Assembly (NCBI RefSeq): GCF_030538285.1
Contig: NZ_JAUNUG010000034.1
Coordinates: 1 to 33,757, forward strand
Direction of reading: 5' to 3'
Length of the DNA stretch: 33,757 nt
From: Corynebacterium sp.
GTDB lineage: Bacteria; Actinomycetota; Actinomycetes; Mycobacteriales; Mycobacteriaceae
Each line of letters begins with the position of its first letter. Positions within the stretch are counted from its first letter, which is position 1. The notes under the pieces are model-generated. The model did no database searches. It saw only the letters and a program-made list of their open reading frames with translations, and was not told the origin of the DNA. This document shows positions 1 to 33,757 of the stretch, piece by piece. Made by a program: the position numbers and the translations under genes.

Positions 1-35
1 GTTCATGCCCCGGACGATAACCGCCGACCACGCGG

Positions 36-48
36 GCGTCGATAAGCA
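36..48 (+). repeat. 13-mer GCGTCGATAAGCA, copy 1
   Basis: The 13-mer lies downstream of the mfd stop codon. Further exact copies are at 3375-3387 (inside mfd), 26328-26340 and 32465-32477, all on the plus strand. The 17 bases 32-48 also match 3371-3387 exactly. Role unknown. Confidence 0.6.
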
Positions 49-59
49 AACAACCCGGC

Positions 60-86
60 CTGTGGATAACCCACAGTTATCCACAG
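60..86. promoter_or_regulatory. Inverted pair of consensus DnaA boxes
   Basis: A perfect 10-bp inverted repeat (CTGTGGATAA at 60-69 and TTATCCACAG at 77-86) is separated by 7 bases. Each arm contains the consensus DnaA box TTATCCACA, in opposite orientations (61-69 and 77-85). The site is about 27 bases beyond the mfd stop codon and is preceded on the minus strand by a run of five T, so a terminator-like hairpin is an alternative reading. No dnaA or dnaN gene is present, so this is not a recognisable oriC. DnaA binding is inference from consensus identity. Confidence 0.55.
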
Positions 87-112
87 AAAAACCGCCCCGG
101 CGACACACCGCC

Positions 113-3100
113 CTACTCCGAGACGGAGAAGACGTTAGACTGTCGCGCCCCGCCGGAGACGTCCACCTCCTCCACATCGAACATTTTCGACAGGAAATCG
201 GCGACCCACTGCAACAGCTCCAGGTCACGGAGGTTGGGCTGCCCGGCACCGCGCCCGGCCTTGGGGAAGGACACCTGGATGGCCTTCGCCGCGGCGCGGT
301 AGTTCGAGCCGGGGTAAAGCCGCTTGAGGCGCACCTGCCGGGAGTCGGGCAGTTCCACGGAGCCGATCTTGATGCGGGTGCCCTGAACGATGATCTCGGA
401 GATCCCGGCGCGCCGTGCCTGGTGGCGCAGGCGCGAGACGGCGAGCAGTCGGGAGACTTCTTCGGGGACGGGGCCGTAGCGGTCCTCCATCTCCTCGACC
501 GCCAGCCGGAGATCCGTCTCGGACGTCGAGGCGGCGAGCTTGCGGTAGACCTCCAGGCGCAGGCGCTCGGAGTTGATGTAGGTCTCGGGGATGTGGGCGT
601 CGACGGGCAGGTCGATGCGGATCTCCTTGGGCCCCTGGTCGGTGGCGTCTACCACTTTGCCGGAAGCCAGCGCCTTGTATGCCTCAACGGCCTCGCCGAC
701 CAGGCGCACGTAGAGGTCGAAGCCGACGCCGGCGATATGCCCGGACTGCTGGGCACCGAGGACGTTGCCAGCGCCGCGCATCTCGAGGTCCTTCATGGCC
801 ACAGCCATGCCGGCGCCGAGGTCGTTGTGCTGGGCGATGGTGGCTAGCCGGTCGTAGGAGGTTTCGGTCAGTGTCGCACCCTTGGGGTAGAGGAAGTAGG
901 CGTAGCCGCGTTCGCGGGAGCGGCCGACGCGCCCGCGCAGCTGGTGGAGCTGGGACAGGCCCATGTGGTGGGCGTTTTCGACGATGAGGGTGTTGGCGTT
1001 GGCGATGTCGAGGCCGGTCTCGACGATGGTGGTACACACCAGGACGTCGTACTCGCGGTCCCAGAAACCCTGGACGGTGCGCTCAAGGATCTCCTCGGAC
1101 ATCTGGCCGTGGGCGACGACGATGCGGGCCTCGGGTACGAGGTCGCGCAGTTCGCGGGCCTTCTTCTCGATGTCGGCGACCTTGTTGTGGATGAAGAACA
1201 CCTGGCCGTCGCGAAGAAGCTCACGACGGATGGCCGCGGCGATCTGCTTGTCCTCCTGCGCACCGACATAAGTGAGCACAGGATGGCGGTCTTCGGGCGG
1301 GGTGAGGATGGTGGTCATTTCCCGGATGCCGGCCATCGACATCTCCAGGGTGCGGGGGATGGGGGTGGCGGACATGGTGAGCACGTCGACATCCGCGCGC
1401 AGCGCCTTGATGTGCTCCTTGTGTTCGACGCCGAAGCGCTGCTCCTCATCCACGACGATGAGGCCGAGGTTCTTCCAGTGCACGCCGGTCTGCAGGAGGC
1501 GGTGGGTGCCGATGACAATGTCCACCGTCCCCTCAGCCAGCCCGGCGATGATCTCCTTCGACTCGGCCGTCGAGGTGAAACGCGACAGGCCGCGCACATT
1601 CACCGGGTACCCGGCCATGCGCTCAACGAAAGTGGACAGGTGCTGCTGGGCCAGCAGGGTGGTGGGCACGAGTACGGCGACCTGCTTGCCGTCCTGCACC
1701 GCCTTGAACGCGGCACGCACGGCGACCTCGGTCTTGCCGTAGCCGACATCACCGACGATGACGCGGTCCATCGGGGTGGTGGACTCCATGTCCTCTTTCA
1801 CCGCGTCGATGGCGAGCATCTGGTCCTCGGTCTCGACGAAGGGGAAGTTGTCCTCCATCTCCTTCTGCCACGGCGAGTCGGGCGCGAAGGCATGGCCCGG
1901 CGCGGCCTGGCGCTTGGCGTAGAGCTCAACGAGTTCGCCGGCGATCTCGCGGACGGCGGCGCGCGCCTTCTTCTTGGTGTTCTTCCAGTCGGAGCCGCCC
2001 ATCTTCGACAGGGTCGGCGATTCGCCGCCGGAGTATTTCGAGAGCAGGTCGAGCGAATCCATGGGGACCCACAGTTGGTCGGCCGGCTGGCCGCGCTTGG
2101 AGGCGGCGTATTCGAGGACGATGTACTCGCGTCTCGACGTCTCGTCCCCCGCGTTGATCGTCCGCTCCGCCATCTTGAGGAAACGCCCGATGCCGTGGGT
2201 TTCGTGGACGACGTAGTCGCCGGTTTTCAGTGCCAGGGGGTCGACGCGGTGGCGGCGGCGGGCAGGGCGTCGTTTAGCGCCGGCGATATCGCCCACACGG
2301 TTGCCGGTGAGGTCTGTCTCGGTGATGACGACGACATTCTTGAACACCAGCCCGGCGTGGCTGAGCGCCTGGTAGAGGGTCACTTCCCCGGGGGAGGGTT
2401 CCCACCCGGGTGTGGCCACGCGTGAGGGCACGCCCGCCTCGGCGAAACGCTCGGTCATGCGCTTGATCGCTCCCGGCGCGGGGGCGATGAAGGCGGCGCG
2501 GCCCCCGGAGGTGGTGTGGGCGCGCAGCAGGGCCATCATCTCGGCGATCTGCTTGATGTCGCCGCGGGGGGCGGGGGCGGCCTCGAAATCCAGGGGCAGG
2601 GTCTGCGCGTCGTCGCCGTGGAGCATGTCCATCGTCCACCACGGCAGGTTGGTGCTGGCTTCGAGCGCCTCGTAGGAACGGTAGGAGGAGGACTCCAGGT
2701 CGAGGCCTTCGACGGCGATCGGCCCGGACGCTCCCATCGCGGCGGCCTCCCAGCCGGCGGCGAGGAACTCCGCGTCCGTGGCCTCCAGGTCGGCGATACG
2801 GGTGCGGATCTTCTCCGGCCCGACCAGCACAATGTGGGTGCCTTGAGGCATGAGGTCCGGCAGTGTCACCAATTGCTTATCGACGAGCGCCGGTATCAGC
2901 GCCTCCATACCGTCCGCCGGGATCCGGTCGGCGATTTTACTGAGCAGTTCCACCAGGGTGGCATTGCCCGGGTAGCGGGTGGCCAGCTCGCGGGCGCGCG
3001 CGGCGATGGCCTCGGTGATGGGGAGCTCGCGGGCTGGGTAGATATCGAAGCCCGGCACCTCGACCTCGGGGATGGTGCGCTGGTCGGCGACGGAGAACTG

Positions 3101-3706
3101 GCGGATCTCAGTGATCTCATCGCCCCAGAACTCGACGCGGACGGGTTGCTCGGCGGTCGTCGGGAAGATATCGAGGATGCCGCCGCGGGTGGCGAACTCA
3201 CCGCGACGCGCCACCATGTCCACATGGGAGTAGGCACGGAAGACGAGCTGCTCCACCAGGGTGGTGAAGTCATGCTCCTCCCCCACCTTCAGACGCACCG
3301 GGGCGCGCCCCTCCACCTCCGGCAGAAGCGGCTGGGAAAAACCGCGGGCGGCGGTGACGACGACCTGGACGCGGGCGTCGATAAGCATGTCCAGGACGCG
3401 GGCGCGCTGGCCGACCGTGTCCACACCGGGCGAGAGGCGCTCGTGCGGGAGTGTTTCCCAGGAGGGGAACCAGGCGACCTGGTCGCCGATCATGGCGCGC
3501 AGCTCGGCGGTGAGGTCCTCCGCCTCGCGGCCCGTGGCGGTGACCAACAACACCGGGGCGCGCTGCGCGAGAGTACCGATCGCCCACGGTCGGACCTGAT
3601 CGGCGGCCTCCAGATGCAGGCGGGGCTCGCCGACATTCTTCAGCAGGCCCTTGAGTTTCGGATCCTGGGCGGCCGACTTCAACAGGCCGGCAAGCATCGG
3701 GGTCAC
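113..3706 (-). CDS. mfd: Transcription-repair coupling factor Mfd
   Basis: Mfd is the cytoplasmic ATP-driven translocase that removes RNA polymerase stalled at DNA lesions and recruits UvrA for nucleotide excision repair. The protein is about 1197 residues, normal for the family. In order it shows a UvrB-like N-terminal module, a CarD-like RNA-polymerase-interaction domain ([15 protein letters not shown], about residue 500), Walker [10 protein letters not shown] (about 650), the DEEQ box of the helicase (about 755), motif [10 protein letters not shown] (about 925), and a C-terminal TRCF domain. GTG at 3706 was chosen because a GGGGGAG ribosome site lies 5-7 bases upstream and it overlaps the stop codon of the regulator gene (GTGA), implying translational coupling; ATG at 3697 is possible. 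The long open frames on the opposite strand are shadows. Identification is secure; only the start is uncertain. Confidence 0.97.
3375..3387 (+). repeat. 13-mer GCGTCGATAAGCA, copy 2 (inside mfd)
   Basis: This copy lies within mfd, where the opposite strand encodes the residues MLIDA. Coding constraint may explain it, but it shares 17 bases with the intergenic copy at 32-48. Confidence 0.5.
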
Positions 3707-4326
3707 TGCTTCTCCCCCAGCACCTCGGCCGACAGGCTCGGATGCGATTCCATCCTGGCCAGCCCGTTCCAGCACAGGTTGACGATGTGCGCCGCGACGA
3801 CCTCCTTCGCCGGCTGGCGCTCATCCAGCCACCACTGCGCAGTCATGGACACCATGCCCACCAGCGCCTGGCCGTAGAGGATCGCCACCTCCGGATCCAG
3901 GCCCTGGTTCTCAAAGGAACGGCCCAGAATATGCGACACCTGCCCCACCGCGGTGTTGAGCAGTGTCGCATAGGACTGGTCCTGCCCCGGCACCAGATCC
4001 CGCACGAGGATGAGGAAACCATCGGTCTCCTCCTCCACATAGGTGAGCAGGGCGATGACAGCCTGCTCGATGCGTACCTTCGACCGGCCCTGCGACAGCG
4101 CCTGGGTGATGATCTGCTCCAGGCGGATCATCTCCCGGTCGACGACGACGGCGTACAGCCCTTCCTTACCCCCGAAGTGTTCGTAGACGACCGGCTTGGA
4201 CACCGCGGCACGCGCCGCGATCTCCTCCACACTGGCACCCTCGAAACCCCGCTCAGCGAACACCTCACGGCCAATCGAAATGAGCTGTTCCCGACGTTCC
4301 TTGCCCGTCATGCGCTGTCGAACCAT
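3703..4326 (-). CDS. TetR-family transcriptional regulator
   Basis: This is a protein of about 207 residues with a TetR N-terminal helix-turn-helix: a helix [21 protein letters not shown], then [25 protein letters not shown], the recognition-helix signature of the family. The all-helical C-terminal part would bind the ligand and dimerise; its effector cannot be read from sequence. The gene ends in the start region of mfd (overlap GTGA), so the two are probably cotranscribed, which makes an effect on mfd expression possible. ATG at 4326 was preferred to GTG at 4332 and ATG at 4311; no strong ribosome site separates them, and a leaderless transcript is plausible. Confidence 0.88.
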
Positions 4327-4352
4327 GCCCACCAGCCTATCCCGAGCCGGTG

Positions 4353-4382
4353 TTTAGTCCACAGCCGCGGGTCAGGTACGCT
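4353..4382 (+). promoter_or_regulatory. Probable promoter of tRNA-Gln
   Basis: A -35-like TTTAGT (4353-4358) is followed after 18 bases by a -10-like TACGCT (4377-4382). Transcription would start about 5 bases before the mature tRNA. The match to the corynebacterial -10 pattern is moderate. Confidence 0.4.
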
Positions 4383-4393
4383 TATCTACGCCT

Positions 4394-4465
4394 TTCCCCG
4401 TGGTGTAATTGGCAACACTCTGGTTTTTGGTACCAGCTTTCCAGGTTCGAGTCCTGGCGGGGAAG
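4394..4465 (+). tRNA. tRNA-Gln (anticodon TTG)
   Basis: A complete 72-base cloverleaf is visible: acceptor TTCCCCG/CGGGGAA, D stem GTGT/ACAC, anticodon stem CTGGT/ACCAG with loop TTTTGGT (anticodon TTG, reading CAA), T stem CCAGG/CCTGG around TTCGAGT, and discriminator G. CCA is not encoded. Its 3' part is the attachment site of the prophage remnant that follows, and it has been kept intact by the integrated copy. Confidence 0.96.
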
Positions 4466-4467
4466 CT
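4451..4467 (+). repeat. Attachment repeat attL in the tRNA-Gln 3' end
   Basis: The 17 bases GTCCTGGCGGGGAAGCT cover the 3' T-stem and acceptor strand of tRNA-Gln plus two bases beyond. An exact direct copy lies at 7158-7174. Tyrosine integrases commonly use the 3' half of tRNA genes this way. Confidence 0.88.
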
Positions 4468-4477
4468 TTCGTCACAC

Positions 4478-4516
4478 CCCCTGTGACCTGCTGCGCGGCA
4501 GGTCACTGGGGTTTTT
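4478..4516 (+). terminator. Intrinsic terminator after tRNA-Gln
   Basis: A 9-bp perfect stem GTGACCTGC/GCAGGTCAC (4483-4491, 4498-4506) is extended by CCCC/GGGG and followed by five T (4512-4516). It lies inside the attachment repeats, so the present tRNA terminator appears to have arrived with the phage. Confidence 0.85.
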
Positions 4517-4803
4517 CCATGTTCTCCCCACCGTGACGGAAGTAGCGTAAAAGAGTGGGAAAGAGTCTCTAGTGTCGTGGAATTATCGGAGGTTTTCCGC
4601 CCCTGAAACGCGGGAAATCTTCCCATGCCGTAGTGCAGGTTCACAGCGCAAGCGGATATAAATCGCTCTCCACGTAGCGACCGCGGATCGTCGCCAGCAC
4701 CAAACGATACTTGCGCTGGACGCGGTCCGCCTCCAACTGCATGGTGGCATCTCCAGGCTTATAGTCTCCATCCCCGGTTGCTCAAAAGCTCAACGAGATC
4801 TGG
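4517..4803. other. Non-coding left end of the prophage remnant
   Basis: No convincing gene is present in these 287 bases. On the minus strand an open frame from 4781 to a stop at 4641 encodes about 46 codons; from its only ATG (4742) it reads MQLEADRVQRKYRLVLATIR and then GRYVESDLYPLAL. The composition is protein-like, so it may be the C-terminal scrap of a lost phage gene, but no family is recognised. The toxin reading frame is open upstream only to the stop at 4762-4764. Confidence 0.4.
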
Positions 4804-5469
4804 ATGAACAACGTCGGCGTGACATTGCATCCCAGCTGGGGAGCGGCCCGCCAGCGAGCGGAATGGAGGAAACTGATCGTTCATCTTCGCCGTGAAAAGA
4901 CGGGTAGCGACGATCCGGTGCGGTTCCCGCCGATCCCGGGCTTGGAGCTGCCGAAGTACTCCTACTTTGCCAATAGGAGCATCTTCGGCCAGGTCGAACC
5001 TCTGCCACCGTTGGACACCCGCGCGGCCGGCCACATCCTCTTCGGGTGGACCGACAGGAACCCGCTGCCTCCACTGGGCGACTCACCCGTCGATCACGGA
5101 AGGGAGGCGCACACCAGGTCGGACCGGAAGGGCCACCGCTGGGGATCCGAGAGATCAGGAGCGACGGTGTTCCCGGAGCATTGGAGTGATCAGAAGATCA
5201 TGGACGCTGTCCGTGACACCATTGACGACCCGGATGAGTACCGGCCCGCGAAAGTGGGCCAGGCCAAGCGCGTCGTCAGGAAGGACGTTGATGGCGTCCT
5301 CATCCATGCGGAATGGGTCATCCTCCCTGGAAAAGCACCTCGCCTCATCACCGCCTATCCTCAGCGAGGCGAAGGCGTTATGGAAGTTGGACCCGATGGT
5401 AAACTTGGGCAGGTAAGCAGCCCACATCGTAACGATAAGAAGTTCGTTGACGTGTTCTACTCGAGATAG
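4804..5469 (+). CDS. EndoU-type nuclease toxin, probable C-terminal remnant of a phage MuF-like head protein
   Basis: The 221-residue protein has a bacterial EndoU fold signature at about residues 72-187. It contains AAGHILFG (His77), KGHRWG (His111), the segment FPEHWSDQKIMDAVRDTIDDP (123-143), and LITAYP (181-186, Thr183). Two His plus a Lys/Thr region form the EndoU RNase active site, so all core elements appear present. Family members cleave RNA and occur as toxic tips of polymorphic toxins. About 70 residues precede the domain, with no secretion signal or head-morphogenesis domain. Because an immunity-like gene, a scaffold gene and a capsid gene follow, I infer the toxic tip of a MuF-type minor head protein that lost its N-terminal part. 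The frame is open upstream to 4765; ATG 4804 has only a weak ribosome site, so expression is uncertain. Confidence 0.78.
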   Translation: MNNVGVTLHPSWGAARQRAEWRKLIVHLRREKTGSDDPVRFPPIPGLELPKYSYFANRSIFGQVEPLPPLDTRAAGHILFGWTDRNPLPPLGDSPVDHGREAHTRSDRKGHRWGSERSGATVFPEHWSDQKIMDAVRDTIDDPDEYRPAKVGQAKRVVRKDVDGVLIHAEWVILPGKAPRLITAYPQRGEGVMEVGPDGKLGQVSSPHRNDKKFVDVFYSR

Positions 5470-5772
5470 GTGGTGGCCAAATTGGGAGCGATCGAAGACG
5501 AGTATCAGTTTTTCGACGACTTCATCAACCAATACGGCACTGCCCTTCGGTCTGCCTCCGATGATTACAGCTTGCTGGTTGACGCCCCCGGAGCGCAGGG
5601 CGAATTCGAATCAGCCCTGTTCAGTGCAATCACGATAGCCGCGTCCGAAGATGTATTGATCGACAAGAGCACATTGGAGAGCGTCTTGAACTACCTCGGA
5701 GACGGCGACCTCGGACACTATGCACGACAGTGCGCCGAAACGATCCGAACTGGCAGCGTACCCACCGCCTAG
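5470..5772 (+). CDS. Probable immunity protein for the EndoU toxin
   Basis: This is a small acidic protein of about 100 residues, predicted mostly helical (for example SALFSAITIAASEDVLIDK and SVLNYLGDGDLGHYARQCAE), with no signal peptide or membrane segment. Its GTG start (5470, or 5473) directly follows the toxin stop codon, so the two are translationally coupled. I do not recognise its family by sequence. The immunity role rests on position, size and charge: polymorphic-toxin immunity genes typically sit immediately downstream of the toxin domain. A terminator hairpin follows, making the pair a closed unit. Confidence 0.68.
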   Translation: MVAKLGAIEDEYQFFDDFINQYGTALRSASDDYSLLVDAPGAQGEFESALFSAITIAASEDVLIDKSTLESVLNYLGDGDLGHYARQCAETIRTGSVPTA

Positions 5773-5796
5773 TTCAGCACCCCTCGACTCTCTACA

Positions 5797-5832
5797 GCCC
5801 GGCCCCACCATCTGGTGGCGTGCCGGGCTTTT
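5797..5832 (+). terminator. Intrinsic terminator after the toxin-immunity pair
   Basis: The outer stem GCCCGGC/GCCGGGC (5797-5803, 5822-5828) encloses an inner stem CCACCA/TGGTGG (5805-5810, 5813-5818), followed by TTTT (5829-5832). Confidence 0.8.
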
Positions 5833-5836
5833 GCAT

Positions 5837-5919
5837 GGAAGGCAAGGCCATGGTGGCCAGCTGGTCTCGAAAGCCGGCGACGCAGTGATCTACGTGGGGT
5901 TCGACTCCTCTGTCTTCCG
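5837..5919 (+). tRNA. tRNA-Ser-like sequence (anticodon CGA) in the phage remnant
   Basis: These 83 bases can fold as a class II tRNA. The acceptor GGAAGGC/GTCTTCC pairs fully with one G-T; GGCC/GGCC forms a D stem with a very short loop; CTGGT/GCCGG encloses the loop CTCGAAA (anticodon CGA); a 17-base variable region follows; and TGGGG/CCTCT closes the loop TTCGACT with one T-T mismatch. The discriminator is G. The short D loop, weak variable arm and mismatch suggest a decaying or tRNA-like element rather than a normal serine tRNA. It lies between the immunity and scaffold genes and is unlikely to be a chromosomal housekeeping copy. Confidence 0.5.
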
Positions 5920-5989
5920 CTGACCCCCGCATTCTCACCCAGGTGGTGGCGGGGTTGTGTCATAACCGCATGTGTTTCCAGGAGGAACA

Positions 5990-6518
5990 ATGTCTGAACC
6001 CACCACAGAGCCCGCCACCACTACCCCCGCCAAAACCCCTGAAACCCCCCGAGGCCACAGCGGGTACCGGTGCCGGGGAGGCCGAGGGCAAGAAGGACGT
6101 GACGGTCGAGCAGCTCCAGGCTGAGCTGGACAAGACCCGTCGCGAGGCCGCCCGGTACCGCACCGAGCGCAACCAGTACAAGCCCCTGGCGCAGAAGTAC
6201 CAGGAGGCGGAGGACGCGAACAAGACCGAAGCGCAGAAGGCCGCCGAACGGATCGCCGCCCTGGAGGCGGAGAACCAGCAGATGGCCCTTGCCTCGAAAC
6301 GCGCTGAGCTCGTCGCCGACAGTGGTGTGCCCGTCGAACTGCTTCGCGGCAGCACCGTCGAGGAGCTCACCGAGCACGCCGCAGCACTCAAGGAAGCGTT
6401 CGCACAGGCCTCCACCAACAACACTCCTCCCGCAGATGTGGTCGTCGCCGGCGAGAACTCCGGTGGCGCCCCACTGCAGGAGGCTGATTGGCTGCGCAAG
6501 CAGCTTCTCGGCAAGTAA
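5990..6518 (+). pseudogene. Phage capsid scaffold protein, frameshifted
   Basis: ATG 5990 follows a good ribosome site (AGGAGGAACA) and reads MSEPTTEPATTTPAKTPET. The frame then breaks at a run of six C (6045-6050); dropping one C restores a product of about 175 residues. The body contains an acidic proline/threonine-rich start, a long coiled coil (VEQLQAELDKTRREAARYRT to RIAALEAENQQMALASKRAE) and a C-terminal tail ending WLRKQLLGK. Small coiled-coil proteins immediately before the major capsid gene are typical siphophage scaffolds. The shift could be real decay or a homopolymer sequencing error. Confidence 0.75.
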
Positions 6519-6566
6519 CCCCGAACACCAACCTGACCCCTACTGGGTCGAGAAAGAAAGTCAACC

Positions 6567-7118
6567 ATGGCTTTTGACAACATTGTCGGGCGCGCAGATC
6601 TCACTGACGCGATGCTGCCCGGCCAGGTCATCACCACCATCCTCAAGGAAGCCCCCTCGTCCTCGGTCATCCTGGAACGCGCTCGCCGCGTCCCGATGTC
6701 TTCAGCCAAGACCAAGCAGCCGGTCCTTGCGTCCCTGCCCGAGGCCTACTGGGTGGAAGGAGACACTGGTCTGAAGCAGACCACGGAATCCACGTGGGAG
6801 AACGTCACCATGACCGCCGAGGAGCTCGCCGTCATCGTCCCGATCCCCGACGCCCTGGTAGCGGACTCCGACGTCCCCCTGTGGGACGAGATCCGCCCGC
6901 TGCTTGTCGAAGCGATCGGCAAGAAGGTCGACCAGGCAGCCCTGTTCGGCGTCGACAAGCCCTCCTCCTGGCCGACCGCCGTCGTCCCCGCAGCGATCGC
7001 CGCGGAGAACGTCACCGCCCGGGGCACTGCTGCGGCCGTAGTAGAAGGGGCGATAGTGCAGTCTCCGGGGAAGAGCACGTGGTGCGACGGGGCGGTGCTG
7101 CGATCTTGTCAGAATTAG
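6567..7118 (+). pseudogene. HK97-type major capsid protein, 3'-truncated
   Basis: The first 155 or so residues (MAFDNIVGRADLTDAMLPGQ, then ITTILKEAPSSSVILERARRVPMSS, PVLASLPEAYWVEGDTG, KQTTESTWENVTMTAEELAVI and IPDALVADSDVPLWDEIRPL) match the N-terminal half of actinophage HK97-fold capsid proteins, which are usually about 300 residues or more. After GTAA near 7035 the reading continues into about 27 unrelated residues and stops at 7118, so a deletion fused the gene to the phage DNA next to attR. No working capsid can be made. The start follows a GAAAGAAAG ribosome site. Confidence 0.85.
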
Positions 7119-7157
7119 TCTTCGATTCCGACTCAGAATCAGAGGTCTACTGGCCAG

Positions 7158-7174
7158 GTCCTGGCGGGGAAGCT
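7158..7174 (+). repeat. Attachment repeat attR
   Basis: An exact copy of the 17-base repeat at 4451-4467. Its last two bases (7173-7174) are part of the complement of the tctA stop codon (7173-7175), so the prophage ends inside the stop codon of its neighbour. Confidence 0.87.
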
Positions 7175-8723
7175 ACACATGGAGGGCGGTGTCGTCGACG
7201 GCGACATCGTCCTTCTTCCGTGAGTTGGCCATGATGTGGCGGACATGCTGGACGGCACTGACCGCCAGGGCGATGGCCAGCACACCGTAGATGACCATGG
7301 TGAACGGGCTGGACACGAGGATGGACGGATCCCCTTCGGACACCGCGAGCGCGCGGCGCAGTTCGGTCTCCGCCAGAGGGCCGAGGACCACGGCGATGAG
7401 AACCGGGGCGACGGGGATGTTGTAGCGACGCATCATGAAGCCGAGCAGTCCCAGTCCCAACACCAGCCACAGGTCGAACGTGGAGGAGCTGATGGCGTAC
7501 ACGCCGAGCATCGACAGGATGGTGATGCCGGCGTAGAGGTAGTGGCGCGGGATGTTGAGCAGCTTGGCCCACATCGGTGCAAAGGACCAGTTGAGGATGA
7601 GCAGCACCACCAGGCCGATGAACAGTGACGCCAACAGTGCCCAGACCATGTCTCCGCTGCGCTCGAAGAGGAGCGGGCCGGGCTGCATACCGTACTGCTG
7701 GAAGGCGGCGAGCATGATGGCCGCGGTGGCGGAGGTCGGCAGTCCGAGAGCCAGCAGCGCACCCATGGCGGTACCGGCCGTGGCGTTGCCTGCCGCCTCC
7801 GGGGCGGCCAGTCCCTTGATGGATCCGGTGGTACCGAATTCGGTGTCGCCGGCCCGCTTGGCCAGTCGCTTCTCTGTGCCGTAGGCCAGGAAGGTCGGCA
7901 CCTCGGAGCCGCCGGCCGGGATCAGGCCGAAAGGCGCACCGAAGGCTGTGCCGCGCAGCCAGGCCGGGGCGGCCGCCCGGAAGTCCTTGACGCTGAGTCG
8001 AGCAAAGCCCTTGGGCTGGATCTGGATGGGGCTCTCCTCCCGGTGGATGCGGGAGGACACGCGCAGCACTTCGCCGAGGGCCAGCAGTCCGACGGTGATG
8101 ACGATGATGGAGATACCGTCGAAAAGCTCAGGCGAACCGAACGTGAAGCGGGAGGTGCCACTGGGTCCGTCGATGCCGACCAGGACCAGTGCCAGGCCGA
8201 TCGCCAGGGCCGCGAGCCCGCGGAACACCGATTCGGCGACGACCGCTGAGATCGCCAAGAACGCGCCGACGGCAAGTGCGAAGTATTCGGCGGGGCCGAA
8301 AAGGGTGGCCAGGCGGACCAGGGTCGGGGCGAAGAACACCACCAGGGAGGTGGCGATCAGGCCACCGGTGAAGGCACCCAGAGCTGCGGTGGCCAGAGCT
8401 TTCGCCGCCTGGCCGTTCTTCGCCATTCTGTGCCCCTCAAAAGTGGAGGCGATAGCTGAGGAGTTTCCGGGGGTGTTGAGCAGGATGCCGGCGGTTGAGT
8501 CACCGAACAGTCCACCGAAGTAGACACCGGCGAACATGATGAAGGCGCCGGTGGCGTCGAGAGAAAACGTGATGGGCAAAAGTAGGGCAACAGCCATGGC
8601 GGATCCGAGTCCAGGGAGGACACCGACCGCCGTTCCAAGCAGTGCCCCGAGGAACACCCACAACAGGTTCGCGGGGGTGATGGCATTGGCGAAGCCATCG
8701 AATAACAATGAGAGCTGGTCCAT
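7173..8723 (-). CDS. tctA: Tripartite tricarboxylate transporter, large membrane subunit TctA
   Basis: A 516-residue polytopic membrane protein with about 12 hydrophobic segments. The family signature is clear: LPGLGSAMAVALLLP near residue 40 and GVYFGGLFGDSTAGILLNTP followed by GNSSAIASTFEGHRMAKNGQ at about 65-105. A repeated half, EAAGNATAGTAMGALLALGLP, lies near residue 310. TctA forms the channel of TTT transporters, which take up carboxylates delivered by the TctC binding protein using an ion gradient. The start overlaps the tctB stop (ATGA), so the genes are coupled. The stop codon overlaps the prophage attR site, and the C-terminal tail (RKKDDVAVDDTALHV) is therefore written up to the insertion boundary. 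Confidence 0.94.
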   Translation of the reverse strand: MDQLSLLFDGFANAITPANLLWVFLGALLGTAVGVLPGLGSAMAVALLLPITFSLDATGAFIMFAGVYFGGLFGDSTAGILLNTPGNSSAIASTFEGHRMAKNGQAAKALATAALGAFTGGLIATSLVVFFAPTLVRLATLFGPAEYFALAVGAFLAISAVVAESVFRGLAALAIGLALVLVGIDGPSGTSRFTFGSPELFDGISIIVITVGLLALGEVLRVSSRIHREESPIQIQPKGFARLSVKDFRAAAPAWLRGTAFGAPFGLIPAGGSEVPTFLAYGTEKRLAKRAGDTEFGTTGSIKGLAAPEAAGNATAGTAMGALLALGLPTSATAAIMLAAFQQYGMQPGPLLFERSGDMVWALLASLFIGLVVLLILNWSFAPMWAKLLNIPRHYLYAGITILSMLGVYAISSSTFDLWLVLGLGLLGFMMRRYNIPVAPVLIAVVLGPLAETELRRALAVSEGDPSILVSSPFTMVIYGVLAIALAVSAVQHVRHIMANSRKKDDVAVDDTALHV

Positions 8724-9379
8724 CAGAGCAGTCCTTCCAGGAAGCCGGCCGGGAGGGGCAGACCGAGCCCGGCGTTGAATGCGAGTTGAATGACGGAGGC
8801 GAAGAGCAGAGCTACGCCGATGTCGAGGAGGGGGCGACGGGAACCGAGCGCCCAGGCGACGATCCAGAACAACAGTGTCGCGCTGATGATCCAGCCGACC
8901 GGATGGAGAAGCAGGATGAACAGGACCACGCCGCCCACAACCTTGCCGACGGTCGCCCAGTCCGAGTAGGTCGCATAGTCGTCGGTGTACTTGCTGTAGC
9001 GGCGCCGCGTGCGCTCCCCGTCCACGTCGGAGATGTCCATGAGCAACTCAGGCGAGAAGTTACCGCGGCCCGGGTGGGGTTCACCGTCCGGCAGGGTCGG
9101 CCGGGTGACCACGGAGATCGTGATGGCGATTGCAGCGACGTAGAGGATGCCTGCGACCACCAGCGGGAAGAACTGAGGGCCCGGCCGCGACTGCCCGAGC
9201 ACCTCCATGGAAAAGGAGCCGAAAAGCAGCCACGTCGCGACAATGACGATGAGGAGCACGAAACCGAGTTCACTGCGGCCGGAGAGCCAGCCCCACCGGT
9301 GCGCGCGGCCCAGCTCGGGGTGCTCCTCGGCCGGATCGGTGCCGGCGGTCGGGCGGGGGTCAATGTCGTGGTGTGTCAC
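8723..9379 (-). CDS. tctB: Tripartite tricarboxylate transporter, small membrane subunit TctB
   Basis: A 218-residue protein with four hydrophobic helices (near SELGFVLLIVIVATWLLFG, FFPLVVAGILYVAAIAITI, VGKVVGGVVLFILLLHPVGW and LLDIGVALLFASVIQLAFNA), matching TctB topology. A charged cytoplasmic or external loop (about residues 85-130, including DVDGERTRRRYSKYTDDYA) separates helices two and three. It starts with GTG at 9379, overlapping the tctC stop, and its stop overlaps tctA. TctB is poorly conserved, so the call rests on topology plus its position between tctC and tctA. Confidence 0.9.
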   Translation of the reverse strand: MTHHDIDPRPTAGTDPAEEHPELGRAHRWGWLSGRSELGFVLLIVIVATWLLFGSFSMEVLGQSRPGPQFFPLVVAGILYVAAIAITISVVTRPTLPDGEPHPGRGNFSPELLMDISDVDGERTRRRYSKYTDDYATYSDWATVGKVVGGVVLFILLLHPVGWIISATLLFWIVAWALGSRRPLLDIGVALLFASVIQLAFNAGLGLPLPAGFLEGLL

Positions 9380-10356
9380 AGTCCAAGCTCCTTCACTACC
9401 TGTTGTGCTGTCTCTACTTCTTCGGCGAGGAACGTCGTGAAGTCCTCGCCGGTCTGATACGTGTCGATCCAGCTGTTGCGTTCGACGGCGGCCTGCCAGT
9501 CGTCGCTGTTGCGCAGCTCATCGACGATGGCCAGGAGTTCTGCCTCCGCCTCCGGGGAGATGCCCGGGGGCGCGACGAACCCACGCCAGTTAGACATCGA
9601 GACATCAACCCCCTGCTCGATGAAGGTGGGGACATCGGATCCGGCGAGACGCTCTTCTGAGGAAATGGCCAGCGCTCGGAGGTTCCCGGCTTCGATCTGA
9701 TCCCTGACCTCGTTGTAGCCCGAGATTCCGGCGGCTGTGGTGTTCGAGAGCAAGGAGTTGAGGGCTTCACCGCCACCGGAGTAGGCGACGTAGTTGACGC
9801 TCTTGGGGTCCATACCCAGTTCCAGTGCCAGCAGGCCGCCCAGGAGATGGTCGATGGAGCCGAGGGAGCCGCCACCGATGGAATTGCCACCGGGGTTGAC
9901 CGTCCACGCCGCGAGGAAATCGTCCAAGGTCTTAAACGGCGAGCTGTCCGGCACCACGAGGACCGAGTAGTCGTCGGCCATGCGGGCCAACGGCGTGACG
10001 TCGTCGAATCCGGTGGTGCTGTTGGACAGTTCGATGGCTCCCACCATGACACCGCCGGTGACCATGATGAGATCTTCGCGTCCCACCTCCTGGACGAACT
10101 GACTCAACCCGATAGTGCCGCCGGCTCCGGGGATGTTGACCACCTGCGGGTTGTTAACGATGCCGTCCGCGCGCATCACATGCTGTGCTTCACGGCCGAA
10201 CCCGTCCCAACCTCCGCCGGGGGCGGCGGGGGCAATCAGGGTGAGTTTGCTTCTGGCGGTGCTGATGCCGCCGCTGGACGCCGCATTCGCGAACGCCAGG
10301 GCCGCGACGATCACCACCACCACGGCGAACAAGCCCAGCTTCACCTGCTTTGCCAT
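9376..10356 (-). CDS. tctC: Tripartite tricarboxylate transporter substrate-binding protein TctC
   Basis: A 326-residue extracytoplasmic solute-binding protein. ATG 10356 was chosen because AGGAGG lies 6 bases upstream. The N-terminus MAKQVKLGLFAVVVVIVAAL is a signal peptide or membrane anchor without a lipobox cysteine. Typical TctC features follow: LTLIAPAAPGGGWDGFGREA, the segment VVNIPGAGGTIGLSQFV, LIMVTGGVMVGAIEL, and NSIGGGSLGSIDHLLGGLLA. The protein captures a carboxylate outside the membrane and passes it to TctA/TctB. Being first in tctCBA and divergent from a TcuA-like dehydrogenase, it probably binds tricarballylate, citrate or a related tricarboxylate; the true ligand is not readable from sequence. 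Confidence 0.93.
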   Translation of the reverse strand: MAKQVKLGLFAVVVVIVAALAFANAASSGGISTARSKLTLIAPAAPGGGWDGFGREAQHVMRADGIVNNPQVVNIPGAGGTIGLSQFVQEVGREDLIMVTGGVMVGAIELSNSTTGFDDVTPLARMADDYSVLVVPDSSPFKTLDDFLAAWTVNPGGNSIGGGSLGSIDHLLGGLLALELGMDPKSVNYVAYSGGGEALNSLLSNTTAAGISGYNEVRDQIEAGNLRALAISSEERLAGSDVPTFIEQGVDVSMSNWRGFVAPPGISPEAEAELLAIVDELRNSDDWQAAVERNSWIDTYQTGEDFTTFLAEEVETAQQVVKELGL

Positions 10357-10407
10357 GTTGAACCTCCTGGCTCTTTTAGTCCGGAGAGACACGTTGCCTC
10401 CCGCGTT

Positions 10408-10423
10408 GTATACAGTCGTACAC
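10408..10423. promoter_or_regulatory. Putative GntR operator 1 (tctC side)
   Basis: GTATACAGTCGTACAC is a near-palindrome and shares 14 of 16 bases with the site at 10539-10554. It lies 51 bases upstream of the tctC start codon. Assignment to the nearby GntR/FCD regulator is inference from proximity and duplication. Confidence 0.6.
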
Positions 10424-10440
10424 TATGATTCACGTCATAG
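10423..10440. promoter_or_regulatory. Inverted repeat CTATGA-N6-TCATAG, possible GlxR/CRP-type site
   Basis: Perfect 6-bp arms (10423-10428, 10435-10440) surround TTCACG and abut operator 1. The spacing matches the corynebacterial GlxR pattern TGTGA-N6-TCACA, but each half differs at one or two positions. A cAMP-type carbon control site fits a carboxylate-use locus; the evidence is modest. Confidence 0.35.
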
Positions 10441-10525
10441 CAATAGGGAAATATGACCCAGAACAACCCTGATGACCTCCACCCTTCATTCCCGCGCCAC
10501 GCCACAAGAAGAAATCAGGAAACAG

Positions 10526-10555
10526 TAGACAAGTCTTTGTATACAGCTGTACACT
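10526..10555 (+). promoter_or_regulatory. Probable promoter of the tcuA-like gene
   Basis: TAGACA (10526-10531) and TACACT (10550-10555) are separated by 18 bases, close to the -35 and -10 patterns. Operator 2 covers the spacer and most of the -10 element, as expected for a repressed promoter. The 5' leader would be about 34 bases. Confidence 0.5.
10539..10554. promoter_or_regulatory. Putative GntR operator 2 (tcuA side)
   Basis: GTATACAGCTGTACAC is a palindrome except for one symmetric pair. It is repeated almost exactly at 10408-10423, with 131 bases between the two sites, and overlaps the predicted -10 element. Confidence 0.62.
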
Positions 10556-10595
10556 TCTGGATACCGTCAACCGGACCCTCACGAAGGAGAACCAC

Positions 10596-12080
10596 ATGTC
10601 CACTGATCACACCCGCTCCAACGATGCGGACGTCATCGTCGTCGGTGGCGGCAACGCGGGATTCAGCGCCGTCCACGCCGCCGCCACCCGAGGCCGCCGG
10701 GTCATCCTCCTCGAGCGCGGCACCGAGAACATGGCCGGCGGCAACAGCTTCTACACCGCCGGCGCCACCCGCATCGTCCACGACGGACTGGAGGACCTGA
10801 AGTCCCTCGTCGAGGAGGACCCACGCCACGCTGACACCGTCGTTCCCCCGTACTCCGCCGAGGAGTATCGCGCTGATCTAGAGAAGGTCACTGAAGGTCG
10901 CAACGATCCGGTTCTCACCGACGTCCTCATCGAGGAAATCACCCCGACCCTGCTGTGGCTGAAGTCCCTCGGCCTGAAGTACCGCCTCATGTACGAGCGC
11001 CAGGCGTACGAGCGCCCGGACGGCAGCTACCTGTTCTGGGGTGGCCTGCATGTGGGCAATGTCGGCGGTGGAGAAGGCATGATCGAGGACCACACCCGCG
11101 TGGCGCTCGAGCACGGCGTCGATATCCGTTACGGCCATCGCGCCCGTTCCCTCATCACCGACGACTCCGGAAAGGTGATCGGGGTCCGCGCCGATACCGA
11201 GGACGGCGAGGTTGAGCTCTACGCCGAGTCTGTGGTCATGGCAGCCGGCGGATTCGAGTCCAACCCCGAGTGGCGCCGTGAACACCTCGGCGAGGGCTGG
11301 GAGAACGCCAAGGTCCGTGGCACGCCGTACAACCAGGGTGACATGATCGCGGCCGCCCAGGACATCGGAGCAGCCGAGGGCGGCGACTTCCACACCTGCC
11401 ACAGCGTGCAGTGGGACGCCCTGTGCGCGGACAACGAGTCGAATCGGGAACTGACCAACCGGCTGACGCGCCAGAGCTACTTTCTGGGTCTGCTCATCAA
11501 TCGTGATGGCGAGCGCTTCCTCGACGAGGGTGCGGACTTCCGCAACTACACCTACGCGAAGTACGGCAAGGAAATCCTGCAGCAGCCGGGGTCGCTGGCC
11601 TACCAGGTGTATGACTCCACCATCCGCCCGATGCTGCGTACCGAGGAGTACGACATGCCGGGTATCTCCGTCCAGCAGGCCGACACCATCGAGGAGTTGG
11701 CGGAGAAGCTCGACGTCGACAAGCAGGCTTTTGTCCGCACCATCGAGGAGTACAACGCCGCGGTCAACCGCGATGTTGACTTCGATCCGACGGTCAAGGA
11801 CGGCAAGAACGCGGACGTGACTCCCCCGAAGAGCAACTGGGCGGTCCCCCTGGAAAGCGGGCCCTTCTACGCCTACCCCGTGACCTGCGGCATTACCTTC
11901 ACCTTCGGCGGCGTGAAAACTGATGCCCACGGCCGGGTGCTTAACGATAAAGGCGAGTGGATCGAGGGACTCTACGCGGCCGGCGAGATGCTGGGCGGAC
12001 TGTTCAGCACCAACTACCCGGGCGGTACCGGGCTCGCCGCGGGCTGTGTCTTCGGCCGCAGGGCCGGCTCGCTGGCCTGA
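10596..12080 (+). CDS. tcuA: FAD-dependent tricarballylate dehydrogenase-like protein (TcuA family)
   Basis: A 494-residue soluble flavoprotein of the fumarate reductase/succinate dehydrogenase flavoprotein superfamily. It shows the FAD dinucleotide-binding motif VVGGGNAGFSAVHAAATRG (about residues 15-33), GGNSFYTAGATR (about 48-59), a second FAD segment SVVMAAGGFESNPEWR, and the C-terminal GLYAAGEMLGGLFSTNYPGG then TGLAAGCVFGRRAG. That ending is characteristic of TcuA, which oxidises tricarballylate to cis-aconitate in Salmonella. A GGAG site precedes ATG 10596. It is divergent from tctCBA and followed by a GntR regulator, giving an uptake-oxidation-control cassette. No tcuB-like partner for reoxidising FADH2 is in the window. 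Other polycarboxylate or ketosteroid-type substrates remain possible. Confidence 0.85.
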   Translation: MSTDHTRSNDADVIVVGGGNAGFSAVHAAATRGRRVILLERGTENMAGGNSFYTAGATRIVHDGLEDLKSLVEEDPRHADTVVPPYSAEEYRADLEKVTEGRNDPVLTDVLIEEITPTLLWLKSLGLKYRLMYERQAYERPDGSYLFWGGLHVGNVGGGEGMIEDHTRVALEHGVDIRYGHRARSLITDDSGKVIGVRADTEDGEVELYAESVVMAAGGFESNPEWRREHLGEGWENAKVRGTPYNQGDMIAAAQDIGAAEGGDFHTCHSVQWDALCADNESNRELTNRLTRQSYFLGLLINRDGERFLDEGADFRNYTYAKYGKEILQQPGSLAYQVYDSTIRPMLRTEEYDMPGISVQQADTIEELAEKLDVDKQAFVRTIEEYNAAVNRDVDFDPTVKDGKNADVTPPKSNWAVPLESGPFYAYPVTCGITFTFGGVKTDAHGRVLNDKGEWIEGLYAAGEMLGGLFSTNYPGGTGLAAGCVFGRRAGSLA

Positions 12081-12144
12081 CAGGTAGAATGCGGTGTTCC
12101 AGGCCTTTCCGGTACCGGTCACCGGCATGAAAGAGAGTAAGACA

Positions 12145-12810
12145 ATGAGCGCACCTCGCGGGCGGAAGATCGACTCCGACCAAATCTTCACGGTGCTGCG
12201 CGATGAGATTCTCACAGGCCAGCATCCCGCGGGGACCCCCTTCAAGGAGATCCCGCTGGCCGAGCGTTTCGGGGTGTCCCGCACCCCGATCCGCTCCGCC
12301 CTCACGCGACTCCAGCAAGAACAGCTGCTGGTGCGACGGGACCGCGGGCTGGAGATTCCCCGCACGGACCCGGAGCGTGTCATTCAGGTCTATGACCTGC
12401 GTGTGAAGCTCGAGGCCACTGCCGCCGCGGAGGCCGCCCGCTCCCACCAGCTCACTGAGCTGCTGCGCCTGGAGGGGCTGCTTGCCCGCGACCGGGCTCT
12501 GGAGGATCCCACAGATCAGCAGATGCTCAGCACCAACCTGGAATTCCATGAGGCGATCTGGGCGGCGACGCACAACCCCGTCCTCATCGATCTGCTCGAA
12601 CGTTTAGAAAGCCACCTCATCCACTCCCCTCGCCCCACCCTGGCAGTGGACAACCGCTGGGAGAGCTCACTGGACGAACATGCTGAACTGCTGGCTGCCA
12701 TCGAGTCCCGGGACGCCGATCGCGCGCAAGAACTCGCACGCGATCACATGGAAACCGCCAAGCGCATTCGGCTGCAACTACTCAAGGAGTCGGCGATCCA
12801 TTCCATCTAG
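12145..12810 (+). CDS. GntR-family regulator, FCD subfamily
   Basis: A 221-residue regulator. The N-terminal winged helix carries the GntR signature FKEIPLAERFGVSRTPIRSA followed by LTRLQQEQLLVRRDRGLEIP (about residues 35-75). The helical FCD domain has conserved acid and histidine positions in YDLRVKLEATAAAEAARS, NLEFHEAIWAATHNP and LDEHAELLAAIESRDADRAQ, usually metal or carboxylate ligands. ATG 12145 was chosen over ATG 12127 because AAAGAGAG lies 8-10 bases upstream. Lying 64 bases after the tcuA-like gene on the same strand, it is probably cotranscribed and controls the divergent tct/tcu promoters through the GTATACAG palindromes, with the transported carboxylate as inducer (inference). 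Confidence 0.9.
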   Translation: MSAPRGRKIDSDQIFTVLRDEILTGQHPAGTPFKEIPLAERFGVSRTPIRSALTRLQQEQLLVRRDRGLEIPRTDPERVIQVYDLRVKLEATAAAEAARSHQLTELLRLEGLLARDRALEDPTDQQMLSTNLEFHEAIWAATHNPVLIDLLERLESHLIHSPRPTLAVDNRWESSLDEHAELLAAIESRDADRAQELARDHMETAKRIRLQLLKESAIHSI

Positions 12811-12833
12811 GAAACCGGCCCATACCACCGACC

Positions 12834-12864
12834 AAGGCCCCCTGCTCCAAGAGCAGGGGGCCTT
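12834..12864. terminator. Bidirectional terminator hairpin
   Basis: A perfect 14-bp stem (12834-12847 with 12851-12864) around a three-base loop CAA sits between the convergent GntR and surface-protein genes. There is no long T run on either side, so termination strength is uncertain. Confidence 0.78.
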
Positions 12865-12878
12865 CAGTCTGTCAGTGG

Positions 12879-15800
12879 CTATTTCCTCCGGCGCACCACC
12901 AACAGCGCTCCCAGCCCGGCCAGGACCAGGGCCACAATCACCAAGCCGATGACACTCGCACCAGTGTTAGCCAGCGGGCTGGACTTGACCGGCTTGCCCG
13001 GCTGGGCGGGTGCCTGCTTGCCCGGCTCGCCCTTCTCCGGGACCAGCTTCGTATCGGGCACGTCCTTGGTGTCCGGGACGTCCGGGGTGTCCTGCGCGGG
13101 GATCTCCACCTCGGGAGCCGGAACCGGGGTAACCGGGGTCGGCACCGAGGAACCATCAGACACCGAGGATCCGGCGATGGAGGATCCGATCAGACCGCCG
13201 ATAATCAGCGGGATGAGGATCGACCCATCCGAGGATCCCGGGGTGACCGGCGGCGGGGTGGCCGGGTTGTGGAACCCGAAGTCCAAGCCGTGACGCTCGC
13301 CTCCCTCGGCGAGGAGGAAGTCGTAGGCCAGGGCACCGGTGGCCGGGCCGTCCGGGTCGGCGGTCTGCTGCCACCCGGCGGACGGGCTCACCTGGACGGT
13401 GTAGGTCCCGCCTTCCAGGACGGTGAACTCATAGTTACCGCCGAGATCGGTCGTGGTGGTGTCCACGATCGCACCGGTCTCATCGATGAGGTCCACCACC
13501 CAGCGGTGCAGCCCCGGCTCACCGGAGTCGAGGAGCCCGTTGTTGTTCTGGTCATCCCACAGGGTGCCGGAGACGTTGCCGTTCGGGGTGAACTTGCGGA
13601 AACCGAAGTCCTGATCGGTGACCTCCTTACCGGCCACGACGGTGACGTTAGAGGTGAGTAGCAGTCCGTCCGGGCCAGAGGACTGGACGTAGCCGGCCGG
13701 GTGGACGATCTCGATGGTGTAGTCACCGACGGGAACGTTGGTGAAGGAGAAGCTGCCGTCATCACCGGTGAGTACGGTCGCGATGACCGCACCGGTGGCG
13801 TCTGTGAGCTCAACCGCCACACCCGGGATACCCAGTCCGGTGCCCTCATCGAAGACGGAGCCGCTGACGGCGCCGACCTCGGTATCGAATCCGAAGTTCT
13901 GGTTCTCCACGGTCTCCCCCTCCTCGACCTGGATGGTCGATTCGAGGGTCGGGGTGTCGATTCCCTCGGGATCAGCGACGAGTTCCCAGTTCTCCGGGGT
14001 CTCCGCCACGCGGACGGTGTACTCACCGGCGGGCAGGTCGGTGAAGGAGTAGGAACCGTCCTCTCCCGTGGTGACGGTGGCGACCTGGGCGCCGGTGGCG
14101 TCGATAAGCTCGACCTCCACGCCCGGGATGCCGTTCTCATCGCCGTCGACGACGCCGTCACGGTTGGCGTCATGCCAGATGACGCCGGTGACGTTGCCGA
14201 GGGTGGTGGCGAAACCGAAGTTCTGCGCATCCGTCGTCTCACCCGCGGTGACACTCACCGCGGAGATGAGCTCCGGGTCCTCGATACCGGAAGGATCAGC
14301 GACGAGCTTCATATTCTCCGGCACCGTGAGCACGCGGACGAAGTAGTCGCCGGCGGGCACGTCGTCGAAGGTGTAGTTGCCGTCGGCATCGGTGGTGGCG
14401 ATATTGCCGATGCGGTTGCCCGCGGCGTCGATAAGCTCCAGCTCGAGGCCCTCGAGGCGCTGCTCGCCCTCGTCGATGGCGCCATCCCTATTGACGTCGT
14501 TCCACAAGGTGCCGGTCACCGCACCCGCGGCCTCTCGGGTGAGGGTGACGGTGGAGGTGGCGCTGACCTCGCCGACCGTGGCCTCGTTGGTCCAGACCTC
14601 GGTCTCCTGCTCATCCTTGGTGAGGGTGACGGTGTAGTCGATGGTCCGCGGCAGGTCGGCGACGCTCAGCTCGACCTCATCGCGGACGATGTCCTCCTTG
14701 CCTTCGCTGCGCAGCACATCTTCCAGGGTCCCCTCGGTGCCGCTGTCGGCGGCCTCATCGTGGGTGACTTCAACGTCGTCATCGCTGCCGGTGGCGGTGG
14801 TGGCGCCGACGGTGGCGGTGATTTCGATGGCCTCGAGGGCCTCCTTGATCTCGCTTTCCGACGCCCCGGTGATCTCCACCTCGCAGGTGAAGCCGACGGT
14901 GATTTCCTCGCCGGCACCGAGCTTCTCGACGGGGTCGCCATCGATCACACACGTTTCCGGTTCGAAGGTGATCTCGCCGAGGGTGACTTCACGCTGCTCG
15001 GGGTTGGTGAGCGTGAGCGTACCGGTGATCTTGGTGGCCAGCGGGCGGATGGTCTCCTCAGCGTCGACGGTCACCTGGTAGGTGATCTCCTGCTCCGCTC
15101 CCGGGCGTAGGGTGGCGGCCGTCGGATCGGCGGTCTTGGTGATCTCCCACTCATACGCCTTGGCGTAGGTGGCGGCAGCCTCGACGTCAATGTCCAACTC
15201 AATGGGCTTGAGGGGGAACACTGCAGCGTCGATGTTGGCTGGCGTGTTGTCGTTGTCACCGCCGATGGTGAATGACGGGGTGCGGACGGTGGCGTCGGAC
15301 CCGTCTGCGGAGCCGGCGTCGGTGACTCCCGGCTCGCCGATGCGGTTGCCGTCGGTGTTGACCTGCGGGGAGAAGCCGTGGCCCTCCGGGGCGTCGAACT
15401 CGACGTAGTAGGTGCCGGTATCGACGCCGCCGAAGTTGAACAGGCCGTTGGTGGTGGTCACGGAGGCGATCTCCTCACCGACGTCGTTCATGAGGCGGAC
15501 GGTGACCTCACCGTTGAACATCGGCTTGCCACCCAGGTCGGTACCGGTGCGCTCCTCATCGAGGAAGATGTGCCCGGAGATACCGGCGTTGCAGAACTGA
15601 TCCGAGGTGGTCACACCCGCCGGAAGTTGATCGACGTGGGCCTGGTCGCCGACAGCGGCCAGCTGAGCGGTGTTGAGCACGGAGACACAGCGGTTCGGCA
15701 TAATGCGCACACCATCGCCGTCCCAGGTGAGATCCCAGGTGTAGGCCTGGGTTCCGTCCTGCCAGGTGTATTCCCGGGTCTCATCGGTGGCATTCGGGTC

Positions 15801-18800
15801 GGAGACCACAACAGCCTCATTGAAGGGAATTTCCGTACCGCTGACGTCCACCGTGCCGCTGATCGCCGGTTGGCCAGAGGCATCAACCCGGGTGACCTCC
15901 CAGGTGAGAGTGTCAGTGAGATCCTCGGTGTAGGTATCCGGAACGTCACAGGTGACCGCGAACTGGCTGCTGCCCTGCGGATCGATCTGCGCGTTCTCGC
16001 CACCAATGACGGTGCAGGCGCCGAAGGCAGCCGAGGTGGCGGTGACGTTGACCAGCATCGGGGAGATGCCGGCCGCATCCGGGTTATCCACCGTGATCAC
16101 AGCGGTGTAGCTGTGGTTGGCCTGGGTGGCCGGGGTCTCGGTGGTGGTGATGCGGTAGTCGATGCTCACACCCCTATCGCTCGTGCCCTCCAGCGGCACC
16201 GTCTGCGCGGAGACGGTCTCCTTGGTGATGTCCCAGCCGTAGATGCGGTCGAAGGTGCCCTCGACTTCTGCCTCCGGGATTGCGGCACCGGAAGCACAGA
16301 GGGTGTGGGTGGCCTCATCGGTGGCAAGGACGTCATCACCCGAGGTCAGCTCGACCCGGTTCTTGTACGGGTCGCACTGACCTGCAGTCGGGGTGAGAGC
16401 ATCCGAGGTGTAGGTGAACTCCTGGACACCCTCAGCTGCCGTAGCCGTCCCGATGGTCTCCGGCTCACCGTCGTTGAAGATGTCTACAACATCGACGCTG
16501 GCGTTGGTGTCGCCTGTCGGATCGTGGCTGATCGTTGCCTCGGTGACGTTGCCGGTGGACTGGGCCACGGGGGTGCCCGTACCAGCCTGGATGGCGGTGG
16601 CCGTCAGGGTGATGTCCTTGAGCGCTGCCTCCATGTCGGCGACCGTGGTCTGGCCGTCAAGCACCGGACCGGTGCAGGTGACCTCCACGGTGGCGGTGCC
16701 GTTGGCGGGGACAGTGACATCCTCGCTGGTGGCCGGCTCACAGGTCAGGTCTGCGGCGTTAACCTGCAGGTTGGTGACCGTGGCGGCGGTGGCCTCGTTG
16801 TTGGTGAGCGTCACCGTCGCGGTGAACTTCGCCGACTCCGGCACCGGCGCCAAGGTCGGGCCCTGCGGGGTGGCGGTGATGGTGAACTCCGGGGCAGCAG
16901 TCTGGTCCGCCGGGATCTCGTCCCGCTCCTTTTCGGCGGTCTTGCTTACCTCCCAGGTGTATGCCTCTGTGTAGCTGGCTGTAGCCTTTGCCTCCACGCT
17001 GAGGGTCACCGGGTTGAGCGGGCGGAAACCGAAGTCCTGGTCCACATTGACCATGTTCTCCGGAGTCAGCGAAACCACCGGCAAGGTCATGTCATGCCCC
17101 ACGGGAACATAGGTGATGTTGTCATTGGAAGGATCAGTGACACGGACCTGGTAGGCACCGGGCAGCAGGTTGCTGAACAGGTACTTGCCGTCATCGTCGG
17201 TGGTGGTGGTGGAGATCAGCTCGCCATCGGCGTCGAGAAGCTCAACCGTGATGTTCGGGATCCCGGCTTTGGTCTCGTCGTCGATGAACACGGTGTCGCC
17301 GATCTCACCGATGCCGCGCAAGCCGAGGTCCTGGTCCAGTTGGGAGGAACGACCCTGGATGGTGATGGGCGCGGGAGTCGCCCCGACCGAATCATCACCC
17401 TCTGTCGGCGCATAGCCGGCGGGCACATCGAAGCGCACCTGGTAGGTACCCGGCAGAAGACCGGTGAAGGAGTACCTGCCATCCTCGTCGGTCGTGGTCG
17501 TGGAGATCTCCTCGCCGGTGGCGTCGAGAAGCCTCACGGTGATGCCTTCCATCGGCTCTTCGTCTTCATCGATGACACCATTGCCGTTGGTGTCCACCCA
17601 CACGAAATCACCGATGGTGGACGGCCCTGTGACACCGAAATTGATCTCGGCGACGTTTTGATCCCCCACCGTGATGGCGGTGACATTCGGGGTGCCAGTC
17701 CCGTCAGGATCGAAGGTGTTGACCCATTCGCCTTCGGGCAGGGTGGCGGGGTCCAAGGAGACGGTGTAGTTGCCCTGCGCAACACCGCTTAAGACATAGT
17801 TACCCTCATCATCAGTGACGGCGGTAATCGGATCACCATAACGATCGAGGATGGGCTCGCCGGTCTTGGCGTCGAGAAGCGACACGGTGACTCCACGAAG
17901 GCGATCCTCCGAGTCGCCGATATTGCCCTCACCGGACACATCATCCCAAATGGTGCCCGTCACGTTAACGCCAACGGTGATGCACGCTTGCGCATCACTG
18001 TCACCGCGGTTGAGGTCCGCGGTTGTCAGGGTGACGTTGTTACAGATCGTCTGCCCCTCGGTGCCTTCCTTGATCTTGGTGACAATGTTGAGGCGGGCGG
18101 CCGTCGGTTCCGGCAGTTCACCTGGCGGTGTGGGCTCGGCCTCGACAGAATCGCCGGCCGTGGCCTCCACATCGACTGCCGTGGAACCGTCGGTGTACTG
18201 GTTATTGGCAGGGCGAAGCGGTTGGTCCAGGTTCCAACTGCCGGTGTTCTGATCAAACGTGCTGGTGCCCGTGCCGGTGCTCACCCATGTTTCGGCATCA
18301 TCGTAATAGCCGTACTCCACGGTGGAACTGACGTACTCCACCCCGGCGGGCAGCTCATCAGCGATGAACACATCGGTGGCCCAACCAGGACCATGGTTCA
18401 GAGCCTCGATATTCCACGCGACTTCATCACCCGGACGGTACACGCCCTCAGAGTCAGTCACCTTCGACAAATCAACCTCAACCGGGACCGCCAGACCGAC
18501 CTTCGCCGGCTCCACCGGGAGGAGGGGCACCTCATTCACGGCGTTCTTACCGGTTACTGCGAAGGAGTTCCAGGCGATACCTCCCCGGCCTTCCTCGGCT
18601 GTGATCTCCAGATTCGCGGACCAGGTGTCACCAGGCTGCAATTGCGCATCACCGAAGACAACCTTGACGGCCTTGACGTTGAGTCGACCTATCGCATTCA
18701 GGTTGGTATTCCAGTCATCGGCGCAACCGTCATTGTCCGGAAACACCTCTGGTCGACACGGATTAGATGACGCCGAGTAAGAAATCGTGGCACCTGGGAT

Positions 18801-21323
18801 GGCCTGGACAGCCTTCGCCAAAGTGGACGACCATGCGGAACCGCGCTGCTGATCATTAACCAGTACGCCGGTGTCGCCGACATGCGGGAGAATGTCATAG
18901 AGGACGATGTCCTTGATAGCTACAGAACCTGAGTTGTAGAGGTCAAGGCGGTACTGGGCGTTCTCGCCGCCATCAACAACGCCAATTTCCGGGGCCGCAT
19001 GGAAGCGATCATCCGGAGGGGAGCCCTTGACCCATTTCGTGCCGTCAATAGAGGCCTGTTCGACAACGGTGATCTTGTCCTGCTCACCACAGCCGAACAT
19101 CTTGCCTTCACCGCCGTACACGGACCCATAGATGCCTGCCCGGTCATCATCAGCGTTGAACTCAGTGGTCTGCGCCGTTGTTGTGCAGTGAGTCTTGGCC
19201 GCAAAGGGATCGTTACGGTTGGGAATCAGCTTGTCGAAGGCATAAATGTCATTGGTGTAGCTGCCAGCCGGCAGACCCCGTTCGGCCTCGATATCGAAGG
19301 TGAGGGCCACGTTAAGTCTCGTGAGGCGGGGGAAGAAGTACTCATCAGGCCAGGAGACCCGGACCAGCTGGCGGCCAGTGTTATTGAAGTTGTCGATAAC
19401 TTCCACGTCCGCTTCATCCTGCGGGACGTAGCGATTGTTCTGGAACGTAAACGTATCCGGAACATAGGTGAAACCTTCCGGAAGAAGCTCGGTAATGACT
19501 GGGCGGACATCCTTGGGAGAGGAAGCATGGACACTGAAGTCTCCCCGCAGGGTCGACTGTCCACCGGGGTTGATGAAGAGCTCATTCTTGGTGACGCTAT
19601 ATATTGGCGCATCGGGGTTCACACGGATGTAGCCACAACGCGAATTTGTCCCTGCATCAGCTCCGCCGGGACCTACGACACGCTCGTTGTCGTGGTACAG
19701 GCCGGAGTCTTCGCTCACGCAGTTCTCCAACCACATTCCCCGGGTGGCGTATTCGCGCAGGTTAGAGGGCTGATCGCCGTTGAGGATCGGGCTCTGGTAC
19801 CTGAATCCCTCCGGCCTTTCGAGAGGGAACTCATCCACGACGGTGCCGTGCACGGTCAGGGAGTAAGTGGATCCTGCCGGGATGCTACCTGTGACGTAGA
19901 AGGAGGTGATCGTCTCGTCGGGCTCCAGCGAAGGGGTGAAAACCACGGAACGGGACCCGTTGAGGCTGAAGTCCTCGCTACCGTTGGAAACACCGGTGGT
20001 GGTCTCCCAGCGGAGGGTGTACTCGCCCCAGGAGAGCGCAGACCAGGTAAATTGATTGACCTTCATCGCGGGGGTGTCGCACCCCGGCCCCTCCGGAGAG
20101 GTGAGCATGCAGGGCAAGTGGTCGTTCAATCGGACGTCGAGAGGCACGGAAGAGGTATTCGAACCATTGAAACCGAAGTAGGCCCCGTTCACCGTGCCGC
20201 GGTTGGTGTTGCGGTTATGCGCGGAGCCGTATCCCTTGCTGAAGGAGCCGCCGTAAGCGCCTGAGTCACCCACCGGGGTAGCAACATCAGATTCAGAGGC
20301 CGTGACTTCCACATCCTCCGCGAACAACGGGTGCGCAGTGGCGTTGACGGTGTTCTCGATCGGTTCACCGGCGGGGAACTTATCGGCGGGGTAGCGGACA
20401 GTGAGGTAGTGGAAAGGCGGAACACCCGATGCGTTGTCTCCCTTGGCACCCCACGTCCCGTCGGCCCGCTGAATCGCGTAATCAAACGGCGGCCACGTCA
20501 CAGTGTGTGTTTCGGAATCATATTCACCACCACCGGTCGCAGAAACGAATTCCGCGCCCTCGGGCAGGGTGTCGGTGAGCGTGACATTCATGAGGTTCCA
20601 GAGACCGTCACGCCTTTCCCCACTGAGGTTGTACGGGCCGAGCTGCCCGTTACCGCCGCGTCCGGTCGAAGGGGTGAAATGTCGCCTGTCGCCAGCCCAC
20701 ACGGAGTACGTCACCTCGGATCCGACCAACGGATCTGCCAACGCGTTGGCACGGCGCTTATCCGCAACCAGGTCATACTGGGAACGCACGATGACGGGAT
20801 TAGCGGCGTTATCGGCCACCACGGTGTCGGAGTTGGTCGACTCAGCGGTCGCTGTGAGCACAAACTCAGACTCATTGGGAACCGTGCCCGCCGGGGTCTG
20901 GATACGGTAGAACAGCGAACCGGAGGAGCCCGCCGGCAGCGGGTTGTTCATCGTCCACGTCATAATGCGGGTCCGCGCGTTGAAGACCGGCTGCCCGGAG
21001 AACCCACCAGAAGAGGCCACACCCGTCGGGGTACCACCCACAAAGATGTCCGGGTAGTCGACGAATTCGGGGATCGGCGCGGTGATCACCACCCCATCGC
21101 AGTTGGTGTTCGGCGTAGAACACGCCCAGCGGATTTCAAACTGGGCGATCTCTGTCGCACTGATTGACGGGGTCGCTGGTTGCACGTCAAGGGTAATCTG
21201 CCCCTTGTCCTGTGCCTGAGCGGAGTCATTCGCCCAGACGAGACCGGAAAGTACCAGGATGACGACGGTGAGCAGCGAGATGATCCGGGCGGCTGTCGAT
21301 TTCAGCAGCGGTGGAGCAGACAT
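12879..21323 (-). CDS. Giant cell-wall-anchored surface protein with SdrD-B-like repeats and LAxTG sorting signal
   Basis: About 2814 residues. ATG 21323 was chosen for AAAGGA upstream and because it starts a clean signal peptide (MSAPPLLKSTAARIISLLTV, cleavage near SAQAQD). Residues about 40-1100 are DUF11-like beta domains. SdrD-B-like modules begin near residues 1118, 1234, 1338, 1913, 2266, 2376, 2481 and 2581; several carry D-x-N-x-DG-x-x-D calcium-loop motifs (for example DVNRDGAIDEGE). Three related modules begin near 1446, 1688 and 2048 (AYTWEVSKTA, IYGWDITKET, AYEWEITKTA). A proline-rich wall-spanning stretch leads to SPLANTG, a hydrophobic helix and RRRK: a class E sortase LAxTG signal. 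It probably acts as an adhesin or stalk on the cell surface. No sortase or pilin gene is nearby. Preceding 256 bases show no clear promoter. Confidence 0.93.
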   Translation of the reverse strand: MSAPPLLKSTAARIISLLTVVILVLSGLVWANDSAQAQDKGQITLDVQPATPSISATEIAQFEIRWACSTPNTNCDGVVITAPIPEFVDYPDIFVGGTPTGVASSGGFSGQPVFNARTRIMTWTMNNPLPAGSSGSLFYRIQTPAGTVPNESEFVLTATAESTNSDTVVADNAANPVIVRSQYDLVADKRRANALADPLVGSEVTYSVWAGDRRHFTPSTGRGGNGQLGPYNLSGERRDGLWNLMNVTLTDTLPEGAEFVSATGGGEYDSETHTVTWPPFDYAIQRADGTWGAKGDNASGVPPFHYLTVRYPADKFPAGEPIENTVNATAHPLFAEDVEVTASESDVATPVGDSGAYGGSFSKGYGSAHNRNTNRGTVNGAYFGFNGSNTSSVPLDVRLNDHLPCMLTSPEGPGCDTPAMKVNQFTWSALSWGEYTLRWETTTGVSNGSEDFSLNGSRSVVFTPSLEPDETITSFYVTGSIPAGSTYSLTVHGTVVDEFPLERPEGFRYQSPILNGDQPSNLREYATRGMWLENCVSEDSGLYHDNERVVGPGGADAGTNSRCGYIRVNPDAPIYSVTKNELFINPGGQSTLRGDFSVHASSPKDVRPVITELLPEGFTYVPDTFTFQNNRYVPQDEADVEVIDNFNNTGRQLVRVSWPDEYFFPRLTRLNVALTFDIEAERGLPAGSYTNDIYAFDKLIPNRNDPFAAKTHCTTTAQTTEFNADDDRAGIYGSVYGGEGKMFGCGEQDKITVVEQASIDGTKWVKGSPPDDRFHAAPEIGVVDGGENAQYRLDLYNSGSVAIKDIVLYDILPHVGDTGVLVNDQQRGSAWSSTLAKAVQAIPGATISYSASSNPCRPEVFPDNDGCADDWNTNLNAIGRLNVKAVKVVFGDAQLQPGDTWSANLEITAEEGRGGIAWNSFAVTGKNAVNEVPLLPVEPAKVGLAVPVEVDLSKVTDSEGVYRPGDEVAWNIEALNHGPGWATDVFIADELPAGVEYVSSTVEYGYYDDAETWVSTGTGTSTFDQNTGSWNLDQPLRPANNQYTDGSTAVDVEATAGDSVEAEPTPPGELPEPTAARLNIVTKIKEGTEGQTICNNVTLTTADLNRGDSDAQACITVGVNVTGTIWDDVSGEGNIGDSEDRLRGVTVSLLDAKTGEPILDRYGDPITAVTDDEGNYVLSGVAQGNYTVSLDPATLPEGEWVNTFDPDGTGTPNVTAITVGDQNVAEINFGVTGPSTIGDFVWVDTNGNGVIDEDEEPMEGITVRLLDATGEEISTTTTDEDGRYSFTGLLPGTYQVRFDVPAGYAPTEGDDSVGATPAPITIQGRSSQLDQDLGLRGIGEIGDTVFIDDETKAGIPNITVELLDADGELISTTTTDDDGKYLFSNLLPGAYQVRVTDPSNDNITYVPVGHDMTLPVVSLTPENMVNVDQDFGFRPLNPVTLSVEAKATASYTEAYTWEVSKTAEKERDEIPADQTAAPEFTITATPQGPTLAPVPESAKFTATVTLTNNEATAATVTNLQVNAADLTCEPATSEDVTVPANGTATVEVTCTGPVLDGQTTVADMEAALKDITLTATAIQAGTGTPVAQSTGNVTEATISHDPTGDTNASVDVVDIFNDGEPETIGTATAAEGVQEFTYTSDALTPTAGQCDPYKNRVELTSGDDVLATDEATHTLCASGAAIPEAEVEGTFDRIYGWDITKETVSAQTVPLEGTSDRGVSIDYRITTTETPATQANHSYTAVITVDNPDAAGISPMLVNVTATSAAFGACTVIGGENAQIDPQGSSQFAVTCDVPDTYTEDLTDTLTWEVTRVDASGQPAISGTVDVSGTEIPFNEAVVVSDPNATDETREYTWQDGTQAYTWDLTWDGDGVRIMPNRCVSVLNTAQLAAVGDQAHVDQLPAGVTTSDQFCNAGISGHIFLDEERTGTDLGGKPMFNGEVTVRLMNDVGEEIASVTTTNGLFNFGGVDTGTYYVEFDAPEGHGFSPQVNTDGNRIGEPGVTDAGSADGSDATVRTPSFTIGGDNDNTPANIDAAVFPLKPIELDIDVEAAATYAKAYEWEITKTADPTAATLRPGAEQEITYQVTVDAEETIRPLATKITGTLTLTNPEQREVTLGEITFEPETCVIDGDPVEKLGAGEEITVGFTCEVEITGASESEIKEALEAIEITATVGATTATGSDDDVEVTHDEAADSGTEGTLEDVLRSEGKEDIVRDEVELSVADLPRTIDYTVTLTKDEQETEVWTNEATVGEVSATSTVTLTREAAGAVTGTLWNDVNRDGAIDEGEQRLEGLELELIDAAGNRIGNIATTDADGNYTFDDVPAGDYFVRVLTVPENMKLVADPSGIEDPELISAVSVTAGETTDAQNFGFATTLGNVTGVIWHDANRDGVVDGDENGIPGVEVELIDATGAQVATVTTGEDGSYSFTDLPAGEYTVRVAETPENWELVADPEGIDTPTLESTIQVEEGETVENQNFGFDTEVGAVSGSVFDEGTGLGIPGVAVELTDATGAVIATVLTGDDGSFSFTNVPVGDYTIEIVHPAGYVQSSGPDGLLLTSNVTVVAGKEVTDQDFGFRKFTPNGNVSGTLWDDQNNNGLLDSGEPGLHRWVVDLIDETGAIVDTTTTDLGGNYEFTVLEGGTYTVQVSPSAGWQQTADPDGPATGALAYDFLLAEGGERHGLDFGFHNPATPPPVTPGSSDGSILIPLIIGGLIGSSIAGSSVSDGSSVPTPVTPVPAPEVEIPAQDTPDVPDTKDVPDTKLVPEKGEPGKQAPAQPGKPVKSSPLANTGASVIGLVIVALVLAGLGALLVVRRRK

Positions 21324-21579
21324 GGAAATTCCTTTTTGCCTGTGCTCGAACCCCATACCAGCCATCAATCCCTGTCAGAATGGCCGCTTTACACGACAGT
21401 GACGCCCTTCAGGGGACTGACACAGCAGATACAGGTAGTTAACGGACCAAATTTAACAGGCCCCCAGATAAAAGGTGTAGCCACAAGCGATCCGCGGACG
21501 CACATCACACTTCACCCGCATAAACACCAGGTCATTCGGCAGTCAAGCACCCTCACCCCCTCAGGCAGCACTACCCCCG

Positions 21580-23097
21580 TTAGTGTGCCCCATGTCCTGA
21601 CATCGGCTTCAGGGCCGCCTCCTGCCCCTCCTCAACCACCATGAACTGCCCCATCATGCCGTTGTCCTCGTGCATGAGCATGTGGCAGTGAAACATGTAG
21701 GGAATGGTGTTGTCGGGGTACCAGCCGAATTCGACGGCGAGTTCCACCGTGGCGCCCGGCGGCAGGGAGACGGTGTCCTTCCAGCCGCTGGCGGCCATCT
21801 CCGTGACGTCGGTGTCGGTGAAGCCGAGCACCTGGAAACGGGCGTCGTGGACGTGGAAATTGTGCGGCCAGTCCGAGTTCTCGTTGGTGACGGTCCACAA
21901 CTCCGGCCCTTGGTGGTCGATGACGAAGTCGACGCGGTTCATGTTCATGAGCTGGCCGTTGATTTCAAAGGTGTTGAGCACGAAGTCCCGGCGCGGTGCC
22001 TCCGCCATGTCCGGGCTTATCGACGCCGCCGTATCCAGCTCCGCAGGCAAAGCCCGGGGTACTGGTGCGTCCTCGGTGGGGCCGGTGATCTGCAGGAGGG
22101 TGAACTGGTCGGCGAAGCCGAAGTCGGGGCTGTACTCGTCGGTGGGAATGCCGAAGTTGTTGTCCAGGCCGACGGATTCGAGCGCAACCTCCTCCCCCGG
22201 CTCGAGGTCGACGATGATCTCCACGCGCTCGCCGGGGCTCAACAGCACGGAATCGACCTCCTCCGGGGCGGCTAGGAGGCCGGAATCGGAGGCGATGACG
22301 TGGATGGGGCGGGCGTCGGCAAGCGCGATGTGGTGGAAACGCATCGTGGAAGCGTTGATCACGCGCAGGCGCACCCGGCGGGTCTGCGCGGCGAAGGAGC
22401 AGTTGGTAATGCCGTTGATCAGCGGGGTATCGCCGAGGAGTCCGAAAGTGGGGTCGATCTCCTCGTCCAGGCGACCGTCTTCGTGGAACTTGGCGTCGGC
22501 GATGATGACCGGGATGTCGTCGACCCCGTACTCGTGGGGCAGGTCGAGGCGCTCGGAGACGTCGTCGTCGAGGATGAACATGCCAGCCAGGCCGCGATAG
22601 CAGTGCAAGGCGGTGACCTCGTGCGGGTGGGGGTGATACCAAAGGGTGGCGGCCGGCTGCTCGACCGTCCACTCCGGGGCCCACGTGGCGCCGGGTTCGA
22701 TCGGTGAGTGCGGGCCGCCGTCCGCCCAGGCGGGCAGCTTCATGCCGTGCCAGTGAATGGTGGTCATCTCATCGAGCTCGTTGGTGATGTCGACGGTGAT
22801 GTCCTCACCCCGGCGCGCCCGGAAGGTCGGGCCCAGGTGGTCGCCGGAGAAACCCCACGTCGGGGTGTCGACACCGGGGAGGATCTCGGCGGAACCCGCC
22901 TGGGTGGTCACATGAAAGTGGCGGCGGCCGTCGATGAGCTCTCCCTCGTAAAGCGGCGGGATCGGCAGCGGACGGGGATCACCGTCATAACCGCGGGGTT
23001 CGGCCTGGTCACTGCGGGAGCAGGCCGTGACGGCGGCGCCGGCAAAGAGTACCGCGGCGCCACGGAAGAAGGTACGACGGCCGAATGAAGAGATCAT
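21580..23097 (-). CDS. Tat-exported multicopper oxidase
   Basis: A 505-residue three-cupredoxin oxidase. The N-terminus has a twin-arginine signal (GRRTFFRGAAVLFAGAAV) ending in a lipobox-like VTACS, so it may be a Tat lipoprotein. All four copper-ligand motifs are present: HWHG (about residue 115), WYHPHPHE (about 155), HNFHVH (about 410) and HCHMLMHEDNGM (about 468), giving the type 1 Cys, His and axial Met plus the trinuclear centre. It belongs to the CueO/CotA/bilirubin oxidase-like group, which couples oxidation of Cu(I), metals or phenols to reduction of oxygen. There is no Met-rich segment of the CueO type. Its ATG overlaps the stop of the dioxygenase gene by four bases. Substrate unknown. 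Confidence 0.92.
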   Translation of the reverse strand: MISSFGRRTFFRGAAVLFAGAAVTACSRSDQAEPRGYDGDPRPLPIPPLYEGELIDGRRHFHVTTQAGSAEILPGVDTPTWGFSGDHLGPTFRARRGEDITVDITNELDEMTTIHWHGMKLPAWADGGPHSPIEPGATWAPEWTVEQPAATLWYHPHPHEVTALHCYRGLAGMFILDDDVSERLDLPHEYGVDDIPVIIADAKFHEDGRLDEEIDPTFGLLGDTPLINGITNCSFAAQTRRVRLRVINASTMRFHHIALADARPIHVIASDSGLLAAPEEVDSVLLSPGERVEIIVDLEPGEEVALESVGLDNNFGIPTDEYSPDFGFADQFTLLQITGPTEDAPVPRALPAELDTAASISPDMAEAPRRDFVLNTFEINGQLMNMNRVDFVIDHQGPELWTVTNENSDWPHNFHVHDARFQVLGFTDTDVTEMAASGWKDTVSLPPGATVELAVEFGWYPDNTIPYMFHCHMLMHEDNGMMGQFMVVEEGQEAALKPMSGHGAH

Positions 23098-24095
23098 GCC
23101 CCCAGGGTAGCGGCGAGCTCCGAGTGGTAGCGGCGGGTGGTCTCCGGGTGGGCCCGCAGACGCGACTTCAAGGTGTTGAGCCCGGAGATGTCGAAGATCT
23201 CCTGGTCATTCATGTCCCGGCCCAGGCCGCGGGCCGCGGCGGCCAGATCCTCAGGAAGCTCGATGCGCGGGAAACGGGCATCCAGATTCGGGGTGAGGAA
23301 AAACGGGATCGAGAATCGCGCGGTCCCGGGCGGGGACGGCAGAACCCGGTGCGGGGTGGAGATGAGGTAGCCGTCGGTGGCGGCCTCCAGCAGCTCACCG
23401 ATGTTGACGATGAACAGATTGGGCAGCGCCTGCACGTCCAACCACTCACCGTCGCGCTGCACCTGCAACCCAGTGGAACCTTCCTCGGGAAGCAGGAGGG
23501 TGAGCACGCCGGCGTCGTGATGCGCTCCGACCCCCTGCCCCGCCTCCCCGTTCGCCGGGGCCGGGTAGTGGGCGAGCTTCATCATCGGGTGCGGGTGGTC
23601 GAAGATGTCGTCGAAGTAGTCGCGCCGCTGCCCCAGCGACACGGCCCAGGCGCGCAGCAGCTCGAGGCCGACATCGGAGAGCCGCTCCTGCCACTCGTTG
23701 ATGAGCGGCCGCATCCGCGGCAGGGCGCTCGGCCATGGGTTGGGGCCCTCGAGGACGCGCCACGGATTCTCCTCGAACCCTTCCGTCCAGGCGGGACGGT
23801 CAGCCCCGTAGTCGATCTGCTCCCGCCAGTCGGTCTTGCCCTGGGTGAGTTCCTCACCGAGACGCGAGTAGCCGCGGTAATGCGGGTTGTCGGTGAACGC
23901 GATCTCCTCCTTGTCCTCCTGGGGCAGGGCGAAAAATTCCTTCGCCACGGCGAACATCTCCGCCTGCAGATCCTCGGGCACGCCGTGGTCGGCGAGATAG
24001 AAGAAGCCGATCTCGTGGGTGACCTGGCGCAGGCGGTCGATCTCGGCCTGGTCGGCGTCGAGAAGCTTCTGCAGGGAGATGATGGGCAGAGTCAT
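23094..24095 (-). CDS. Isopenicillin N synthase-family Fe(II)/2-oxoglutarate-dependent dioxygenase
   Basis: A 333-residue cytoplasmic enzyme. The N-terminal DIOX_N-like part (IGFFYLADHGVPEDLQAEMF) is followed by a double-stranded beta-helix domain with the iron ligands H-x-D in GAHHDAGVLTLL (about residue 192) and His in STPHRVLPSP (about 249). The cosubstrate-binding R-x-S is in ARFSIPFF (about 262). Such enzymes hydroxylate, desaturate or cyclise small molecules; substrates range from amino-acid derivatives to thiols. No beta-lactam genes are present, so no antibiotic role is suggested. The stop overlaps the multicopper oxidase start (ATGA), an unusual cytoplasmic/exported pairing. A McbR-like site precedes it. 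Confidence 0.9.
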   Translation of the reverse strand: MTLPIISLQKLLDADQAEIDRLRQVTHEIGFFYLADHGVPEDLQAEMFAVAKEFFALPQEDKEEIAFTDNPHYRGYSRLGEELTQGKTDWREQIDYGADRPAWTEGFEENPWRVLEGPNPWPSALPRMRPLINEWQERLSDVGLELLRAWAVSLGQRRDYFDDIFDHPHPMMKLAHYPAPANGEAGQGVGAHHDAGVLTLLLPEEGSTGLQVQRDGEWLDVQALPNLFIVNIGELLEAATDGYLISTPHRVLPSPPGTARFSIPFFLTPNLDARFPRIELPEDLAAAARGLGRDMNDQEIFDISGLNTLKSRLRAHPETTRRYHSELAATLGA

Positions 24096-24113
24096 GATGT
24101 CCTCGCAAAGTAA

Positions 24114-24129
24114 TAGACTGATTTGTCTG
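24114..24129. promoter_or_regulatory. McbR-like operator upstream of the dioxygenase-oxidase operon
   Basis: TAGACTGATTTGTCTG fits the corynebacterial McbR site TAGAC-N6-GTCTA with one mismatch. It is 18 bases upstream of the dioxygenase start codon, in a repressor position. McbR controls methionine and cysteine genes in C. glutamicum; binding here is inferred. Confidence 0.5.
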
Positions 24130-24165
24130 GAAAGGTTAGGTCACGGGCCCGTGGCCCGCGTTCTT

Positions 24166-24993
24166 TTATTCACCGTGGACCGGGACGACAGCCGAGTCGT
24201 AGCGCTCCCGGATCCACTCGGAGGTGGCGGGGGAGGTGAGGGCGTCGACAAGCGCGACCACCCGCGGATCATCGGCGAATTCCTCAGCGCCGACGACGAT
24301 GTTGGCATAAGGATTGTCGGTGGGAGACTCGGCGATGAGACCGTCCGCGGCCGGGTCATAACCGGCCTCGAGCGCAAAGTTCGAGTTGATCACCGCTGCC
24401 GCGATGGAAGGATCATCGAGCGAGCGGCTGGTCAACTCGTCCTCGATGGGCAGGAATTCGAAGCCGTGCGGATTCTCGGCTATCGACGCCACCGTAATCT
24501 GCGACACCGCCGCGGGATCGAGTTCCGCGTCGAGGGTGATCAGCCCGTGATCCTGCAGCAACAGCAGGCCGCGCGCGAAGTTGCTGGCGCTGCGCGGCAA
24601 GGCGATGCGGGCCCCGTCAGGCAGATCGGCGATATCGGAATACTGCTGGGAGTACAGCGAGATCGGCTCGATATGAATCTGGGCGAGCACCTCGACACCC
24701 TCCTTTCCAGTCTGATCGATCCAGTCGAGGAGATAAGGCTCGTGCTGGAAGAAGTTGACTGGGACGGAGCCGTTGGCCACAGCCGCGTTGGCCTCCGGGC
24801 CGCCGGCAACCGTGGAGATGTCGAGCTCGAAGGAGTCATCCTGTTCATCGACCCAGCGGAGGATTTCGGCGTGCGGAGTGGAGGCGGCAAGCACACCGAG
24901 TGCGGCGTCAGGATCGCTGTCGGCGGTGGCGTCAGCGCAGGCGGCAAGCAGACCAGAGGCGGCAATCACGGCGGTGAGGGTACGGAATTTCAT
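24166..24993 (-). CDS. metQ: MetQ/NlpA-family D/L-methionine-binding lipoprotein
   Basis: A 275-residue lipoprotein. ATG 24993 was chosen for AAAGGAAAT upstream; GTG 25008 is an in-frame alternative. The signal peptide ends in the lipobox LLAAC. Mature features of the NlpA family are visible: a periplasmic-binding start (LGVLAASTPHAEILRWVDEQ), VPVNFFQHEPYLLDWIDQTG, LPDGARIALPRSASNFARGL, and VINSNFALEAGYDPAADGLI. It would bind methionine or a relative and feed a MetNI ABC transporter, but no metN or metI is adjacent, so it must work with a transporter encoded elsewhere or be diverged. The upstream McbR-like site supports a sulfur amino-acid role. Confidence 0.88.
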   Translation of the reverse strand: MKFRTLTAVIAASGLLAACADATADSDPDAALGVLAASTPHAEILRWVDEQDDSFELDISTVAGGPEANAAVANGSVPVNFFQHEPYLLDWIDQTGKEGVEVLAQIHIEPISLYSQQYSDIADLPDGARIALPRSASNFARGLLLLQDHGLITLDAELDPAAVSQITVASIAENPHGFEFLPIEDELTSRSLDDPSIAAAVINSNFALEAGYDPAADGLIAESPTDNPYANIVVGAEEFADDPRVVALVDALTSPATSEWIRERYDSAVVPVHGE

Positions 24994-25030
24994 GGTATTT
25001 CCTTTCACGAACTAAACGGTACGGTAACCA

Positions 25031-25046
25031 TAGACCGCTTAGTCCA
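25031..25046. promoter_or_regulatory. McbR-like operator upstream of metQ
   Basis: TAGACCGCTTAGTCCA fits TAGAC-N6-GTCTA with one mismatch and lies 37 bases upstream of the metQ start codon. A wider imperfect inverted repeat (ACTAAACGGT / ACCGCTTAGT, about 25011-25044) overlaps it. It also sits 41 bases upstream of the divergent MFS gene. Confidence 0.5.
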
Positions 25047-25086
25047 TTAAGGGCATGCATTACTTTCAGCACTAGAGTTGACACAC

Positions 25087-26313
25087 GTGACCACCCGCTC
25101 CGAAGAACACGCCGCCCGCCGCTTCATCTGGTCGAATGGCCTGCAGGGGGTCGGCGACCAGATCGTCGCCGCCAAGACCGTCCTCCCCTGGCTCCTCCAG
25201 GCGGCCGGTGCCCCCGGCTTCTTCATCGCCCTCCTGGTCCCCATCCGCGAATCCGGGTCCATGCTCCCCCAGGCCGCGTTCACCCCGTGGGTGACCACCC
25301 AACGATCCCGCAAACGCATCTGGGTCATCGGCTCTCTCGGCCAGGGGCTGGCGGCCGCCCTCATCGGCATCGCAGCACTGACATTGAGCGGCGCCGCCCT
25401 CGGACTGGCCGTCACCGGGCTTGTGGCGGTGTTGTCGGTGTTCCGCTCCCTGTGCTCCATCGCCTCCAAGGACGTGCAGGGGCGCACCATTTCCAAGGGA
25501 CGCCGCGGAGTGATCACCGGGCGCGCCGCCGCCGTCGGCGGAGCCGTCGCGCTGGCTGTGGGTCTGTTCCTGGAGTACATCGGCACGCCCATCCCCACGT
25601 GGATCCTCGCCACCCTCATCTTCATCTCCGCCGCAGCCTGGGCGGTGGCCGCCCTCGTCTTCCGCACCATCGACGAACCCGTCTCGGAAAAGGAACCACA
25701 GGGCCTCCAGCGCGGCTGGTGGGCCGACACCTGGGGACTGTTCACCGGTGACCGCGAGTTCCGGCAGTTTGTCATCGTCCGCTCCTTGCTGCTGGTCTCC
25801 GCACTGTCGACGGCGTTCATCGTCACCCTCAGCCAGGAGGTCGGTTACGGGCTCACCGGCCTCGGTGCGTTCCTCATCGCCTCCGGGTTGGCAGCGGTGC
25901 TCGGCGGGCGGATCTCCGGCGTATGGTCGGACGCCTCCTCCCGCAATGTCATGAGCTACGGCGCACTCGCCGCCTCGGTCGTCATCATCGGGCTCGTCGC
26001 CGCAGCGGCCTGGCTGCCCGGCGCGGCCAACGCCTGGGTCTTCCCCATCGGTTTCTTCCTGGTCAACCTGGCACACACCGCCGTCCGTGTGGCGCGCAAA
26101 ACTTACATCGTGGACATGGCGGAGGGGGATGCACGCACCCGTTACGTGGGCGCCGCCAACACCCTCATGGGTGTCATCCTGCTGCTGGTCGGTGCGGTCT
26201 CCGGCGCCGTGGCACAACTGGGGTCGAGTGCCGCGCTGCTGTTCCTCGCCGCGATCGGCCTGGTGGGTGTCGTGGCCGCACGCCGCCTCAAGGACGTGTC
26301 GGCGACGACATAG
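25087..26313 (+). CDS. Major facilitator superfamily transporter
   Basis: A 408-residue inner-membrane protein with about 12 hydrophobic helices (for example ILATLIFISAAAWAVAALVF, SLLLVSALSTAFIVTLS and SAALLFLAAIGLVGVVAARR). Basic cytoplasmic loops include TTQRSRKRIW between helices two and three. The start is GTG 25087; an in-frame TTG at 25078 is less likely. The gene diverges from metQ, so both may respond to the site at 25031-25046. Substrate cannot be read from sequence; a permease or exporter of small molecules is the limit of the call. The stop (26311-26313) is followed by the third copy of the 13-mer. Confidence 0.82.
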   Translation: MTTRSEEHAARRFIWSNGLQGVGDQIVAAKTVLPWLLQAAGAPGFFIALLVPIRESGSMLPQAAFTPWVTTQRSRKRIWVIGSLGQGLAAALIGIAALTLSGAALGLAVTGLVAVLSVFRSLCSIASKDVQGRTISKGRRGVITGRAAAVGGAVALAVGLFLEYIGTPIPTWILATLIFISAAAWAVAALVFRTIDEPVSEKEPQGLQRGWWADTWGLFTGDREFRQFVIVRSLLLVSALSTAFIVTLSQEVGYGLTGLGAFLIASGLAAVLGGRISGVWSDASSRNVMSYGALAASVVIIGLVAAAAWLPGAANAWVFPIGFFLVNLAHTAVRVARKTYIVDMAEGDARTRYVGAANTLMGVILLLVGAVSGAVAQLGSSAALLFLAAIGLVGVVAARRLKDVSATT

Positions 26314-26327
26314 ACCATGCCCGCGCG

Positions 26328-26340
26328 GCGTCGATAAGCA
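26328..26340 (+). repeat. 13-mer GCGTCGATAAGCA, copy 3
   Basis: It lies between the MFS gene and glmU, about 14 bases after the MFS stop codon. It is preceded by CATGCCCGCGCG, resembling the CATGCCC at 4-10 ahead of copy 1. Confidence 0.6.
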
Positions 26341-26406
26341 CGCGAAGCGGCCTCCGGCTTATATGCTTGACCGGACACGAGCAACGCCCCCACAAGGAGA
26401 CAAAAC

Positions 26407-27879
26407 GTGCCTACACACACCGACTGCGCCGTGGTGGTTCTCGCCGCCGGCGCAGGCACCCGCATGAAGTCCACGAAGCAGAAGACACTCCACGAGATCG
26501 GCGGGCGGACCCTGCTCTCCCACGCACTGCACGCCGCCGCCGGCATCAACCCGGAGCACATCGTCGCGGTCGTGGGCCATCAGCGCGATCAGGTCTCCCC
26601 CGCCGTCGACGCCGTCGCCGTCGAGCTGGATCGCCCGGTGCTGCAGGCCGTGCAGGAGGAACAGAACGGCACCGGACATGCGGTGCAGTGCGGCCTCGAG
26701 CCGATCCCGGACTTCGACGGCGCAGTCATCGTCACCAACGGTGATGTCCCGCTGCTCACCGCCGACACCCTCAACAAGCTGCTTCAGGCCCATACCTCCT
26801 CCCCCACCGCTGTCACCGTGCTCACCATGCAGTTGGATGATCCGACCGGCTACGGCCGCATCATCCGCAACGCAGACGGTGAGGTCACCGCCATCGTCGA
26901 GCAGAAGGACGGCACCGCCGAGCAGCTGGAGGTCACAGAGGTCAACTCCGGTGTCTTCGCCTTCGACGGCGCCATTCTCCGCGGCGCGCTGAGCAAGCTG
27001 GACTCCAACAACGCGCAGGGTGAGCTGTACCTCACCGACGTCCTCGGCATCGCCCGCGCCGCGGGCCACCCGGTCCGCGCACATGTCGCCGCCGACCCCC
27101 GTGAGCTGGCTGGCGTCAACGACCGCGTGCAGCTGGCCGCCGCTGGCCGCGAACTCAACCGCCGAACCGTGGAGGCCGCCATGCGCGCCGGCGCCACGGT
27201 CATCGATCCGGCGTCGACCTTCATCGGCGTCAACGTCACCGTCGGCCAGGATGTGGTCATCCACCCGGGCACCCAGCTGTGGGGGGCGACCTCCATCGGC
27301 GACAACGCCGTTATCGGCCCGGACACCACCCTGACGGACATGACCATCGGCCGTGGCGCCTCCGTCGTGCGCACCCACGGTGAGCGTTCCGTCATCGGCG
27401 AGAACGCCACCATCGGCCCCTTCACCTACATCCGCCCCAACACGGTCCTGGCGGAGGACACCAAGCTCGGCGGCTTCGTGGAGGCGAAAAACGCCACCCT
27501 GGGGCGCGGTTCGAAGGTGCCGCACCTGACCTACATCGGGGATGCCACTGTCGGCGAGGAATCCAACATCGGCGCCTCCTCCGTCTTCGTCAACTACGAC
27601 GGGGTGAACAAGCACCACACCACCATCGGCTCCCATGTGCGCACCGGTTCGGACACCATGTTCATCGCTCCGGTGACCGTGGGTGATGGCGCGTACTCCG
27701 GGGCGGGTACAGTGATTCGCGAGGACGTTCCTCCGGGAGCCCTCGCCGTGTCCGGCGGACCCCAGCGCAACATTGAGGGCTGGGTCGAGAAGAAGCGACC
27801 GGGAAGCCCGGCCGCACTCGCGGCGCAGGCCGCCCGGGAATCCCAGGACGCTGACAACGCAACCGACCAGGAAGGTTAA
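26407..27879 (+). CDS. glmU: Bifunctional UDP-GlcNAc pyrophosphorylase / glucosamine-1-phosphate N-acetyltransferase GlmU
   Basis: GlmU makes UDP-N-acetylglucosamine for peptidoglycan: it acetylates glucosamine-1-phosphate and then couples it to UTP. The 490-residue protein has the nucleotidyltransferase signature [20 protein letters not shown] (about 11-30), [17 protein letters not shown] with the metal-ligand Asp, GYGRIIR, and [10 protein letters not shown]. From about residue 250 there is a left-handed beta-helix of hexapeptide repeats ([34 protein letters not shown]) and an acetyltransferase active-site region with [20 protein letters not shown]. The GTG start follows AAGGAG; a weak -10 TATGCT lies at 26362-26367. 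It is longer than E. coli GlmU (456) through an acidic C-terminal tail. prs follows 10 bases later, a conserved bacterial pair. Confidence 0.97.
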
Positions 27880-27889
27880 GCGGCACATC

Positions 27890-28867
27890 ATGACTGCCCA
27901 CTGGACCGAGAGCCACAAGAACATGATGCTGTTCTCCGGGCGTGCACACCCGGAGCTCGGCGAGGCTGTGGCCCGTGAGCTCGACTATGAGCTCACCCCC
28001 ACCACTGCCCGGGACTTCGCCAACGGTGAGATCTTCATCCGCTTCGAGGAGTCCGTGCGTGGCGCCGACTGCTTCGTCATCCAGTCGCACACGCAGCCGC
28101 TGAACAAGTGGCTCATGGAGCAGCTGATCATGATCGATGCGCTCAAGCGTGGTTCCGCCAAGCGCATCACCGCGATCCTGCCGTTCTACCCCTACGCGCG
28201 TCAGGATAAGAAGCACCGCGGCCGTGAGCCGATCTCCGCGCGCCTGGTCGCCGATCTGCTGGCTGCCGCCGGCGCGGACCGTATCGTCTCCGTCGACCTG
28301 CACACGGATCAGATCCAGGGCTTCTTCGATGGCCCTGTCGATCACATGCACGCCATGCCGATCCTCACCGACTACATCATGAGCAAGTACTCCATGGACA
28401 ACCTGTGCGTGGTCTCCCCGGATGCGGGTCGCGTGAAGGTCGCCGAGAAGTGGGCCAACACCCTGGGCGGCGCGCCGATGGCGTTCGTGCACAAGACCCG
28501 TAGCGTGGATGTGGCCAACGAGGTTGTGTCCAACCGAGTAGTGGGTGAGGTTGAGGGCAAGGACTGCATCCTCCTCGATGACATGATCGACACCGGTGGC
28601 ACCATCGCCGGTGCGGTGCGCGTGCTCAAGGAGGCCGGCGCGAAGTCGGTCGTTATCGCCACCACCCACGGTGTCTTCTCCGACCCGGCGCGCGAGCGTC
28701 TCTCGGAGTGCGGCGCGGAGGAGGTCATCACGACTGACACCCTGCCGCAGTCCACGGAGGGCTGGAAGAACCTCACGGTGCTGTCCATCGCCCCGCTGCT
28801 GGCCAAGACGATCCACGAGATCTTCGAGAACGGCTCCGTGACCACCCTTTTCGAGGGCGAGGCTTAA
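27890..28867 (+). CDS. prs: Ribose-phosphate pyrophosphokinase (PRPP synthetase)
   Basis: Prs makes PRPP from ribose-5-phosphate and ATP for purine, pyrimidine, histidine, tryptophan and, in corynebacteria, arabinogalactan synthesis. The 325-residue protein shows FANGEIFIRFEESVRGADCF (about 40-60), the catalytic flexible-loop region FYPYARQDKKHRGREPISAR (about 97-116), DLHTDQIQGFF (metal/pyrophosphate binding), and the PRPP loop CILLDDMIDTGGTIAG (about 223-238). ATG 27890 was chosen because the family N-terminus starts there and AGGAAGG lies upstream; it is 10 bases after glmU, so the two are cotranscribed. The 3' end overlaps the convergent MFS gene by four bases. Confidence 0.97.
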   Translation: MTAHWTESHKNMMLFSGRAHPELGEAVARELDYELTPTTARDFANGEIFIRFEESVRGADCFVIQSHTQPLNKWLMEQLIMIDALKRGSAKRITAILPFYPYARQDKKHRGREPISARLVADLLAAAGADRIVSVDLHTDQIQGFFDGPVDHMHAMPILTDYIMSKYSMDNLCVVSPDAGRVKVAEKWANTLGGAPMAFVHKTRSVDVANEVVSNRVVGEVEGKDCILLDDMIDTGGTIAGAVRVLKEAGAKSVVIATTHGVFSDPARERLSECGAEEVITTDTLPQSTEGWKNLTVLSIAPLLAKTIHEIFENGSVTTLFEGEA

Positions 28868-29979
28868 AGCCCCCGCTGTGGGTTAACCCACTGCAGGGTG
28901 GCGGCCAGCAGCAGTGCTGCGGCCGCCACCCAAAACGCTGCCGACCCGATACCGAGGTAGATCGGCAAGAAGAGCACCGGTGCGGCCGCGGAGCCGAAGA
29001 AGCGGAAAGCCTGCACCGTGGAGATGAGTGAGGATCCGCCGGGCGCGTTGATCACCGCCAGGTTCACGGTTGCCTGAATGCCCTGCCCGGCGGCCACCGC
29101 CGCGGCCCACACGAGAGCTGCCACCAGGGCCCACGGGGCGATCGGCAGCACGAACAGCGCCAGTGCCGCCGCCGCGGAGCTCGCCACCAGGACGGTGCGG
29201 GCACCATAGCGGTCGGCCATGGCACCGATGCGTCGGGAAGCGAAAAACGCCGCCGCACCACCGCACATGACCACCAGTCCGCGCCCCACCGCGCCCAGGC
29301 CATAGGCCTCTCCCACCTGCAGGGCGGTGAGGAAACCGAGCCCGATGATGCCGACTCCGACGATGAAGCCGGTCACCATGTGGATGACCGTCGGCCCCCA
29401 TTGGATGCGGCCGCTCACCTTCTGCGGGGACGTCGCCGGCGGGGGCACCACGGGCAGGCGCGCCAGGAGAATGAACGCCGCCGACGCCGCCGTGACGAGG
29501 AATGTCAGGCGCCAGCTCAGCAGGCTGGACAGGCCGGAGACCAGCGGCGCTGAGAGCATGCCCAACGACTGCATCGCCGCGTACGTACCCAGCGCTTTGC
29601 CCAGCTCGCCGGGCGGGGCCAGCTCGCGGAGGATGTTCTGCAGGACGGGGGTGGTGAAGGCGTTGGCCACACCGATCGTCGAGTAGCACAGGAGAAACAG
29701 CGGCCATGACGGCGTGATCAGCAGTAACAGCGCCATCGGCAGTGTCACGGCGTAGGCGGCCCACACCACCTTATGCGGGTGGATACCGCGGACCAGCCGC
29801 CCGGAGATGAGCATCATCACCGAGAACGGCAGCAGGTAGGCTGTCATCGACCATGCCGCCCGGCTCACGCTGATGTCGAAGGTCTCGGCGAACTCGGGAA
29901 GCACCACCGCCAACGCCTGCCCGGTGAACGGCCCGACGAAGCCGCCCACGAGGATCGCCGCCATCTGCAACTTCTTCAT
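28864..29979 (-). CDS. Major facilitator superfamily transporter
   Basis: A 371-residue membrane protein with about 12 helices. The start ATG 29979 gives MKKLQMAAILVGGFVGPFTG; motif-A-like loops are visible after helix two (SGRLVRGIHPHKVVW) and between helices eight and nine (SRRIGAMADRYGARTVLV), the latter close to the MFS consensus. The layout resembles drug or small-molecule exporters of the DHA1 type, but substrate is unknown. Only 18 bases separate its start from the divergent AlkD-like gene, so its promoter must lie within that gene or the transcripts are leaderless. Its stop overlaps the prs stop by four bases. Confidence 0.85.
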   Translation of the reverse strand: MKKLQMAAILVGGFVGPFTGQALAVVLPEFAETFDISVSRAAWSMTAYLLPFSVMMLISGRLVRGIHPHKVVWAAYAVTLPMALLLLITPSWPLFLLCYSTIGVANAFTTPVLQNILRELAPPGELGKALGTYAAMQSLGMLSAPLVSGLSSLLSWRLTFLVTAASAAFILLARLPVVPPPATSPQKVSGRIQWGPTVIHMVTGFIVGVGIIGLGFLTALQVGEAYGLGAVGRGLVVMCGGAAAFFASRRIGAMADRYGARTVLVASSAAAALALFVLPIAPWALVAALVWAAAVAAGQGIQATVNLAVINAPGGSSLISTVQAFRFFGSAAAPVLFLPIYLGIGSAAFWVAAAALLLAATLQWVNPQRGL

Positions 29980-29997
29980 AGCACCTAAACTTAAGGG

Positions 29998-30612
29998 GTG
30001 ATCGCCCACCACATCGAATCCGCCCTGCGCCCGCTGGCCGATCCGTCGCGCGCCGCGGGCATGGCCGCGTACATGCGCGATCAGTTTCCCTTCCTCGGGG
30101 TGGCCACACCGCAGCGCCGCCGGGCCGTCAAGGGCTTGCTCCCCCGCACGCTCGACACAGAGCTTGTCGACGCCCTCTTTGCCCTCCCCGAGCGCGAGTT
30201 CCACTATGTGGCCTGCGATCACCTGGGACAAGTACCCCTGGAGTCCGCAGCTGCGGACTTTCTGCGCAGTCTTGTGGTGCGCAAGTCCTGGTGGGACACC
30301 GTCGATGCCCTGGCCAAACCGGTGGGGCAGGCCTGCACGCCGCAGGAGATGCAGGCCTGGGCCCGTGACGAGAATCTCTGGGTGCGACGGGTGGCGGTGC
30401 TGCACCAGCTGGGGCGTCGAGAAGCAACCGACACCGGGTTGCTCGGCGAGATCCTCACCGCCAACCTGGACTCGGGCGAGTTCTTCATCGACAAGGCCGT
30501 CGGCTGGGCGCTGCGCGAATACTCGAAGACCGACCCGGCATGGGTGCGGGACTTCCTCGACGAGCACGTGGTGGCCCCGCTGACCCGGCGGGAGGGGGCG
30601 AAATATCTGTGA
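29998..30612 (+). CDS. DNA alkylation repair protein (AlkD-like, HEAT-repeat glycosylase family)
   Basis: A 204-residue all-helical protein resembling AlkC/AlkD enzymes, which remove positively charged N3/N7-alkylpurines from DNA through a HEAT-like superhelix. Visible family features are YMRDQFPFLGVATPQRRRAV (about 22-41), LPEREFHYVACDHLG, VVRKSWWDTVDALA with the paired Trp, WARDENLWVRRVAVLHQLG with a DNA-facing Arg cluster, and FFIDKAVGWALREYSKTDP (about 160-180). The start is GTG 29998 without a clear ribosome site and only 18 bases from the divergent MFS start, suggesting a leaderless transcript. Substrate preference is inferred from family only. Confidence 0.88.
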   Translation: MIAHHIESALRPLADPSRAAGMAAYMRDQFPFLGVATPQRRRAVKGLLPRTLDTELVDALFALPEREFHYVACDHLGQVPLESAAADFLRSLVVRKSWWDTVDALAKPVGQACTPQEMQAWARDENLWVRRVAVLHQLGRREATDTGLLGEILTANLDSGEFFIDKAVGWALREYSKTDPAWVRDFLDEHVVAPLTRREGAKYL

Positions 30613-30633
30613 GCCTCCAGTGTTGGGAAAGGA

Positions 30634-31014
30634 ATGGAGCACATTTACTCGCCGCTCGACATTTACCTCGACACCGAGACGGAACGACCCGATGTCTTCA
30701 CCATGGTGTTCACCTTCAGTTTCTCCGCCAACACCCCGCCTCGTTCGCTGCTGCTGTCCCGCGGGCCAGAGGATCCGCCGGGAGCGGTGTGGATCCAGCC
30801 CGATGATGAGGAACACGGCTTCCTCGCCCGTAATGTCCGCTGGGAGACCGACGGACTGCTGCTCACGATCGCACTCAGCGACGAGGACCGCTTCTACTGG
30901 GACGGGTCGCGCTCCATGACCATCGAATTATTCGAGACCCGGGTGGATGGCGTGAGTTCTTGCCTGAATTCCATTTTTGAACCACCGGTTTTGGAGCCGC
31001 CCGCCCCGCGCTGA
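30634..31014 (+). CDS. Conserved-looking protein of unknown function
   Basis: A 126-residue acidic soluble protein with a good ribosome site (GGGAAAGGA directly before ATG 30634). It starts MEHIYSPLDIYLDTETERPD and is rich in alternating beta-type segments (VFTMVFTFSFSAN, GLLLTIALS, SMTIELFETRVDG), with a proline-rich end. No signal peptide, membrane helix or catalytic motif is visible, and I do not recognise its family. It starts 21 bases after the AlkD-like gene and could be cotranscribed. Its stop codon overlaps the predicted promoter of rplY. Confidence 0.7.
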   Translation: MEHIYSPLDIYLDTETERPDVFTMVFTFSFSANTPPRSLLLSRGPEDPPGAVWIQPDDEEHGFLARNVRWETDGLLLTIALSDEDRFYWDGSRSMTIELFETRVDGVSSCLNSIFEPPVLEPPAPR

Positions 31015-31020
31015 TAAGAT
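30991..31020 (+). promoter_or_regulatory. Probable promoter of rplY
   Basis: TTGGAG (30991-30996) and TAAGAT (31015-31020) with an 18-base spacer lie across the end of the preceding gene. Transcription would start near 31027, giving a leader of about 150 bases. Confidence 0.45.
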
Positions 31021-31026
31021 CACCCA

Positions 31027-31178
31027 CGTCTCGGCGAGGCCCCACATGGGGCGTTATCGACGCGATCATAAGGTTAATTCTTCAGCCTGCGATGACTCGA
31101 CGAGGACATTTTCACCTCAGACCAGAGTCGGTCGCGGGCTTTTTGCTTCAGCGGCCGTGAGATACCAAGGAGTGCCAC
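31027..31178 (+). promoter_or_regulatory. Structured leader of rplY with terminator-type hairpin
   Basis: A short hairpin GCCCC-ACAT-GGGGC (31039-31052) is followed by a long stem: 31085-31098 pairs with 31125-31139 over 14 bp with one bulged G and G-T pairs. The loop contains an inner hairpin GAGG/CCTC. Five T (31140-31144) follow immediately. The intrinsic terminator lies 34 bases upstream of the rplY start and downstream of a likely promoter, as in transcription attenuation. The alternative is simply the terminator of the upstream gene with an rplY promoter too weak to see beyond it. Confidence 0.6.
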
Positions 31179-31823
31179 ATGGCCAAGTACCCCACCATCA
31201 CCGCTGCCCCGCGCGAGGAGTTCGGCAAGGGCTACGCCCGTCGCCTGCGCGTTGCCGGCCGCATCCCGGGCGTGATCTACTCCCAGGGCGCCGAGAACGT
31301 CCACTTCTCCGTGGACCGCGTCGAGTTCACCGCTGTGGTGCGTAACCAGGGCGTCAACGCGGTCGTGGAGCTCGACGTCGACGGCGAGAAGCACCTCACC
31401 ATGATCAAGCACATCGACCAGAACGTGCTCACCCTCGATATCGATCACCTCGACATGCTCGGTATCAAGCGCGGCGAGCGCGTCGAGGTCGAGATCCCGG
31501 TCCTCTCCGAGGGCGAGGTCTTCGCCGGCGCCATGCTCATCCAGGAAGTCGACACCATCCTGGTCGAGGCTGACGTGCTCGAGATTCCGGAAGAGATCGT
31601 CGTCTCCGTCGAGGGCATCGAGGCCGGCAATGTCATCAGCGCCGGTGACATCACCCTGCCGGAGGGCGTCACCCTGGTCGACGACACCGAGCTGCTCGTC
31701 TTCAACATCACCTTCGAGGAGGTCGCTGACGTTCCGGAGGAGGGCGAAGAGGGCACCGAGGACGCTGTCGGCGAGGCCGGCGCGGAGGAGGGTGTCGAGG
31801 AGGGCTCCACCAACGACGAGTAG
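31179..31823 (+). CDS. rplY: 50S ribosomal protein L25 / general stress protein Ctc
   Basis: The 214-residue long (Ctc-type) form of L25, which binds 5S rRNA in the large subunit. The N-terminal L25 domain includes REEFGKGYARRLRVAGRIPG and VIYSQG (about 11-36) with the conserved RRxRxxGxxPGVxY signature. The C-terminal beta domain (about 95-185, for example GDITLPEGVTLVDDTELLVF) is followed by an acidic tail (EEGEEGTEDAVGEAGAEEGV). The start follows AAGGAG. It is preceded by a hairpin leader and followed by a strong terminator; pth is next, a conserved neighbour in actinobacteria. Confidence 0.96.
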   Translation: MAKYPTITAAPREEFGKGYARRLRVAGRIPGVIYSQGAENVHFSVDRVEFTAVVRNQGVNAVVELDVDGEKHLTMIKHIDQNVLTLDIDHLDMLGIKRGERVEVEIPVLSEGEVFAGAMLIQEVDTILVEADVLEIPEEIVVSVEGIEAGNVISAGDITLPEGVTLVDDTELLVFNITFEEVADVPEEGEEGTEDAVGEAGAEEGVEEGSTNDE

Positions 31824-31839
31824 ATCCTACTCGCCGTGC

Positions 31840-31880
31840 AACGCCTCTGACCTGTGGGTCAGGGGCGTTTCCCCCTTTTT
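31840..31880 (+). terminator. Intrinsic terminator of rplY
   Basis: A 13-bp stem (31840-31852 with 31857-31869, one G-T pair) around TGTG is followed by CCCCC and TTTTT (31876-31880). Confidence 0.9.
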
Positions 31881-31897
31881 GTGGCAGGGTTGAGGGC

Positions 31898-32443
31898 GTG
31901 AGCGATTCTCCCCTTCTCATCATCGGCCTGGGCAATCCGGGCGCGAAGTACGCCGACACGCGCCACAACGTCGGTGCCATGCTTCTCGAAGAACTGGCCT
32001 CCCGAATCTCCCCCATGCCCGCCAGCTTCGCGGTGCACAAACGCACCAACACGGAGGTCGCGGAGGTCCGCCACGGCGGACGCCGCCTGGTGCTGGCCCG
32101 CACCCGCGGGTACATGAATGTCTCGGGTGGGCCGGTGAGGGCCCTGGCGAACTTCTTCAAGATCCCTCCGGCCGACATCATCGTCGCTCACGATGAGCTA
32201 GAGCTTGATTTCGGGCAGGTGCGCCTGCGTCTCGGCGGCGGGGATCATGGACACAACGGCCTGAAATCGGTGACCAAGTCGCTGGGCACGAAGGACTACC
32301 AGCGCCTGGCACTGGGCATCGGGCGCCCGCCGGGCCGCATGGACCCGGCCGCGTTCGTCCTCAAACCCTTCAGCCGTCAGGAGGCCGGGGAGTTGCCGTT
32401 CATGCTTGCCGACGCCGCCGACGAAATCGAGAACTCCCTCTGA
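31898..32443 (+). CDS. pth: Peptidyl-tRNA hydrolase
   Basis: Pth releases peptides from prematurely dropped peptidyl-tRNAs so the tRNAs can be recycled. The 181-residue protein has the standard family layout: GLGNPGAKYADTRHNVGAML (about 10-29) with the catalytic His of TRHNVG, RGYMNVSGGPV with the conserved Asn, VAHDELELDFGQVRLRLGGG with the catalytic Asp, HGHNGLKSVTKSLGTKDYQR, and the ending GIGRPPGRMDPAAFVLKPF. The start is GTG 31898. The rplY terminator separates it from rplY, so it probably has its own promoter or depends on read-through. The stop codon lies in the stem of a terminator hairpin. Confidence 0.97.
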   Translation: MSDSPLLIIGLGNPGAKYADTRHNVGAMLLEELASRISPMPASFAVHKRTNTEVAEVRHGGRRLVLARTRGYMNVSGGPVRALANFFKIPPADIIVAHDELELDFGQVRLRLGGGDHGHNGLKSVTKSLGTKDYQRLALGIGRPPGRMDPAAFVLKPFSRQEAGELPFMLADAADEIENSL

Positions 32444-32469
32444 CGCCCCGTCGGCGACAACGGGGCGTC
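32442..32469. terminator. Hairpin between convergent pth and the hydroxylase gene
   Basis: A perfect 10-bp stem GACGCCCCGT/ACGGGGCGTC (32442-32451, 32460-32469) with an 8-base loop serves both convergent genes. There is no T tract; copy 4 of the 13-mer overlaps its right arm. Confidence 0.65.
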
Positions 32470-32477
32470 GATAAGCA
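32465..32477 (+). repeat. 13-mer GCGTCGATAAGCA, copy 4
   Basis: It begins in the right arm of the convergent hairpin and ends three bases before the hydroxylase stop codon. A partial inverted copy (TTATCGACGC) lies at 31054-31063. Confidence 0.6.
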
Positions 32478-32480
32478 CTG

Positions 32481-33757
32481 CTAAATCGTCAGTTCCTCCG
32501 GAGCGGCATCGCCGTCACGCTGGGCGATCAGACGATGGATGTTGTACTCCCATTCCTTGAGCTCGTCCGGCAGCTCACCCTTAGACGGATCCTGCAGGTA
32601 CTCTCGACGCTCGGCGTCATAGTCCCACAGCCAGTCGACGTAGGGGTACCACGAGGTGCGGCCAGCCTGACGGAAGGTCTCGTTGCGGATGAGGCGGGAC
32701 ACGCCGTCGACGTGCCACAGCTCACCCCAGAAACGGCCGGTGGTCTGAATGCGGGCACAGCGCGGGGCGCGCTCGCCGGAGACGTCGGCCAGCACGGACG
32801 GCCAGTCAAGCTCACCGGCGGCGGCAGCCTGGGAAGCGTAGAGCGCGAGGCACTCGGCGTCCTCCATGGCCATGACCGCACCGGAGGCGAGGTACTGCAG
32901 CGGCGGGTGCGCGGCGTCACCCATGACGATGATGCGGTCGGAGACGACCCAGTTTTTCAGCGGCTCGCGATCGGACATCTGCCACCAGGTGTCCAGCCAC
33001 ATGGAGCCGAGGCGGCCCTGGACGAACGCGTTGGTGTGGTCGAAGGCGTTCTTGAACTCCTCGTTATTGCCCCAGTCCTCCGGGACCTCGGTGCCCTCGG
33101 TGAGCGCCTGAAGGTAGCGCGGGGACTGGAAGACGGCAACCTGGTTGAGCAGCTCACCGTTGCGCAGCGGGTACTGGATGAAGTGGCAACGCGGACCGAT
33201 GTAACCGACGACCTCCTTGAGCCCCTTCATGTCCTCATCGTCGGGAAGGGAGGAGGTGCCGCGGTAGGCGACGTAGGCGGAGGGAACCGGCTCGTCCTGG
33301 ACGATCTCCTTGCGGAAGACGGAGTGGATGCCATCGAAGGCGACGAGGATGTCGGCCTCGACGTCCTCGGTGCGGCCGTCGGCACGGTGCTCGATCTGGA
33401 CGGTCACGCCGTCGGCGCGGGTGTCGGCACCGAGGACCTGCACGCCGTTGTGCAGCGTGGCGCCGGCCTCCTGGGCGGCCTCCACGAGGATGGACAGCAG
33501 GTCGGAACGATGGATGACCAGGTAGCGGCCACCGTAGTGCTGCTGGAAGTCCTCGCCGAAGTCCATGGTGAGGATCGGCTCGGTGGTGATCGCGTCGCGG
33601 AATTGCATGCGCTCCGGAAGGTAACCGGCCTCGAAGACCCGGTCCTTAAGGCCCCACTTCTCCAGCATTTTCACGCCGTGGGGGCCAATCTGCAGGCCGG
33701 CCCCGACCTCCTTGAACTCGGGGGCACGCTCGTAGAGGGTGACGTCGGCGCCACGCA
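32481..33757 (-). CDS. 3-hydroxybenzoate 6-hydroxylase (5' end beyond the window)
   Basis: An FAD-dependent group A aromatic hydroxylase that would convert 3-hydroxybenzoate to gentisate using NAD(P)H and oxygen. About 425 residues are visible; the reading frame runs open to the window edge, so the first dinucleotide-binding motif is missing. It begins in [27 protein letters not shown]. Other features are the DG motif [29 protein letters not shown], the GD motif [20 protein letters not shown] with MAMEDAE, and [20 protein letters not shown]. These segments closely match the Rhodococcus enzyme as I remember it. Gentisate dioxygenase and other pathway genes would be expected beyond the window. 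Confidence 0.9.

What the first reader, a model, noticed from the sequence alone, without database searches (positions are those of the whole stretch)
4804..5832. EndoU toxin and immunity gene surviving in a phage head-gene relic
The order toxin domain, small coupled gene, scaffold and capsid matches MuF-type polymorphic toxins of temperate phages, where the toxin is the C-terminal tip of a minor head protein. Here the head-protein part is gone but the EndoU motifs (His77, His111, ITAYP) and the probable immunity frame are intact, while the structural genes around them have decayed. Either the pair is selectively kept (for example immunity against related phages) or the loss is recent. The immunity candidate has no family I recognise.
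Basis: partly seen in the sequence, partly recalled or inferred. Interest (0 to 1): 0.75.

Follow-up and report, generated by a model that had tools for sequence, protein, structure and literature searches.

The report
Prophage scrap with toxin, immunity, tRNA-like RNA
A small leftover of a bacterial virus still carries the cutting domain of a virus-borne RNA-cutting toxin, its probable protective gene and a tRNA-shaped element; the leftover is ordinary, but the tRNA-shaped element, which recurs behind such protective genes in related prophages, may be undescribed.

Summary
Window 4804-5469 is a bacterial EndoU domain (PF14436 above cut-off); 5470-5772 belongs to a divergent family that follows EndoU in related phages. 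Intact relatives exist: in phages Poushou and Dogfish, contig L030 and 12 of 13 IMG/VR loci EndoU is the C-terminal part of a VG15/MuF head protein, with a small gene behind it. Here only 4787-7027 aligns with L030. It lies in a 2.7-kb insertion between two copies of the last 17 bp of tRNA-Gln; a relative shows the empty site. Decay looks recent: the larger scaffold piece and the capsid piece keep dN/dS 0.085 and 0.045, so open frames need no selection, though this is not proof. Toxin and immunity are far more diverged (dS 1.7-1.9) than scaffold and capsid (0.33-0.40), as in exchanged cassettes. Two extensions: immunity homologues occur without a toxin (7 of 27 matches); and a tRNA-like element, full-length at 5837-5920 and often shrunk to acceptor stem plus T-arm elsewhere, recurs behind immunity genes, also with ART and CdiA_C toxins. 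Rfam did not report it.

The parts
4394..4466 (+). tRNA-Gln(TTG), left attachment site; the 17-bp core is 4451-4467
   Evidence: ARAGORN, Rfam tRNA 56.7 bits; 17-mer at 4451 and 7158
4468..4786 (.). 319 bp of unknown origin between the att core and the phage fragment
   Evidence: no phage DNA match; in the cut list no match to another genome reaches beyond query base 131 (window 4524); minus-frame peptides without convincing relatives
4787..5469 (+). EndoU end of a VG15/MuF-EndoU head protein; the head part is missing; possible start ATG 4804
   Evidence: PF14436; DNA homology to L030 begins at 4787; 76% identical protein in L030
5470..5772 (+). putative immunity gene, 100 aa, predicted five-helix bundle
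   Evidence: homologous to the gene behind MuF-EndoU in L030 (43% identity); family profile E 1e-17; AlphaFold mean pLDDT 87
5811..5827 (+). terminator-like hairpin between immunity gene and tRNA-like element
   Evidence: pattern scan only; 3 sites found in 4380-7200 against a mean of 2.0 in shuffles
5837..5920 (+). tRNA-Ser(CGA)-like RNA element, long form
   Evidence: ARAGORN; same place in L027 and L030; cloverleaf fold, z -1.63, 12 of 200 shuffles as good; missed by Rfam, by model R1 and by my strict scan
5990..6518 (+). scaffold gene; its opening codons and the rest lie in different frames
   Evidence: 88% DNA identity to L030 over 5762-7027; translation and profile hit
6567..7027 (+). 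first part of the major capsid gene, truncated; the open frame runs on to 7118 in unrelated sequence
   Evidence: PF05065; homology to L030 ends at 7027
7028..7157 (.). 130 bp of unknown origin before the right att core
   Evidence: outside the alignable region; read in six frames, not searched by profile (one search failed)
7158..7174 (+). right att core, second copy of the tRNA-Gln 3' end
   Evidence: exact 17-mer; in relative L086 tetR, tRNA-Gln and tctA (recalled labels) follow each other without the insertion

Best explanation
A temperate phage of the Poushou/L030 kind integrated into the 3' end of tRNA-Gln and was then reduced by deletions to 2.7 kb. What is left is the toxin-immunity cassette (EndoU tip, immunity gene, tRNA-like element) plus scaffold and part of the capsid gene. 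In an intact phage the MuF-EndoU protein would sit in the head, enter a new cell with the DNA and cut RNA there (tRNA by analogy with CDI EndoU toxins), while the small partner protects the lysogen. Here the head part is gone, so delivery cannot work; the immunity protein could still act if expressed. Shown: homology, gene order, att repeats, empty site, truncation, cassette-like divergence. Inferred: RNase activity, packaging, neutralisation, expression.
For: EndoU profile. Fused relatives: VG15 PF25310 plus EndoU in L004 and L027 over the VG15 cut-off, in L028 just under it; 12 of 13 IMG/VR loci have MuF and EndoU in one frame, in the thirteenth (L109) the frames are split. Homology limits 4787 and 7027. 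17-bp repeat and empty site. dS 1.67 and 1.92 (near saturation) for toxin and immunity against 0.33 and 0.40 for the larger scaffold piece and the capsid piece; identity jumps behind the partner gene. EndoU-Imm distances correlate (rho 0.68, 21 loci that I chose; partial on MuF 0.40, p 0.002, 15 loci; MuF-Imm alone 0.59).
Against: Toxin activity and immunity are untested. EndoU profile scores are weak: the three fused relatives tested fall below the PF14436 cut-off, and the EndoU model has no significant fold match (best E 0.15, a CDI complex; BrnT also listed). The immunity model has no significant fold match. The genome is a draft in 94 contigs with 6.73% contamination, so an assembly fault at the two junctions cannot be excluded. 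No integrase was recognised, but the right end was not searched by profile. In L086 about 160 bp separate tRNA-Gln from the alignable part of tctA, whereas here the right core touches the tctA stop.
Confidence: 0.88

Rival explanations
1. The pair, or at least the immunity gene, is kept by selection as protection against related phages that inject EndoU.
For: Orphan immunity genes: 7 of 27 matches, in 4 of 20 matching genomes, without any EndoU hit in the genome, at two sites shared between species, once three in tandem, in two genomes beside a CRISPR-like array; dN/dS 0.31 between the G054 and G126 copies (7 synonymous, 8 other changes). In 17 of 40 fetched EndoU loci the EndoU frame has no MuF part; 8 of these 17 have an immunity profile hit and the other 9 an open small frame of 79-114 aa starting within 120 nt, while only 3 of 17 keep a near-complete EndoU domain (at least 140 of 169 positions).
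Against: For this window recent decay explains the open frames. Short frames survive longer by chance; the 9 small frames had no chance control, and two of the 8 profile hits are partial (L061, L070). One orphan copy has a stop (G126:C27). The profile A5 behind the 7 of 27 was built with four of the orphans among its 12 rows, and the EndoU search scored at most 14 candidates a genome.
Confidence: 0.3
2. The 2.7-kb piece is a small mobile cassette in its own right (att-flanked, moved by a helper integrase), not a leftover.
For: It has att repeats at both ends and carries one complete cassette.
Against: No second near-identical copy appeared in 201 genomes of the genus (next best EndoU match 53% identical); it holds part of a capsid gene and a broken scaffold gene, which a cassette would not need.
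Confidence: 0.04
3. Assembly chimera of a phage contig and a chromosome.
For: Draft genome, contamination 6.73%.
Against: Both att repeats and the empty-site comparison fit a real insertion.
Confidence: 0.06

Closest known systems
MuF polymorphic toxins of temperate phages (Jamet et al. 2017, PMC5576092)
   Same: Toxin as C-terminal part of a head protein, small downstream gene, packaging module; the paper names EndoU_bacteria among MuF toxin domains (passages)
   Different: Here the head part is lost; the relatives' head domain is Pfam VG15; a tRNA-like element follows the immunity gene, which the passages I saw do not mention
Corynebacterium phage Poushou head module (L027)
   Same: Terminase, portal, MuF-EndoU, small gene, tRNA-Ser(CGA)-like element, scaffold, capsid
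   Different: Intact phage; toxin 33% identical over 68% of the query
CdiA-CT STECO31 / EndoU CDI toxins
   Same: EndoU RNase domain with partner immunity protein (passages of PMC9086364)
   Different: Delivered by CDI, not by a phage head; my EndoU profile matched no PDB sequence
MafB/MafI of Neisseria
   Same: Toxin with a small immunity gene (EndoU type recalled); one MuF module is homologous to a Maf module (PMC5576092 passage)
   Different: No NCBIfam match of the immunity protein and no MafI among its 15 listed fold matches

Membership tests
MuF polymorphic toxin | N-terminal MuF-type head domain in the same protein | tested here: not met
   Absent in the window, where homology starts at 4787 after that domain; present in intact relatives
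MuF polymorphic toxin | C-terminal toxin domain | tested here: met
   PF14436
MuF polymorphic toxin | Small gene (<150 aa) directly downstream | tested here: met
   5470-5772, 100 aa
MuF polymorphic toxin | Toxic to a cell that lacks the immunity protein | not testable with these tools
   needs expression
Bacterial EndoU nuclease | Profile match over the curated cut-off | tested here: met
   27.7 bits against 25.3
Bacterial EndoU nuclease | Catalytic histidines | tested here: met
   H77 and H111 invariant in 24 sequences; that they are the catalytic ones is inferred from the His-His-Lys triad described for STECO31 (PMC9086364 passage)
Bacterial EndoU nuclease | Third catalytic residue (Lys) | tested here: inconclusive
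   no Lys among the invariant or nearly invariant columns
Prophage remnant | att repeats and empty site in a relative | tested here: met
Prophage remnant | Integrase | tested here: inconclusive
   none recognised in the left piece; the right piece was only read in six frames
Immunity protein | Homologues sit beside the toxin | tested here: inconclusive
   20 of 27 matches near an EndoU match or fragment, 7 of 27 without
tRNA gene | Recognised by tRNA models | tested here: inconclusive
   ARAGORN yes, Rfam RF00005 no at gathering threshold

The most novel reading that the evidence does not exclude
Corynebacterial MuF phages carry an undescribed class of minimal tRNA-like RNA: acceptor stem plus T-arm plus a linker that usually contains GG, perhaps derived from a tRNA-Ser-like ancestor (full-length in the window). 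It marks the 3' end of toxin-immunity cassettes, its 5' strand in places overlapping the last codons of the immunity gene. It may serve as an RNase P/Z processing mark that separates the toxin-immunity message from the scaffold-capsid message, and as a homology boundary at which cassettes with EndoU, ART or CdiA_C toxins are exchanged.
Probability: 0.55. Interest if true: 0.75.

Novelty: new variant of a known kind. Interest (0 to 1): 0.55.

Why it matters
The relic supports the view that actinobacterial phages arm their heads with exchangeable RNase tips, and gives an example of how such a cassette decays. The orphan immunity genes offer a direct test of whether bacteria keep immunity genes to resist phage-injected toxins. 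The tRNA-like element, if processed, would be a new way to divide a phage structural message and a marker for finding toxin cassettes whose toxin and immunity families are unknown.

Tried and rejected
Looked for P0002 in phages by tblastn (none) and for P0001 and P0002 as single proteins in viral contigs (none confirmed). The 319-bp left piece and the 62-aa and 46-aa minus-strand frames in it gave no convincing relatives. That the partner is a known named immunity family was dropped for want of a match. That the tRNA-like element is a decoy for a tRNA-cutting toxin is weakened because it also follows ART-type cassettes. That it is only an att site is disfavoured by the variety of matching pairs in its acceptor stem. 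Model R1 in 219 genomes of the order gave one match, in a place without a hit to my MuF-phage profiles, so the element as modelled looks confined to the genus. Muddy and Dogfish lack it by the strict scan. The small immunity orphans showed no R1 match of their own (the hits in L114 and L117 are tRNA-Met).

Full report
What is there. Window 4804-5469 encodes a bacterial EndoU domain (PF14436, 27.7 bits, cut-off 25.3; one match in the genome). The gene behind it, 5470-5772, has no convincing family in Pfam, NCBIfam or PHROGs. After it come a tRNA-Ser(CGA)-like element (5837-5920), a scaffold gene in two frames and the first part of a major capsid gene (PF05065).

Intact relatives. A protein search in phages found ten records, seven of them of Corynebacterium phages. 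Poushou and Dogfish have terminase, portal, a minor capsid protein with EndoU, a small gene, scaffold and capsid (the Dogfish scaffold by my profile). The head part matches Pfam VG15 (PF25310) in L004 and L027 over its cut-off and in L028 just below it. The best relative is L030 (a 7-kb contig of a metagenome bin labelled Propionibacteriaceae): MuF part and EndoU in one frame, a 98-aa homologue of the partner, the tRNA-like element, scaffold and capsid. In IMG/VR 13 loci were confirmed. MuF and EndoU share a frame in 12 of 13 and are split by frame changes in one (L109); all 13 have a small frame behind EndoU; my scaffold profile hits 12 of 13, my capsid profile 6 of 13, my immunity profile 8 of 13.

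Boundaries. DNA homology to L030 starts at 4787 and stops at 7027. Outside it lie 319 and 130 bp of unknown origin, then two exact copies of the last 17 bp of tRNA-Gln at 4451-4467 and 7158-7174. In genome G061 (L086) the flanking genes meet at tRNA-Gln without the insertion (the names mfd, tetR and tctA are recalled labels). There about 160 bp separate tRNA-Gln from the alignable part of tctA, while in the window the right core touches the tctA stop. The best reading is a prophage that entered at tRNA-Gln and was cut down to 2.7 kb. The genus is not named by the tools; Corynebacterium is inferred from the hosts of the related phages.

Age and selection. Against L030, synonymous divergence is 1.67 for EndoU and 1.92 for the partner (both near saturation), but 0.33 for the larger scaffold piece and 0.40 for capsid. 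Identity in 90-base steps is 59-84% over EndoU, 43-60% over most of the partner gene and 78-99% from 5911 to 6990. This is the pattern of a cassette exchanged, or diverging faster, than its surroundings. The damaged genes still show dN/dS of 0.085 (scaffold, 144 codons) and 0.045 (capsid, 152 codons); against this, the first 16 scaffold codons have half a synonymous and 4.5 other changes, ratio 3.6. So most divergence predates the decay. In a neutral simulation both frames stay open in 27-64% of runs at 0.5-1% divergence, 8-20% at 1.8% and 2-9% at 2.8%; 1.8 and 2.8% are the capsid and scaffold dN, upper limits for the neutral time. Recent loss is therefore enough; selection is not excluded.

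How common such relics are. A protein search found EndoU relatives in 32 of 201 genomes of the genus, 42 matches. The 41 matches outside the window lie in 40 regions, all fetched. In these 40, EndoU shares a frame with at least 110 of 196 MuF profile positions in 19 (one of them, L055, with a broken EndoU), with fewer in 4, with none in 17. Of the 17, 3 keep a near-complete EndoU domain; 8 have an immunity profile hit (two partial: L061, L070) and the other 9 an open small frame of 79-114 aa starting within 120 nt downstream. The 9 had no chance control.

The partner as immunity protein. EndoU and partner distances correlate (Spearman 0.68, 21 loci chosen by me) and still do after removing MuF distance (0.40, p 0.002, 15 loci); MuF and partner also correlate (0.59). 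The predicted structure is a five-helix bundle (mean pLDDT 87) with no significant match to solved or viral structures. The EndoU model is poorer (pLDDT 72); its listed PDB matches include CDI toxin complexes and BrnT but none is significant. By profile A5, in which 4 of 12 rows are orphans found earlier, the partner family has 27 matches in 20 of 242 genomes. By eye, 20 of 27 lie near an EndoU match or fragment; the other 7, in 4 genomes (G054, G076, G079, G126), lie in genomes without any EndoU match, with at most 14 candidates scored per genome. The broader profile A1, without orphans, gave 39 matches in 29 of 201 genomes; 9 of the 39 (E 7e-8 to 3e-3) lie away from EndoU, and of the four orphan genomes it found only G076; a single-protein search with P0002 had found G054, G076, G126 and G058 weakly. 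The orphans are closest to the partner gene of L098, which stands behind an intact MuF-EndoU (dN 0.28 to the G054 copy). They sit at two sites shared between species, three in tandem in G076, and in G054 and G126 between tRNA-Met and a 61-nt-period CRISPR-like array.

The tRNA-like element. Behind the immunity gene many related loci have either a full tRNA-Ser-like fold (window, L027, L030, L105) or a short form: acceptor stem, linker that usually contains GG, T-arm with a loop such as TTCGANT. A scan that I wrote after seeing these sequences found it in 20 of 36 hand-picked regions. In the controlled run I dropped L100 (same as L046), L057, L064 and L078 (no hits): 19 of 32 against 0.21 expected from shuffles, and 19 of 3046 windows elsewhere in the same loci. 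Counting ARAGORN (window, L105) and model R1 (L044, L058) it is 23 of 32. The window's own copy failed the strict scan and R1; its fold is only moderately better than shuffles (z -1.63). The acceptor pairs vary while staying paired: up to four Watson-Crick types at one position over 21 of 22 elements (L105 fell out by its coordinates). Pairing was a condition of choice for most of these, the variety was not. Model R1, built from 8 short forms, matched 25 places in 19 of 201 genomes. Within about 1.5 kb on the same strand 12 of 25 have EndoU, 7 more have MuF or scaffold hits, 6 have none of my profiles; the 6 have upstream frames that by eye resemble immunity genes of the other loci. Toxin domains at such places include CdiA_C (L136, L140) and ADP-ribosyltransferase (L045; below cut-off in L062). 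Some loci seem to hold two elements: L056 (R1 E 9e-10, and a strict-scan hit), less surely L053 (second R1 match E 0.14) and L082 (R1 E 0.011, the other by eye). Apart from tRNA-Gln, Rfam gave no gathering match in 4300-7300, and none in 11 further loci. Two literature searches (12 of 26 and 8 of 187 papers listed) showed no paper on such an element. The processing and boundary roles are inference.

Literature seen: passages of PMC5576092, PMC3482391, PMC9086364, PMC12700104, PMC10654092; search listings with abstract starts.

Verdict. What is worth following is the tRNA-like element and the orphan immunity genes.

Noticed in passing
window 5837-5920: tRNA-Ser(CGA)-like element behind the immunity gene; short acceptor-plus-T-arm versions occur at the same place in related prophages.
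   Followed up: yes
L113 5964-7035, L117 6517-6807, L114 6103-6390, L119, L120: Orphan immunity homologues in genomes without an EndoU match, in tandem (L113) or next to a CRISPR-like array (L114, L117).
   Followed up: partly
L062 6832-10257, L045 10228-12455, L056, L053: Arrays of toxin and immunity pieces: EndoU and ART-type pieces side by side, in some with a tRNA-like element behind each.
   Followed up: partly
L061 4770-10520: Head genes appear twice in tandem (portal, MuF, scaffold, then portal, MuF, EndoU, immunity, scaffold), several in broken frames.
   Followed up: no
L046, L050, L061, L106 (end of the immunity gene): In these four the last codons of the immunity gene (SVA, SAA, SVA, EAM) also form the 5' acceptor strand of the tRNA-like element.
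   Followed up: partly
window 4483-4506: Terminator-like hairpin (10 pairs, T-run) right behind tRNA-Gln inside the insertion.
   Followed up: no
window 12879-21368 (-): A 2829-aa open frame, perhaps a fatty acid synthase (recalled guess, not searched).
   Followed up: no
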